Below are positions 1 through 64,000 of a DNA stretch of 64,000 nucleotides, in pieces. Below the pieces are notes generated by a model. It made no database searches and was not told where the DNA came from. It was given only the letters and a program-made list of their open reading frames with translations. Every line of letters begins with the position of its first letter. The first letter of the stretch is position 1. The stretch covers positions 124,001 through 188,000 of the forward strand of contig JAKVCX010000001.1 in assembly GCA_022448525.1 (NCBI GenBank), read 5' to 3'. A program made the position numbers and the translations under genes. This DNA is from Tenacibaculum sp. GTDB taxonomy: Bacteria > Bacteroidota > Bacteroidia > Flavobacteriales > Flavobacteriaceae.

Positions 1-951
1 ATACTTTAAACGCTCTTCAGTATCTGACTTTAATTTTGCTCGATGAGTTTGTAAATTACTACGTAAAGATGTTAATACTTTAATTGTTAAGTTATGCTTG
101 TGAACAAAACTGTCTTTACTTGCTGCCAATGTGGTGTAAGCATTTTTAAGACCTTCAAGTTCTTCTACTTTTTGCTCTAATTTAGTAACCTTACCAATAG
201 CCTGAGCATATTCAGCAGACTGTTTATCAGCGATTTCTTCTAACTCTTGACGAGCTTGCTTCAATAACGCATACTGTTCTTCTAGTTGTCCCTCAACTTC
301 TTTTTTCTTTTCAAGTGCTTTTGTGTGATTCTTTGTCGCTTCCACAATAGCAACTTGTAACTTATCTTCAACCTCTTTGATTTCTACTTCACGTTCTTTT
401 AAACGCGTAACAGCTGCTTGAGATTTGAATGATAATTCAGAAAGTAAGGTTTGTACATCTGCACTTTCAATTCGCTCCTGAAACATCGCCTTAGCTCTGT
501 TATCGGCACCAGAACGAACTTTCTCTGCTTCTTTTAACTCTTGTTCTGCCTTCGCTATTTTACTCTTTCTTCCCCAAAGATTATTCCACCAAGTATCTGG
601 TTTATTTTGAGCATCTTCTAATTCTATTCTAGCTCTTTCTAAAGCTTTTTGAGCATCGTCAATGATTTTTTGTTCATCAGCATTTAACGAAGAAAACTTT
701 TCAAAAATAATCCCAACCTCATCTTGATAGTCCGTTAAATCTTTAATAGCATCTAAAAGTGTAGTTCTATCTTTTTCTGCCATATTTACAACATCGTCTA
801 ATGTTGCGTTTAAAATTTTCTGTCTTACCTGAGGATCATCTTCTTGTGCTAATTTAGACTTCATGCTATCGATAGCTTTACCCCAATTAACATCAACTTT
901 TTCAGTTTTCTCGTTAGAATTCGTTTCTAATAAATCAAAATCATCAGACAT
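1..951 (-). CDS. coiled-coil rich protein of unknown function, C-terminus truncated by window edge
   Basis: Open frame on the minus strand from ATG (complement of 949-951) to window start; begins MSDDFDLLETNSNEKTEKVDVNWGKAIDSMKSKLAQ; 317 codons without stop; long Glu/Lys/Ala heptad-like stretches. Not in ORF track because the stop lies outside the window. Confidence 0.8.
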   Translation of the reverse strand, partial: MSDDFDLLETNSNEKTEKVDVNWGKAIDSMKSKLAQEDDPQVRQKILNATLDDVVNMAEKDRTTLLDAIKDLTDYQDEVGIIFEKFSSLNADEQKIIDDAQKALERARIELEDAQNKPDTWWNNLWGRKSKIAKAEQELKEAEKVRSGADNRAKAMFQERIESADVQTLLSELSFKSQAAVTRLKEREVEIKEVEDKLQVAIVEATKNHTKALEKKKEVEGQLEEQYALLKQARQELEEIADKQSAEYAQAIGKVTKLEQKVEELEGLKNAYTTLAASKDSFVHKHNLTIKVLTSLRSNLQTHRAKLKSDTEERLKY

Positions 952-1085
952 TTTTTGTGCGTTTTTTATAGTTGTACAATTTTTAAAGTTAGCAATTTCG
1001 TTAAAAAAAATTATTTAAAATAATTATTCAACAAATAATATGTAGCACATTTTCTCAAAATGTTACAAGAAATCTCATAAAAAAG

Positions 1086-1115
1086 AAAACCGCTTTTGGA
1101 TAAAAGCGGTTTTTA
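1086..1115. terminator. intrinsic terminator hairpin
   Basis: AAAACCGCTTTT-ggat-AAAAGCGGTTTT perfect stem, T-run on + and A-run on 5' side; located between two minus-strand genes (after aceA). Confidence 0.8.
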
Positions 1116-1175
1116 CTTCAAACTAGAAATATATGTAAACAAACAACTAACTAAAACTTGAGAAGTTTTAGTATT

Positions 1176-2798
1176 TTATACTGTTGCTGTTGCAACTTCT
1201 TCTTCTGTTGCTTTAGAATCAAACTGATTAGATGTATTTTTCGACCCACCAGCTTTTAAAGCATTATCTCCTGAGAAGAATGTTTTGTGATCATCTCCTA
1301 AATCTGACCCTGCCATTCTTTGGTGTTTTACACAAGAAACTCCTTTTCTAATTTCTTGACGTTGCACCCCTTTTACGTAAGCTAACATTCCTTTCTCTCC
1401 GAAATATCCTTCTGCTAAATCATTCATATGAAGTGCAGTTGTGTGGTATGTCGGTAATGTAATTAAGTGGTGGAAAATTCCAGCTTCTCTAGCCCCATCT
1501 AATTGGAACGTTCTGATTTTCTCATCCGCTCTATTACATAATTCAGAACCATCGTATTTTGCATCCATTAAGTTTGCTCTGTCATAACCAGATACATCTT
1601 CTCCAGCTTCAACCATTGCGTCATACACTTGTGTACGGAAATTTAAAGTCCAGTTAAATGATGGTGAATTGTTGTAAACTAATTTTGCATTTGGCACAAC
1701 TTCTTTTACTCTGTTTACCATTGCTGCAATTTGACCTACGTGTGGAGTTGGCGTTTCAATCCATAATAAATCAGCTCCGTTTTGTAAACTTGTAACACAG
1801 TCTAAAACAACTCTATCGATATTCGTTCCATCTCTAAACTTATATAATCCATTAGCCAATCTTACTGGACGAACTAATTTCCCATCTCTTTTTAATAACA
1901 CTTCGTTATTTGTAACCTGATCTAAAGAAACTTCTTCACACTCAACGAAATCTAAATACTGAGAAGCTAAATCTCCTGGTTCTTGACTTACAGGTAATTT
2001 TTGAGTTAATCCAGCACCTTCAGAATCTGTTCTTGCAACAATAACTCCATCTTCAACTCCTAATTCTAGAAATGCATAACGAACAGCATTTAACTTAGCA
2101 ATAAAATCTTCATGCGGAACAGTTACTTTACCATCTTGGTGTCCACATTGCTTTGCATCTGACACTTGATTTTCAATTTGGATTGCACATGCACCAGCTT
2201 GAATCATTTTTTTAGCTAATAAATATGTAGCTTCTTCATTTCCAAAACCTGCATCAATATCAGCAATAATTGGAACAATATGCGTTTCGAAATTATCGAT
2301 TTGATCTTGTACATCTTCTCCAGCTTCTAACCTTCTGAATAAATCATTTAATTCGATAGCATCTGCCTGACGCAAGAAATCATAAATCTCTTCAATTAAA
2401 CCAGCAACTGCAGTTTTCTCGTGCATAGACTGATCAGGTAATGGTCCGAATTCAGAACGTAATGCTGCTACCATCCAACCTGATAAGTATAAATATTTTT
2501 TATCTGTAGTTTTATTATGTTTTTTAACCGCAATCATCTTTTGTTGAGCGACAAATCCATGCCAGCACCCTAAAGATTGAGTATATTGAGAAGAATCAGC
2601 ATCATAATCTGCCATATCTTTTCTCATGATTGAAGCTGTATATTTAGCAATATCTAAACCTGTTCTAAAACGGTTTTGTGTTGCCATTCTTGCAGCATTC
2701 TCTGGACTTATAGCGTTCCAAGATTTACCGAACTTTTCTTTTAAGTTTCTTACCGTTTCTAATGCAGAACTGTAACTTCCTTGTGGTAAATTTTTCAT
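1176..2798 (-). CDS. aceA: isocitrate lyase (long form)
   Basis: 540 aa; KKMIQAGACAIQIENQVSDAKQCGHQDGKVTVPHEDF contains the isocitrate lyase KxCGH signature; next to malate synthase. Confidence 0.95.
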   Translation of the reverse strand: MKNLPQGSYSSALETVRNLKEKFGKSWNAISPENAARMATQNRFRTGLDIAKYTASIMRKDMADYDADSSQYTQSLGCWHGFVAQQKMIAVKKHNKTTDKKYLYLSGWMVAALRSEFGPLPDQSMHEKTAVAGLIEEIYDFLRQADAIELNDLFRRLEAGEDVQDQIDNFETHIVPIIADIDAGFGNEEATYLLAKKMIQAGACAIQIENQVSDAKQCGHQDGKVTVPHEDFIAKLNAVRYAFLELGVEDGVIVARTDSEGAGLTQKLPVSQEPGDLASQYLDFVECEEVSLDQVTNNEVLLKRDGKLVRPVRLANGLYKFRDGTNIDRVVLDCVTSLQNGADLLWIETPTPHVGQIAAMVNRVKEVVPNAKLVYNNSPSFNWTLNFRTQVYDAMVEAGEDVSGYDRANLMDAKYDGSELCNRADEKIRTFQLDGAREAGIFHHLITLPTYHTTALHMNDLAEGYFGEKGMLAYVKGVQRQEIRKGVSCVKHQRMAGSDLGDDHKTFFSGDNALKAGGSKNTSNQFDSKATEEEVATATV

Positions 2799-2887
2799 AA
2801 TATTGTATTTCTAAATAAGTTGTTTATAATAATGACTTGCCCTTTAAATGTTGCCGCATTTTTGGGGCTTTTTTTTTGTTTTAATTT

Positions 2888-4483
2888 TTAAATGTATTGA
2901 TAAGCTGGAAGCGTTAAAAACTCTTCAAAATCTTCTGACAAGACTAAATCATCAAACAATTGAATCGCTAAATCAAACCTTCTAGTTTTGAATGATTCTT
3001 CTCCTACCAACTCTTTAATTTTTTCGATTTCTTGAGCTTTTAAATCTTGATACATTTCAACATCAAATTGCTCTTCACTTTCCAAACGAACACCTTTATG
3101 TAACCATTGCCAAATTTGTGTTCTAGAAATTTCTGCCGTAGCGGCATCTTCCATTAAGTTATATAAAGCAGCAGCACCGTTTCCTGCTAACCAACTTTCG
3201 ATATAAAGAATCCCAACATTAATATTATCACGAATACCAGTTTCTGTAACAGTTCCAACAGGCATTTCTACTAACTCCTCTTCTGTAACCGTTAAATCTT
3301 CACGCTTATTATCGATTTGATTTGCAGTTGGCATATGCTCATTAAACACATCCATTGCAACCTTAACCAATCCTGGATGTGCAACCCAAGTTCCGTCGTG
3401 ACCATTTTTAACTTCTTGTAACTTATCACCTTCTACTTTAGCATAAGCTGCTTTATTCGCTTCTTCGTCATTTTTAACTGGAATTTGAGCAGCCATTCCT
3501 CCCATTGCGTGAACACGACGAACGTGACAACGTTGAACTACTCTTTGAGAATATGCTTTCATAAATGGCGAGCTCATAGTTACTTGTGCTCGGTTTGGCA
3601 CTAAAAACCCTTCATGATTTCTAAACTTCTTTATGTACGAGAAAATATAATCCCATCTCCCACAATTAAGACCCGCCATATGATCTTTTAATTCATATAT
3701 AATTTCATCTAACTGAAAACTAGCTGTAATTGTTTCGATAAGTACAGTAGCTTTAATCGTATCTTGAGCAACACCTAAATATTCTTGAGCAAAAACAAAC
3801 ACCTCATTCCACCATCTTGCTTCCAAGTAGTGCTCTAATTTTGGTAAATAAAAATATGTTGCTGTTCCTTGCTCTAATAAAACTTTAATGTTATGGAAGA
3901 AGTACAATCCAAAATCTACTAATGACCCTGACATTTCCTCTCCATCCAACACAAAATGTCTTTCATTTAAATGCAAACCTCTTGGTCTTACTAACAAAAC
4001 AGCCGTTTCATCATTTAAACTATACGTTTTATCTTTCTTTTCGTTGTAGAACGAAATCGTTTTCGTGTTTGCATCAAATAAATTTTGTTGGCCATTTAAT
4101 ATGTTAGAAATTGTAGGAGAATTACTATCCTCAAAATCTGCCATAAACGTTTTCGCTCCTGAATTCAACGCATTAATTACCATCTTTCTATCAACAGGAC
4201 CAGTAATCTCAACTCGTCTATCCAATAAATCTTTTGGTAATGGTTTACATACCCAATCTGAATTTCTAATAGATTCTGTTTCTTTTGGAAAAGAAGGATA
4301 ATTTCCTTCATCAAAATACTGTTGTGTCTTGACTCTTTCCTCAAGCAACTCTAGTCGTTTATTATTAAACTTGACATGTAACTCTATTAAAAAAGCCTTC
4401 GCCTCTGGCGTTAAAATTGACTGGTAAGACTCTGCTTCAAATCCGCTGAACTGAATCTCATTTAGAATTGCTTTAGTTTCCAT
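2888..4483 (-). CDS. aceB: malate synthase A
   Basis: 531 aa; TFMADFEDSNSPT, LLVRPRGLHLNERH, GLNCGRWDYIFS motifs typical of malate synthase A. Confidence 0.95.
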   Translation of the reverse strand: METKAILNEIQFSGFEAESYQSILTPEAKAFLIELHVKFNNKRLELLEERVKTQQYFDEGNYPSFPKETESIRNSDWVCKPLPKDLLDRRVEITGPVDRKMVINALNSGAKTFMADFEDSNSPTISNILNGQQNLFDANTKTISFYNEKKDKTYSLNDETAVLLVRPRGLHLNERHFVLDGEEMSGSLVDFGLYFFHNIKVLLEQGTATYFYLPKLEHYLEARWWNEVFVFAQEYLGVAQDTIKATVLIETITASFQLDEIIYELKDHMAGLNCGRWDYIFSYIKKFRNHEGFLVPNRAQVTMSSPFMKAYSQRVVQRCHVRRVHAMGGMAAQIPVKNDEEANKAAYAKVEGDKLQEVKNGHDGTWVAHPGLVKVAMDVFNEHMPTANQIDNKREDLTVTEEELVEMPVGTVTETGIRDNINVGILYIESWLAGNGAAALYNLMEDAATAEISRTQIWQWLHKGVRLESEEQFDVEMYQDLKAQEIEKIKELVGEESFKTRRFDLAIQLFDDLVLSEDFEEFLTLPAYQYI

Positions 4484-4539
4484 TTTATCTTTTTTAAATA
4501 ATTACTCTACAATGTTATAAAATATTTTTGAACTCTCCA

Positions 4540-4553
4540 AGCGAACGTTCGCT
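4540..4553. promoter_or_regulatory. candidate operator, perfect 14-bp palindrome AGCGAACGTTCGCT
   Basis: Self-complementary sequence in the aceB / regulator divergent intergenic region; GTTCGCTATT recurs at 4582-4591 next to the regulator's promoter. Confidence 0.6.
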
Positions 4554-4596
4554 ATTTTTATAAAAAATTCAATTTTTATAAGTTCGCTATTATTCA

Positions 4597-4604
4597 TAAC
4601 TTTG
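4597..4604 (+). promoter_or_regulatory. Bacteroidota -7 promoter element TAACTTTG
   Basis: Matches TAnnTTTG; 5 nt before the ATG at 4610, implying a very short or absent leader. Confidence 0.55.
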
Positions 4605-4609
4605 ATTTT

Positions 4610-6094
4610 ATGTTATTAGAAGAACAGTACATTCGCCTTATTTTTGGGCTTAAATTGAAGCAAATTAGAACAGAGAAAAAGCTTTCTCTTTTTGGTTTAG
4701 GAAAACTTACAGGATTATCAAAATCTTATTTAAATGAGATAGAAAAGGGAAAAAAATATCCCAAAACCGATAAAATCGCCATACTAGCAGAAAGTCTTGA
4801 AGTGCCATATGATCATTTAGTATCTTTAAAATTAGACAAAAACCTCGCTCCTATTGGTGAAATTTTACAATCTAAGATTTTAAAGGAAATACCTCTTGAC
4901 CTTTTCGGGATTCAGGAAAATAACTTAATTGATATTATAGCAAATGCACCTGCCAAAGTAAATGCATTCATCAGTACGATTATTAAAATTTCCCAAAATT
5001 ATAATCTTACAAGAGAGAGTTTCTTCCTAGCTTCTTTGCGTTCCTATCAAGAGGCACACAATAATTATTTTGAAGATATTGAAGAAAGTGTTGAAAAATT
5101 TGCGAAAGCTTACCACATTAATCTTAATAAAAAAATCACTTCAGAAGATTTAAAAGAAATTTTAATTGAAGAATTTGGTTACAATGTAGATACTGAAGAA
5201 TTGTCAAAACACACCAAATTAACAGACCTAAGAAACATTTACATTCCGAAGAAAAACACACTTTTATTAAGTAAAGAAATTTCAGAACCACAAAAAACAT
5301 TTATTTACGCTAAAGAAATAGCTTACAATTTCTTGAAAATTGAAGATCGATTGTACACTTTCCCTTGGATAAAATTTGAAAGTTTTGATCAAGTATTGAA
5401 TAACTTCATCGCCTCTTATTTCGCTGGTGCTTTAATTATCCCAAAACAACAATTAATAAATCAACTAAAAGATTTATTTAACAAAGAAGATTGGAATCCG
5501 CTTAGATTACATAAAATACTAACAAGTTATAATTGTTCCGATGAAACTTTTTATCAACGATTAACGAATATTCTACCAACGGCTTTTAATATTAAGAACT
5601 TGTTCTTTTTGCGTTTTACACATAAAGAAGGCTCTCCGAAATATCGTTTAAGTAAAGAATTACATATTACTCAACAGCAGGCTCCTCACGCCAATAGAAA
5701 TCAAGAACACTACTGTAGAAGATGGGTTTCTATCAAAACCATTCAAGATTTTGAAAATTCAGATCAAAAGAAATCTTCATCAGGAATTCAGATTTCATCT
5801 TACGAGAATTCAACGAATGAATATTTAGTATTGTCTTCAGCCAATAAAGATCCATTTAAAAAAGATATTTATCGAAGTATTAGTATTGGAATGCTTTTAT
5901 CTCCACACTTAAAACGAAAAGTCAAGTTTTTCAAAGAAGATACTTTTGAGAAAAATGTGGTTGGGGTGACTTGTGAATCTTGTTCCGTGAAAGACTGTAA
6001 AGAACGTGTATCAGAACCTTGGATACTAGATAAAAAAGCACGTTACAAAGAAATTGAAAACACCGTAAAAAACATCATCGAATCGTACGAGTAA
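4610..6094 (+). CDS. XRE-family regulator with IrrE-like and C-terminal short-chain-acyl-regulator domain (RamB/PrpR-like)
   Basis: N-terminal HTH (KLKQIRTEKKLSLFGLGKLTGLSKSYLNEIEKGKKYPKTDKIAILAESL), long middle region, C-terminal CESCSVKDC cysteine motif; divergent from aceB. Confidence 0.85.
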   Translation: MLLEEQYIRLIFGLKLKQIRTEKKLSLFGLGKLTGLSKSYLNEIEKGKKYPKTDKIAILAESLEVPYDHLVSLKLDKNLAPIGEILQSKILKEIPLDLFGIQENNLIDIIANAPAKVNAFISTIIKISQNYNLTRESFFLASLRSYQEAHNNYFEDIEESVEKFAKAYHINLNKKITSEDLKEILIEEFGYNVDTEELSKHTKLTDLRNIYIPKKNTLLLSKEISEPQKTFIYAKEIAYNFLKIEDRLYTFPWIKFESFDQVLNNFIASYFAGALIIPKQQLINQLKDLFNKEDWNPLRLHKILTSYNCSDETFYQRLTNILPTAFNIKNLFFLRFTHKEGSPKYRLSKELHITQQQAPHANRNQEHYCRRWVSIKTIQDFENSDQKKSSSGIQISSYENSTNEYLVLSSANKDPFKKDIYRSISIGMLLSPHLKRKVKFFKEDTFEKNVVGVTCESCSVKDCKERVSEPWILDKKARYKEIENTVKNIIESYE

Positions 6095-6152
6095 TCACCT
6101 TGAAGTGTGCTGGTATTTTCTTATTTTAGCACTCGCAAACAAACAAAGATCT

Positions 6153-7796
6153 ATGGACATTAACTTCAATAAAAACGAAGACCACAATAAGTTGTTGGCT
6201 TCGGATTTAAAACAGCGTTTAGCCAAAATAAAATTAGGAGGAGGAGAAAAAAGAATTCAAAAACATCATGAAAAAGGCAAACTAACTGCAAGAGAGCGAA
6301 TTGACTATTTACTTGATAACGATTCTGACTCTATTGAAATTGGAGCTTTTGCTGGTGAAGGAATGTATAAAGAACATGGTGGATGTCCTTCTGGTGGTGT
6401 AGTTATCAAAATCGGTTATGTAAAAGGCAAGCAATGTATTGTAGTAGCAAATGACGCTACTGTAAAAGCCGGTGCTTGGTTTCCTATCACAGGAAAAAAG
6501 AATTTAAGAGCTCAAGAAATTGCAATCGAAAACAGATTACCAATTATTTATTTAGTGGATTCTGCTGGTGTGTACTTACCAATGCAAGATGAAATTTTTC
6601 CAGACAAAGAACATTTCGGACGAATTTTCAGAAATAATGCGGTAATGAGCAGTATGGGAATTACACAAATTGCCGCTGTTATGGGAAGTTGTGTTGCTGG
6701 TGGAGCGTATTTACCAATTATGAGTGATGAAGCTTTGATTGTAGATAAAACAGGAAGTATATTTTTAGCAGGAAGCTATTTAGTAAAAGCCGCTATTGGT
6801 GAAGCTATTGACAATGAAACTTTAGGTGGAGCAACAACACATTGTGAAATTTCTGGGGTTACCGATTACAAAGCTAAAGATGATAAAGACGCTTTAGATC
6901 GTATTAAAAATGTAATGGATAAAATTGGAGACTTTGAAAAGGCTGGTTATAACAGATCAGAAAGCAAAGCTCCTGCAAAAGATGAAAACGAAATCTTTGG
7001 AATTTTGCCAAAAGCGCGTCATGAACAATATGACATGATAGAAATTATAGAGCGCTTGGTGGATAATTCTGAATTTGACGAATATAAAGCTGGATACGGA
7101 CAAACCATTATTACAGGTTATGCAAGAATTGATGGCTGGGCAGTTGGTATTGTAGCGAATCAAAGAAAAATTGTAAAATCAAAAGGTGCAAAAACTAAGC
7201 CTAGTGAAATGCAATTTGGTGGAGTAATTTATTCTGATTCTGCTGACAAAGCAACTCGTTTTATTGCAAACTGTAATCAGAAAAAAATTCCTTTAGTATT
7301 CCTACAAGACGTTACTGGATTTATGGTAGGAAGTAAATCTGAACATGGTGGAATTATTAAAGATGGAGCCAAAATGGTAAATGCTGTTAGTAATTCAGTA
7401 GTTCCTAAGTTCACTATTGTAGTTGGAAATTCATACGGAGCTGGAAATTACGCCATGTGTGGAAAAGCATACGATCCAAGATTAATAGCCGCTTGGCCAA
7501 GTGCCGAATTAGCGGTTATGAGTGGTGCTTCTGCTGCTAAAGTTTTACTACAAATAGAAACTGCTGCTTTAAAGAAGAAAGGTGAAGAGATTACTAAAGA
7601 GAAGGAAGAAGAATTATTTAACAAAATTAAATCTAGATACGACGAACAAATTTCTCCGTATTATGCTGCAGCTAGAATTTGGACAGATGCAGTTATTAAT
7701 CCGTTAGATACAAGAAAATGGATTTCAATGGGAATTGAAGCAGCAAATCATGCGCCAATTGAAAAGCCATTTAATTTGGGAGTTATTCAAGTTTAA
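6153..7796 (+). CDS. acyl-CoA carboxylase, carboxyltransferase (beta) subunit
   Basis: GKLTARERIDYLLD, GGCPSGGVV, VFLQDVTGFMVG, GNSYGAGNYAMCG motifs. Start moved from 6105 to the Met at 6153 (MDINFNKNEDHNK) because the preceding 16 residues look non-native. Confidence 0.9.
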   Translation: MDINFNKNEDHNKLLASDLKQRLAKIKLGGGEKRIQKHHEKGKLTARERIDYLLDNDSDSIEIGAFAGEGMYKEHGGCPSGGVVIKIGYVKGKQCIVVANDATVKAGAWFPITGKKNLRAQEIAIENRLPIIYLVDSAGVYLPMQDEIFPDKEHFGRIFRNNAVMSSMGITQIAAVMGSCVAGGAYLPIMSDEALIVDKTGSIFLAGSYLVKAAIGEAIDNETLGGATTHCEISGVTDYKAKDDKDALDRIKNVMDKIGDFEKAGYNRSESKAPAKDENEIFGILPKARHEQYDMIEIIERLVDNSEFDEYKAGYGQTIITGYARIDGWAVGIVANQRKIVKSKGAKTKPSEMQFGGVIYSDSADKATRFIANCNQKKIPLVFLQDVTGFMVGSKSEHGGIIKDGAKMVNAVSNSVVPKFTIVVGNSYGAGNYAMCGKAYDPRLIAAWPSAELAVMSGASAAKVLLQIETAALKKKGEEITKEKEEELFNKIKSRYDEQISPYYAAARIWTDAVINPLDTRKWISMGIEAANHAPIEKPFNLGVIQV

Positions 7797-7838
7797 TTAT
7801 TTTTACAGGAATTTTTTTACAAAATATAATATCAGGAA

Positions 7839-8561
7839 ATGGGAAGAGCATTTGAATTTAGGAAAGCAAGAAAGATGAAACGTTGGTCTGCAATGGCTAA
7901 AACCTTTACTAGAATTGGTAAAGACATAGTTATGGCTGTAAAAGAAGGCGGACCGAATCCTGAAACCAATTCTCGTTTACGTGTTGTAATCCAAAATGCA
8001 AAGGCTGCAAATATGCCTAAGGATAACGTAGCGCGTGCAATTAAAAAAGCATCAGATAAAGATACTGCAAACTATAAAGAAGTTTTATTTGAAGGATATG
8101 CTCCTCATGGAATTGCCATTGTGGTAGAAACTGCTACAAACAACAACAACAGAACAGTTGCTAATGTAAGAGCTGCTTTTAATAAATGTAATGGAAACTT
8201 AGGAACTTCTGGATCAGTTGTATTTATGTTTGATCATGTAGTAAACTTTAAAGTGAAAGAAGAATCTTTAGGAATGGACTTGGAAGAGTTCGAAATGGAA
8301 ATGATTGACTTTGAAGTTGAAGAAGTTTTTGCCGACGAAGAAGATAACAGTATTATGTTATACGCTCCGTTTGGACAGTTTGGTGCCATTCAAGGATATT
8401 TAGAGGAAAACAATATTGAAATTGTTTCATCTGAATTTGAAAGAATTCCTACTACGACAACAAAACTTAGTGAAGAACAACAAGCTGATGTTGAGAAGCT
8501 TTTAGAACGTTTAGAAGAAGATGATGATGTCAATCAAGTCTACCACTCGATGGAGATGTAA
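7839..8561 (+). CDS. yebC: YebC/PmpR family protein
   Basis: MGRAFEFRKARKMKRWSAMAKTFTRIGKDIVMAVKEGGPNPETNSRLR.. AKAANMPKDNVARAIKKA. Confidence 0.95.
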   Translation: MGRAFEFRKARKMKRWSAMAKTFTRIGKDIVMAVKEGGPNPETNSRLRVVIQNAKAANMPKDNVARAIKKASDKDTANYKEVLFEGYAPHGIAIVVETATNNNNRTVANVRAAFNKCNGNLGTSGSVVFMFDHVVNFKVKEESLGMDLEEFEMEMIDFEVEEVFADEEDNSIMLYAPFGQFGAIQGYLEENNIEIVSSEFERIPTTTTKLSEEQQADVEKLLERLEEDDDVNQVYHSMEM

Positions 8562-8587
8562 ACTCAAAAAACATATTATTTTTCAAG

Positions 8588-8617
8588 AAAAACCCGCAAG
8601 TAAACTAGCGGGTTTTT
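8588..8617 (+). terminator. intrinsic terminator after yebC
   Basis: ACCCGC-n10-GCGGGT followed by TTTT. Confidence 0.8.
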
Positions 8618-8741
8618 ATGTTATCTTAAATTATTTATACTTGTATATATGCTGATTATTTATTCCCTCTTTACTCTTTTAATTTATTTTGTATTGTTTT
8701 TATATTTTTAGTCTGATTTAAAATTTCAAAATATTTAGTCT

Positions 8742-8966
8742 ATGAAAAAATCAATCTTAAATCTAGGAACACCGATTTCTAGAAATTCTCAACAATCAAT
8801 TTTCGGAGAATCTGGATCCTCATACTGAGACTGTTCAGGAGGTCAAATATACTATCACAATACAATTGTAGAAACATATTGTGGAGATTATGATCGACAT
8901 GCCATAGAAGTAGCTCCACCACCAACTAAGAACATAATATTCCAAGACTTGGAACACATGGTTTAA
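8742..8966 (+). pseudogene. short leader-type peptide gene interrupted by in-frame TGA (8826-8828)
   Basis: MKKSILNLGTPISRNSQQSIFGESGSSY*DCSGGQIYYHNTIVETYCGDYDRHAIEVAPPPTKNIIFQDLEHMV; frame stays open on both sides of a single TGA; own terminator at 8993. Confidence 0.6.
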
Positions 8967-8992
8967 ATAATTAAACGGATTTATTCTATATT

Positions 8993-9020
8993 AAAAAGTG
9001 AATTTCGGTTCACTTTTTTT
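8993..9020 (+). terminator. intrinsic terminator
   Basis: AAAAAGTGAA-loop-TTCACTTTTTTT. Confidence 0.85.
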
Positions 9021-9156
9021 GTCTCTACACTCATTATTCCGCTGCTTAATTTATCATTCGTTTTTTGTTTTTTACCTGAACTTACCTATAGTTTTATCTG
9101 AAATTTTCAAATAATTAGATTTTACAAATTAAATTAAAGAAGTAAAATTTATAATT

Positions 9157-9300
9157 ATGAAAGCTAACCCAATACTAGTAAGACTTATTAAATCATATGG
9201 AAATAAATATGTTATAAAATTTCCAAAACTAATTATGACCGTTGATAGATATTATTACACTAAAATGTCTAATAGTCCGGATGAGTATAAATTCATATAA
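9157..9300 (+). CDS. orphan 47-aa basic peptide
   Basis: MKANPILVRLIKSYGNKYVIKFPKLIMTVDRYYYTKMSNSPDEYKFI; followed at once by a hairpin (9311-9334). Confidence 0.4.
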   Translation: MKANPILVRLIKSYGNKYVIKFPKLIMTVDRYYYTKMSNSPDEYKFI

Positions 9301-9310
9301 TTACTATTTT

Positions 9311-9336
9311 AATAATAGTTGTTTAACTATTATTTT
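9311..9336 (+). terminator. possible terminator hairpin
   Basis: AATAATAGTT-gttt-AACTATTATT then TT; AT-only stem. Confidence 0.5.
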
Positions 9337-9412
9337 ACGCTATTACTGATTTTCATTTCTACATTCGTATCGTGTTTGGTCTTCCAAAGTAAAATTTGAA
9401 TTATTCGAATTA

Positions 9413-9447
9413 GAGTCATACTTGTTGTGTTGTATGGCTTTTTTTTT
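9413..9447 (+). terminator. orphan terminator-like hairpin
   Basis: AGTCATAC-n10-GTATGGCT (one G-U) followed by nine T. Confidence 0.5.
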
Positions 9448-9570
9448 GATCAAAACTTACCTCCAATCTTTTACTAATTCAAATTGTTTTTTCAAATTTG
9501 CCCACCCGAGGAAATTTGGTATTTACCATGTTTTCTCAACTACTAAATCAAATTTTAAAATTAAAACACT

Positions 9571-10113
9571 ATGAAAAACACATTGCTTTGTTTCCTAGCA
9601 ACTTTTACGCTTTGCTTTACATCAATTTTAACTGCTCAGAAAGGAAAAAATCTTAGTCCTATTGAATTATCTATTACTTCATACTCCTACAAATACGGAA
9701 GTCTGGATTTAGATTTACAGTTAAAAAACAATTCAGATACATCAATCTTTATCATTATTCCAAATGATGGAACACATGGAACTCCTGAGTTTTTTAGCAC
9801 ACAAAGTTTTCCAAACATTGAATTATGTGAAATCAGTGAAACAGAAGTAAAGCCATTAACTCATATCATTGAAATCAAAGGAAACTCTAAAAAAAGTTTT
9901 ACTTATAAAGAAGCTTTTGCAGGAGCCTGTGAGGATATTAACGGAAAATCTATAGACTTTCAAGTATCGTATGAATTCGATTCATCAAATGAAGAATACA
10001 TTAATTACTTAGAAAGAGTTTATGATAACGATAAAACAAGCATCCAACAATTTAAAAAACTATTCAATTTAAAATTAAACAGTAATCGAATTACCATAAA
10101 AATCCCTCGGTAA
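9571..10113 (+). CDS. secreted hypothetical protein
   Basis: 180 aa with signal peptide MKNTLLCFLATFTLCFTSILTAQ. Confidence 0.75.
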   Translation: MKNTLLCFLATFTLCFTSILTAQKGKNLSPIELSITSYSYKYGSLDLDLQLKNNSDTSIFIIIPNDGTHGTPEFFSTQSFPNIELCEISETEVKPLTHIIEIKGNSKKSFTYKEAFAGACEDINGKSIDFQVSYEFDSSNEEYINYLERVYDNDKTSIQQFKKLFNLKLNSNRITIKIPR

Positions 10114-10150
10114 GTTCTAAAAAAGTTAATCATATCGATTCTTAGAAATA

Positions 10151-10180
10151 AAAAAAGCACCATTTTCATGGTGCTTTTTT
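10151..10180. terminator. bidirectional terminator between convergent genes
   Basis: AAAAAAGCACCAT-tttc-ATGGTGCTTTTTT. Confidence 0.9.
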
Positions 10181-10184
10181 AGTT

Positions 10185-12203
10185 CTATTTAATATCCGAA
10201 TAGGTCCTTACTAATCGAACAAATTCACCTCGGTAACCATCCTTGTCTTTTCCCCTTCCTTTTTCGGCAAGTTTAATTACATCTTCCAAATTAGCATCAT
10301 TCATAAATTGAGATTTCCTTAAGTACATTCCGAATAATGCAACAGAAGAAGCAAAATTCATATCAGAAGTTGGCTTTGCCGTTTTATCTTTCACTACTCT
10401 TTCCATTTCAACACTTTTTTTACCATCAGGCTTTTTATATCTAAACTTTACGGTAAGTAATTCGTCTTTATAAGAATTGTTCTTTTTATTCGTATACTTT
10501 AAATCATGAATTTTATTTAAATACTTACTATCTACACCAACTGGAATTACTTCATATAAAGCTGTTACAGAATGACCACTTCCTAACTCACCAGCATCTT
10601 TGGTATCATCAATAAAATCTTCATCATTCAATAATCTGTTTTCATAACCAATCAATCGATAGGCTTTCACTTTATTGGGATTAAACTCAACTTGAATTTT
10701 CACATCTTTTGCAATAGTGTATAAAGTTCCTCCAAACTCTTTCCCAAAAACTTTTTGAGCTTCTTGCATTGTGTCAATGTAGGCATGATTTCCATTTCCT
10801 TTATCTGCTAAAATTTCAAGTTTATCATCCTTGTAATTTCCGTAACCAAAACCTAAAACCGACAAAAACACACCTGATTTCCTTTTTTCCTCAATCAATT
10901 CTTCCATTGCTTTATTCGAACTTCTTCCTACATTAAAATCACCATCGGTAGCCAAAATAACTCTATTATTACCTCTCTTTTTAAAGTTCTTTTCTGCTAA
11001 CTTATACGCTAACTCAATCCCTTCTCCACCTGCGGTAGAACCTCCCGAGTTTAAATTATTCAAGGCCGTTAAAATTTTCTCTTTATTTCTTCCTGAAGTT
11101 GGTTCTAATACAACACCTGCTGCTCCTGCATATACAACAATTGAAACTCGATCTTCTTCCCTTAATTGATTCACCAATAACTTAAAAGCTTTCTTTAATA
11201 ACGGTAATTTATTACGTTCTCCCATTGACCCAGAAACATCAATTAAAAAAGTAAGATTTGATGGTGGTAAATCTTTGTTCTCATATGTTTTTCCTTGCAA
11301 TCCAATTTTTACAAGTTTTGTTTCAGCATTCCATGGTGTTTTAACAAACTCAGTATTTATCGAAAAAGGATGTTTTCCTTGAGGTTGTGGATACTTATAA
11401 TCGAAATAATTAATCATTTCTTCAATTTTCACAGCATCTTCTTTTACAACCTCGCCATTATTTATCATTCTTCTAATGTTACTATAAGAAGCTTTATCTA
11501 CGTCTATTGAAAAAGTAGACAATGGTGAAGCAACAACGTTTTTAAAAGGATTCTCGGTTATTTTAGCGTAAGAATCTTTATCGTCTATTTGAAAATTTCC
11601 TTTTTTAGTAGTTATAATTACACAACCATTCCTTCCTCTATTTCCATAAAGCGCAATGGCATTATTACCTTTCATAACTTCAACAGTTTTGATCTCTTTC
11701 GGATCTAATTTATTTAATATTACCTCAGAATTAGCCTTCACAGGAATACCATCAACTATAAATAAAGGAGAGGTCTTTTTGTCCGTAATTTGTTTTTGAT
11801 CTGAATCATACATCATAGTATTACCCATAGCCATTGGACTAGCAATACTTGCATATGCTTTTCTTTTGCTAGATCTTAAATTTGAAGCTGTTGAAATTAC
11901 TACCTCATCCAAAGTTGCATCGCTTTCTTCTAAAACAACATTAATAACAGTTCTCTTACCAACTTTTTCTTCTTTTGTTTTCATCCCAATTAAAGAAAAA
12001 ACCAACACATCATTAGCTGAAGCTTTTATTGTATATTTCCCCTCCATGTTTGTATTAGTTCCAATGTTTGTTCCTTTGACATGAACACTTGCCCCAGGAA
12101 TTGAGTAGTATTTATCCGAAACTGTACCTGTTATTTCCTTTTCTTGTGCTTTTAGAATTGATACACAGCATAAAAAAAATAGTATTATTCCTTTTTTCAT
12201 CAT
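10185..12203 (-). CDS. VWA-domain protein with N-terminal carboxypeptidase-regulatory-like and TonB-plug-like segments
   Basis: ITGTVSDKYYSIPGASVHVKGTNIGTNTNMEGKYTI (CarboxypepD_reg-like), PLFIVDGIP..IKTVEVMKGNNAIALYGNRGRNGCVIITTKKG (SusC plug-like), TFLIDVSGSMGERNKLPLLKKA (MIDAS DxSxS). Confidence 0.85.
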   Translation of the reverse strand: MMKKGIILFFLCCVSILKAQEKEITGTVSDKYYSIPGASVHVKGTNIGTNTNMEGKYTIKASANDVLVFSLIGMKTKEEKVGKRTVINVVLEESDATLDEVVISTASNLRSSKRKAYASIASPMAMGNTMMYDSDQKQITDKKTSPLFIVDGIPVKANSEVILNKLDPKEIKTVEVMKGNNAIALYGNRGRNGCVIITTKKGNFQIDDKDSYAKITENPFKNVVASPLSTFSIDVDKASYSNIRRMINNGEVVKEDAVKIEEMINYFDYKYPQPQGKHPFSINTEFVKTPWNAETKLVKIGLQGKTYENKDLPPSNLTFLIDVSGSMGERNKLPLLKKAFKLLVNQLREEDRVSIVVYAGAAGVVLEPTSGRNKEKILTALNNLNSGGSTAGGEGIELAYKLAEKNFKKRGNNRVILATDGDFNVGRSSNKAMEELIEEKRKSGVFLSVLGFGYGNYKDDKLEILADKGNGNHAYIDTMQEAQKVFGKEFGGTLYTIAKDVKIQVEFNPNKVKAYRLIGYENRLLNDEDFIDDTKDAGELGSGHSVTALYEVIPVGVDSKYLNKIHDLKYTNKKNNSYKDELLTVKFRYKKPDGKKSVEMERVVKDKTAKPTSDMNFASSVALFGMYLRKSQFMNDANLEDVIKLAEKGRGKDKDGYRGEFVRLVRTYSDIK

Positions 12204-12393
12204 AGTATTTAAATTTTAGTTTTCATAAAGCTACAACAATTATCCTACCGATTTCATTTTGAATTCGTAAACAAATCGTTTAATTGAGTTAACTCTTATC
12301 GTTATTGAGTTTAAAAAACATTAACTAAAACAGGTTTAACTTTCTTTTTTTCATAGATTTACCAAAAAGAAAAACTATTAAAACTAATAAATC

Positions 12394-12993
12394 ATGATTT
12401 TTTACGGAACTAAAGGCTCTCATTTGAAAAGTGAAAGAGTTAGCGGTGTTAATTGCAGACACTGTGAACAGCAAACTTCCTACACAGTAAGTATTTTTGG
12501 AAGATATGCGTATTTATATTGGATTCCTGTTTTCCCTTTAGCGAAAAAAGGAGTTGCAGAATGCGACCATTGTAAGATAACTTTGAAACCAAAAGAAATG
12601 GATGAGCAACTACGGATGAAGTATGACAATGTAAATAGAAATGTAAAAACTCCTATCTCTTACTGGATTGGTTCTCTTATTTTAATTGCAATAATTGCGT
12701 TTGGGATTTATGCAGTAAATCAGCATGAAAAAGATGTGGTTGAATATATTAAAGCTCCACAAACTGGAGATGTTATAGAATATAAACCTAATGATTTTTA
12801 TTCTACTTTAAAGATTACAAGAGTTGAAAATGATTCAGTTTATTTTGCTCAAAACAAATACGAAATAGAACGTCAAAGTAAACTTTATAAAATAGATAAA
12901 ACTTCGAATTATACTGAAGAAGTTTATGGAATTTCATTAACAGAATACCAAACTAGATTTGAGACAAAACAATTTTTAGATGTAGATAGGTAA
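12394..12993 (+). CDS. zinc-ribbon membrane protein
   Basis: NCRHC..CDHC zinc-ribbon-like cysteines and one TM helix (ISYWIGSLILIAIIAFGIYAV). Confidence 0.75.
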   Translation: MIFYGTKGSHLKSERVSGVNCRHCEQQTSYTVSIFGRYAYLYWIPVFPLAKKGVAECDHCKITLKPKEMDEQLRMKYDNVNRNVKTPISYWIGSLILIAIIAFGIYAVNQHEKDVVEYIKAPQTGDVIEYKPNDFYSTLKITRVENDSVYFAQNKYEIERQSKLYKIDKTSNYTEEVYGISLTEYQTRFETKQFLDVDR

Positions 12994-14067
12994 TTACTTC
13001 TTCGAAGAATTCAATACTAAATCCAATGTTTTTGAACGTTGGATTTTTTTTGTTTCAGTTTCTATGAAATTCTTCACAAAATAAACCTCTTTCGGAACTT
13101 CATATTTTGTGATTTCAAGGCTTTCACTGATTCTCTTAAGAATTTCTTGTGAATCCATATTAGTTGTATTATTTTCAATAACCAAAACTAACTTCTCTCC
13201 TAACCTTTCATCTTTAACACCAATAGTAAAAAATCTATTTTGAATTAGTTTAGAAAGCTTATGCTCTATTTTTTCAGGGTGGAGTTTAATTCCTCCTGAA
13301 TTTATAACATTATCATATCTTCCAAGCCATTCAAATTCATTTTCAGAAACCAATTGAACAACATCATTTGTCACAACAATTTCATTCGTAACCAAAGGAG
13401 CATCAATCATTAAACAATTTCTTTGATCAATATAAATTTTTACTTTCGGCAGAACTTTATAAAATGTCGGTTTTTCCTTTATTTGATTTAGCTTTTTTAC
13501 AGCAATATGAGTAATTGTTTCTGTCATTCCATATGTTGCAAAAATCTCAGTCTTAACTTTTGACATCTTTGTTTTTAAACTTTCCGAAACTACTCCACCT
13601 CCAACTATCAATTTACCAATTCTTTCTATTTGGTCTAAAGATTTTTCTAATTGCAACGGAACCATTGCTGAAAAGTGATAGTTTTTATTCGAAAGCGCAA
13701 GTGGATTCGAAACTGCCTCAATTATATCTAAATCCCAACCTAAAACCATGGCTCTTACCAACATCATTTTACCTGCAATATAATCTGTAGACATGCAAAG
13801 TAAAGCAGTTGTATTTTCCCTGATTTCAAAAAAATCTCCTGTAGCTAAAGCAGAATTTATCATCTGCTCTTTTCGTAATTTAATTGGTTTTGGTTTTCCT
13901 GTAGAACCTGAAGTTTGTACTATTAAATAATCTTTATCATTCAACCAATTCACAAAAAAATCATTGACAGAAGAAGACAACTTTCTAGCGTAGTTAATTA
14001 AGTCGACCTTAGAATTGAAACTAACTCCGTTTAATTTAAAACTAGAATGAATCTGACTAAAATCCAT
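12994..14067 (-). CDS. menE: o-succinylbenzoate-CoA ligase (AMP-binding)
   Basis: YLIVQTSGSTGKPKPIKL, TYGMTETITH, LGRYDNVINSGGIKLHPEKIE; same cluster as menC and menA. Confidence 0.85.
   Translation of the reverse strand: MDFSQIHSSFKLNGVSFNSKVDLINYARKLSSSVNDFFVNWLNDKDYLIVQTSGSTGKPKPIKLRKEQMINSALATGDFFEIRENTTALLCMSTDYIAGKMMLVRAMVLGWDLDIIEAVSNPLALSNKNYHFSAMVPLQLEKSLDQIERIGKLIVGGGVVSESLKTKMSKVKTEIFATYGMTETITHIAVKKLNQIKEKPTFYKVLPKVKIYIDQRNCLMIDAPLVTNEIVVTNDVVQLVSENEFEWLGRYDNVINSGGIKLHPEKIEHKLSKLIQNRFFTIGVKDERLGEKLVLVIENNTTNMDSQEILKRISESLEITKYEVPKEVYFVKNFIETETKKIQRSKTLDLVLNSSKK
13019..13051 (+). terminator. terminator for 12394-12993 lying inside the 3' coding end of menE
   Basis: AAATCCAA-n12-TTGGATTT followed by T-run. 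Confidence 0.6.
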
Positions 14068-14072
14068 AAAAA

Positions 14073-15008
14073 CTAAGCTAAATCTTCAACTTGATTTTCT
14101 TGACTATTTAAGGGTTTTTCAACGCTACCTGTAAGTTTTTCTTTCCAATTACTCCAATTATATTTTTTAGCGAAAAGCAATAATAATAGTGGATAAAAAA
14201 CAACTACAGGAATAATAATATCGAAATAAACATCTGGCTCAGAAAGATCTTTAAAAATAGAATTTGTTTGAAAAGCCGTCCAATCTGCCGTAATTAAAAG
14301 AGCTCCAATAAGATTATTTGCTGCATGAAATCCTAAAGCCAATTCAAGGCCTTCATCTAATAATGTTATCATTCCTAAGAAGAAACCTGTTCCTATGTAG
14401 TAAATCATAACGATATTCCCTAATTTACCAACTTCCGGATTTGCAATATGAAGTAATCCAAAAATTACTGAAGTTATGATTAACGGTAGTATTCTACTTT
14501 TAAATTTCGCACCGATACCTTGTAGTAAATAACCTCTGAATAAATACTCCTCAAAACTTGTTTGTAAAGGAATCATGAGTACTCCAATCACTAACAACCC
14601 AAAGAATTTATTAGGTTCAAAATTCCATTGTAAAGATTCTGGTTCGGTATAATAACCATAAATCACGAATGCAACTGTAATAAAACCCCAAACAGAAAAA
14701 GCAAAAAACACTCGTTTCCAATCTATCTTTTTCCTCGAAGTAGTTAATGAAGTTATTGATTGGCGATGCACATATTTCACCCATAATAAAAGCATTCCTA
14801 GAAACACAACAAAAGTAGCTAATGATTCTATAAGGACTCTATTTTCACCTTTTTCTGCTATATCAGCACGAATAATTTCAGCTTGATCAATATCAAACAT
14901 TTCAATGGCGATCATATTCAAAACTACAATTCCAATAAATATTACTGGAATTATCAAATATTTCCAAAATCCTATATCGCCTTTGTATGCTTGTTGTATG
15001 TAATTCAT
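14073..15008 (-). CDS. CPBP-family intramembrane metalloprotease
   Basis: SFEEYLFRGYLLQG and FGLLH, GFHAANNL motifs; multiple TM helices. Confidence 0.85.
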   Translation of the reverse strand: MNYIQQAYKGDIGFWKYLIIPVIFIGIVVLNMIAIEMFDIDQAEIIRADIAEKGENRVLIESLATFVVFLGMLLLWVKYVHRQSITSLTTSRKKIDWKRVFFAFSVWGFITVAFVIYGYYTEPESLQWNFEPNKFFGLLVIGVLMIPLQTSFEEYLFRGYLLQGIGAKFKSRILPLIITSVIFGLLHIANPEVGKLGNIVMIYYIGTGFFLGMITLLDEGLELALGFHAANNLIGALLITADWTAFQTNSIFKDLSEPDVYFDIIIPVVVFYPLLLLLFAKKYNWSNWKEKLTGSVEKPLNSQENQVEDLA

Positions 15009-15014
15009 GCTATA

Positions 15015-16055
15015 TTAACTTAAATTAAAGTTCCATTTGTCTTGAGAACTGTATTGCAAACTTCCTTGATTAACAAAAAGAGGACTATCAAAATTATTTG
15101 TAAACAAACCTCCAGTTCCTAATCCTTGTGGCATGTTACTCTTTAAAGTATATGTCCATTGAGCTATTGCATTCAAACCAATGTTACTTTCAAGTGCAGA
15201 AGTTATCCACCATCCAATTTTATTACTTTCAGAAATATCTATCCATTCTTTACTTCCGGCAAAACCACCAACCAAACTAGGTTTCAAAATAGTGTATTGT
15301 GGCTTAATATGCTCTAATAATTCCTTTTTATCATGATTCAAGAAAACTCCAATTAATTCTTCATCTAAAGCAATAGCTAAAGGTGTTTCCTTACAAAGTT
15401 TTGCCATCTCTTCGTATTGACCTTGCTTTATCGGTTGTTCAATTGAATGTAACTTAAACTGTGATAATTTTTCCAACTTCTGAAGTGCTTCCCTTGGAGA
15501 AAAAGCTCCATTTGCATCGACTCTTAATTCAATTTCATTCTCTGAAAACTGTTCACGAATATATTTTAACAATCGTAATTCTTCATCAAAGTCAATAGCG
15601 CCTATTTTCATTTTAATACATGAAAACCCTTGTTCTAATTTTTCTTGAATTTGGTCTTTCATGAATTTTTTATCTCCCATCCATATTAAGCCATTAATTG
15701 AAATTGAAGATTCACTTGCAACAAAATCTGAAGGAAATAAATGAAATTTATTTGAACTATTTAAAGACAAAAAAGCTTGTTCTAACCCGAATTGAATTGA
15801 CGGAAATTCCACGGTTGCATTCAAAAGTTCTTGTAACCCTAAATGAATATGATCACAAACCCATTGTAATTTCTTCTCATAATCGGGTCTATCATCTATA
15901 CTCAAACCACGAAATAACCCGCATTCTCCAATTCCTTCTTTTCCATCTTTATTTAAAATTAAGAAAAAAGTCTCTTTAGTTCTTAAGACTCCTCTTGAAG
16001 TTCCACTTGGACGTTTGAATTCTAAAATATACTTGTGAAATTCAGCTTTTATCAA
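15015..16055 (-). CDS. menC: o-succinylbenzoate synthase / enolase superfamily
   Basis: CIKMKIGAIDFDEELRLLKYIRE, ELRVDANGAF, SIEQPI, ALDEEL: enolase-superfamily metal ligands; men context. Confidence 0.85.
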   Translation of the reverse strand: MIKAEFHKYILEFKRPSGTSRGVLRTKETFFLILNKDGKEGIGECGLFRGLSIDDRPDYEKKLQWVCDHIHLGLQELLNATVEFPSIQFGLEQAFLSLNSSNKFHLFPSDFVASESSISINGLIWMGDKKFMKDQIQEKLEQGFSCIKMKIGAIDFDEELRLLKYIREQFSENEIELRVDANGAFSPREALQKLEKLSQFKLHSIEQPIKQGQYEEMAKLCKETPLAIALDEELIGVFLNHDKKELLEHIKPQYTILKPSLVGGFAGSKEWIDISESNKIGWWITSALESNIGLNAIAQWTYTLKSNMPQGLGTGGLFTNNFDSPLFVNQGSLQYSSQDKWNFNLS

Positions 16056-16059
16056 ATCT

Positions 16060-16578
16060 TTAATTTTTCTCGATGAACGACTTAAAATTATTTAAATATT
16101 CTTGGTCTTGTTTCTTAAAAACAGCCTTGAAATAAGGAAATAAACAGCTTAACAAATATGAATTCCCTCTACAAATTGAACTGTTATTTATAGTTGTTAC
16201 TCCATTTTCAAATGTAAAGGTATAATCATCTGTTTTCAACATCGTATCCGCCATAAAAAATAAGGTTACTTTTTCATTTGGTACGTAAGCCATAATCTTT
16301 TCTTGTAGCGTTATTTCCTCTCCATTTTTATTTTCAACTACCATTTTATAAGTACTTCCTGTCTTTTCTGGCTTTACGTCAATAGGATCAATCGATTTTA
16401 AATCAGTAATCCAATTACTAATTTGTGAACTATCATTGAACAAATTAAACACTTCATCAATTGGCTTGTTTACTTTCACTTCAGTTGTGTAAGCCGTTTC
16501 TTTAAAAATTAATCCCGTTGATAAGAATATAATTGCAATTGTAATTATGATTCCTAATATAATTTTTATCCTCTTCAT
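16060..16578 (-). CDS. SRPBCC / polyketide-cyclase-like protein
   Basis: TTEVKVNKPIDEVFNLFNDSSQISNWITDLKSIDPID pattern plus N-terminal membrane anchor. Confidence 0.7.
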   Translation of the reverse strand: MKRIKIILGIIITIAIIFLSTGLIFKETAYTTEVKVNKPIDEVFNLFNDSSQISNWITDLKSIDPIDVKPEKTGSTYKMVVENKNGEEITLQEKIMAYVPNEKVTLFFMADTMLKTDDYTFTFENGVTTINNSSICRGNSYLLSCLFPYFKAVFKKQDQEYLNNFKSFIEKN

Positions 16579-16579
16579 T

Positions 16580-17257
16580 TTATAATTCTATAGATTCACC
16601 AATTTCAATAATAACAAGCTCCTTTCCTGCTTTTTCGAATTTCTTCTTCGCATCCTCTACATTAATTTCAATTGGAGGAAAAGTATTAAAATGACATCCA
16701 ATTACTTTATCACAAGCCACCAAATCAGTAGCTATAATTGCATCATCAACTCCCATAGTGAAATTATCCCCAATTGGTAAAATAGAAGCGACCAATTGAG
16801 TTGTCATTGGAATTAACTTCATATCCATTGTTACTGCTGTATCCCCTGCGACATACAATGATTTTTCTCCAGCAGTAATTACAAAACCTCCTGGTTGACC
16901 TCCATAGCTTCCATCTGGAAAAGATGACGTATGCACTGCATTTACATATTTCGCTGAGAACGAATCTGTTTTAAAAGTACCTCCGTGATTTACAGGATGT
17001 GCTTTCAAATCTTTAGCTGTATAATGCATATAAATTTCATAATTGGAAACAATTGTTGCTCCAGTATTTTTCGCAATAGCTTCAACATCAAGAATATGAT
17101 CTTGATGCGCATGCGTTACTAAAATATAATCAGCTTTAATTTGATTAATATCAATATGTGAAGCAGCTGGATTTCCTGTAATAAAAGGATCGATTAAAAT
17201 ATGTGTATTATTAAGTTCAATACCAAAACAGGCATGACCATAAAATGTAATTTTCAT
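16580..17257 (-). CDS. metal-dependent hydrolase, MBL fold (UPF0173-like)
   Basis: MKITFYGHACFGIE, VTHAHQDHILD, GDNFTMGVDDA motifs. Confidence 0.9.
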   Translation of the reverse strand: MKITFYGHACFGIELNNTHILIDPFITGNPAASHIDINQIKADYILVTHAHQDHILDVEAIAKNTGATIVSNYEIYMHYTAKDLKAHPVNHGGTFKTDSFSAKYVNAVHTSSFPDGSYGGQPGGFVITAGEKSLYVAGDTAVTMDMKLIPMTTQLVASILPIGDNFTMGVDDAIIATDLVACDKVIGCHFNTFPPIEINVEDAKKKFEKAGKELVIIEIGESIEL

Positions 17258-17293
17258 AAGTAGAATTAATGTTGTTTGAAGTTATCAGTAAAT

Positions 17294-18247
17294 TTACAAA
17301 ACGTTTCCTAGCCCAAAAAGTATCGCAAATAAAAAAGTACTTAATGCTACTTTTTTAAGCTCTCCATCTAATAGTGATTCCTCTTTATTATTGTAAACAA
17401 AGAGCAAATGTTTTATTAAAGGTATATACGCTATCAAAAATAAAAATTGAAATGGAGTTCGATAGTGAATTCCCACGTATAAGAATGAAAACAAAAATGA
17501 TGATGCTATAAGGTAATAGTGATAATACTTTGCAAATTCACTTCCAATTTTAACGACTAATGTGTTTTTTCCAACCTTGGCATCATTTACTCTATCTCTC
17601 ATATTATTTAAGTTAAGAACTGCTGTACTCAAAGCTCCGATGGTAAATGCCGGTAAAAATATTGTAAAAGAAAGTGTTTTAGTATACAAGAAATAGGTTC
17701 CTACCACTGCAAGTAAACCGAAGAACAAGAAAACAAATAAATCGCCGAAACCACTATAACCATAAGCAGAATTTCCCACTGTATATTTAATTGCTGCCAC
17801 AATTGAGGCAATACCTAAACCGAAAAACAATAATGAGAAACCAAAGTTATCTTTTCCAAAAGCGACATAAATTAATGCAATTGCAACTACCAAGGTAAAA
17901 ATTGTAGTTACTATCATTGCACTTTTCATCTGTTTTGGAGTTATCGCTCCAGAAGCAACCATTCTTGCTTCTCCCTCTCTGTTTTCATCTGTTCCTTTAA
18001 CACCATCACCATAGTCATTAGCAAAATTCGACAACACTTGAAAACCAATTGTTGTTAAGATTGCTAACCAAAAGATTGAGGTTTTAATAGGATTTCTTTC
18101 TCCAAGGTATAGAAACCAACCTTCATCTAAGGTTGATAAAGACATGTGATACAAATCTGAAAGTCCTAAAAAACCACCAACAATAATTCCTGAAACAGAA
18201 AGCGGCAAGGTTCTTAACCTAGCCGCTTTTATATAGTTTTTAAACAT
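17294..18247 (-). CDS. menA: 1,4-dihydroxy-2-naphthoate polyprenyltransferase
   Basis: UbiA-type NDYGDGVKGTD and NNMRDRVNDAKVGKNTL; men cluster. Confidence 0.9.
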   Translation of the reverse strand: MFKNYIKAARLRTLPLSVSGIIVGGFLGLSDLYHMSLSTLDEGWFLYLGERNPIKTSIFWLAILTTIGFQVLSNFANDYGDGVKGTDENREGEARMVASGAITPKQMKSAMIVTTIFTLVVAIALIYVAFGKDNFGFSLLFFGLGIASIVAAIKYTVGNSAYGYSGFGDLFVFLFFGLLAVVGTYFLYTKTLSFTIFLPAFTIGALSTAVLNLNNMRDRVNDAKVGKNTLVVKIGSEFAKYYHYYLIASSFLFSFLYVGIHYRTPFQFLFLIAYIPLIKHLLFVYNNKEESLLDGELKKVALSTFLFAILFGLGNVL

Positions 18248-18254
18248 GTAAATT

Positions 18255-18872
18255 TTATAAAAATTCTAATCGTGTGATTTTCTTTCTCACGATATACTCT
18301 TTTAATTTCGGTGAAAAATATTCAAGATTTGTATAAGACACACCAACCTTAGTTCCTTTTACGTCATTTCCTAAATCTATCAAACGATCTGAACCTTCAA
18401 AGTTTGTTAACCAAACAAACTTTTGTATCTTCCCATCTGTATCTTTTAATTCAACAACATATAAGTCTTCACCACTTACTTTTTTTAAGGTACCTTCTAA
18501 ATACAATTCAACAACTTCGTTTTCATCCTCATACTCTTCATCTCCTGCGATAGCCATTAAAACATCTGGACAAAACTTAATCATGCTAACACCTACTTTA
18601 GCACCCATTTTTTCTCCTTCTGATCTTCCTTTTGTTAAATCATAATTGATTCCTTCTTTCGCTAACTCATCTTTGTACTTTAAATAAGTTTGCACCATTT
18701 GCACTCCTAATTTAGCTGTCAAATCTGACGTAGACATACCTTTAAATTCCTTTTCATTCTTATTGAAATATTCACAAATTTCCATTGCCATTTTATCCAA
18801 AGCTGAATCTTGTGCAACGATATTTCCGAAAGACAATAATGCAATTAATAAGGTTGAAATTCTCTTTAACAT
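18255..18872 (-). CDS. secreted hypothetical protein
   Basis: Start set to the Met giving MLKRISTLLIALLSFGNIVAQ signal peptide; the longer ORF start (18905) overlaps the upstream gene. Confidence 0.75.
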   Translation of the reverse strand: MLKRISTLLIALLSFGNIVAQDSALDKMAMEICEYFNKNEKEFKGMSTSDLTAKLGVQMVQTYLKYKDELAKEGINYDLTKGRSEGEKMGAKVGVSMIKFCPDVLMAIAGDEEYEDENEVVELYLEGTLKKVSGEDLYVVELKDTDGKIQKFVWLTNFEGSDRLIDLGNDVKGTKVGVSYTNLEYFSPKLKEYIVRKKITRLEFL

Positions 18873-18882
18873 AGTTTTTGTA

Positions 18883-19662
18883 TTATAAATTATTAGCTTC
18901 TGCAATTAACTCTGCAATATCTTTTACGACAATCTGATCTTCCTTTAAATGAAACTTAACACCGTCTGTCATCATTGTATTACAATAAGGACAACCTGTT
19001 GCAATAATTTCAGGATTCGTTTCTAAAGCATCCTTTGTTCGTAAGATATTTATATCCATATCACCTTTTTCAGGTTCCTTGAACATTTGCGCTCCTCCAG
19101 CACCACAACATAGAGCCGTAGATTTATGACGCTTCATTTCAGTTGATTTAACCCCTAAACGACGAATTAAATCACGTGGAGTTTCATAAACATCGTTTGC
19201 ACGTCCTAAATAACAAGGATCGTGATAAGTAAGACGTTTCCCTTTTAAGTTTTCACCTTCAATACTTAATCTTCCATCAGCGATTAATTTATTGATGTAT
19301 TGAGTATGATGATAAACTGTATATTTTCCACCTAAACTAGGATATTCGTTTTTTAATGTATTAAAAGAATGTGGATCACAAGTAACAATTGTTTTTACTT
19401 CATAAGCATTTAAAATTTCAATATTTGTCATTGCTTGCATTTGAAATAAAAACTCATTTCCAGCTCTTTTAGCAGCATCACCTGTAGAACTTTCTTCAGT
19501 TCCTAATACTGCAAAATCAACATTCGCTTGCTGTAAAATCTTCACAAAAGATTTTGTTATTTTTTTAGCTCTATCGTCGTAACTTCCTGCAGCTCCAACC
19601 CAAAACAACACCTCTGGTTGTTTTCCTTGAGCCATCATATCTGCCATTGTTGGTACGTTCAT
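18883..19662 (-). CDS. (Fe-S)-binding protein with CCG domain (HdrB/LutA/GlcF-like)
   Basis: LTYHDPCYLGRANDVYETPRDLIRRLG, ALCCGAGGAQMF, IIATGCPYCNTMM. Confidence 0.9.
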   Translation of the reverse strand: MNVPTMADMMAQGKQPEVLFWVGAAGSYDDRAKKITKSFVKILQQANVDFAVLGTEESSTGDAAKRAGNEFLFQMQAMTNIEILNAYEVKTIVTCDPHSFNTLKNEYPSLGGKYTVYHHTQYINKLIADGRLSIEGENLKGKRLTYHDPCYLGRANDVYETPRDLIRRLGVKSTEMKRHKSTALCCGAGGAQMFKEPEKGDMDINILRTKDALETNPEIIATGCPYCNTMMTDGVKFHLKEDQIVVKDIAELIAEANNL

Positions 19663-19732
19663 AATCTTGTATCGTTTAAGTTGACTTTTCTATTTAAATA
19701 AAAATTAGTGATTGAAATTAAATTAGATATTA

Positions 19733-21049
19733 CTATTCGTCTTTCCAATTTAATCTATCCATTTGACTATACTGCCATGGCGCCCCGTTGTTTTCGATGT
19801 TTGTCATCATCATATTCAACTCTTGTGGCGCAGCAGACTCTTCCATTACTAAATACCTCCTCATATCCATAATAATAGATAATGGATCGATATTCACAGG
19901 ACATTCTTGAACACAAGCGTTACAACTTGTACAAGCCCATAACTCTTCCCTAGTAATGTAATCATCTAATAATTGTTTACCATCAGGCTTAAACTCACCT
20001 CCGTTGGCATCGATATTTTTTCCTACTTCCTCTAAACGATCACGAGTATCCATCATAATCTTACGAGGAGATAATTTTTTTCCTGTTAAATTCGCTGGAC
20101 AAGATGAAGTACAACGTCCACATTCTGTACAAGTGTAAGCGTTCATTAACTGAACCCAATTCAAATCTGCTACATCAGAAGCTCCAAACTTTTCTGGAAC
20201 CTCATCCTCAGCTCCTTCTTCAGGCATAGCATATGGATCTGCGTCTGGATCCATCATCATTTTTACCTCATTCGTAACTGACTCTAAGTTATTGAACTGT
20301 CCTTTCGCATTTAAATTAGCAAAAAATGTATTTGGGAATGCTAATAAAATGTGTAAATGTTTAGAATAATATAAATAGTTTAGGAAAATTAAAATCCCAA
20401 CAATATGCAACCACCAAGCTGTTTTTTCAATGGTATGAAGCGCATCGTGTGAAAACCCTTCAAACCAAGGAGCAATAAACTGAGAAACAACATTACCTGC
20501 ACCTGCTTCTTGAAATGGTGTGTCAGTAGCGTTCATTACTAAGAACAATGTCATTAAAACGATTTCGAAATATAAAATAATATTTCCATCGTTTTTAGGC
20601 CATCCTTCCATTTCTGCACTCATGAAACGCTTAATTCTCTCGATGTTTCTTCTAAACCAGAATACAATTACAGCCAAAAGAACTAATAATGCTAAGATTT
20701 CAAAAGAACCAATTAAGAATCCATATAAACCATTCCCTATTAAAGGTTGAAATACACGATGTGTTCCAAATAACCCATCAATAACTATTTCAAGTAATTC
20801 GATATTAATTAAAATGAAACCAACATAAACTACAATATGTAAAATTCCAGAAACAGGACGGCGTACCATTTTGTACTGTCCTAATGCAATTTTTGCCATA
20901 TTCTTCCAACGTTCAGGTTTTCGGTCTGTTCTATCGATGTCCTTCCCTAGTTTAATGTTGCGAATCAGTTTTCGAACATTCATCACAAAATACCCTATAC
21001 CTGCAATTAAAATAAAAGCAAAAAAGATGTTTGGTATGTATTTTTCCAT
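19733..21049 (-). CDS. membrane (Fe-S)-binding protein, NarI-like TM region fused to 2x4Fe-4S (HdrC-like)
   Basis: Five or so TM helices followed by CTECGRCTSSCP and CTSCNACVQECP. Confidence 0.9.
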   Translation of the reverse strand: MEKYIPNIFFAFILIAGIGYFVMNVRKLIRNIKLGKDIDRTDRKPERWKNMAKIALGQYKMVRRPVSGILHIVVYVGFILINIELLEIVIDGLFGTHRVFQPLIGNGLYGFLIGSFEILALLVLLAVIVFWFRRNIERIKRFMSAEMEGWPKNDGNIILYFEIVLMTLFLVMNATDTPFQEAGAGNVVSQFIAPWFEGFSHDALHTIEKTAWWLHIVGILIFLNYLYYSKHLHILLAFPNTFFANLNAKGQFNNLESVTNEVKMMMDPDADPYAMPEEGAEDEVPEKFGASDVADLNWVQLMNAYTCTECGRCTSSCPANLTGKKLSPRKIMMDTRDRLEEVGKNIDANGGEFKPDGKQLLDDYITREELWACTSCNACVQECPVNIDPLSIIMDMRRYLVMEESAAPQELNMMMTNIENNGAPWQYSQMDRLNWKDE

Positions 21050-21139
21050 GTAAAAAATTGATTATAAAAATTTAAATAATTAAAACTACTGTATAGTTGT
21101 TTGTTATGATGTTTGTTGTTTGTTTATTTATAATAATCC

Positions 21140-22111
21140 TTATTGGTTACTTACATTTTCATTATTCTTATCCTCATTATAAGGCTTTGGTTTTTTACCA
21201 AATAAAGAAAAATGCACGAAACGTTTAGGATTTAATTTCATCTCTCTTAGCAACTCTTCCATTTCTTTAGTCGCGTTGGTAAGATTTGTGTAAAGCTGTT
21301 CATCGGACATTAGTTTTCCTACCGTTCCTTTACCACTTTCAATACCTTTAATTAGTGTATTCACATTAGAAAGTGTCGATTCTAACTTCTTTACGGTCGC
21401 ACCTAGATCTGCTTTTGCTAAATCGCCAGAAACTTTAGAAAAATCATCTGTAATTTTCTTGGTGTTATCAAGAGTTACATTGATTTTCTCTTTGTTCGAT
21501 TCTAATATTTTATTGAAGGTAGCCATAGTGTTATTCAAGCTTGCTACCGTATTTTCGATACCAATAACGCTACGATTTAAACTTTCTCGAGCTTTTTTGT
21601 CTAGTACTTGATTTAAACCGATAAGAAGAGAATCAGCTTCTACTAAAACATTTTCAAGTTTTGCTTGAATTGGATTCAATTTTTCGCCAACAGAAGAGAA
21701 TAAATCAGACTCAATTTCTCCTTTCAAATAATCTCCTGAGACTGCCATTTCTCCTTCATAATTTGGAATAATCGCTAAATTCTGTCCTCCCATTAATCCA
21801 GCAGAATATATTTTTGCTACACTAGATTTAGAGAATTGAAAATCGTCTTCTAATGACAAACGTACTAGTAAACTACCACGTTTTTCAGATTTTGTGTTGA
21901 AGTTTATAGCATCGACTTTTCCGACTTGTAGTCCATTAATAGTAACAACACTCGCCTCGCTTAATCCATTTATATTATTGTATTCAACGTAAAAATGACG
22001 TGAGTTTGGACTAAACAAATCCTGTCTTTTCATGAAATTATACCCCCAAACACCCAGAGCTATAATTAATAATGCTATAATTCCTGTTTTAAGTTCTTTT
22101 GACATAAGCAA
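21140..22111 (-). CDS. MlaD/MCE-family protein
   Basis: YNNINGLSEASVVTINGLQVGKVDAI.. MCE domain; coiled-coil C-terminus. Confidence 0.85.
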   Translation of the reverse strand: MLMSKELKTGIIALLIIALGVWGYNFMKRQDLFSPNSRHFYVEYNNINGLSEASVVTINGLQVGKVDAINFNTKSEKRGSLLVRLSLEDDFQFSKSSVAKIYSAGLMGGQNLAIIPNYEGEMAVSGDYLKGEIESDLFSSVGEKLNPIQAKLENVLVEADSLLIGLNQVLDKKARESLNRSVIGIENTVASLNNTMATFNKILESNKEKINVTLDNTKKITDDFSKVSGDLAKADLGATVKKLESTLSNVNTLIKGIESGKGTVGKLMSDEQLYTNLTNATKEMEELLREMKLNPKRFVHFSLFGKKPKPYNEDKNNENVSNQ

Positions 22112-22171
22112 AGTTTGCTAGTGACGAAATTACTAATAATTTTCTTGAGAACAGATTAGATTTTTTCTAAA

Positions 22172-23575
22172 TTACCGTTTTTTTAGTGCTTCTCTAACGG
22201 ATATTTTAGTCCCATTTGAAAAAGCCACGATAAAAGCATCTTTATGCCCAGCATCTTTCGCCTCTTTTAAGGCTTTCTTTACCTTAATAAAACTTTCTGA
22301 AGAACCATAGTAATATTTATAGTATTCATCAATCACAAGTACCTCAACATTTTCTAATCCTTTAAAATTAAAGTTATCCTGAGAAAGGTATCTTTTTGAT
22401 GCTGCTATCTGAACTTTAAATTCAATTTTTTCAGGTTTATTATTAATTACTTTAGGTTCTTTTTCTTCAGAAGTGATTGGTGTTTTTTTCTTTTGAACTT
22501 CCTTCTTCTCCTCTTTTTGAATATTCTTAACAGCAACAACCTTATCAGTAACTTTAACCTCTTTTTTTACTGGAACAACTTTAGTAACTTCCTTTTTAGG
22601 TATTTCTTTTGATATCGTTTTTTTAGGTGGTGTTACTACCACTGAAAACTCCTTTTTATCTAAACCTCCTTTTACTTCTGTATTTGGTTCATACGTCTTT
22701 TTTCTTTCAACGCTTGCAACAATTTTACCTTTAGTTTCGGTCGTTTTTTTCTTCTTAGTAACTTTTTGTTCCTCTACTGTATTTAATTTGATTCGCTCAA
22801 TATACTTTTCGATACCTTTTGCAATTGCGCTTGCCATTCTTATTTGACCCGCACCTGAATTCAAGAATTTACCTTCTGCTTTATTAGTAAGAAAACCTAA
22901 CTCAATAAGAACGCTAGGCATAACAGTTTCTCGAAGCACAAGGAAGTTATTCTGTTTTACGCTTCTACCAAACCTTTTAGCTCTTCTAAAATTCCCTTGA
23001 ACAAGTTCTGCAAAAGCTAAACTTTCATCCAAATTCTCTTCCTGTAACATTGACAAACTAATTACAGATTCTGGAGAGTTTGGATCGTAATCATAATTTT
23101 GTTTATAGTTATCTTCTAAAAGAATTACTGCATTTTCCCTTTTTGCGATTTCTAAGTTTTGTTTGTTACCACTTAATCCAAGTACAAAAGTACCTGCTCC
23201 ATGTGCTTTTGGATTTGTGTATGAATCACAATGAACTGACACAAATAAATCAGCTTTATTATCATTTGCTATTTTCGCTCGATTATGCAATTCAATAAAG
23301 ACATCTTTATCTCGCGTATAGATAACTTTAATATTTTTATTTTTCTTAAGGATTTTACCAACCTCTAAAACTACTTTCAAGGCAATCTTCTTTTCTCTGT
23401 ATCCATTACCCAAGTTACCCGGATCTTTCCCTCCATGACCGGCATCTAGTACAACCGTATATTTCTTTTGTGCATCAACTCTACTATTGTTCGAAATAAA
23501 AAAGATGAAAAACAAAAGAAAACACAATGTTGAAACGTTGGTTTTATATTTGCTGAATTTTAAGAATTGCATCAA
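22172..23575 (-). CDS. N-acetylmuramoyl-L-alanine amidase
   Basis: VVLDAGHGGKDPGNLGNGYREKKI, SVHCDSYTN, SVLIELGFLTN: amidase_3. Confidence 0.92.
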   Translation of the reverse strand: MMQFLKFSKYKTNVSTLCFLLFFIFFISNNSRVDAQKKYTVVLDAGHGGKDPGNLGNGYREKKIALKVVLEVGKILKKNKNIKVIYTRDKDVFIELHNRAKIANDNKADLFVSVHCDSYTNPKAHGAGTFVLGLSGNKQNLEIAKRENAVILLEDNYKQNYDYDPNSPESVISLSMLQEENLDESLAFAELVQGNFRRAKRFGRSVKQNNFLVLRETVMPSVLIELGFLTNKAEGKFLNSGAGQIRMASAIAKGIEKYIERIKLNTVEEQKVTKKKKTTETKGKIVASVERKKTYEPNTEVKGGLDKKEFSVVVTPPKKTISKEIPKKEVTKVVPVKKEVKVTDKVVAVKNIQKEEKKEVQKKKTPITSEEKEPKVINNKPEKIEFKVQIAASKRYLSQDNFNFKGLENVEVLVIDEYYKYYYGSSESFIKVKKALKEAKDAGHKDAFIVAFSNGTKISVREALKKR

Positions 23576-23663
23576 TAAAATTTAACTATTTTTGGCTTCT
23601 GAAATTTGGTACTCCAAAGATTGAGCCATACTTTTATTCAACACAAAAATAGCATTTATCGGA

Positions 23664-26381
23664 TTGAAAGCAAATTCATTGTACATACTTTTAGTTTTCT
23701 CCTTTTTTTGTTTTCAAAAAGGTTTAGCTCAGGAGATTGGAAAAAAAGATATTCCAAAACAGGATGTAGTTAAAAAAGATTCTGCAAAAACGATTAGTAA
23801 AAAAACGCAAATCGACTTAAAAAAAGGAGCAAAACCTGAAATTGAAGTAGATTCAACGAAAACAGATTCTATAATAAAGCCTAAAGAAGCAATTCAGTAT
23901 GATATTCTTCACAACGCTCAGGATTACACCATTCAAAATGCGAAAAATAAAACCATCACATTATATAATGAAGCTGAAGTTGATTATGGCGATATCAACT
24001 TAAAGGCAGGTAAAATAATTATTGACTACAAAAATAATACTGTTTACGCCACAGGGATAAAAGATAGTACAGGTTACGTTCAACGCCCTATTTTCAAACA
24101 AGGAAATCAAGAATCAGAACAAGATTCCATACTATATAATTTCAAAAGCGAAAAAGCTTTAATTTATGGTATTAAAACTGTTCAAGGAGAAATGATTACT
24201 TATGGTGAAAAAACTAAAAGAATTAATGACTCTACAGTTTACATGAGTAAATTAAGATTTACTACTTCAAAAAAGAAAATTCCAGACTACTATATTGCAA
24301 CAAATAAAGCGAAATTTGTTCCAGGTAAAAAGATAATTGTTGGAGGAAGTAATTTAGTTCTTGCCGATGTACCAACGCCTTTATACTTACCTTTTGCATA
24401 CTTTCCATTAACACAAGGAAGAACTTCTGGTTTTATAATTCCGACTTGGGGAGAAAACAATCAGCAAGGATTTTTCTTACAGAACGGTGGATATTATTTT
24501 GCATTAAACGATTATTTCGATCTTGAACTTACAGGAGATATTTATTCTAATGGAAGTTGGGCTATCAATGCTAATTCCGCATATAAAAAGAGGTACAAGT
24601 ATTCAGGGAGATTAAGTTTTAGATATCAAAACTTGACTAATGGAATAAAAGGTTTTAGTGATTTTTCAAAATCAGCAAACTACAATATTTCTTGGAATCA
24701 TAGGCAGGATCCGAAAACGAGTCCAAATTCCAATTTATCAGCACAAGTAAACATAAGTAGTAGTAGCCAGTTTTTCCGACAATCTTTAAATCAAATTGAT
24801 CAAAGTCAGCAATTCAATAACAGTTTTAACTCTTCAATTAGTTATTACAAAAAATTTGTTGGCACACCCTTTAATACAACTGTTACATTAAGTCACCAAC
24901 AAAATTCGAATAATGAATCTGTTACTATGACATTACCTTCTGTCCAAATAAATATGGATAGAATTTATCCTTTTGCTGGAAAAGGAGGAGTGAAAAAAAA
25001 TGCGATACAAAGGATCGGTACAAATTATAACGTAAAAGGTAGATTGGATATTAATACTACCGAAGATGATTTTTTAACTTCAAAAATGTTTGAAGGATCA
25101 AAATCTGGTATTGAACACTCAATAAGTGCTACTACCAATATGAAAGCTTTTAAATATTTTACTTTAACACCTGTTTTTAACTATAGAGATGTTTGGTATT
25201 TTAGTAAAATTAACAAGAGATATGATACTTCAATTCCAGATGAGGCTAATGACAATTTAGGAACTATTGTGAATGATACTATTAGTGGATTTAATAGATT
25301 CAATAGCTATAATTTCGGGACATCTTTAAGTACTGTCATTTATGGTAATTTTGAATTTAGTAAAGGACGATTAAAGGCTTTAAGACACACCATAACTCCT
25401 ACAATTACTTGGAATTACACTCCTGACCTTGCTTCTAAACATCAATTAACCGTACCAAGAAGTGACAAACCTGATGATTTTCTTACATATACTCAATTTG
25501 AAGGTGGGATTTTTGGTCAGCCAACTGGGGGAATACAAAACAGGTTAACTTTTGCTGTTAACAATAAACTTGAAGCTAAAGTTAAACCGAAAGACGAAGA
25601 CAGTGATGAAAAGGACAGAAAAGTTACTTTAATTAACAACTTAAATTTTAATACTTCTTACAATATAGCCGCAGATTCACTTCGTTGGAGTAATGTAAAT
25701 TTCAATATGGGAGTTCCGTTATTTAAGAACAAAATGATCCTAAACTTTACAGGAACCTTAAACCCATATCAAGTAACAGAAAATGGTGTTCAAATAAATA
25801 AGTTTAATAAAGGAATATTCAGACTTGAAAATTTAGCTTTAACTACTGGATACGCTTTCTCAAGTAAAGACTTTGAAAAGAAAGACGATTCGGAAAAAGA
25901 AGATGACAACAATAATAACGATGGTAATAATTTACCTGATGTTTTAGGGTCGAATGTAAACCCAAATAGAGGTTTTGCAAATCGAGCTTCGTCCGGAAAG
26001 AAAGGTAAGCAAGAAGAAAAAACAGCAGATCTCTACCGAAATAAAATGCCTTGGAATTTAAGTTTTAACTATAGTGTAATTTATAATAACAACGGCTTTA
26101 ATTTCTCTGGAATACGAAACCATGTAACTTCTTTCAATGGTAGCATTGATCTTACACCAAAATGGAAGTTAGGAGTAAATTCTGGGTATAGTTTTACAGA
26201 CGGAGCCTTTACAAATGCAACATTTAATTTTAGTAGAGATTTAGATAGTTGGAGATTTAATTTCAATTGGACTCCTTTTGGTAGATTCACATCATACTAT
26301 TTCTTTATCGGAATAAAATCGTCAATGTTAAGCGACTTAAAATGGGATAAAAATCAACCACCGGATAGACGCTTATTTTAA
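23664..26381 (+). CDS. putative LPS-assembly protein LptD-like outer membrane protein
   Basis: 905 aa with signal peptide, OstA-like region (ITLYNEAEVDYGDINLKAGKIIIDYKNNTVYA) and large beta-barrel. Confidence 0.8.
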   Translation: MKANSLYILLVFSFFCFQKGLAQEIGKKDIPKQDVVKKDSAKTISKKTQIDLKKGAKPEIEVDSTKTDSIIKPKEAIQYDILHNAQDYTIQNAKNKTITLYNEAEVDYGDINLKAGKIIIDYKNNTVYATGIKDSTGYVQRPIFKQGNQESEQDSILYNFKSEKALIYGIKTVQGEMITYGEKTKRINDSTVYMSKLRFTTSKKKIPDYYIATNKAKFVPGKKIIVGGSNLVLADVPTPLYLPFAYFPLTQGRTSGFIIPTWGENNQQGFFLQNGGYYFALNDYFDLELTGDIYSNGSWAINANSAYKKRYKYSGRLSFRYQNLTNGIKGFSDFSKSANYNISWNHRQDPKTSPNSNLSAQVNISSSSQFFRQSLNQIDQSQQFNNSFNSSISYYKKFVGTPFNTTVTLSHQQNSNNESVTMTLPSVQINMDRIYPFAGKGGVKKNAIQRIGTNYNVKGRLDINTTEDDFLTSKMFEGSKSGIEHSISATTNMKAFKYFTLTPVFNYRDVWYFSKINKRYDTSIPDEANDNLGTIVNDTISGFNRFNSYNFGTSLSTVIYGNFEFSKGRLKALRHTITPTITWNYTPDLASKHQLTVPRSDKPDDFLTYTQFEGGIFGQPTGGIQNRLTFAVNNKLEAKVKPKDEDSDEKDRKVTLINNLNFNTSYNIAADSLRWSNVNFNMGVPLFKNKMILNFTGTLNPYQVTENGVQINKFNKGIFRLENLALTTGYAFSSKDFEKKDDSEKEDDNNNNDGNNLPDVLGSNVNPNRGFANRASSGKKGKQEEKTADLYRNKMPWNLSFNYSVIYNNNGFNFSGIRNHVTSFNGSIDLTPKWKLGVNSGYSFTDGAFTNATFNFSRDLDSWRFNFNWTPFGRFTSYYFFIGIKSSMLSDLKWDKNQPPDRRLF

Positions 26382-26392
26382 ACAAATAACAC

Positions 26393-26773
26393 ATGAAAAA
26401 AATAATCAACACAACAAAAGCACCAGCTCCTATTGGACCATATAATCAAGCAGTTTTATCAGGAAACACTTTATATACTTCTGGCCAAATTGCTATTAAT
26501 CCAGAAACGGGAGAATTAGTTTTAGATGATATTAAAACAGAAACTAAGCAAGTCATGGAAAATATGAAAGCAGTTCTAGAAGCTGGCGGAATGACTTTTG
26601 AAAATGTTATAAAGACTTCTATTTTTATTTCAGATATGAATAACTTTTCTGAAATAAACGAAGTTTATGGCGCTTATTTTAATGATGATAATGCACCTGC
26701 AAGAGAAACTGTTGAAGTTGCCAACTTACCAAAGTTTGTAAATGTGGAAATCAGTATGATTGCCGTTAAATAA
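26393..26773 (+). CDS. ridA: RidA family Rid protein
   Basis: TKAPAPIGPYNQAVLSGNTLYTSGQIAINPETGEL, 126 aa. Confidence 0.93.
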   Translation: MKKIINTTKAPAPIGPYNQAVLSGNTLYTSGQIAINPETGELVLDDIKTETKQVMENMKAVLEAGGMTFENVIKTSIFISDMNNFSEINEVYGAYFNDDNAPARETVEVANLPKFVNVEISMIAVK

Positions 26774-26800
26774 TAAAGAAATCACATAACTCAAAAAAAT

Positions 26801-26832
26801 AAAAAACCACATAGAAAACTATGTGGTTTTTT
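26801..26832. terminator. bidirectional terminator between ridA and gap
   Basis: AAAAAACCACATAG-aaaa-CTATGTGGTTTTTT. Confidence 0.9.
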
Positions 26833-26855
26833 CATCATTTAAACTTAACAAATAT

Positions 26856-27863
<1,008 letters not shown>

Positions 27864-27880
27864 TTATATATCTAGTTTAT

Positions 27881-28867
27881 TTATGTTGTCATTATATCTG
27901 ACACCCTCAGTAATTCCTTATCAATGGAATTCTGTCCTTTAATTGCTTTTTCTAAATCGGTTGCCACTACTTTATTATCCTGTAATCCAACCATTAAATT
28001 TGATTTCCCATCTATTAAGAATTCAACAGCTTTCACTCCTAACCTTGAAGCTAATACTCTATCAAAACACGATGGCGAGCCTCCACGTTGCATGTGTCCT
28101 AAAACTGAAACACGCACTTCATATTCTGGCATATTTTCTTCAACGTAATCTGCCAGTTCGTAAACATTTTTACCAGACTTATCACCTTCGGCTACAACAA
28201 CAATACTTGAAGATTTACCTGAACGTCTACTTTTCTTTAAAGACTCTAACATTCTTTCTAATCCTAAGTCTTCCTCTGGCACTAAGATTTCTTCTGCACC
28301 TGCTCCAACTCCTGCATTTAAAGCTATAAATCCAGCATCTCTTCCCATTACTTCTACGAAGAATAATCTGTTATGCGATGAAGCCGTATCTCTAATTTTA
28401 TCGATTGCTTCCATTGCCGTATTTAAAGCTGTATCATAACCTAGTGTATGAGAAGTTCCGTAGATATCATTATCAATAGTTCCTGGAATTCCAATCACAG
28501 AAAAATCATATTCTTCATTAAAAACGACTCCTCCTGTAAAAGATCCGTCTCCTCCAATAACAACTAATCCGTCAATTTCATGTTCTTTTAAGTTTTCGTA
28601 TGCTTTTTGCCTACCTTCTTTAGTCATGAATTCTTTTGATCTAGCTGATTTAAGAATCGTACCTCCTTTGTGAATGATATTGTTCACGCTTCTTGCTGAT
28701 AACGTAACAAAATCACCTTCAATCATTCCTTGGTAACCTCTATAAATTCCTATACATTCTGTTCGATAATAGGCACATGCCCTTACAACAGATCTAATGG
28801 CTGCGTTCATTCCAGGAGAATCTCCTCCTGAAGTCATAACCGCTATTTTTTTAATTTTATTTCCCAT
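27881..28867 (-). CDS. pfkA: 6-phosphofructokinase
   Basis: AVMTSGGDSPGMNAAIRSVVR, VVIGGDGSFTG, GIPGTIDNDIYGTSHTLGYDTA. Confidence 0.97.
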   Translation of the reverse strand: MGNKIKKIAVMTSGGDSPGMNAAIRSVVRACAYYRTECIGIYRGYQGMIEGDFVTLSARSVNNIIHKGGTILKSARSKEFMTKEGRQKAYENLKEHEIDGLVVIGGDGSFTGGVVFNEEYDFSVIGIPGTIDNDIYGTSHTLGYDTALNTAMEAIDKIRDTASSHNRLFFVEVMGRDAGFIALNAGVGAGAEEILVPEEDLGLERMLESLKKSRRSGKSSSIVVVAEGDKSGKNVYELADYVEENMPEYEVRVSVLGHMQRGGSPSCFDRVLASRLGVKAVEFLIDGKSNLMVGLQDNKVVATDLEKAIKGQNSIDKELLRVSDIMTT

Positions 28868-28995
28868 ATGTTCGAATTCAAATTTACTTACTTATTTACA
28901 ATATTCACTGATAAAAATGCGAAATCGTTTTCGATTTTTACCGTTTTTAAAGCCTTTTTAAATTATTTATTTACATTAGCATTTAAACCTAAAAT

Positions 28996-30729
28996 ATGAA
29001 ACTTACCTTACTTGATTACGCCATTATTGTTATCTTTTTCATAATTTCTTTATTGATTGGAATTCGAGCTTCCAAATCTGCAGGAAAAAATAGTTCTGAG
29101 TTTTTTTTATCGGGTAGAAATATGCCTTGGTGGTTATTGGGTGTTTCAATGGTAGCGACAACTTTTGCAGCTGATACACCTGGATTAGTGACGGAACTTG
29201 TTAGAAAAAATGGAGTTTCAGGAAACTGGGTTTGGTGGGCAATGCTACTTACGGGAATGCTTACAGTTTTCTTTTATGCAAAATTATGGCGAAAATCAGG
29301 AATAACAACGGACTTAGAATTTTATGAGTTACGATACTCTGGAAAAACAGCTGGTTTTTTAAGAGGATTTAGAGCCATTTACCTTGGAGTAATTTTCAAT
29401 ATAATTACAATGGCTGGCGTTTGCTTGGCTGGAGCTAAGATTGCAGCCATATTATTAGGAATTTCTCAAGCTGAAATGCTAATATATTCATCCATCATTG
29501 TTGTTATTTATTCCTCTCTTGGAGGATTGAAAGGTGTTTTATTGACAGATTTTGTTCAATTCATAATCGCAATGATTGGTTCTGTTTGGGCAACTATTTA
29601 TATAGTTAATTTACCAGAAATTGGTGGAATGTATACGTTATTATCACAATCATCAGTAGCAACAAAACTTGACATTTTACCAGACTTTTCAAACACTGAA
29701 AGTTTAATCACTTTATTCATTATTCCTTTTGCCGTTCAATGGTGGAGTACTTGGTATCCAGGTGCAGAGCCAGGTGGTGGTGGATATATTGCTCAACGAA
29801 TGTTAGCTGCAAAAGATGAAAAAAACGCAACGTGGGCTACCTTATTCTTCAATTTTGCACATTATGCTTTACGTCCATGGCCATGGATTATTGTTGGTTT
29901 GGCTTCATTAGTTTTATTTCCAGATGTTGATAGTATCAATCAAACTTTCCCCAATTTAACTAAAGAAATGCAAGGGGAAGATGTTGCTTACGCGGCAATG
30001 ATGACTTATCTTCCTGCAGGATTATTAGGAATTGTACTTACTTCATTAATAGCTGCTTTTATGAGCACCATTAGTACTCAACTAAACTGGGGAAGTTCAT
30101 ATGTAGTAAATGATTTCTATGCCAGATTCATAAACACAAATGCATCAGAAAAGCAAAAAGTAGTAGTTGGAAGAATCACCACTGCTTTACTAATGTTAGC
30201 TGCTGCATTATTCTCATTTTACTTACAATCTGCAAAAGGAGTTTTCGATTTACTCTTACAAATTGGAGCAGGAACTGGTTTACTATTCATACTTAGATGG
30301 TTTTGGCATAGAATTAATCCATTTAGTGAAATTGCGGCGATGGTGATTTCATTTTTAATTGCTCTTTTCTTTTTTGTTAATGGAAAAATGGATGAACCTT
30401 TAATTTCTGTACCGGGCTATATGCAATTGATTATTGGAGTTATTATTACTACCGTAGGATGGATTACAGTAACTTTATTAACAAAACCATCAGATCAAGA
30501 AACTCTGGATAACTTCAATAGACTGATTTTTGAATCAGAAAACAAATTCAAAAATATCGGTAGTAAAATAATAGCTTTTCTATTTGGTACGTTAGGAATT
30601 TACAGTGTTTTATTCGCAACTGGAAATTGGATTTATGGAGAAACAATAAAAGGAATAATTTTCTCTTTTACAGCAATTGTCTCAATTGTTACAATTCACC
30701 AACTTTGGAAAAGAAAACTGTTAGAATAA
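28996..30729 (+). CDS. sodium:solute symporter family transporter
   Basis: SSEFFLSGRNMPWWLLGVSMVATTFAADTPGLVTELVR; about 13 TM helices. Confidence 0.88.
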   Translation: MKLTLLDYAIIVIFFIISLLIGIRASKSAGKNSSEFFLSGRNMPWWLLGVSMVATTFAADTPGLVTELVRKNGVSGNWVWWAMLLTGMLTVFFYAKLWRKSGITTDLEFYELRYSGKTAGFLRGFRAIYLGVIFNIITMAGVCLAGAKIAAILLGISQAEMLIYSSIIVVIYSSLGGLKGVLLTDFVQFIIAMIGSVWATIYIVNLPEIGGMYTLLSQSSVATKLDILPDFSNTESLITLFIIPFAVQWWSTWYPGAEPGGGGYIAQRMLAAKDEKNATWATLFFNFAHYALRPWPWIIVGLASLVLFPDVDSINQTFPNLTKEMQGEDVAYAAMMTYLPAGLLGIVLTSLIAAFMSTISTQLNWGSSYVVNDFYARFINTNASEKQKVVVGRITTALLMLAAALFSFYLQSAKGVFDLLLQIGAGTGLLFILRWFWHRINPFSEIAAMVISFLIALFFFVNGKMDEPLISVPGYMQLIIGVIITTVGWITVTLLTKPSDQETLDNFNRLIFESENKFKNIGSKIIAFLFGTLGIYSVLFATGNWIYGETIKGIIFSFTAIVSIVTIHQLWKRKLLE

Positions 30730-30743
30730 TCTGATAGTTTTCT

Positions 30744-32117
30744 TTAATTACATAAAAACTGAGAAATAATTCTCTGTACTTTTTCATTTTCAGAAACCGA
30801 AGGGAATAAATCTTCAATCACAGACAAACCTTCACAATCTATACTTAATGCATTTTTTAAGTGAATGAAAGCATATTGTTCTTTACCTTCTATCATAAAT
30901 AAACCGAAAAGACGATATTCCAATTCAGCAAACTCCTTGTACGTGTTTTTTGCTTTTATTAAAACCTTTAAAGCGTTTTTAAATTCACCTAAATAAATTA
31001 AAACATCAGTTAGAGCAATATAAACCTCAATATCAATATCTCCAAGATCAATACACTTTTGAAACGCCTTTACAGTTTCATCAAAAAAATTAAGTTTGAT
31101 ATTTATTTCGGCATACTTTCTCCAATACATTATGTTTGAATCATCAATTTGTAACGCCTTGTTTATATAATATAAAGCTTTATTATAATTTTCTGCTTCA
31201 CAATACAAATTGGTAAGTAATAACCAAGCCTTATCTAATAATGGATCTTCATATACCGCCTTTTTATAAAATTCAATAGCAGTGCCTGGAGCTTCTAATT
31301 TTTCATAACACTCCCCTATTCTTACATAGGCAAAAGCAGTCGGATCATCCAACTCTAAAGTAATCAGATAATTTTCTATTGCTTTTTCAAAATGACCTAA
31401 TTGTTCAAGAGATTTTGCTTTCTCTAGATATCCACCAATAAAAGTTTCATCTATAATTACGGCATAATCGAAAGCTTTTAAGGCATTTTCATAATCTTCT
31501 AGTTCGAAATATTGTTTCCCTAATTGATGCCATGCAACTTCACTATAGGGGTTCTTATCGATATACTTTCTTAAAAACTTAATGGACTGCTCAAAATCTT
31601 CTTGCATTTCATAACAATAAACAATATTGTAAAGTGAAGAATAATCCTCGAAGTCAACATCTATACATTTTGCGAAATTCATTCTGGCATTATCAAAATC
31701 ATCTAAATACAAGTATTCCATTCCAATCATTGCCCAAACATCTACTGGATCCTCTACATAATCCAACGATTGTTTTAAAACATCAATAGCTTCTTGATGC
31801 TTTTTATACTTTGATAAGATAACTGCTTTTTGAAAAAATAGTTCGTCATTATGAGGTTCTACCGCCTCTATTTCTTTTATCAATTTAACTGCATCCTCAA
31901 AATTATCTTCAAAAATGAATACTTCAACTTTTAATAATTTAAGAGCAATTGAATGTGGATGTTGATCTAATCCTAACTGGATAGCTTTCTTGGCTAATGT
32001 ATGTTTCCCTATATTTAAATAATGCTGAACAATCTCCTCAAATTCCGTAGCATCAAAAAAATATACATCATTAGTTTTTAACATTGATTCAAATCTTGAT
32101 AAAGACATAAGATGCAA
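30744..32117 (-). CDS. tetratricopeptide repeat protein
   Basis: 457 aa, many TPR-like units (e.g. EVAWHQLGKQYFELEDYENALKAFDYAVIIDE). Start may be the internal Met (MSLSRFESM). Confidence 0.88.
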   Translation of the reverse strand: MHLMSLSRFESMLKTNDVYFFDATEFEEIVQHYLNIGKHTLAKKAIQLGLDQHPHSIALKLLKVEVFIFEDNFEDAVKLIKEIEAVEPHNDELFFQKAVILSKYKKHQEAIDVLKQSLDYVEDPVDVWAMIGMEYLYLDDFDNARMNFAKCIDVDFEDYSSLYNIVYCYEMQEDFEQSIKFLRKYIDKNPYSEVAWHQLGKQYFELEDYENALKAFDYAVIIDETFIGGYLEKAKSLEQLGHFEKAIENYLITLELDDPTAFAYVRIGECYEKLEAPGTAIEFYKKAVYEDPLLDKAWLLLTNLYCEAENYNKALYYINKALQIDDSNIMYWRKYAEINIKLNFFDETVKAFQKCIDLGDIDIEVYIALTDVLIYLGEFKNALKVLIKAKNTYKEFAELEYRLFGLFMIEGKEQYAFIHLKNALSIDCEGLSVIEDLFPSVSENEKVQRIISQFLCN

Positions 32118-32256
32118 TTTTGAATTTCTTATATAAATCTACTACAAGAAGGGCGGTTTTACACATAAAAGCCGTTTAGTTTTCAACAATTTAATTAACA
32201 AAAACAAACCTTTTTTATATAACTAAATCATTCAGAAGCATTTGTTGTTATTCAAT

Positions 32257-32286
32257 TTGATATGCTTAAATATTTTTCTATATTTG
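32257..32286 (+). promoter_or_regulatory. Bacteroidota promoter TTG-N19-TATATTTG
   Basis: TTG at 32257-32259, TATATTTG at 32279-32286, upstream of the CDS at 32326. Confidence 0.65.
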
Positions 32287-32325
32287 AAATGAGTTGAAAT
32301 ACAAATTAACTAAATAATAAAAATT

Positions 32326-32667
32326 ATGAGCAAATTCGACGAGAAAGTAGAGCTGTACACAAAATTTATGAACGACAAGGGTATAAGTTTTGATGCGGAT
32401 TTATTAGCTGCAGTTACTAAAGGCTTAGGACCTTCAATTTACAAAAAAGATGCTGAAACAGTTTCAGGTACAGACCCAAAAGAGCTTGAAACAGTTAAGA
32501 AAAACTTCTTAATCAAAAAGTTAGGTTTAGCAGATGGACCAAACTTAGATGAAGGTATCGCTGAAGTAATTGAGCAAATCGGTAAATCTGAAAGAAATAA
32601 ATACCGTGCGGCTGTTTACTATCTTTTAACTAAAAAGTTCGGTAAAGAATCTGTTTACGGAATGTAA
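32326..32667 (+). CDS. DUF2853-like small protein
   Basis: MSKFDEKVELYTKFMNDKGISFDADLLAAVTKGLGPSIYKKDAETVSGTDPKELETVKKNFL. Confidence 0.8.
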   Translation: MSKFDEKVELYTKFMNDKGISFDADLLAAVTKGLGPSIYKKDAETVSGTDPKELETVKKNFLIKKLGLADGPNLDEGIAEVIEQIGKSERNKYRAAVYYLLTKKFGKESVYGM

Positions 32668-32690
32668 TTTCTGACTGAAATAAATTTTAT

Positions 32691-32728
32691 AAAACCTGTA
32701 TTGTTTTCAATACAGGTTTTTTATTTTT
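32691..32728 (+). terminator. intrinsic terminator
   Basis: AAAACCTGTATTG-tttt-CAATACAGGTTTTTT. Confidence 0.9.
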
Positions 32729-32756
32729 GTTTTAACAAACAACGTTAATTTACTTT

Positions 32757-34184
32757 ATGCATCAATTTATTAGTGTCTTTGACATGTTAAAGATTGGGGT
32801 TGGTCCGTCTAGTTCACATACATTAGGACCATGGAGAGCTGCTCAAAATTGGATTCTAAATTTAGAGTCTAACAATCAATTAGAAAATGTAGCTTCAATA
32901 AAAGTCGATTTATATGGTTCTTTATCTCTTACAGGTAAAGGACATGCTACAGACTTAGCAGTAGCCTTAGGGTTAAGTGGAACAGATCCTGAGTTCATTC
33001 CTATTGATGAAATCAGTACACATATTGATAATATAAAGCTTCGTAATAAATTACACTTTAATGCAATTAAAGAAATTGATTTTTCAATGGACCATATTGT
33101 TTTTAATAGAGAGTTTTTACCATTTCATGCGAACGGACTAACCTTTAGAGGATTCAATACTAACAATGATGAAATTTCAACTGAAACATATTACTCCATT
33201 GGAGGCGGATTTGTAATTCAAGAAGGTGTGGAGGATATAATGGAAAATGTGGAGAATAAAATCAATTTCCCTTATCCTATAAACAAGGCAGTAGACTTGG
33301 ACAAATACTGCAAGGAGACAGGTAAAAATATTTCTGAAATTGTGCTTGCTAACGAAATCGTTTTAGCTGATAAAGAAGTTATCTACAAAAAGTTAGACAA
33401 TATTTGGGACACCATGTTAGAATGTATGTATATCGGTTGTCATACAGAAGGAATACTTCCCGGAGGTTTAAACGTAAGAAGACGAGCATTTTCTACTCAC
33501 GAAAAACTTATAAAAGATACAGAATACAATGGTGTTGCGGATTGGATAAAAGGTATTCGAAAAACAGAAGTTAAATTCAGAGAAATTCTTAAATGGGTAA
33601 GTTGTTTCGCGCTTTCAGTAAATGAAGTAAATGCTTCCTTAGGTAGAGTTGTAACCGCTCCGACAAATGGTAGTGCTGGTGTGATCCCGGCAGTTTTAAT
33701 GTATTATATGGTAATTGAAAACCACGAAGCTACCATTGATCATGTTAGAAAATTTTTATTAACTGCGGGTGAAATTGGAAGTTTATTTAAGAAAAATGCT
33801 ACAATTTCTGCTGCAATGGGAGGATGTCAAGCGGAAATAGGGGTTTCTTCTGCAATGGCGGCAGCAGCATTAACAGAATTGCTTGGTGGTACTCCAGCAC
33901 AATGTTTAGAAGCTTCTGAAATTGCCATGGAACATCATCTTGGCTTAACTTGTGACCCAATTGGTGGCTTAGTTCAAATTCCTTGTATTGAAAGAAATGC
34001 AATGGGAGCCATAAAAGCAATCAACGCAGCTGAATTAGCTTTAGAGAGAAATCCTGAAGATGCAGTTGTACCACTTGACAAGGTTATTGAGACCATGTGG
34101 GAAACTGCGAAAGATATGAATAGAAACTATAAAGAAACCTCAGAAGGTGGATTAGCAATAACTGTTGGATTAGCAGATTGCTAA
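32757..34184 (+). CDS. sdaA: L-serine ammonia-lyase (single-chain)
   Basis: GVGPSSSHTLGPWRAA, CHTEGILPGGLNVRRRA, GLTCDPIGGLVQIPCIERNAMGA. Confidence 0.95.
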   Translation: MHQFISVFDMLKIGVGPSSSHTLGPWRAAQNWILNLESNNQLENVASIKVDLYGSLSLTGKGHATDLAVALGLSGTDPEFIPIDEISTHIDNIKLRNKLHFNAIKEIDFSMDHIVFNREFLPFHANGLTFRGFNTNNDEISTETYYSIGGGFVIQEGVEDIMENVENKINFPYPINKAVDLDKYCKETGKNISEIVLANEIVLADKEVIYKKLDNIWDTMLECMYIGCHTEGILPGGLNVRRRAFSTHEKLIKDTEYNGVADWIKGIRKTEVKFREILKWVSCFALSVNEVNASLGRVVTAPTNGSAGVIPAVLMYYMVIENHEATIDHVRKFLLTAGEIGSLFKKNATISAAMGGCQAEIGVSSAMAAAALTELLGGTPAQCLEASEIAMEHHLGLTCDPIGGLVQIPCIERNAMGAIKAINAAELALERNPEDAVVPLDKVIETMWETAKDMNRNYKETSEGGLAITVGLADC

Positions 34185-34192
34185 TCCACATG

Positions 34193-34951
34193 TTATCTTG
34201 TAAAAACTAATTCGTTTTCTGAAGACATTTCTTCGGAAAATCTATATCCATCAATATCGAATCCTTTTAATTGATCTAAAGTCTCAATATCATTTTCAAT
34301 AATATATCGAACCATTAGTCCTCTTGCTTTTTTAGCAAAGGTCATAATAGTTTTGTATTGTCCATTTTTAAAGTCTTTAAAGACAGGTGTAATCATTGGT
34401 ACTTTTAAGGCTTTTTTGGGTAGTGCTTTGAAATACTCAGTACTTGCTAAATTAATTAGTAATTCATTATCGCCTAATTCTGAATTTAAAGAATCGGCTA
34501 AATCATTTCCCCAAAACTGATATAAATTATCTTTTCGACCAACTTTTAATTTTGTTCCCATTTCCAAACGATACGGTTGAATTAAATCTAAAGGTTTTAA
34601 CAAACCATATAATCCAGATAAAATTCTAAGTTTCTCTTGTAAAACCGGGACTTTACTTTCATCTAAAGTAGTTACATCAATTCCTCGGAAAACTTCACCT
34701 GTAAAACTGTAAATAGCTTGTTTAGAATTTTCTGCATTGAAAGGTAAACTCCATGTTTGATTTCTTTCATAATTAAGCGATGCTAAATCATCTGAAATTT
34801 TCATAAGCTCTGAAAGTTTCTTTCTCGAAATTGTTTTCAACTTCTTATTTAACTTTTCAGACTGTTCTAAAAATCTTGGTTGTGTAAATTCTTTTACGTT
34901 TGCTGGCGTTTCAAAATCTAATGATTTTGCAGGAGAAATAATTATTTTCAT
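34193..34951 (-). CDS. yaaA: peroxide stress protein YaaA family
   Basis: MKIIISPAKSLDFETP, LSGLYGLLKPLDLIQPYRLEMGTKL. Confidence 0.95.
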   Translation of the reverse strand: MKIIISPAKSLDFETPANVKEFTQPRFLEQSEKLNKKLKTISRKKLSELMKISDDLASLNYERNQTWSLPFNAENSKQAIYSFTGEVFRGIDVTTLDESKVPVLQEKLRILSGLYGLLKPLDLIQPYRLEMGTKLKVGRKDNLYQFWGNDLADSLNSELGDNELLINLASTEYFKALPKKALKVPMITPVFKDFKNGQYKTIMTFAKKARGLMVRYIIENDIETLDQLKGFDIDGYRFSEEMSSENELVFTR

Positions 34952-35071
34952 TAAAGCTTAAGTTTTACTCAACAAAATTACGATAGTTTTACAAAATATT
35001 AAAAATAGCTAAGTATTTAATAATGAAGTTTTAAAGTCAAAAAAAAAGTTTCCTCATCTAAAAAAAGAAAG

Positions 35072-35079
35072 TATATTTG
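35072..35079 (+). promoter_or_regulatory. Bacteroidota -7 element TATATTTG
   Basis: TAnnTTTG match 40 nt upstream of the CDS at 35119. Confidence 0.55.
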
Positions 35080-35118
35080 CTTCCATATTTTATTAATAAT
35101 CCATAAAAACTTTAAATT

Positions 35119-35838
35119 ATGAGGGGAAAGATTTATGTTTTTATGTCTGCTTTATTATTATCAATTGTGGGGTGTAATAATAATGAAGATGTATCTTTAA
35201 TCGAAAACCAAGAATCAAACTTACAACAAGAGCCAATCATTAATTCAGAAGAAAGAATTATTGAACAACCAGAAGTAATTTTGAATGAAGATGGTAAATT
35301 AGAGCTTCAAGACATTGTTGCTGAAGTTCAAGTACAACTACCAAAAGAAACTGAAAATTTTTCACAAAAAGCGACTACAGCGGGAAAAGCGACTGTTTTA
35401 AAAACTACTGATTTAATTATTGGTAGAAGCTACAAAGCTGGTACAGTGACAGTTTCACTTGAAGGTAAAAACTTGTTAGTTACTTACAAAACTAATAGAT
35501 GTTGGAACCTTTGGAAAACAAACTTATTTTTAGGAGAAAAAGATAGTATTCCGTTATACTATGGATATCCTAATTACACAAAATTTCCTTACAGAGAGAG
35601 TCACAGAACATCTCGTATTCAGGAATACACGTATACAATTCCTTTATCTGATTTAAAAGGAATAAAGTGTATAACAGTTGCTGCTCACGCTAAATTATCA
35701 ATTTACTATCGTGGATGGTGCTGGGTTTATTCAGCATGGGGTGACGGTTTAGATTTCGAAGGAACTAGATGTCCTGCAACGTATTTTAACTTGTGCGACA
35801 ATGGTGGAGACGATGATGATCCAATCGACACGAATTAA
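35119..35838 (+). CDS. lipoprotein-like secreted protein of unknown family (paralogue A)
   Basis: Lipobox-like LLLSIVGCNNN; conserved block with the next gene (AGTVTVSLEGKNLLVTYKTNRCWNLWKTNLFLGEKDSIPL...EYTYTIPLSDLKGIKCITVAAHAK). Confidence 0.8.
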   Translation: MRGKIYVFMSALLLSIVGCNNNEDVSLIENQESNLQQEPIINSEERIIEQPEVILNEDGKLELQDIVAEVQVQLPKETENFSQKATTAGKATVLKTTDLIIGRSYKAGTVTVSLEGKNLLVTYKTNRCWNLWKTNLFLGEKDSIPLYYGYPNYTKFPYRESHRTSRIQEYTYTIPLSDLKGIKCITVAAHAKLSIYYRGWCWVYSAWGDGLDFEGTRCPATYFNLCDNGGDDDDPIDTN

Positions 35839-35863
35839 TATTTTCTAAAAAATTTAAAATCAG

Positions 35864-35901
35864 GAGTCATAGATTATTTTCTATGACTCTTATTTTTTTT
35901 T
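35864..35901 (+). terminator. intrinsic terminator
   Basis: GAGTCATAG-attatttt-CTATGACTC followed by T-rich run. Confidence 0.85.
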
Positions 35902-35912
35902 ATCTAAAAAAC

Positions 35913-35920
35913 TATCTTTG
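35913..35920 (+). promoter_or_regulatory. Bacteroidota -7 element TATCTTTG
   Basis: TAnnTTTG match 23 nt upstream of the ATG at 35943. Confidence 0.6.
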
Positions 35921-35942
35921 TCACTATTACAAAACATTTATT

Positions 35943-36503
35943 ATGAGAAAAGTTAAAAATTTATTTTTAGTAACATGTCTAACTTTACTTTTTTCAAACT
36001 ACACTACTCCTAAAAAGAATTCATTAACTACAACAACCAATATCGTTGAAAAGACTAACGTTATTTTTAGTGCAAACCTTCTTGGAAATGGTAAAAAAGT
36101 TGGTTCAGTTAAAATCTCAACTAAAGGGAAAACAAAATTTTCAGTCACATTTCAAACAAAAAAGGGTTGGTCTTTAAAAAGCTCAAAATTATTTATTGGT
36201 AATTTTGAAGACATTACCTTAAATGATAATGGTTGTCCTAATTTAAAAGAAGTAAGAACTCAAGAAAATCACAACTTGGGTGTAACAAAATACAGTTACG
36301 AAATTCCTTTATCTAAGTTAAAAAAAGGTGATTGCATTGCTGTTGTTAGCAAAGCTATTGTAACCAAAGGTAGGGAAACTATAACAGCTTGGAGTGAAGG
36401 TGAATCTTTTTCATGCAAAAAAGCTACTTATTCGAAATTTTGTAAATCTAATTTAAAAAACAAAAGAGTGAAAGCTTTAAAGAGAAGTAAGATTTCAAAC
36501 TAA
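35943..36503 (+). CDS. secreted protein of unknown family (paralogue B)
   Basis: Start at MRKVKNLFLVTCLTLLFS (the ORF-track start 35883 lies inside the upstream terminator). Shares the GSVKIS..GKTKFSVTFQTKKGWSLKSSKLFIG..YSYEIPLSKLKKGDCIAVVSKA block with paralogue A. Confidence 0.78.
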   Translation: MRKVKNLFLVTCLTLLFSNYTTPKKNSLTTTTNIVEKTNVIFSANLLGNGKKVGSVKISTKGKTKFSVTFQTKKGWSLKSSKLFIGNFEDITLNDNGCPNLKEVRTQENHNLGVTKYSYEIPLSKLKKGDCIAVVSKAIVTKGRETITAWSEGESFSCKKATYSKFCKSNLKNKRVKALKRSKISN

Positions 36504-36524
36504 TTGTAAAATTACAATATAAAT

Positions 36525-36552
36525 AAAGGCTTTTTTAAAAGGCCTTTTTTTT
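36525..36552 (+). terminator. intrinsic terminator
   Basis: AAAGGC-loop-GCCTTT followed by T-run. Confidence 0.65.
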
Positions 36553-37366
36553 ATGTTCTAAATTCTAGAACTAACCACCAAATAACAGGCAACCCTTCTA
36601 CCCAAAATGATGCATAGTATTTTGATTGTTTTCTTTTTGCTCTTTGAAGAAAAAACAATAACATCATAAATATCAACAAATAAACAAACTTAAAAATACG
36701 ATTTGGAGTAATAAAAAACTCAATTACCATAGTTAATGCCAGTAAAACAAAACCCACTTTTTTCGTTCTTTCTATTCCTATTAACTGAGGTATAGTTTGT
36801 AAATATTTCAAATCATATCGCAAGTCTCGGATATCAAAAGGCAATGTAAGTACCACTACAAATAAAAAACGTTGAAAAAAACCAAATATCACTTTAGTAC
36901 TTTCAAATTCATTTACAGCATAAATTGGAATAAAATATGTAACTCCCGCCCATACCATAGCAATAACAATAATTTTTAAAGTTGCAACACTTCTTAGATT
37001 CATGGAAAATTTTCTGAAGACAGGAACTGCATAAAATAAAGTTAGCAATGAAAAAGGAGTAAAAAGCAACAAAGTTTTTAAAGGCAACTTAACTCCGTAG
37101 TAAATCATCAGAACAAATGCTGCAAAAGAAAAAATCTGTATAAATCTTAGGTTCTTTGTCAAACTCATATGATGTAATTTGGCAATACCTGCATATTTCA
37201 CAAAATTATACCCTGTAATTGTTCCATAAAAAATAAAATAATTTAAAGGTTCATTATAAGGTAATCCAAAATACATTTCAGTAATTCTGACCAACGAATA
37301 CACTGCTAATGCTACATGAATACTTGAGTTGATATAAAACTCAAAAATAGATTTTAAACTTTTCAC
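36551..37366 (-). CDS. UbiA-like polytopic membrane protein
   Basis: 271 aa, multiple TM helices, DIRDLRYDLKYLQTIPQLIGIERTKKVG resembles the second UbiA loop (DxxDxxxD-like). Confidence 0.6.
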   Translation of the reverse strand: MKSLKSIFEFYINSSIHVALAVYSLVRITEMYFGLPYNEPLNYFIFYGTITGYNFVKYAGIAKLHHMSLTKNLRFIQIFSFAAFVLMIYYGVKLPLKTLLLFTPFSLLTLFYAVPVFRKFSMNLRSVATLKIIVIAMVWAGVTYFIPIYAVNEFESTKVIFGFFQRFLFVVVLTLPFDIRDLRYDLKYLQTIPQLIGIERTKKVGFVLLALTMVIEFFITPNRIFKFVYLLIFMMLLFFLQRAKRKQSKYYASFWVEGLPVIWWLVLEFRT

Positions 37367-37453
37367 AAAGCAAAGGTAATTGAATTGTTTATAACCATTA
37401 TAAACAGTTAATAATTTAGGAATGTCCTTGTTACAAAATACTTAAGTTTTAGT

Positions 37454-37461
37454 TATTTTTG
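37454..37461 (+). promoter_or_regulatory. Bacteroidota -7 element TATTTTTG (gcvP)
   Basis: TAnnTTTG match with TTG at 37428-37430 (23 nt spacing). Confidence 0.5.
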
Positions 37462-37487
37462 CATTCCAAAATACAACAACACAATTA

Positions 37488-40343
37488 ATGAACACAAATT
37501 CGTTTCAACTACGTCATATTGGTCCAAGAGCTAAGGAACAAGAAACAATGTTAGAAACTGTTGGAGTAGACAGTTTAGACCAATTAATTTACGAGACAAT
37601 TCCAGACGATATTCGTTTGAAAGAATCACTTGATTTACCAGAAGCTTTAAGTGAATATGAATATTTAAATCACATTAACGAATTAGGAGCAAAAAATAAA
37701 GTCTTCAAAAGTTATATCGGTTTAGGTTATCATGAAGCCATTCTTCCTAGTGTAATTCAAAGAAATATCTTAGAAAACCCAGGATGGTATACTGCTTATA
37801 CACCTTATCAAGCTGAAATCGCACAAGGTCGTTTAGAAGCTTTATTAAATTATCAAACGATGGTTTGTGATTTAACTGGAATGGAATTAGCAAATGCTTC
37901 ACTACTTGATGAAGGTACTGCTGCTGCTGAAGCAATGGCTTTGTTATTTGATGTAAGAGAGCGTGCAAAAAAGAAAGCAGGAGCAAATAAGTTTTTCGTT
38001 TCTGAAGAAATTTTACCTCAAACTTTATCGGTTTTACAAACTCGTGCAATTCCAATTGGTATCGAATTAGTAATTGGAGATCACAGGAAATTTGATTTTG
38101 CTGATGATTACTTTGGAGCTATTTTACAATATCCAGGTAAACATGGGCAAGTTTATGATTATTCAAATTTCGTTGCTAATGCCAATGAAAAAAATATTAA
38201 AGTAGCTGTTGCTGCCGATATCTTATCTCTTGCTCTTTTAAAAGCACCTGGAGAATTTGGTGTAGACGTGGTTGTTGGAACGACACAACGTTTCGGAATT
38301 CCATTAGGATATGGAGGACCTCACGCTGGTTATTTCGCAACAAAAGAGGCTTATAAAAGAAGTATTCCTGGAAGAATCATTGGAGTGACGAAAGATGCTA
38401 ACGAGAAAAGAGCATTACGAATGGCTCTACAAACTCGTGAGCAACATATTAAAAGAGAAAGAGCTACCTCTAATATTTGTACGGCTCAAGTTTTATTGGC
38501 TGTTATGGCTGGTATGTATGCTGTTTATCACGGTAAAGAGGGAATTCAATATATCGCAAACAGAGTTCATATAGCTGCAACTACTTTAGCAGCAGCTCTT
38601 GAAAGACTAGGATTCAAACAGAAAAACACTTCGTTTTTTGATACAATATTAGTGGAAGTTGAAGCAGAAAAGTTAAAAACTGTTGCCGAAGGAAATGGAA
38701 TTAACTTCAATTATGTTGATAAAAACCATGTATCAATTTCTTTAAATGAAACTGTTGGATTAAAAGAAATAAACGCAATTGTTGATTGTTTCGAACAAGC
38801 TTTTAACATTCAAGATATTACTATTACTGAGTTTACAAACTCGGAAGTAATTGGAGAAAATATAAAAAGAAATACATCTTTTTTAGATAATGAAATATTC
38901 AATTCATATCATTCAGAAACTGATATGATGCGTTATATTAAGAAATTAGAGCGTAAAGATTTAGCTTTAAATCATTCTATGATTTCTTTAGGATCATGTA
39001 CAATGAAATTAAATGCTGCATCTGAAATGCTTCCTTTAAGTAACCCACAATGGGGAAATATTCACCCATTTGTGCCGTTAAATCAGGCTGAAGGATACCA
39101 AACTGTATTAAAAAATCTTGAGCATCAATTAAATGTTGTTACAGGTTTTGCTGCAACGTCTTTACAACCAAACTCAGGAGCACAAGGTGAATTTGCAGGA
39201 CTAATGGTAATTCGAGCATATCACTTAGCAAACGGAGATTCTCATAGAAATATCTGTTTAATTCCATCTTCTGCACACGGAACGAATCCTGCATCAGCAG
39301 TAATGGCAGGTATGAAAGTAGTTGTTACTAAAACTGATGAAAAAGGTAACATTGATGTAGAGGACTTAAAAGCAAAAGCTGAATTACATAAAGATAATTT
39401 AGCTGCTTTAATGGTAACTTATCCTTCTACACACGGAGTGTTTGAAAAGGCAATTCAGGAAATCACTCAAGTTATCCATGATAATGGTGGACAAGTATAT
39501 ATGGATGGTGCAAATATGAACGCTCAAGTTGGATTAACAAATCCTGCGACAATTGGAGCTGATGTTTGTCACTTAAATTTACATAAAACATTCGCTATTC
39601 CTCACGGAGGTGGTGGACCAGGTGTTGGACCAATTTGTGTTGCCCCACAACTTGTTCCATTTTTACCTACAAACCCATTAATTCCAACTGGAGGAGACAA
39701 TCCGATTACATCTATTTCCGCTGCTCCTTGGGGATCAGCTTTAGCATGTTTAATCTCTTACGGTTATATCACTATGTTAGGCTCTAAAGGTTTAACAGAT
39801 TCTACTAAAGTAGCTATTTTAAACGCCAATTATATGAAAGAGCGTTTACAAGGACACTTTAGCACACTTTACACCGGAGAAATGGGTCGAGCAGCTCACG
39901 AAATGATTTTAGACTGTCGCGAGTTCAAACAAAAAGGAATTGAAGTTGTAGATATCGCAAAAAGATTAATGGATTATGGTTTCCATGCTCCTACAGTATC
40001 TTTCCCTGTTGCAGGTACAATTATGGTTGAACCAACTGAAAGTGAAAGCATCGCTGAATTAGATCGTTTTTGTGATGCATTAATTTCTATTCGTAAGGAA
40101 ATAGAAGAAGCAACTAAAGAAAATCCAAATAACGTACTTAAAAACGCACCTCATACGCAGGAAATGTTAACTTCAGATACTTGGGACTTACCATATTCAA
40201 GAAAGGAAGCTGCTTTCCCATTAGAGTACATTGCAGACAATAAATTCTGGCCATCTGTAAGAAGAGTTGATGACGCATATGGTGACAGAAATTTAATTTG
40301 TTCTTGCAATCCAATTGAAGATTACATGGAAGCTGAAGCATAG
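37488..40343 (+). CDS. gcvP: glycine dehydrogenase (aminomethyl-transferring), P-protein
   Basis: 951 aa; [26 protein letters not shown]-type region, [36 protein letters not shown]-lysine motif. Confidence 0.97.
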
Positions 40344-40369
40344 AGAACAAATTAATATTATAAAGATAA

Positions 40370-40401
40370 AAAGCCGTTACGATTATAATCGTAACGGCTT
40401 T
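40370..40401. terminator. perfect 32-bp palindromic hairpin after gcvP
   Basis: AAAGCCGTTACGATTATAATCGTAACGGCTTT; AAAAA on the left makes it a better terminator on the minus strand. Confidence 0.8.
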
Positions 40402-40405
40402 AATA

Positions 40406-40531
40406 TTACAAAAAAACCGTAATTATTGAATAATAATTACGGTCAAAAACTAATGTATGAGAAAAAATTAATACTAGTAAAACCCCTACTTTGTAACTAG
40501 TACTAATACTGTTTATGCCTTTCCAACTCAT
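40406..40531 (-). other. candidate 41-aa membrane peptide ORF or ncRNA locus
   Basis: Minus-strand frame MSWKGINSISTSYKVGVLLVLIFSHTLVFDRNYYSIITVFL; overlaps nested inverted repeats (40453-40461/40527-40535 and 40467-40478/40496-40507). Confidence 0.3.
40410..40443 (-). terminator. intrinsic terminator on minus strand
   Basis: ACCGTAATTATT (40416-40427)-gaat-AATAATTACGGT (40432-40443), with an A-run to its left that is a T-run on the minus strand. Confidence 0.65.
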
Positions 40532-40894
40532 ACATGGAAAAACATTATATCACAATCATGCCCAAATGATTTGTGAACCCTAACAATTAATAAAATCAAT
40601 TATGAAAACATAGCAATAAGTTTCATAGCTCATGCAATATAGTTTTTTTTATTCTAATAACAACAAACTATTTGTTAATTAAATCATAAGAAATAGAACT
40701 TACTAAACTTCCCTCTGGCCTAATCTACTTTGTAAGATATTTTCTTGCTTAACTTTTATTTTAAAAGATAACATTTTGATAAATAAACATACTTTAAGAT
40801 AAAATAGGTTAATTCTATATGAGTAGAGACTTTTTTATACTTTTTACAGGTTTTATTTAACGCTCACTTAGGAATATAATATACTCAACCGTAA

Positions 40895-40902
40895 TAGTTT
40901 TG
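40895..40902 (+). promoter_or_regulatory. Bacteroidota -7 element TAGTTTTG
   Basis: TAnnTTTG match 24 nt upstream of the CDS at 40926. Confidence 0.5.
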
Positions 40903-40925
40903 GCTCAAATCAAAAATCATTTATT

Positions 40926-41534
40926 ATGAAAAAACTGTTACTCTTCTTTTTATTAATTACAACAACTTTCTCTTATTCTCAAGAGAGAGAAACTGAGAAA
41001 AATTTTAAAATTCAAAAAGGTTCTTGGAACTATTCTGGTCAAATTTCTTTTAGTGGATTTAGTGACGCTAATACAAATGAAATTGGAGGAGACTTAAATG
41101 CTCAAATTGGCTATACAATAAAAGACAACTTAGTGATTGGTTTGGGATTCGGTGCAAATAGATCAAGAGTTCCATTACTCGATAATGCTATTCAATCAGA
41201 TCAAAAAGAGTTAGGTATCTCAGCATATGCCTTCGTTAAAAAGTATATTCCGATTAGTGAAAAGCTAGCTTTCTCGTTACAAGGCGAATTAAGATATTCT
41301 TACTTGGAAGGTTTAGACAATAATCGAGTTACTATTTCTGAAAGAGATAGATATTCTATAGGAATTCGTCCAGGCTTGACTTATTTCTTATCTAAAAACC
41401 TTGCTCTATCTGCGAACTTTGGTTTCTTAGGATATGCTTTGACTAATGACAGAAATACAAATCAAAATGCACATTCCTATGGATTTAATTTCGACGCAAC
41501 AAACATAACTTTTGGAATTTTACTCAACTTTTAA
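40926..41534 (+). CDS. outer membrane beta-barrel protein
   Basis: Signal peptide MKKLLLFFLLITTTFSYSQ and alternating hydrophobic strands, terminal aromatic (TFGILLNF). Confidence 0.8.
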   Translation: MKKLLLFFLLITTTFSYSQERETEKNFKIQKGSWNYSGQISFSGFSDANTNEIGGDLNAQIGYTIKDNLVIGLGFGANRSRVPLLDNAIQSDQKELGISAYAFVKKYIPISEKLAFSLQGELRYSYLEGLDNNRVTISERDRYSIGIRPGLTYFLSKNLALSANFGFLGYALTNDRNTNQNAHSYGFNFDATNITFGILLNF

Positions 41535-41542
41535 GTATAAAA

Positions 41543-41576
41543 AAATCTCTCCAACTATATAAAATTGGAGAGATTT
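41543..41576. terminator. terminator hairpin between convergent genes
   Basis: AAATCTCTCCAA-n10-TTGGAGAGATTT. Confidence 0.8.
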
Positions 41577-41601
41577 AATCTTTTCAAACAAAAATTTTAA
41601 A

Positions 41602-41883
41602 TTAAACTACACTCACTATTCGTTGTAATGGAATTAGAGTTGCTTGTTTTAAAATTACTGAGGAATCGGTAACGCCCCAAATAGTGGTTTCTACTTTTTT
41701 GTAGCCACCATTATCAGCGAAAACAATTTTAACTTTTTGTCGTTCAATATTTCCTAAAATAAGTGCTCTTTGTAACTCGATTAAACGATTTACTCGGTCC
41801 TTTGTCTTTTGTAAAACTTCACTTTTTGGGAATTTCAGGAACTTGATTTGCTCCTTTTCAATTGTCTGAACATTTGAAATCAT
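41602..41883 (-). CDS. conserved hypothetical protein
   Basis: Start set to MISNVQTIEKEQIKFLKFPKSEVLQ (41883); the longer 41943 start adds an implausible prefix. Confidence 0.65.
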   Translation of the reverse strand: MISNVQTIEKEQIKFLKFPKSEVLQKTKDRVNRLIELQRALILGNIERQKVKIVFADNGGYKKVETTIWGVTDSSVILKQATLIPLQRIVSVV

Positions 41884-42006
41884 AAATACTTTTAATTTAG
41901 GGATTATAAGAAAAGTGCAAAGTTTAAAGTGATTTGCTAACACATTATATTCAACCCTACTAAATTAATAATTATTTCGTAAAAAAATAAACGATTTATT
42001 AACAAT

Positions 42007-43107
42007 TTACCAACATCTACATTCATAAATAATAAACTTCGTATTCTTTGCTATAATTTCCACTGAAGAAAATAGTTTTTCCAAATGCGTTTTGTAATTC
42101 AAATGCGTATTGGCCACCATCAAAAATCTTCCATCGGCTTTTAAACAATTTTTAATCCTTTGAAATAAGTAAAGTGTTATATCAATGTTGTTTTCATGTT
42201 CAAAATGAAATGGCGGGTTTGAAAGAATCAAATCAAACTCATTTTCTGAAACACCTTCAATTGTATCTGTACAAATAAATCTAGCATTTCTATTTTCGAT
42301 GTTCAGTTTTGAGGATTCAATCGCCAAATTAAAATCATCAACTAACGTAACATCTGCCTTAGATAATTGTTTTAACACCTCATATGAGATAATTCCGTTT
42401 CCAGAAGCAACATCTAAAACTTTAAGTTCACGTTCCTTAACCTTTAAATGAGACAATAGAAATTGGGTTCCTATATCTATTTTATCTGAGGAAAAAACAC
42501 CTAAATATTGTTTCAGCTGATTCTCTTTCCAATTAACTGTATTTATAAGATTTTCTGTTTCTTTATCTATTCCTTTCTTTGGAGATTTTAAAACTAATAA
42601 CCTAGCTTTTTTCCAAGCTCTTGATTGTTCTATATTTTCAAAGTATTTCTCTGCAATTTTGAGATAAGACTTGGAAAAGTACTTTGTCATAAATCCACAA
42701 ACTACTTCAGTGTTTTCAACTGAATATTTGCTAATCTGTTTTAAAAACAACTCAAATAATTCTAATGACTTTGGGATTTTAATTAGAGCTAATTGTACTT
42801 CTCCTAAATCTTCCAAAGGAGATTTAAAAACAATATCTGTAGACAGACTATTAGTTCTTAAATTATTAACAATAGCTTTTTTCTGACTCGCATACGTCCA
42901 AATGGCATTTACATTCTTACGATGTAAAGTACAGTTCCAAACACCAAACCGGTCATTAAAAACGTGAACATTCTTATAATCCCAATCTTTTATATAATCC
43001 AAAACCAAAAGTTCGGCATTACTCCAAGCTCTTAAAGCATTATCTTTTGTTTCAGGATAACGATTTAAAACAAACTCATTGGAGTTAAATTGTAATTTAT
43101 TTTCCAA
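42007..43107 (-). CDS. class I SAM methyltransferase, RsmC/RlmG-like
   Basis: VLDVASGNGIISYEVL and DLILSNPPFH (NPPF) motifs. Confidence 0.88.
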   Translation of the reverse strand: MENKLQFNSNEFVLNRYPETKDNALRAWSNAELLVLDYIKDWDYKNVHVFNDRFGVWNCTLHRKNVNAIWTYASQKKAIVNNLRTNSLSTDIVFKSPLEDLGEVQLALIKIPKSLELFELFLKQISKYSVENTEVVCGFMTKYFSKSYLKIAEKYFENIEQSRAWKKARLLVLKSPKKGIDKETENLINTVNWKENQLKQYLGVFSSDKIDIGTQFLLSHLKVKERELKVLDVASGNGIISYEVLKQLSKADVTLVDDFNLAIESSKLNIENRNARFICTDTIEGVSENEFDLILSNPPFHFEHENNIDITLYLFQRIKNCLKADGRFLMVANTHLNYKTHLEKLFSSVEIIAKNTKFIIYECRCW

Positions 43108-43129
43108 AAATTTGAATTGCTTTTGAATA

Positions 43130-44641
43130 TTAATTAAAGTAAATCTTTTCTAAAGAAGTAATATCGCCTTCTTTATTTCTTCTGAAGACATCTTTAGAAG
43201 TTACTTCGTCAATTGAGTTTTTCCCCATTGCAGAAACTACTTCCTTCACCGCAGCGATTGTTTTTGAATGATAATTTTTAACTCTAATATTTTTATCAGC
43301 AACAACTAATGCTTCTACTAAATCTTCGTTTTGAGTAGCCACACCAACAGGACAAGAATCAAGATTACATTCACGTGCTTGAATACATCCAAGACTTAAC
43401 ATAAAGCTTCTTGCCATTCCAACAGCATCTGCTCCCATTGCTTTTAATTTAATAATATCAAATGCATCAATAGCTTTTCCGCTAGCAATTATTTTAATTT
43501 GGTCCTTTAAATTATATTTCACTAGAGTTTTATGAACAAACGACAATCCATCTAACAAAGGAGTACCTACATAGTTTGTAAACTCAAGTGGTGCAGACCC
43601 TGTTCCTCCTTCTCCTCCATCAACTGAAATAAAATCAGGATAATTTCCTGCAACCGAAAATGCTTTAATCATTTCTTCAATCTCTTCATTATTCCCAACA
43701 CAGAATTTAATTCCAATTGGTTTTCCATTACTTAAATCTCTAACTTTTTGAAGAAAAGAAATCATCTCTTGAAAATTTGAAAACGAAGAATGGCTTGGTG
43801 GAGAATCCACTCTTGTGAAAGGCTCGACAGATCTAATTTTAGAAATTTCAAGCGTATTTTTTTTAGCAGGTAAAATACCACCATGACCAGGTTTTGCCCC
43901 TTGAGACAATTTAATTTCTATCATTTTCACTTCAGGTCGCACTGCATTTTCTTTAAATACCTCATCATCAAAATAGCGCTTTCCATCTATTGTTTTTCCT
44001 GCTCCAAAATATCCAGTTCCAACCTGAAAAATTAAATCTCCACCTTGTAAATGATACGGTGAAACTCCTCCTTCTCCGGTATTATGAGCAAATCCTCCCA
44101 TTTTTGCACCTTGATTTAATGCCATAATCGCATTTTTACTCAAAGAACCAAATGACATTGCTGAAATATTTATAATAGAACTTTCATACTTCTGTGAACA
44201 TTTATCTGATCCGAAAACCACATTCTCTCCACTAACGTTATGATGATCTGTTGGAAATAAGGAATGTTTAACAAACTCGTATCCTTTTTCATATAAGTTA
44301 TGTTGCGTACCAAAAGGAACAGTTTCAATTTCCTTTTTTGCTCTTTGATATACAATACTTCTCTTTTCTCTATTAATAGGAGTACCATTTAAATCATCTT
44401 CAATAAAGTATTGTTGTATTTTTTCTCTTTCTTCTTCGAAAAACCATCTCAATCTGGCAATAATAGGAAAAGCTCTTAATAATGAATGTTTCTTTTGAAG
44501 AAACGCATCATAAATTCCTAAAAGTGTAAAAGCAGAAGCAATTGTAAAAAGTATATAGTTTCCTAAATCTGGTATAAACCAAACTAACAAACCACATAAA
44601 ACATTAATAACAACCACAATTGTTAAAATGGCATCTCTCAT
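43130..44641 (-). CDS. FMN-binding glutamate synthase family protein
   Basis: NISAMSFGSLSKNAIMALNQGAKMGGFAHNTGEGGVSPYH, SQGAKPGHGGILP, SVDGGEGGTGSAP. Confidence 0.93.
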   Translation of the reverse strand: MRDAILTIVVVINVLCGLLVWFIPDLGNYILFTIASAFTLLGIYDAFLQKKHSLLRAFPIIARLRWFFEEEREKIQQYFIEDDLNGTPINREKRSIVYQRAKKEIETVPFGTQHNLYEKGYEFVKHSLFPTDHHNVSGENVVFGSDKCSQKYESSIINISAMSFGSLSKNAIMALNQGAKMGGFAHNTGEGGVSPYHLQGGDLIFQVGTGYFGAGKTIDGKRYFDDEVFKENAVRPEVKMIEIKLSQGAKPGHGGILPAKKNTLEISKIRSVEPFTRVDSPPSHSSFSNFQEMISFLQKVRDLSNGKPIGIKFCVGNNEEIEEMIKAFSVAGNYPDFISVDGGEGGTGSAPLEFTNYVGTPLLDGLSFVHKTLVKYNLKDQIKIIASGKAIDAFDIIKLKAMGADAVGMARSFMLSLGCIQARECNLDSCPVGVATQNEDLVEALVVADKNIRVKNYHSKTIAAVKEVVSAMGKNSIDEVTSKDVFRRNKEGDITSLEKIYFN

Positions 44642-44687
44642 TTTCTAAATTTTTATTTTGGTTAAAAATACAAGATTTCTTGCACAA

Positions 44688-44719
44688 AAAAAGCTCTAAC
44701 TAAATTGTTAGAGCTTTTT
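44688..44719. terminator. terminator after rpmE2
   Basis: AAAAAGCTCTAAC-taaatt-GTTAGAGCTTTTT. Confidence 0.88.
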
Positions 44720-44740
44720 GATATTGTATAAAAGTTCGAA

Positions 44741-44992
44741 TTACTTCTTGAACTTTGCATATTTGTTTTTGAACTTATCAATACGTCCAGCTGTATCAAC
44801 TAACTTAGACTTACCAGTATAAAACGGGTGAGAAGTTCTAGAAATTTCTAATTTTACTAATGGATACTCAACTCCTTCAACTTCTAATGTTTCTTTAGTA
44901 TTTGCAGTTGATCTAGTTAAAAACACATCTCCGTTAGACATATCTTTAAACGCTACCATTCTATAATTTTCTGGGTGTATACCTTTTTTCAT
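44741..44992 (-). CDS. rpmE2: 50S ribosomal protein L31 type B
   Basis: [29 protein letters not shown]...[35 protein letters not shown]. Confidence 0.97.
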
Positions 44993-45178
44993 CTTAATAA
45001 ACTTTTAATTTAATGCGAATTTGTTTAAAATTGGTAAGGTTTTAAACGCCTTCAGAAAAATCAAAAACCTGCAATGGCTTTTTGAGGGTGCAAATTTAAC
45101 CCTTTTTTTTAAATTCCAAACAAATAAATTAGTTTATTTGTATAAAATTACATCAAAAAAATCCGCAACCAAAGTAAT

Positions 45179-46222
45179 ATGAAATTTATAAAGCAAGCTT
45201 CTATCTTTAGTTTACTACTATTAACTCTAAATTCTTGTGGTGAAGCAAGTTATCGATTCAAAGTAAATACACCGAATAAAACAACCCTTGGAGAAACTGT
45301 AAGCATTAAATTTGAACAATTAGAAGGCAAAAAAATTGACAGTATTCACATATTTGCGGGCTCTAAGAAATTAAACACCGAAAACAACACAGCCTCATTA
45401 AATACAAATGATCTTGGAGTAGGAAAACATTTAATCAAAACTTTGGCTTTTATGCCAGGAAAGGTTAAAAGAATTAATAACTCCATTGAAGTATTTTCTA
45501 ATAAAAAATATGAGAGTTATACTTATAAAGTTGTAAATACATTTCCACATGATCCTAAAGCATTCACTCAAGGATTAGAATTTCATAATGGATTTTTGTA
45601 CGAGACTACTGGACGAAACGGTCAATCTTGGTTAAGAAAGGTTGAGCTTAAAACAGGAAAAGTACTTCAACAGTATGATTTAAGCGACAAATATTTTGGT
45701 GAAGGAATGACCATTGTTGGAAATCAAATTTTTTGGTTGACTTGGAAGGCGGGTAAAGGATTTATTTTTGATCTTGATACTTTCAAAATAGTGAAAGAAT
45801 TTAAATACCAACAAAGTTTAGAAGGCTGGGGGCTAACACATTCCGACAAAGAATTAATAAAGTCTGATGGAACAAATAAAATTTGGTTTTTAAATCCTGA
45901 AAATCACAAAGAAGTAAGAAATGTTCAAGTATATACTGATAAGATTACACTAGAGAAATTAAATGAATTAGAATATATTAACGGAAAGATTTATGCGAAT
46001 TATTGGCAAAAACCGTTTATAGCTATAATTAACCCAAATAATGGTGTAGTTGATGGTGTTGTTGAACTAAAAGGATTAGTAGCGGAAATTAAAAAAACAC
46101 AAAAAATTGTTGACGGTGATGACGTATTAAACGGAATTGCTTTTGACAAAGAAAATAATAGATTGTTTGTCACAGGTAAAAATTGGGGGAAATTATTCGA
46201 AATCGAAATCATTAAGAAATAA
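45179..46222 (+). CDS. glutaminyl-peptide cyclotransferase (beta-propeller type)
   Basis: FPHDPKAFTQGLEFHNGFLYETTGRNGQSWLRKVELKTGKVL, VLNGIAFDKENNRLFVTGKNWGKLFEI. Confidence 0.9.
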   Translation: MKFIKQASIFSLLLLTLNSCGEASYRFKVNTPNKTTLGETVSIKFEQLEGKKIDSIHIFAGSKKLNTENNTASLNTNDLGVGKHLIKTLAFMPGKVKRINNSIEVFSNKKYESYTYKVVNTFPHDPKAFTQGLEFHNGFLYETTGRNGQSWLRKVELKTGKVLQQYDLSDKYFGEGMTIVGNQIFWLTWKAGKGFIFDLDTFKIVKEFKYQQSLEGWGLTHSDKELIKSDGTNKIWFLNPENHKEVRNVQVYTDKITLEKLNELEYINGKIYANYWQKPFIAIINPNNGVVDGVVELKGLVAEIKKTQKIVDGDDVLNGIAFDKENNRLFVTGKNWGKLFEIEIIKK

Positions 46223-46231
46223 CCAAATATT

Positions 46232-47743
46232 ATGAAATATATACAGACTGTTCTTATTCTTGCAATTATTGTTGCTGTTAGTTCTTGTAGAAAAGACTTT
46301 AGTACAGTTGCAAGTTCTGGTAGCCTAGAATTTTCTAAGGACACTGTATTTTTAGATACGATTTTCACTAATATTGGTTCTTCTACTTATAATTTAAAAG
46401 TATATAATAGAAGTAGTAATGCTATTAGTATTCCAGAAATTCGATTAGAGAATGGAATTACTTCTAACTATCGTTTAAATGTTGACGGAATTCCTGGGAA
46501 AGTATTTCAAGATATTGAAATATTAGCGAATGATAGCATTTTTGTTTTTGTAGAAACAACAATAGACTTCACCGCTGTTCCAGATCCGTTATACACAGAC
46601 AAAATTTTATTTGATACGGGAGATAATCAACAAGATGTTGACCTCGTTACTTTAGTTCAAGATGCGACATTTATTTTCCCTGAAAGAGATCCGATTACAA
46701 TGGAAATCGATCAACTTACTTTAAATGGACAACCTACAACCATTAGAGGTCGATATTTAGAAGATAGCGAACTTACTTTTACTAAAGAAAAACCATATGT
46801 TATTTATGGATATGCTGCAGTTCCACCAAATAAAACTCTTACAATTGAAGCAGGAGCTAGAATTCATTTCCATGATAACTCAGGTTTAATTGTAGATGAA
46901 GCTGGTACTTTAAAAGTAAATGGAACATTAAGTGAGAAAGTTACTTTTGAAGGTGATCGTCTTGAATCTTTTTTCGATAAAGTTCCTGGTCAATGGGGAA
47001 CTATTTGGATGCGAGCTGGAAGTAGAGATAATGAACTTAATCATACCATTATCAAGAATGGAATTATCGGAGTTTTAGTTGATAGTTTGGGAACAGCTGG
47101 AGTACCAACCTTGAAAATTGAAAACTCAGAGATCTACAATCAATCTAGCTTTGGAATTTTAGGAAGAGAAGCTCAAATTGAAGGAAATAATGTTGTTATT
47201 GGAGATGCAGGACAAGTTTCTTTGGCTGCTACCGTTGGAGGATCTTACAATTTCACACATTCTACATTCGCAAATTACTGGAACAATAGCCTTCGTTCTT
47301 TGCCTGCAGTACTAGTTAATAATTTCTTTGTTTTTGAAAATGAACAAGGACAAGAAGTTACAGATACAAGAGACTTAATTGCTGCTAACTTTACAAACTG
47401 TATCATCAATGGAAGTAACAATATTGAATTTGTTGTAGATAGAGTTGATGGCGGTGGATTGTTTAATTATTTCATTGAAAATTGTTTAATCCAATTTGAT
47501 GATTTCAATAATAATTTCGCTAATAACAACGAATTAAATTTTAGTGACACCTCTCACTACTTGAATAATATCATTAACGGAAACCCTGATTTTATTGGAC
47601 GATTTGACGAAGACTTTAGAATTGGTGACCAAAGTGATGCTATAAATAAAGCAAAAGCAACTTCTTTTTCAATTGACTTATTAGGAATGGATAGATCTGA
47701 CTCTCCAGACATAGGAGCTTATCAACATATAATTCCCGAATAA
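46232..47743 (+). CDS. lipoprotein, likely right-handed beta-helix
   Basis: Lipobox-like AVSSCRKDF; repeated strand-turn pattern (LTIEAGARIHFHDNSGLIVDEAGTLKVNGTLSEKVTFEGDR). Confidence 0.75.
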   Translation: MKYIQTVLILAIIVAVSSCRKDFSTVASSGSLEFSKDTVFLDTIFTNIGSSTYNLKVYNRSSNAISIPEIRLENGITSNYRLNVDGIPGKVFQDIEILANDSIFVFVETTIDFTAVPDPLYTDKILFDTGDNQQDVDLVTLVQDATFIFPERDPITMEIDQLTLNGQPTTIRGRYLEDSELTFTKEKPYVIYGYAAVPPNKTLTIEAGARIHFHDNSGLIVDEAGTLKVNGTLSEKVTFEGDRLESFFDKVPGQWGTIWMRAGSRDNELNHTIIKNGIIGVLVDSLGTAGVPTLKIENSEIYNQSSFGILGREAQIEGNNVVIGDAGQVSLAATVGGSYNFTHSTFANYWNNSLRSLPAVLVNNFFVFENEQGQEVTDTRDLIAANFTNCIINGSNNIEFVVDRVDGGGLFNYFIENCLIQFDDFNNNFANNNELNFSDTSHYLNNIINGNPDFIGRFDEDFRIGDQSDAINKAKATSFSIDLLGMDRSDSPDIGAYQHIIPE

Positions 47744-47938
47744 TCTAAGCGAGTTTTTTAATTTAACTAAGGACTTCCTACCGTTTATCGAAATTTAGCT
47801 AAAACATTGAAATTCTGAACTATATTTGTATCAAAGTTTGTTTCATTATAATTATTTATAGTAGTTAATTTGGTTTGTAAAGGACTATTTGTTAAGGATA
47901 ACGAGTAGTCCTTTCTATTTACACTAACGCTACTCAAC

Positions 47939-48937
47939 TTACTCTGATAATAAGTTATAAAAGCCTTGCTTATCATCTAAAATCAAAGCTAATGATTTCG
48001 CTTGTTTCTTTATCCCATAAATAGTTTCAAACTCTACCATTTCTTTAAAATGAATAATTGTATTGTGTCCGCACAGCTTCCCTAAAAATGAAAAGTACTT
48101 TACATTCTCATCTTCAAAATCTTTCGAACTAACTTCTATTTTGTCTATATTTTCAATTGATACATTTGCATGACCAGCAAAACCAAATTTTAAAATTAAA
48201 CGATTATTTTCCGCATCAAGAAGAACTGGTCTTTTCTTCATAGATTTAAATATTGCTAAAAACTGCAATAAAGTATAAACACTTAACAAAGTTAAAATCC
48301 ATGCAACCGTAACGCTCCATTTTTCTAATATTACGTGTAATACAAAAGTTTCAATTAACATCACCAAAATAATACCTAGAAATACGCCATTATAAGTTCC
48401 TTCTTTATGATAACTATATGAGTTTTCTTTGGACACGACTTTCTTCCAATCAAAAAACAAGTAATAAAAAACAGATATTTCAGTTGCTAAAAAATGAGCT
48501 ATTTTCTTTGGAAAAACTTCAGCAGTTGCCATTTGAATTGTGTCAAAGAAATCTACCGATGTTGAATTTTGTTTAAATGTTTTGAACAACAATCTTGCTT
48601 TGTAAAAAATAAAACCAAAAATCCCCAACTCAACAACGGGAATAATAAAATCTTTAATCAAGTCTAATAAACGTTGATCTGATTTTGGAAGTAAAAAACT
48701 AGCTAAAAACGTTGATAGCACAAAAACAGATAAGACTGTAATTTTTGGAACCTCTTTTCTTCTTATAAGTAAAAAATAGATAAAAGGAATAGTTACTAAA
48801 AAATCAATTATGATATAATTAGCATAACTATTATTGTAAAAACTTGACTTTAAAAGAAGAACTAAACTCAAAAAAAGAAGAGCAGGAATAATTATAAAAT
48901 TATACCTGCTCCAATATTTATTATATGATATAAACAT
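47939..48937 (-). CDS. polytopic membrane protein of unknown function
   Basis: 332 aa, several TM helices in the N-terminal two thirds. Confidence 0.7.
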   Translation of the reverse strand: MFISYNKYWSRYNFIIIPALLFLSLVLLLKSSFYNNSYANYIIIDFLVTIPFIYFLLIRRKEVPKITVLSVFVLSTFLASFLLPKSDQRLLDLIKDFIIPVVELGIFGFIFYKARLLFKTFKQNSTSVDFFDTIQMATAEVFPKKIAHFLATEISVFYYLFFDWKKVVSKENSYSYHKEGTYNGVFLGIILVMLIETFVLHVILEKWSVTVAWILTLLSVYTLLQFLAIFKSMKKRPVLLDAENNRLILKFGFAGHANVSIENIDKIEVSSKDFEDENVKYFSFLGKLCGHNTIIHFKEMVEFETIYGIKKQAKSLALILDDKQGFYNLLSE

Positions 48938-49010
48938 AACTAAATAATTATGCCTATTAGTAGCGATAATATGCTATTAGTTACATTTAAACTGCTATAA
49001 TTTTATCTAT

Positions 49011-50294
49011 TTATTCATTTTTATATACAACACCATCTTTCATAACAAACTTTACTTCCTCCATCACTTTTATATTTTTTGAAGGCTCTTCATCAACAGC
49101 AATAATATCTGCATAAAAACCAGGTTTTATTTGGCCAATTTCATTCTCCATTTTCAAAATCTTTGCATTTGTAATTGTTGCGGCTTGAATCGTTTCCATA
49201 ACTGGCATTCCAGCTTCGACCATATATCTAAACTCTTTACCGTTATTTCCGTGTTTAAAAACGCCTGCATCAGTACCAAAAGCAATCCCAACTCCACGCT
49301 TATATGCTTTAGCGAATGTACCCTGAATTTGTGGGCCAACTGTTAGTGCTTTTGGAACTACAATAGCTGGATAATAACCATCTACTTTTGCCTTTTCTTC
49401 CACTTCTTTACCAGCAGTAATAGTTGGAACTAAATAAACATCATGCTTTTTCATTAATTCCATTGTCGCATCACTCATATAAGTACCATGCTCAATGGTT
49501 TTTACACCTCCAATAATTGCTCTTTGCATTCCTTCATCTCCATGAGCATGAGCTGCTACATGCATTCCATAATCCTTTGCCATATCACAAATTGCTTTTA
49601 CTTCTTCCAATGTAAATTGAGGATTATCTCCACTTTTCGCAACACTTAAAACTCCACCAGTAGCAGTAATTTTAATACAATCTGCTCCATTCTTATATCG
49701 TTGACGAACTGCTTTTTTGGCATCTTCAACACTATTCACAATTCCTTCTTTAGGTCCAGGATCTCCAATTAACACTCTCCTACTCCCATTTGTCGGATCG
49801 GCATGTCCTCCAGTTGTTGCCAAAGCTTTTCCAGCTGTAAAAACTCTTGGACCAGGAATTTTTCCAGCATTTATCGCTTTTTTTATAGAAATATTCACTC
49901 CAGTTCCTCCTAAATCACGAACAGTTGTAAATCCTTTTAACAAGGTAGTTTTCGCAAACCCTACAGAGTTAAATGCTACATCTGCTTCATCAAGAATGTA
50001 ATTCTCTAGCCTTGTTCGTGGTCCGAATTCATTTTCAATATGAACATGCATATCAATCAAACCAGGCATTACTACTTTATTTTTTAAATCGATCACTTGG
50101 TCGATGCTATTCCTCGGAATTACATATCCGTTCATAACACTAGTGATTTTATTTTTTTGAACAACGATGGTTTGTTTTGATTTTGTAATTCCAGATTTCG
50201 TATCGATTAATTTTCCACATAGGATATACGTAGTTTGGCCAACTAATCCAATTGCAGAAAACAAGAAGAAAAGCAGAAGTAATGGTTTTCTCAT
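49011..50294 (-). CDS. secreted amidohydrolase family protein
   Basis: VVMPGLIDMHVHIENEFG, KITATGGVLS, HVAAHAHGDEGMQRAI, FGTDAGVFKHGNNGKEF; signal peptide. Confidence 0.92.
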   Translation of the reverse strand: MRKPLLLLFFLFSAIGLVGQTTYILCGKLIDTKSGITKSKQTIVVQKNKITSVMNGYVIPRNSIDQVIDLKNKVVMPGLIDMHVHIENEFGPRTRLENYILDEADVAFNSVGFAKTTLLKGFTTVRDLGGTGVNISIKKAINAGKIPGPRVFTAGKALATTGGHADPTNGSRRVLIGDPGPKEGIVNSVEDAKKAVRQRYKNGADCIKITATGGVLSVAKSGDNPQFTLEEVKAICDMAKDYGMHVAAHAHGDEGMQRAIIGGVKTIEHGTYMSDATMELMKKHDVYLVPTITAGKEVEEKAKVDGYYPAIVVPKALTVGPQIQGTFAKAYKRGVGIAFGTDAGVFKHGNNGKEFRYMVEAGMPVMETIQAATITNAKILKMENEIGQIKPGFYADIIAVDEEPSKNIKVMEEVKFVMKDGVVYKNE

Positions 50295-50414
50295 TTTTAA
50301 TAAAAAATTAAGTTTAATAGAACTCTAAAATAGCTAATTTCACAATAAAATATCAAAAGTTGTGTAACAGAAAATAAAATCGCAATTTTGATTTATTAAT
50401 TAGCAAACTATTTT

Positions 50415-51386
50415 ATGGAAGGTTTTTCAGGGCTTTTTTCGGATAAGAAAGAATTTAATTATTTTGGAAAAGGAAGTGAATTTGCACTTATCTTTTTTAA
50501 GAACATTTTCTTAACTATAATAACTCTTGGCATTTATTATCCATGGGCGAAAGTTGAAATTTTAAAGTACCACTATCAATCAACAGAGATTGATAAAAAT
50601 TCATTTGTATTCCATGGAACAGCAAAAGAAGTACTCTTTGGATTTCTGAAAATTTATGCCTTTATTTTTATCTTCTACATTCTTTTAGGTTACGGAACAA
50701 TTACCGAGAATCCTAATTTTACAGGAATCGCTTTAGGTGTATTTTACTTACTATTCCTTTTGTTAATTCCTTTCGCTATTCACGGTGCCATTAGATATAG
50801 AGCTTCAAAAAGTTCTTGGAAAGGAATTCATTTTTCTTATCTAGGAGATAAAATGGAATTATTCTGGAAATGTTTAATTGGATCGTTAATTACCATTTTA
50901 ACTTTAGGAATATATGGCGCTTGGTTCAGCATCGATATAAGAAAGTATATTTTCAGTCACTTACGTTTCGGAAACTTATCATTCGACTTTAAAGGTGAAG
51001 GAAGCACATTCTTTTTAATCAATTTGAAGTTCTTTTTCTTATCTATTCTAACCTTAGGAATTTACTCTATTTGGTATATCAAAGAACTGTTTTCTTATTA
51101 TGCAGAAAACACAACAATCACTCAAAATGGAAGAGAGATTAACTTTCGCTTCAATGCGAAACCAGGAGATGTTTTTGAGCTTTTAATTGTTAATTTTTTA
51201 TTGACAGTGGTAACTTTAGGAATTGCAACTCCATGGATTATCATAAGAACGCAAACATTTATTTTTAGATTTTTAGAAATTGAAGAAGGACTAAATACAG
51301 ATGCTATTCAAAAAATAAATTACGATAATTACACAGATGCATCGGGAGATAGTTTTTTAGACTTCTTAGATCTTGATCTTTTATAA
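50415..51386 (+). CDS. YjgN/DUF898-like membrane protein
   Basis: Repeated TLGIYYPWAKVEILKYHYQ / TLGIYGAWFSIDIRKYIFSHLRFG / TLGIYSIWYIKELFSYYAENT units. Confidence 0.85.
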   Translation: MEGFSGLFSDKKEFNYFGKGSEFALIFFKNIFLTIITLGIYYPWAKVEILKYHYQSTEIDKNSFVFHGTAKEVLFGFLKIYAFIFIFYILLGYGTITENPNFTGIALGVFYLLFLLLIPFAIHGAIRYRASKSSWKGIHFSYLGDKMELFWKCLIGSLITILTLGIYGAWFSIDIRKYIFSHLRFGNLSFDFKGEGSTFFLINLKFFFLSILTLGIYSIWYIKELFSYYAENTTITQNGREINFRFNAKPGDVFELLIVNFLLTVVTLGIATPWIIIRTQTFIFRFLEIEEGLNTDAIQKINYDNYTDASGDSFLDFLDLDLL

Positions 51387-51397
51387 CAACCCAATTA

Positions 51398-52081
51398 ATG
51401 AAGAAAAACATAGTTATTACAGGTACCAGCAGAGGAATTGGTTTTGAATTAGCACAACAATTCGCAGCAGCTGGTCATCAAGTTATTGCACTTTCTCGTA
51501 ACAGTAGTCCTCTTGAAAAAGTAAACCACGATAATATTCTTGCTATTTCAACAGATTTGATGAATGAAAATTCATTAGAAAAAGCAGCTTCTACCATACT
51601 TGAAAAATTTGGTTCTGTTGACATTCTAATAAACAATGCTGGAATGTTAGTCAACAAACCTTTTGAAGAGTTAACTTCTGAAGATTTTTTAAAAGTTTAT
51701 CAAGTAAATGTTTTTGCTGTTGCTCAACTTACGCAAAAACTAATTCCCAATATGAAACGTGGAAGTCATGTCGTAACAATTAGTAGTATGGGTGGAATTC
51801 AAGGAAGCATGAAATTTCCGGGATTAGCTGCTTATAGTTCTGCCAAAGGCGCTGTCATTACCTTATCTGAATTATTAGCAGAAGAATACAAAGAAAAAGA
51901 AGTTGCATTTAATGTGTTAGCGCTTGGTGCAGTACAAACAGAAATGTTAGAAGAAGCTTTCCCTGGATATCAAGCTCCAATTACAGCAAAAGAAATGGCA
52001 GATTACATTTTTAATTTTGCTTTAACAGGAAATAAAATTTACAACGGAAAGGTATTACAAGTTTCTAGTTCAACACCATAA
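51398..52081 (+). CDS. short-chain dehydrogenase/reductase
   Basis: VITGTSRGIGFELA, NNAGM, YSSAKGA motifs. Confidence 0.93.
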   Translation: MKKNIVITGTSRGIGFELAQQFAAAGHQVIALSRNSSPLEKVNHDNILAISTDLMNENSLEKAASTILEKFGSVDILINNAGMLVNKPFEELTSEDFLKVYQVNVFAVAQLTQKLIPNMKRGSHVVTISSMGGIQGSMKFPGLAAYSSAKGAVITLSELLAEEYKEKEVAFNVLALGAVQTEMLEEAFPGYQAPITAKEMADYIFNFALTGNKIYNGKVLQVSSSTP

Positions 52082-52094
52082 ATAAAATTGATAT

Positions 52095-52922
52095 ATGAAA
52101 AAAGAGAAGTTAAAAAACTACAATCAAAAAGTCCTTGCAATACTTGGAACATTGGGTATCATATTAGTTTTAACTGGAATATTTACATTTGGAGGTATTA
52201 TTATCTCGGAATATTTCAGGTATCAAAACTATGAGACTCAGGAAACAGGTATTCTCTCTCAAGAAAAAGTTGAGGAGTTACAAAAAGAAAAAAAACGAGA
52301 ACAAGTTATTTCGTTAGAAACACCAAGATTAATAGACACATTAAAATCAACTTACATCATTCCTGTTTCACACAAGACACTGAACGAAAAAGAAGACACT
52401 TCTGAACTTTTAAATGCGTTTAATAGTGTTGAAAAAATATCTAAATCAAATAGACGACGATATTCTAAAAGTTATTACGGTTCATATAACAACATTATAA
52501 TTTCTTCTCCTAAAGAAAGTAAGAACAATAAAATTTTTAATAATAGAGTAAACTTTAATCATATCGCCACAGAGTATTTTGAAGATGACATTTTATTGCT
52601 TTTGAAAGTGTCTAAAAAAGACACAAACAAAGACGGAATTATAAATTTAAAAGACTTCAAATCGTTGTTTATATACTCTTTTAAAAGTAAAGATTTACGA
52701 GAAATTCAACTTGATGGGTACGATGTGAACAGTTACAAATTCATTCACGAAAGTAAAGATTTAATTGTGAGCTTCGGAATGGATAAAAATGAGAATGGTG
52801 GATTTGAAAGCTACAATGAACCCACTATCCTTAAGAAATACTCATTTAAAGGAAAAGTATTAACTGATTTAGTAGAACAGAAAATCGTAAATGAATTACA
52901 AAAAACACTAGAAGGAAGTTAG
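52095..52922 (+). CDS. membrane-anchored protein with EF-hand-like loop
   Basis: One N-terminal TM; DTNKDGIINLKDF resembles a calcium-binding EF-hand loop. Confidence 0.65.
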   Translation: MKKEKLKNYNQKVLAILGTLGIILVLTGIFTFGGIIISEYFRYQNYETQETGILSQEKVEELQKEKKREQVISLETPRLIDTLKSTYIIPVSHKTLNEKEDTSELLNAFNSVEKISKSNRRRYSKSYYGSYNNIIISSPKESKNNKIFNNRVNFNHIATEYFEDDILLLLKVSKKDTNKDGIINLKDFKSLFIYSFKSKDLREIQLDGYDVNSYKFIHESKDLIVSFGMDKNENGGFESYNEPTILKKYSFKGKVLTDLVEQKIVNELQKTLEGS

Positions 52923-52935
52923 AACTTCCTTTTAT
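52912..52935 (+). terminator. hairpin overlapping the stop codon of the preceding gene
   Basis: AAGGAAGTT-ag-AACTTCCTT then TTATTTTTT. Confidence 0.5.
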
Positions 52936-52944
52936 TTTTTATTG

Positions 52945-53538
52945 ATGGAAAACATCCTACAAAAATACATAGCTGAAAAAGCAATTCCTCTGGTAATTTA
53001 CTTAATTAATGAACATAAGGTAAATCTGAAAATTGTAAACGAACGACAAACCAAACATGGTGATTTTAGAACTTTACCAAATGGTAAAACCCAAATCACT
53101 GTTAATAATAACTTGAATAAACATCAATTTTTACTAACCTTAATACATGAAATCGCTCATCACGTAACCTATAAAAAATTTGGACGAGTTCAACCACATG
53201 GTAAAGAATGGAAAACTGTTTTTCAGCATTTAATGTTGCCTTTTATACAACCTGATATTTATCCTCCACACATTCTTCCGTACCTGGCTAATCACATGAA
53301 AAATCCGAAAGCCAGTACTGATGCAGACGTAAAATTATCATTAGTATTGAGAGAAGGTGTGGCAAAACCGGGAAAGAGTTTTATATTTGATATTCCGATG
53401 GAAAGTGTATTTCAGTACAAAAACACACTTTACAAGCGCGGAAATAAAAGAAGAACACGCTATGAGTGCCTTAATTTATCGAACAAACGCGTTTATCTGT
53501 TTAATCAGAATGTAGAAGTTTTACCCGTAAATCAATAA
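52945..53538 (+). CDS. SprT-like zinc metalloprotease domain protein
   Basis: TLIHEIAHHVTYKKFGRVQPHGKEWK (HExxH); start at the ATG after the TTG at 52942. Confidence 0.85.
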   Translation: MENILQKYIAEKAIPLVIYLINEHKVNLKIVNERQTKHGDFRTLPNGKTQITVNNNLNKHQFLLTLIHEIAHHVTYKKFGRVQPHGKEWKTVFQHLMLPFIQPDIYPPHILPYLANHMKNPKASTDADVKLSLVLREGVAKPGKSFIFDIPMESVFQYKNTLYKRGNKRRTRYECLNLSNKRVYLFNQNVEVLPVNQ

Positions 53539-53553
53539 CCAAACAAGCTCACT

Positions 53554-54630
53554 ATGAAGAATAATTTTTATGCCGTAATTATGGCTGGTGGAGTCGGATC
53601 AAGATTCTGGCCAGTTAGTACACAAAAGTTTCCAAAGCAATTTCATGACATGTTAGGAACTGGTCAATCTTTAATTCAACGAACGTTTGAACGTATTAAT
53701 GAATTAGTTCCTACAAGCAATATTATGATTGCTACAAACGAAAACTACGAGAAATTAGTACTTCAACAAATTCCGCAGTTAAACACGAAACAATTATTAC
53801 TTGAGCCAGTTATGAGAAATACTGCGCCTTGTATTTTATATTCCGCATTAAAAATTTATAGTCAAAATCCAGATGCTGTTATTCTTGTTGCGCCATCTGA
53901 CCACTGGATTAAAGATGAGGGTGAGTTTTTAAGAAATATAAAAACGTCATTTGAAGCTTGTGCTAAAGAGGATATTCTAATGACTTTAGGAATTCAACCT
54001 GATCATCCGAATACTGGTTATGGTTACATTCAATATGAAAACGCTGATTCTGAAATAAAAAAAGTAAAAAACTTTACTGAAAAACCTGACTTAGCAACTG
54101 CTGAATCATTTCTTGAAAGTGGTGACTACCTTTGGAATGCAGGAATTTTTGTTTGGTCTGCTAAAAGTATTCTGAAAGCATTTAAAGCTTATTTGCCTGA
54201 AATGGTAGATGTTCTTGACGATGGAAATAATGTTTACAATACTGACTTTGAAGACGATTTCATTAAAAACAACTACAAAGATTGTGAGAATATTTCTATT
54301 GACTTTGGAATCATGGAACGTGCAGATAATGTTCATGTATTACCTGTAGATTTCGGTTGGAATGATTTAGGAACTTGGGGATCTTTATATGGCAAACTAA
54401 AGAAAGACGGAGACGATAATGCTGTTGTAGGAGCTAATGTTATATTTAGAGATGCTAAAGGAAACATGATTCGTACAGAAAACGGAAAGCGTGTTGTTAT
54501 TCAAGGATTGGAAGATTTTATTGTGGTTGAAAAGAAGGACATTATAATGATTTGTCCTAGAAAGGACGACCAAGATATCAAAAAAATCATGGCAGAAGCT
54601 AGAGATTCTTTCGGTAAAAAATTCGTTTAA
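53554..54630 (+). CDS. mannose-1-phosphate guanylyltransferase
   Basis: VIMAGGVGSRFWPVSTQKFPKQF, VAPSDHWI, FTEKPDLATAESFL. Confidence 0.92.
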   Translation: MKNNFYAVIMAGGVGSRFWPVSTQKFPKQFHDMLGTGQSLIQRTFERINELVPTSNIMIATNENYEKLVLQQIPQLNTKQLLLEPVMRNTAPCILYSALKIYSQNPDAVILVAPSDHWIKDEGEFLRNIKTSFEACAKEDILMTLGIQPDHPNTGYGYIQYENADSEIKKVKNFTEKPDLATAESFLESGDYLWNAGIFVWSAKSILKAFKAYLPEMVDVLDDGNNVYNTDFEDDFIKNNYKDCENISIDFGIMERADNVHVLPVDFGWNDLGTWGSLYGKLKKDGDDNAVVGANVIFRDAKGNMIRTENGKRVVIQGLEDFIVVEKKDIIMICPRKDDQDIKKIMAEARDSFGKKFV

Positions 54631-54688
54631 ATTTTCATGAATGATTCAACTCATTAAAACGTTTTTATAAAATAATTTATCTATTAAA

Positions 54689-55318
54689 TTGGGATTAGAC
54701 ATTACCCATTTACAAGTTGCACCTAACAAAGAATTTGGAACTTTCACATTATTAAAAGACGAAATAGAATCTTCATTGAAAGACCTTAATCTTCTGTCTG
54801 AAAATGTTTTTTCAAAAGCCTTTATAAACGGTATTTGGGAATATGTTGCTATTTTTCGTAATGATAAAGAACTACAATTAGGGAAATCAATTCTTTTAAA
54901 TAAGAATGACGGATTTACTAATTTTAAACTATTTACAACAGAAACTAATCCTGATTTAAATAAAATAATTGTAAACTTTGAAGAATATAATCAACTGAAT
55001 AATTTTAGTAAACATACCTTTAAAGAAAAGCTGACACTAGGAAGTAAATTGCAAATTCCTTATAAGAGTATCTCTTACGAAGGTGAACTTATGAAAGAAG
55101 TAGCTTACTTTAAAGAAATTGGTCATCAAAGAAAAGGAATGGATTCAAAATTCTTCAGTTTTTACGAGAATGAAAGTTTTTATTGTCAATTAGAAAATTT
55201 TCAAAAACTTTTAGATTTCAATCATTCAAGCAACCATATGTATCAAGAAGGAAATATTCAAAAACACTTTTTGAACACCTACATCAAAGGAAAAAGCATT
55301 TTACATATAGATTGGTAA
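54689..55318 (+). CDS. hypothetical protein, TTG start
   Basis: 209-aa open frame in tight same-strand context (next ATG-start gene 3 nt later); initiates at TTG in the track. Confidence 0.6.
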   Translation: MGLDITHLQVAPNKEFGTFTLLKDEIESSLKDLNLLSENVFSKAFINGIWEYVAIFRNDKELQLGKSILLNKNDGFTNFKLFTTETNPDLNKIIVNFEEYNQLNNFSKHTFKEKLTLGSKLQIPYKSISYEGELMKEVAYFKEIGHQRKGMDSKFFSFYENESFYCQLENFQKLLDFNHSSNHMYQEGNIQKHFLNTYIKGKSILHIDW

Positions 55319-55321
55319 TAT

Positions 55322-55624
55322 ATGAGACATAAGCCTTTAATATTTACTACTATATTTTTACTAATTAATGTTCTCACTTTTTTAAGCGTTTTTTATTACA
55401 AAATAAACGGATCATATATAAGTATTAATATTGTTTTGTCAATGGCACAAGGTAATATGATTGGTATTGAAAACACTTTTTTGCGTTCTTCAATCTACCT
55501 GTTTCTTACCTCTATTATCATTTACAAAATTTCTGATTCTGCAAAAGATAAACTCGAATTGTTCATTATTATATTATTGATTCTTTTCACATCACTCCCT
55601 TTTTTAAACTTTAACGGAGTTTAA
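55322..55624 (+). CDS. small membrane protein, unknown
   Basis: 100 aa with about three TM helices. Confidence 0.6.
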   Translation: MRHKPLIFTTIFLLINVLTFLSVFYYKINGSYISINIVLSMAQGNMIGIENTFLRSSIYLFLTSIIIYKISDSAKDKLELFIIILLILFTSLPFLNFNGV

Positions 55625-55663
55625 AAAAATATCGAGAAACCTAGTCTATTACTTAAAAACACA

Positions 55664-56383
55664 ATGAATATAAGTTTTGATCTTGATGGAACATTAATAC
55701 CTTACGATGAGGAATTCGAAACCGAAAAAAGAGGTTTTATTGGAAGATTTTTAGGTATAGAAAAAATAAGAAAAGGATCTAGAGATTTAATACTTACTCT
55801 TCAAAACAAAGGACATTCAATCAATATCTACACCACGTCATTTAGAAGTAAACATCAAATTAGAAAAACCTTTAAGTATTATGGTATTAAAGTTGATAAA
55901 ATTATCAACCAAAAAGATAACATTTCTGTTTTAAGAAATGAAAACTGTAGTGCTTCTAAATACCCACCTGCTTTTAATTTCGATTTACACATTGATGATT
56001 TACCAGGTGTTGGTTTGGAAAGTAAAAACTTACATTTTGAGGCAATCATAATTAAACCTTCTGAAGCCAACTGGGGAAAGTTAGTAATTCAAAAAGTCAT
56101 TGAATTAGAAAACTTATACTTTGAATCTACACATTTTAAAAGAATGAAAATGATGGAGCAATTCTTCAAAGAAAAATCGCAAACCAATCATCTTTACACA
56201 CCCCAATATGAAACTTCAAAGTCCATTAATTTAATATTTGAAAACACGAATAATTTTACACCCGAAATTATCAATAGTATTGAAAATCAATTATCAAAAG
56301 TAAAAAGCAAGAAGCATTTTGGAGGCTCTCAATGGTATGATTATGAACTTCATGTTCTGAGTTTCGTTAAACATAAATCATAA
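55664..56383 (+). CDS. HAD-like hydrolase with C-terminal extension
   Basis: MNISFDLDGTLIPYDEE motif I and FDLHIDDLPGVG late motif. Confidence 0.75.
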   Translation: MNISFDLDGTLIPYDEEFETEKRGFIGRFLGIEKIRKGSRDLILTLQNKGHSINIYTTSFRSKHQIRKTFKYYGIKVDKIINQKDNISVLRNENCSASKYPPAFNFDLHIDDLPGVGLESKNLHFEAIIIKPSEANWGKLVIQKVIELENLYFESTHFKRMKMMEQFFKEKSQTNHLYTPQYETSKSINLIFENTNNFTPEIINSIENQLSKVKSKKHFGGSQWYDYELHVLSFVKHKS

Positions 56384-56631
56384 AAATAGACTATACCACT
56401 TCTTACAATATAAAACCTGCATTACCGAAATCGGTTAAAATACAGAGTTCTATAAGTCAAATCTGTCAAATTATACAATTATCCCAACAAATTTTAACAA
56501 AATCAAACCATTAAACAATTTTGGACTAATTTTGGCGTTTTATTTTTTGAATTGAATGGGGCTTCAATTCATTAAGTAATACCGAATAAATTATGTAAGT
56601 CTGAGGTCGTTGATCTTTGACTCGGGGAAAA

Positions 56632-58503
56632 ATGAAGAATAAACTTTTACTACTAGCATTTGCTATTTCTTTAATAGCAAACGCACAACAATATACCTAC
56701 GGTATTTATTTTCCTGATGGGGACAGAGAAAATAAATGTAATACGTTCACTAAGGTTTTTAAACAAAAACCAAACTACGTGCGTTTTGGTGTTCGCTTAG
56801 AAGACAACAAATTATATTTTGAAGTAAATAATAGAAACTGGTATAATGCTTTGTTTAAAGAACAAGGTGATGGAATTGCAGTTGATATTGTTCGTAGGAG
56901 TAGATATTCTTGTGATAAAGAAGTAAAACCTTCACAAATAAGAGGTGTTCTTTTACCTCCTGTTTATGGAATTAATAAACCAGGAAAATTAAAAAGCGTA
57001 AGCAGAAATAGATACAGAGTTTACATTGGTAAAGTACCTCCTAACTTACAAAAAGAAGAAATTGAATTTAATCTTCTGTTTCTTCATAATAAAGCTTTTT
57101 GTAAATACTACACTATTTATAACCTAGAGAAATATCCACGAGGATTATTAGATATGGGTGTGTATTTAGATGATATAACATACAAAAACAAAAGAATCAC
57201 TTCGAACAAAAATCATATTGTAACAAAGTATAAGAAATTAACGTTTTCAATTCCTTTTGAAAAAGATAAATCGGAATACAAACCTGAAGACATTAAACCT
57301 TTATACGATTCTTTAAAGCTTACAGATTACAACATTAAAAAAATCAACATTAATGCTTATGCATCAGTTGAAGGAAGTACCCAAAGAAATTTCCAATTAC
57401 AAAATCAACGTGCTAGAAGTATTGCAGGTTCCCTACAATCATTTCAAGAGCCTAGCATAATTACTAAAATTTCAACATCGGAAAACTGGGTTGAGTTTTT
57501 CAATGATATTAAGAAAACGAAACATAAAAAATTAGTAAAGCTTCCAAAGAAAAATGTGAAAGCAAAACTAATAAATGAATATGCCGCCAACTTAGAACCG
57601 GTTTTAAGAAATCACAGAAAAGCAGTTGTTGTTTTATCTCTTGAGAAAAAGGATGAATTCAAGAAATTGCATGTTGATCAATTAGTAACACTTTTCAATA
57701 AAGCTGTTCGCGCTGATAAACTAGAAGAAGCTTGTGCCATTCAAAATTCAATTTTAGATCGACTTCGTGATAAATTCAAACCACAGGTTTTGAAAAACAT
57801 GAAAATTCCTAAGAGTAAGAAGTATTTACGATTACTTACTAAGAATTGTATTTTCAAATATTTTGTTGACTTAAAACAAACTTTGAATGTTGAAAAAGAA
57901 CTTTTACAACTAGAAAAACTTGAACCAAATGATAAACGCTTAAAATATAATTTAGCCGTTTTAAAATTTATTATTTGGAAACATCGTGCTCGTGAGATAA
58001 ATAGAGAAGAGTTTAAAAAAGAAATTATCAATCTTAAAGAATATGGAATTTCAAAAGAGCTGATAGACAAAATGATTGTGAATTATCATATTGTAAAAGC
58101 TGAAGAAGATGCAAGAAAAAACAATCATAAAGGCAAAGATTCTTCTGTTAATTATGTTTTAAAATCATATCAAAATTTAATTCTTTCTGATTTTGACTAT
58201 TTAAGTATCGCTCAGTTTTTTACTTATTACTCAAATATTTATGACGCAATTCACACAATTGAAGATAAAGTAAACAACATAACTGTTGATGAGGATTTAC
58301 TTTTCTACTATTTAAATTTAACCATTACAAAAGAGGAATTAACACAAACCGAAGAGTACAGAACTGTTATGTTAAACGCAATTAACATGAATAAAAAACG
58401 TTTTTGTAGCTTGTATAATTCAGCTTTGAAAAAAGGGGTTACCTTTCAGTTACTTGAGGATGAGTTTTTAAGAGCTACTTACTGCGAAAATTGTAGTAAA
58501 TAG
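56632..58503 (+). CDS. secreted protein with OmpA-like domain
   Basis: Signal peptide MKNKLLLLAFAISLIANAQQ; ININAYASVEGSTQRNFQLQNQRARSIAGSL resembles the OmpA peptidoglycan-binding motif. Start moved from TTG 56617 to ATG 56632. Confidence 0.7.
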   Translation: MKNKLLLLAFAISLIANAQQYTYGIYFPDGDRENKCNTFTKVFKQKPNYVRFGVRLEDNKLYFEVNNRNWYNALFKEQGDGIAVDIVRRSRYSCDKEVKPSQIRGVLLPPVYGINKPGKLKSVSRNRYRVYIGKVPPNLQKEEIEFNLLFLHNKAFCKYYTIYNLEKYPRGLLDMGVYLDDITYKNKRITSNKNHIVTKYKKLTFSIPFEKDKSEYKPEDIKPLYDSLKLTDYNIKKININAYASVEGSTQRNFQLQNQRARSIAGSLQSFQEPSIITKISTSENWVEFFNDIKKTKHKKLVKLPKKNVKAKLINEYAANLEPVLRNHRKAVVVLSLEKKDEFKKLHVDQLVTLFNKAVRADKLEEACAIQNSILDRLRDKFKPQVLKNMKIPKSKKYLRLLTKNCIFKYFVDLKQTLNVEKELLQLEKLEPNDKRLKYNLAVLKFIIWKHRAREINREEFKKEIINLKEYGISKELIDKMIVNYHIVKAEEDARKNNHKGKDSSVNYVLKSYQNLILSDFDYLSIAQFFTYYSNIYDAIHTIEDKVNNITVDEDLLFYYLNLTITKEELTQTEEYRTVMLNAINMNKKRFCSLYNSALKKGVTFQLLEDEFLRATYCENCSK

Positions 58504-58505
58504 TA

Positions 58506-59531
58506 TTACTTAAAATTTGTAATGAATTCTTTTATCGAAGAATCGAAGTCGTTTTGATTTGATAAAAATGAATTGTGTATTTCAATGTAAAATAAACTTT
58601 CAATTTTACCTTTTAAACGAACAAAGTCTTTTTCAGTAGTTAAAACAATTTTATTTTTTGATTTGAGGCTTTTACGAGCAGCTTCTATTTTAGAAAGATC
58701 TTGTTCTGAAAAATGGTGATGATCTGGAAACTGCAAATGTGTAAAACTCAACTCTCTTTCTTTTAAATATTTTAACAGACTTGTTGGTTTAGCAATTCCG
58801 GTAACTAAAATAAATTCCTCATTTAAATGTGAGAGTGAAATAGTCTCCTCACCTCCTATCAAATTTTCATTGTATTCTATTTTTGAAAAAAACAATTTCT
58901 GATTTGGTAATAATTTAAGTTTTTTCTCAATCGACTTCATTTCGAAATCACTTAACTGATTTGGGCATTTTGTTACAACTACAATATCCGCTCTATTTGC
59001 TCCACTCCTACTTTCTCTTAAATTACCTGTTGGTAGCAAAAAATCTTGACAATACAAATCATCAAACTTAGTTAATAAAACATAAAAACCTGCCTTTACT
59101 TTCCTATGCTGATATGCATCGTCTAGCAAAACTAACTCTGGATTTACCAACGACATTAATTCACTTATTCCATTGGTGCGATTTGCATCTACAGCAACAT
59201 TAATCCCATCAAATTTCGAAAAAAACTGTAAAGGTTCATCTCCTACATCTTCAGCTGAATGACTTTTATTAAGCAATTGAAAGCCTTCCGTTTTGCGTTT
59301 ATAACCTCTACTCAAAACAGCAACTTTATATTCAGACCTTAATAATCTGATCAAATATTCAATCTGTGGAGTTTTCCCTGTTCCACCCACTGTTAAATTT
59401 CCAACAGCAATTACAGGAATATTAAAGGATGTTGATTTTAAAACATTTAAATCAAATAAAATATTACGCACTTTTGTAATTACGTCATAAATAATTGCAA
59501 AAGGAAATAATAAAAAGCGGAGTAATTTCAT
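58506..59531 (-). CDS. lpxK: tetraacyldisaccharide 4'-kinase
   Basis: VIAVGNLTVGGTGKTPQIEYLIRLL, LSRGYKRKTEGF, DDAYQHRKVK. Confidence 0.95.
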   Translation of the reverse strand: MKLLRFLLFPFAIIYDVITKVRNILFDLNVLKSTSFNIPVIAVGNLTVGGTGKTPQIEYLIRLLRSEYKVAVLSRGYKRKTEGFQLLNKSHSAEDVGDEPLQFFSKFDGINVAVDANRTNGISELMSLVNPELVLLDDAYQHRKVKAGFYVLLTKFDDLYCQDFLLPTGNLRESRSGANRADIVVVTKCPNQLSDFEMKSIEKKLKLLPNQKLFFSKIEYNENLIGGEETISLSHLNEEFILVTGIAKPTSLLKYLKERELSFTHLQFPDHHHFSEQDLSKIEAARKSLKSKNKIVLTTEKDFVRLKGKIESLFYIEIHNSFLSNQNDFDSSIKEFITNFK

Positions 59532-59676
59532 CTATTTGATTTTTTTAACATCTGAATATTCAAGATACTTCTACAATATTCGGTAACACACATAAACATC
59601 TATTATCAGTTCAATAAAATCCTGAAATAAAAAAATTCATATTAATTTCTTCAGAACGAAAATACATTAAAAATCT

Positions 59677-59684
59677 TAACTTTG
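59677..59684 (+). promoter_or_regulatory. Bacteroidota -7 element TAACTTTG
   Basis: TAnnTTTG match 20 nt upstream of the ATG at 59704. Confidence 0.5.
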
Positions 59685-59703
59685 AAGTTGATAAAATTAG
59701 ACA

Positions 59704-60798
59704 ATGATAATTAGAGAAATAACAAATTATATAGAAGAAATTGCTCCACTTTCATTTGCTGAAGATTTCGATAATGTAGGATTACTAGTAGGAAATTATA
59801 ATACAGAAGTAACAGGAGTATTAGTTACTTTAGACACATTAGAAGAAACTGTTGAGGAAGCAATTGCCAATAACTGTAACTTAATTGTGAGTTTTCATCC
59901 CATAATTTTTGGAGGTTTAAAAAAGTTAAATGGGAACAATTATGTAGAAAGAGTTGTTTTAAAAGCAATTAAAAATGATATTGCTATTTATGCGACACAC
60001 ACGGCTTTAGACAATTCAAAAGTTGGTGTTTCAGCAAAAATGTGTGAAGTTTTGAATCTTCAAAACAATAAAATATTAATTCCTAAAAAAGGAATAATTA
60101 AAAAACTTACAACCTATGTTCCTTACGGTGATGCCGATTATTTGAGAAACAAACTTTTCGAAGCTGGAGCAGGATCTATCGGTAATTATGACAACTGTTC
60201 TTTCAATGTAGAAGGTAAAGGAAGTTATAGAGGAAACGAACATTCTAATCCAACTGTTGGAAAGAAAGGTGAACTACAATATGAAGAAGAAACTTGTATT
60301 ACAGTCACATTTGAAAGCTACCTTGAAAGTAAAATTTTAAGTACACTTTTCAAATACCATCAATATGAAGAAGTTGCTTATGAGGTAATCACTTTAAACA
60401 ACAAACATCAAAATGTTGGTATGGGAATGATTGGTGAGTTAGAAAACCCTATGAATGAAAATGAATTCTTACAGTTTGTAAAATCTACCTTTAAAACAGA
60501 CTGTGTTCGCCATTCAAAACTACTAGGGAAAACAATCAAAAAAGTAGCAGTATTAGGAGGTGCAGGAAGTTTTGCTATTTCAAATGCCATACGAGAAAAA
60601 GCGGATGCATATATTAGTGCCGACTTTAAATATCATGAATTTTTTAAGGCTGAAAATCGCATTTTATTGACCGATGTTGGACATTATGAAAGTGAACAGT
60701 TTACAAAAAACCTTTTAGTTGACTATCTTACAAAAAAATTCACTAATTTTGCGATTCGTTTAAGCGAAAAGAGTACAAATCCAATACATTATATTTAA
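59704..60798 (+). CDS. Nif3-like dinuclear metal center protein
   Basis: EEIAPLSFAEDFDNVGLLVGN, VSFHPIIFGGLKKL, YATHTALDN, DVGHYESEQF. Confidence 0.93.
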   Translation: MIIREITNYIEEIAPLSFAEDFDNVGLLVGNYNTEVTGVLVTLDTLEETVEEAIANNCNLIVSFHPIIFGGLKKLNGNNYVERVVLKAIKNDIAIYATHTALDNSKVGVSAKMCEVLNLQNNKILIPKKGIIKKLTTYVPYGDADYLRNKLFEAGAGSIGNYDNCSFNVEGKGSYRGNEHSNPTVGKKGELQYEEETCITVTFESYLESKILSTLFKYHQYEEVAYEVITLNNKHQNVGMGMIGELENPMNENEFLQFVKSTFKTDCVRHSKLLGKTIKKVAVLGGAGSFAISNAIREKADAYISADFKYHEFFKAENRILLTDVGHYESEQFTKNLLVDYLTKKFTNFAIRLSEKSTNPIHYI

Positions 60799-60804
60799 TA
60801 GACA

Positions 60805-61575
60805 ATGGCAAAAAAAGAAGTAACGGTAGAACAAAAATTAAGAGCGCTATACGACTTACAATTAATTGACTCTAGAATTGATGAAATTAGAAGCGTTCGT
60901 GGTGAATTACCTTTAGAAGTAGAAGATTTAGAAGATGACGTTGCCGGATTAAATACAAGACTATCGAACTTAGCTCAAGATATTGACAATTTAAATACTG
61001 ACATCAGTAATAAAAAATTAGCAATTGAAGAATCAAAAAATTTAATTAAGAAGTATACTGAGCAACAAAAAAATGTACGTAACAATCGTGAGTTCGATTC
61101 TTTAACTAAAGAAGTTGAATATCAAGAATTAGAAATTCAATTAGCAGAAAAAAGAATCAAAGAATTTAAAGCTAAGATTTCTCAAAAGAAACAAGTTGTA
61201 GATTCAACGAAAGAAAAATTAGCTTTACAAGAAGGACACTTAAACGCTAAGAAGTCTGAATTAGATGCAATCCTTAAGGAAACTGAGAAAGAAGAACAGT
61301 TATTAATTCAGAAATCTGAAGAGTTTTCTAACTCAATTGATAAACACTTATTAAATGCATATAAAAGAATCCGTAACAAAGTTAAAAACGGATTAGCTGT
61401 TGTATCTATCGAGCGTGGAGCTGCTGGAGGATCTTTCTTTACAATCCCACCACAGGTTCAATTAGAAATTGCGAACAGAAAGAAAATTACTATTGACGAG
61501 CACAGTGGACGTATTTTAGTTGATGCTGCTCTTGCTGCGGAAGAGAAAGAAAAAATTGACAACTTAATCTCATAA
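60805..61575 (+). CDS. coiled-coil zf-RING_7/DUF164-type protein
   Basis: N-terminal coiled coil LRALYDLQLIDSRIDEIRSVRGELP, C-terminal AAGGSFFTIPPQVQLEIANRKKITIDEHSGRILVD. Confidence 0.85.
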   Translation: MAKKEVTVEQKLRALYDLQLIDSRIDEIRSVRGELPLEVEDLEDDVAGLNTRLSNLAQDIDNLNTDISNKKLAIEESKNLIKKYTEQQKNVRNNREFDSLTKEVEYQELEIQLAEKRIKEFKAKISQKKQVVDSTKEKLALQEGHLNAKKSELDAILKETEKEEQLLIQKSEEFSNSIDKHLLNAYKRIRNKVKNGLAVVSIERGAAGGSFFTIPPQVQLEIANRKKITIDEHSGRILVDAALAAEEKEKIDNLIS

Positions 61576-61596
61576 TTCGAGATTCAACATATTTTC

Positions 61597-61625
61597 AAAG
61601 CGACTTTTTAAGTCGCTTTTTTTAT
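61597..61625 (+). terminator. intrinsic terminator
   Basis: AAAGCGACT-tttta-AGTCGCTTT followed by T-run. Confidence 0.88.
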
Positions 61626-61755
61626 TTACAACACTTTCCTTAATTCACTTATACCTTAATATTTCACAGTTATGGCTTAATCTTTAAAACGGTTTTAATA
61701 AGTCAGTAATTTAACCTTACTAAAACTTACTTACTAACCTAAATTAAAGTAAATC

Positions 61756-64000
61756 ATGAAAACTGAATATGATATTATTATCATTGGTGGTGGTGCCATG
61801 GGATTAGCAACTGCCGCAGAACTAGCGAATACCAAAAAGAACGTACTTGTTTTAGAGCAATTTGGATTTTTTAACGATAAAGGAAGTTCTGCAGGACTTT
61901 CTCGACAATTCAGAGTTCAATATGCACAGGAATATATGTCAGAACTTGCTTTAGAATCTATACCTTATTGGGAAAAACTTCAAAAAACAACTGACGAACA
62001 ACTTATTGATAAAGTAGGCTCATTATGGTTTGGAGATCCAAACATTAGTTCACAAGAAGGAGGAATTCAAGCTGCAATGGATGTTATGGACAAACTTCAT
62101 ATTCCATACACTCCACTTGATGCTAAACAAATTGAAGCTCAATATCCGTTTAAAGACTTACCAGAAGATTATAATGGATTCTTTCAAAAAGATGGTGGTA
62201 TTATTGATTTAAAAGCCACTTTAAAAGCTTTATTTAATATTGCAAATGATGCTGGAAATATAGATTTATTAGAGTTCACTCCTGTTACGAATATTCAATC
62301 ATTAAACACAGGAATCATCAATGTAGAAACTTCTGAACAACTTTACACGACAGAAAAATTAGTTATAACTCCAGGAGCATTTGTAAACGATATTCTAAAA
62401 CACTTTGGATTATCTGTAAATGTTGATATCTGGGAAATGTCTTCTGCCTATTATAAGAAAACAGAAGATATTACTTTACCAACTTGGTTTGTTTTCCAAG
62501 AACCTCAGAACACTAGTTTATTCTATGGTTTCCCGGAGGAGAACTGGGCAAATCCAGGATATCTTCGCGTGGCTCCAGATATTCCAGATCGTATACTAAA
62601 AGATCCGTCGGATAGAACTGGAATTCCTAGTGAAGAAAGTTTGGCTTTTAACTCTGCTTGGGTTCAAGATCATATGGTTGGTTTAGATAATACACCCGAA
62701 TTTACTTCTACGTGTTTAATTACATTGAACAATAACAATAAGGAATTAATGTTAGACACACTTCCTAATTGGGTTCACAATCATAAAAATATTATTGTTT
62801 ACACTGGAGGTTGGGCCGCTAAGTTTATTCCATTATTAGGAAAAATACTTTCTGATTTAGCAGTAAAAGGAAAGACTAAATTTGATATTTCTCACTTCAA
62901 AATTCAATGGCCAGTTGTTCGAGGTGAAATTAGCAATCGTTTTGTGACTAAAGAAGCTAAAAAACAGCAATTAGATGTCGCTATTATTGGTGCTGGTGCT
63001 TCGGGACTATATTCTGGATATAGGCTTTTAAACGGGACAAACAAGCAAAAGAATAAACTTAACTTAGATGTTGCCATATTTGAAATGAGTGATCGTATTG
63101 GAGGAAGATTAGAATCTGTAAAACTTCCAGGTATGAACGTTGTAGGAGAACTTGGAGGAATGCGTTATATGACAGAGCAAAAAATTGTAACTGCTTTAAT
63201 TGAAGATGTATTCTCAACTCAATATGGATTAAACCCAATCGACTTTCCAATGGGTGATGCGAATCATCATTTATATTATTTAAGAAAACAACGCTTCTTT
63301 GCTAATAGATTTTCTCAATCTCAAATAACTGGAGAGAAATTTAAGACTAGATATTTTGTTGAAGAACGATTTGATGGAATGAGTTCTGATGATATTTTCA
63401 CCGAAATTATTAGTGAAGTTTTAGAAGCTGATGGATATTCTTTAAAACAAATACAAGAAAACCCGAATCCAAGAGAAGAATGGAATCGAGTTAAACAAGA
63501 CTTAGTATATCAATTTGATGGACCTTATAAAGGAATTAAAGTTTATAAAATTGGATTCTGGAACTTATTAAAAGATCGATCTTCTCAGGAATGTTATGAA
63601 TTTTTAGCTCAGGCTGGAGGATACTATTCAAACACAATTAATTGGAATGCTGCAGAAGCTTTTCCTTATATGGTAGGAGATTTCGCAAGTGATTCTGTAA
63701 AATATAAAACAATAGAAGGTGGATATGATCAAATATTGACTTGTTTAGGAGATGACTTTATTCAACAAGGAGGTACAATTTATACAAGGAATAAACTTAA
63801 AACCTTCAGAAGAAATAAAGACAAATCAAGTGAATATAAATACATTCTAACTTTTTATAATTTAAACAAAGAAGAATATTATGAAGTAGAAGCTAAAGAC
63901 ATAATTTTAGGAATGCCTAAACGATCTTTAGAATTACTTGATCAAGATAACTTCTTCTTTAATCCAGAAAAAAATCATAAACTACATAACAACTTAAATT
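61756..64000 (+). CDS. two-domain FAD oxidase: sarcosine/N-methyl-amino-acid-oxidase-like N-half fused to L-amino-acid-oxidase-like C-half (3' truncated by window edge)
   Basis: Stop-free frame of 748 codons from ATG 61756; N-terminal DIIIIGGGAMGLATAAELA; second dinucleotide motif DVAIIGAGASGLYSGYRLL from about codon 407, followed by EMSDRIGGRLESV and GELGGMRYM. Absent from ORF track because no stop in window. Confidence 0.85.
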   Translation, partial: MKTEYDIIIIGGGAMGLATAAELANTKKNVLVLEQFGFFNDKGSSAGLSRQFRVQYAQEYMSELALESIPYWEKLQKTTDEQLIDKVGSLWFGDPNISSQEGGIQAAMDVMDKLHIPYTPLDAKQIEAQYPFKDLPEDYNGFFQKDGGIIDLKATLKALFNIANDAGNIDLLEFTPVTNIQSLNTGIINVETSEQLYTTEKLVITPGAFVNDILKHFGLSVNVDIWEMSSAYYKKTEDITLPTWFVFQEPQNTSLFYGFPEENWANPGYLRVAPDIPDRILKDPSDRTGIPSEESLAFNSAWVQDHMVGLDNTPEFTSTCLITLNNNNKELMLDTLPNWVHNHKNIIVYTGGWAAKFIPLLGKILSDLAVKGKTKFDISHFKIQWPVVRGEISNRFVTKEAKKQQLDVAIIGAGASGLYSGYRLLNGTNKQKNKLNLDVAIFEMSDRIGGRLESVKLPGMNVVGELGGMRYMTEQKIVTALIEDVFSTQYGLNPIDFPMGDANHHLYYLRKQRFFANRFSQSQITGEKFKTRYFVEERFDGMSSDDIFTEIISEVLEADGYSLKQIQENPNPREEWNRVKQDLVYQFDGPYKGIKVYKIGFWNLLKDRSSQECYEFLAQAGGYYSNTINWNAAEAFPYMVGDFASDSVKYKTIEGGYDQILTCLGDDFIQQGGTIYTRNKLKTFRRNKDKSSEYKYILTFYNLNKEEYYEVEAKDIILGMPKRSLELLDQDNFFFNPEKNHKLHNNLN

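What the first reader, a model, noticed from the sequence alone, without database searches (positions are those of the whole stretch)
61756..64000. Fused tandem flavoenzyme: MSOX-like oxidase joined to LAAO-like oxidase in one polypeptide
Seen in sequence: one uninterrupted frame carries two complete FAD dinucleotide-binding signatures about 400 codons apart (GGGAMGLA near codon 9; GAGASGLYSG near codon 411). The first half ends with STCLITLNNNNKELMLDTLPN...GGWAAKFIPLLGKILSDLA, which resembles the monomeric sarcosine oxidase / N-methyltryptophan oxidase region holding the covalent-FAD cysteine (here Cys320). The second half has GGRLESV and ELGGMRY; the Arg (R470) sits where LAAOs have the 'GxMR' carboxylate-binding arginine. 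Inference: a bifunctional enzyme could N-demethylate an N-methyl amino acid and then oxidatively deaminate it, producing two H2O2 per substrate, as catabolism or as an antagonistic peroxide generator. I do not recall a characterised protein of this exact architecture, but cannot exclude annotated homologues.
Basis: partly seen in the sequence, partly recalled or inferred. Interest (0 to 1): 0.72.

Follow-up and report, generated by a model that had tools for sequence, protein, structure and literature searches.

The report
Fused lysine-to-picolinate double flavoenzyme
A bacterium carries one long protein made of two joined flavin enzymes that, from their closest solved relatives and active sites, should act one after the other to turn the amino acid lysine into picolinic acid, a metal-binding antibiotic building block; the same two enzymes sit side by side as separate genes in many related bacteria and on some staphylococcal plasmids.

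Summary
The fused frame is real. It runs 626 bases past the window edge and encodes an intact 956-aa protein. The assignments change. The N half is closest to NikD (piperideine-2-carboxylate to picolinate oxidase; 299 bits), not MSOX (118 bits). The C half is closest to the L-lysine alpha-oxidase AncLLysO (605 bits). All catalytic residues tested are kept in both halves: NikD set R53/E101/Y257/D275/C320/W353/K356, lysine-oxidase set R470/G621-Y624/Y638/E753/K757/Y886/W924. In the known pathway the lysine-derived keto acid cyclises to exactly the NikD substrate, so the C half acts first and the N half second. Predicted net reaction: L-Lys + 3 O2 to picolinate + NH3 + 3 H2O2. Support: of 27 Bacteroidota NikD genes examined, 8 are fused to the lysine oxidase, 16 lie directly upstream of it, and 3 have its remnants downstream; two staphylococcal plasmids carry the pair too. 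Both halves evolve under strong purifying selection. The N-demethylation idea is not supported. Activity is inferred, not measured. I found no description of this fusion in the held papers. New variant of a known kind.

The parts
61756..64000 (+). Fused NikD-like / L-lysine alpha-oxidase gene (956 aa; continues to equivalent window position 64626, G000:C1:185756-188626)
61756..62925 (+). N half, aa 1-390: NikD-like piperideine-2-carboxylate oxidase domain (Pfam DAO)
   Evidence: PDB 2oln NikD E 4e-88, 299 bits; Pfam DAO aa 6-368
61786..61809 (+). FAD dinucleotide-binding motif GGGAMGLA (aa 11-18)
   Evidence: sequence
61912..61914 (+). Arg53 (= NikD R53)
62056..62058 (+). Glu101 (= NikD E101; Ser in MSOX)
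62578..62580 (+). Asp275 (= NikD D276)
62713..62715 (+). Cys320 (= NikD C321, MSOX C315: covalent FAD cysteine)
   Evidence: covalent attachment itself inferred
62812..62814 (+). Trp353 (= NikD W355; His in MSOX)
62821..62823 (+). Lys356 (= NikD K358, MSOX K348)
62926..62967 (+). Linker aa 391-404 (EISNRFVTKEAKKQ), faster-evolving than either half in most comparisons
62968..64000 (+). C half, aa 405-956 (cut by the window end at aa 748): L-lysine alpha-oxidase domain (Pfam Amino_oxidase)
   Evidence: PDB 7eih/7eii AncLLysO E 1e-180, 605 bits
62989..63018 (+). Second FAD motif GAGASGLYSG (aa 412-421)
   Evidence: sequence
63163..63165 (+). Arg470 (= AncLLysO R76, binds the substrate carboxylate)
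   Evidence: PMC8405998
63616..63627 (+). Plug loop Gly621-Gly-Tyr-Tyr624 (= AncLLysO 251-GGYY-254); E753, K757, Y886, A888, W924 lie past the window end
   Evidence: PMC8405998
61597..61619 (+). Terminator-like hairpin after the upstream gene, suggesting the fused gene is its own transcription unit
   Evidence: 10-bp stem followed by a T run; such sites also occur by chance

Best explanation
The protein is a one-chain picolinate synthase. Step 1 (C half): an FAD L-lysine alpha-oxidase converts L-lysine + O2 to 2-keto-6-aminocaproate + NH3 + H2O2. Step 2 (spontaneous): the keto acid closes to delta-1-piperideine-2-carboxylate (P2C). Step 3 (N half): a NikD-type oxidase with covalent FAD performs a four-electron oxidation of P2C to picolinate with 2 more H2O2. 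The fusion probably keeps the peroxide-sensitive, reactive keto acid/P2C near the second active site, or at least fixes a 1:1 ratio. Shown here: frame, homology, residues, co-occurrence, selection. Inferred: both activities, covalent flavin, order of steps, any hand-over between sites, and the fate and role of picolinate.
For: N half: best solved relative NikD, 299 bits against 118 for MSOX; all NikD residues checked are present, including two that differ from MSOX. C half: best solved relative the experimentally proven lysine alpha-oxidase AncLLysO, 605 bits, against 282-284 for the next group, which includes the arginine oxidase structure 8jt7; all 12 positions checked are identical to AncLLysO. 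The residue that reads the lysine side chain is Glu (E753), as in lysine oxidase, not Gln as in arginine oxidase. Published pathway: lysine 2-aminotransferase leads to P2C and NikD makes picolinate (PMC4021061; PMC9854754); an alpha-oxidase gives the same keto acid. Rosetta-stone evidence: 8 fusions, 18 unfused pairs in the same order and strand (gaps -11 to +109 nt, mostly 11-14), 3 decayed pairs. Most NikD relatives in Bacteroidota were sought with a NikD-only profile, yet the partner was always there or had been. Both halves under purifying selection. No leader peptide, so probably an internal biosynthetic enzyme (inference). An FMP-type peroxidase gene directly follows the pair in 8 loci, as expected if peroxide is a nuisance.
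Against: No activity measured. Identity to NikD is about 39%, so a related cyclic imine or a partial oxidation product cannot be excluded; a NikD/CrmD homologue is proposed to stop at a partly oxidised product in another pathway (PMC11446937). No picolinate-using gene (CoA ligase, NRPS) adjoins the window gene; neighbours are housekeeping. The window genome lacks the FMP peroxidase and a catalase over cut-off (KatG not searched). Structure prediction without an alignment failed (pLDDT 33), so the spacing of the two sites is unknown.
Confidence: 0.78

Rival explanations
1. One reading: an MSOX/MTOX-like N-demethylase joined to a general LAAO, acting on an N-methyl amino acid.
For: Same superfamily (Pfam DAO) and the shared covalent-FAD Cys/Lys.
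Against: NikD is a much better match than MSOX or MTOX; NikD-type Glu and Trp replace MSOX Ser and His; curated family cut-offs are missed; the C half is of the lysine type at all positions checked, so the two steps would not share a substrate.
Confidence: 0.04
2. Peroxide weapon: the purpose is H2O2 from lysine, as in antimicrobial amino-acid oxidases; the NikD half just adds two more H2O2.
For: Three H2O2 per lysine are expected; antimicrobial amino-acid oxidases are known in marine bacteria (PMC4699246, listed; PMC6316408, listed).
Against: No signal peptide on the fusion or on the NikD proteins, whereas the unpaired homologue in G191 has a lipoprotein-like N terminus. A bare lysine oxidase would suffice; a NikD partner is kept under strong selection. 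A peroxidase often follows the pair.
Confidence: 0.13
3. Same two-step logic, but the end product is not picolinate (for example a dihydropyridine or dehydropipecolate, or a hydroxylated lysine is the true substrate).
For: A NikD homologue is proposed to give a partly oxidised product (PMC11446937); lysine oxidases of this type also accept 5-hydroxylysine (PMC8405998); the long-fusion clade has Ala for NikD Asp276.
Against: The window clade keeps every NikD residue checked.
Confidence: 0.15
4. Lysine catabolism for nitrogen or carbon.
For: The first step releases NH3 (known chemistry of the family).
Against: Picolinate is a dead end unless further degraded; no degradation genes next to it; scattered distribution (10 of 148 genomes of the genus) is more like a specialised pathway.
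Confidence: 0.05

Closest known systems
NikD (nikkomycin biosynthesis, Streptomyces; PDB 2oln/2olo/2q6u/3hzl)
   Same: About 39% identity across the full length; R53, E101, Y258, D276, C321, W355, K358 counterparts all present
   Different: NikD is a separate protein, and in nikkomycin biosynthesis P2C comes from a lysine 2-aminotransferase; here it is joined to an oxidase that makes the same keto acid
AncLLysO / CaLLysO FAD L-lysine alpha-oxidase (PDB 7eih, 7eii, 7eij; Sugiura 2021, PMC8405998)
   Same: Full-length homology (605 bits) and all 12 active-site and plug-loop positions identical
   Different: Known as a stand-alone enzyme; that paper does not mention NikD, picolinate or operons and filtered out sequences over 5% longer, which would drop fusions
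[quoted passage not shown]
   Same: Superfamily fold and covalent-FAD cysteine
   Different: 118 and 90 bits; family cut-offs missed; Ser and His at NikD-diagnostic positions of MSOX
L-arginine oxidase PT-AROD (PDB 8jt7; PMC11694665)
   Same: Same LAAO subfamily
   Different: 282 bits; AROD has Gln350 and Glu493 where lysine oxidase and this protein have Glu and Ala (Ala888 read from the sequence)

Membership tests
NikD-type P2C oxidase | Closest to NikD rather than to MSOX/MTOX over the whole length | tested here: met
   299 vs 118 vs 90 bits, aa 3-384
NikD-type P2C oxidase | NikD active-site set incl. covalent-FAD Cys, Glu101, Asp276, Trp355, Lys358 | tested here: met
   R53, E101, Y257, D275, C320, W353, K356; the choice of residues rests partly on memory of the NikD structure papers, which are not held
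NikD-type P2C oxidase | Four-electron oxidation of P2C to picolinate; covalent cysteinyl FAD | not testable with these tools
   needs assay and mass spectrometry
FAD L-lysine alpha-oxidase (AncLLysO group) | R76, GGYY plug loop, Y268, E383, K387, Y516, Q552-W554 | tested here: met
   all identical in the window protein and in all 7 other fusions
FAD L-lysine alpha-oxidase (AncLLysO group) | Oxidation of L-lysine at the alpha carbon | not testable with these tools
   needs assay
Monomeric sarcosine oxidase / N-methyltryptophan oxidase | Curated family score (TIGR01377, NF008425) | tested here: not met
   180.2 vs 479.65 and 173.1 vs 257 bits
Monomeric sarcosine oxidase | Ser and His at the positions of NikD E101 and W355 | tested here: not met
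   Glu and Trp
L-arginine oxidase | Gln350 and Glu493 (PT-AROD) at the side-chain pocket | tested here: not met
   Glu753 and Ala888
VioA-type tryptophan oxidase | NCBIfam NF053546 cut-off | tested here: not met
   68.6 vs 600 bits

The most novel reading that the evidence does not exclude
The fused protein and the nikD-llysO pair define a transaminase-free, oxygen-driven lysine-to-picolinate pathway spread across Bacteroidota and onto staphylococcal plasmids. The in vivo role of the characterised AncLLysO-type lysine oxidases is to feed NikD, and in the fused form the labile P2C is passed between two flavin sites of one chain.
Probability: 0.5. Interest if true: 0.66.

Novelty: new variant of a known kind. 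Interest (0 to 1): 0.55.

Why it matters
It gives a concrete, testable function to a family of lysine oxidases whose natural role is not discussed in their main paper. It offers a one-gene route from lysine to picolinate, a chelator and antibiotic building block, without a transaminase. It also shows two successive flavin oxidases fused where the nikkomycin pathway uses an aminotransferase plus a separate oxidase.

Tried and rejected
The genome-contig scan with the NikD alignment picked the generic FAD motif and returned unrelated oxidoreductases. Promoter scan: sigma-70 matches not above chance. A search of Streptomyces for NikD neighbourhoods could not be centred there. Considered and rejected: MSOX/MTOX identity, arginine oxidase, VioA-type oxidase, chance join or sequencing error. 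One fusion event or two: C halves form one clade (100/99), N halves fall in two places, but one clade is not rejected (AU p 0.095), so left open. Paper searches for lysine oxidase + NikD or picolinate in Bacteroidota found nothing, but most subscription papers are not held.

Full report
WHAT IS THERE. The frame at 61756 is open to the window end. The genome contig shows it stops 626 bases further on, giving 956 aa. The upstream gene is a zinc-ribbon-type protein, followed by a terminator-like hairpin. Downstream lie a lipoprotein-like gene, folE, hisS and other housekeeping genes. The gene therefore looks like a single transcription unit (inference).

WHAT THE HALVES ARE. The N half matches NikD over its whole length with 299 bits, against 118 for monomeric sarcosine oxidase and 90 for N-methyltryptophan oxidase. 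The C half matches AncLLysO, a reconstructed but experimentally proven L-lysine alpha-oxidase, with 605 bits, against 282-284 for the next group, which includes an arginine oxidase. Residue by residue, the N half keeps NikD R53, E101, Y258, D276, C321, W355 and K358. MSOX has Ser and His at the E101 and W355 positions. The C half keeps all 12 positions checked, including R76, the GGYY plug loop, E383, K387 and W554; mutants at several of these sites lose or change activity (PMC8405998). Glu753 and Ala888 fit lysine rather than arginine oxidase.

WHY THE TWO BELONG TOGETHER. In nikkomycin biosynthesis a lysine 2-aminotransferase leads to piperideine-2-carboxylate (P2C) and NikD oxidises it to picolinate (PMC4021061). 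A lysine alpha-oxidase produces the same keto acid that closes to P2C. So the C half supplies the N half. Inference: because the keto acid is decarboxylated by H2O2 (5-aminopentanoate was the main product of AncLLysO without catalase, PMC8405998), keeping the second oxidase close should help yield.

COMPARATIVE EVIDENCE. A NikD-only profile and the whole protein were run through about 1600 genomes. 27 Bacteroidota NikD loci were collected and examined. Eight are fused: five in the window's genus with a 14-residue linker, and three longer ones (two in the genus, one in another genus) with linkers of 48-63 residues. Sixteen are unfused pairs, always NikD first, same strand, mostly 11-14 nt apart. 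Three 'orphan' NikD genes have broken lysine-oxidase remnants immediately downstream. Two staphylococcal plasmids carry the pair with 4-nt overlapping frames, behind a short-chain dehydrogenase gene. Only the actinobacterial Embleya NikD had no partner of this kind in its 21-kb stretch.

EVOLUTION. The five short fusions lie next to folE/hisS in all five genomes. dN/dS is 0.03-0.09 (N half) and 0.02-0.06 (C half), with the linker mostly faster, so neither half is decaying. C halves of all fusions form one clade (100/99); N halves fall in two places, but a single clade is not rejected (p 0.095). The number of fusion events stays open. In the long clade NikD Asp276 is Ala, so its product may differ.

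PEROXIDE. Eight loci have a gene directly downstream of the lysine oxidase, or of its relic, whose tested members are called 'peroxidase, FMP-type' by NCBIfam, far over cut-off. The window genome has no such gene and no catalase over cut-off; KatG was not searched.

LIMITS. No activity, flavin linkage or metabolite was measured. Organism names of the genomes are withheld; the family is probably Flavobacteriaceae (inference: the g149 lysine oxidases branch with AncLLysO, which was built from sequences of genera including Chryseobacterium, Flavobacterium and Pedobacter, PMC8405998). The choice of NikD residues rests partly on memory of papers that are not held. Absence of a description holds only for the papers available here.

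Noticed in passing
L092:7373-10903 (plasmid pWBG14, NZ_MH587576.1) and L093:639-4219 (Staphylococcus pasteuri plasmid NZ_CP067015.1): A three-gene cassette, short-chain dehydrogenase - NikD-like - lysine-oxidase-like, with 4-nt overlap of the last two frames, on staphylococcal plasmids. No role is annotated; the dehydrogenase may act on P2C.
   Followed up: partly
L086:9678-11207; L077:9884-10948; L084, L089, L082, L076, L088: An FMP-type peroxidase gene directly follows the nikD-llysO pair in many genomes. In G254, G878 and G904 a copy lies beside a more distant LAAO gene, so it seems to accompany FAD amino-acid oxidases in general.
   Followed up: partly
L075:7024-8351; L083:3427-4830; L088:7168-8774: Three NikD genes keep an intact frame while the lysine oxidase behind them is reduced to fragments; perhaps NikD gets its substrate elsewhere there, or the loss is recent.
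   Followed up: partly
L078, L079, L020 (long fusions): NikD Asp276 is Ala and the linker is longer; this clade may make a different product.
   Followed up: partly
L049:2345-9824: In G619 (another class of the phylum) the unfused pair lies about 4-6 kb from an AMP-binding enzyme and a luciferase-like monooxygenase on the other strand; a possible picolinate-using cluster.
   Followed up: partly
L021:7235-9205: A stand-alone lysine-oxidase homologue with a lipoprotein-like N terminus, i.e. probably exported, unlike the fused enzyme.
   Followed up: no
L051:17283-19000: A Cas9-like frame lies about 5 kb from the pair in G618.
   Followed up: no
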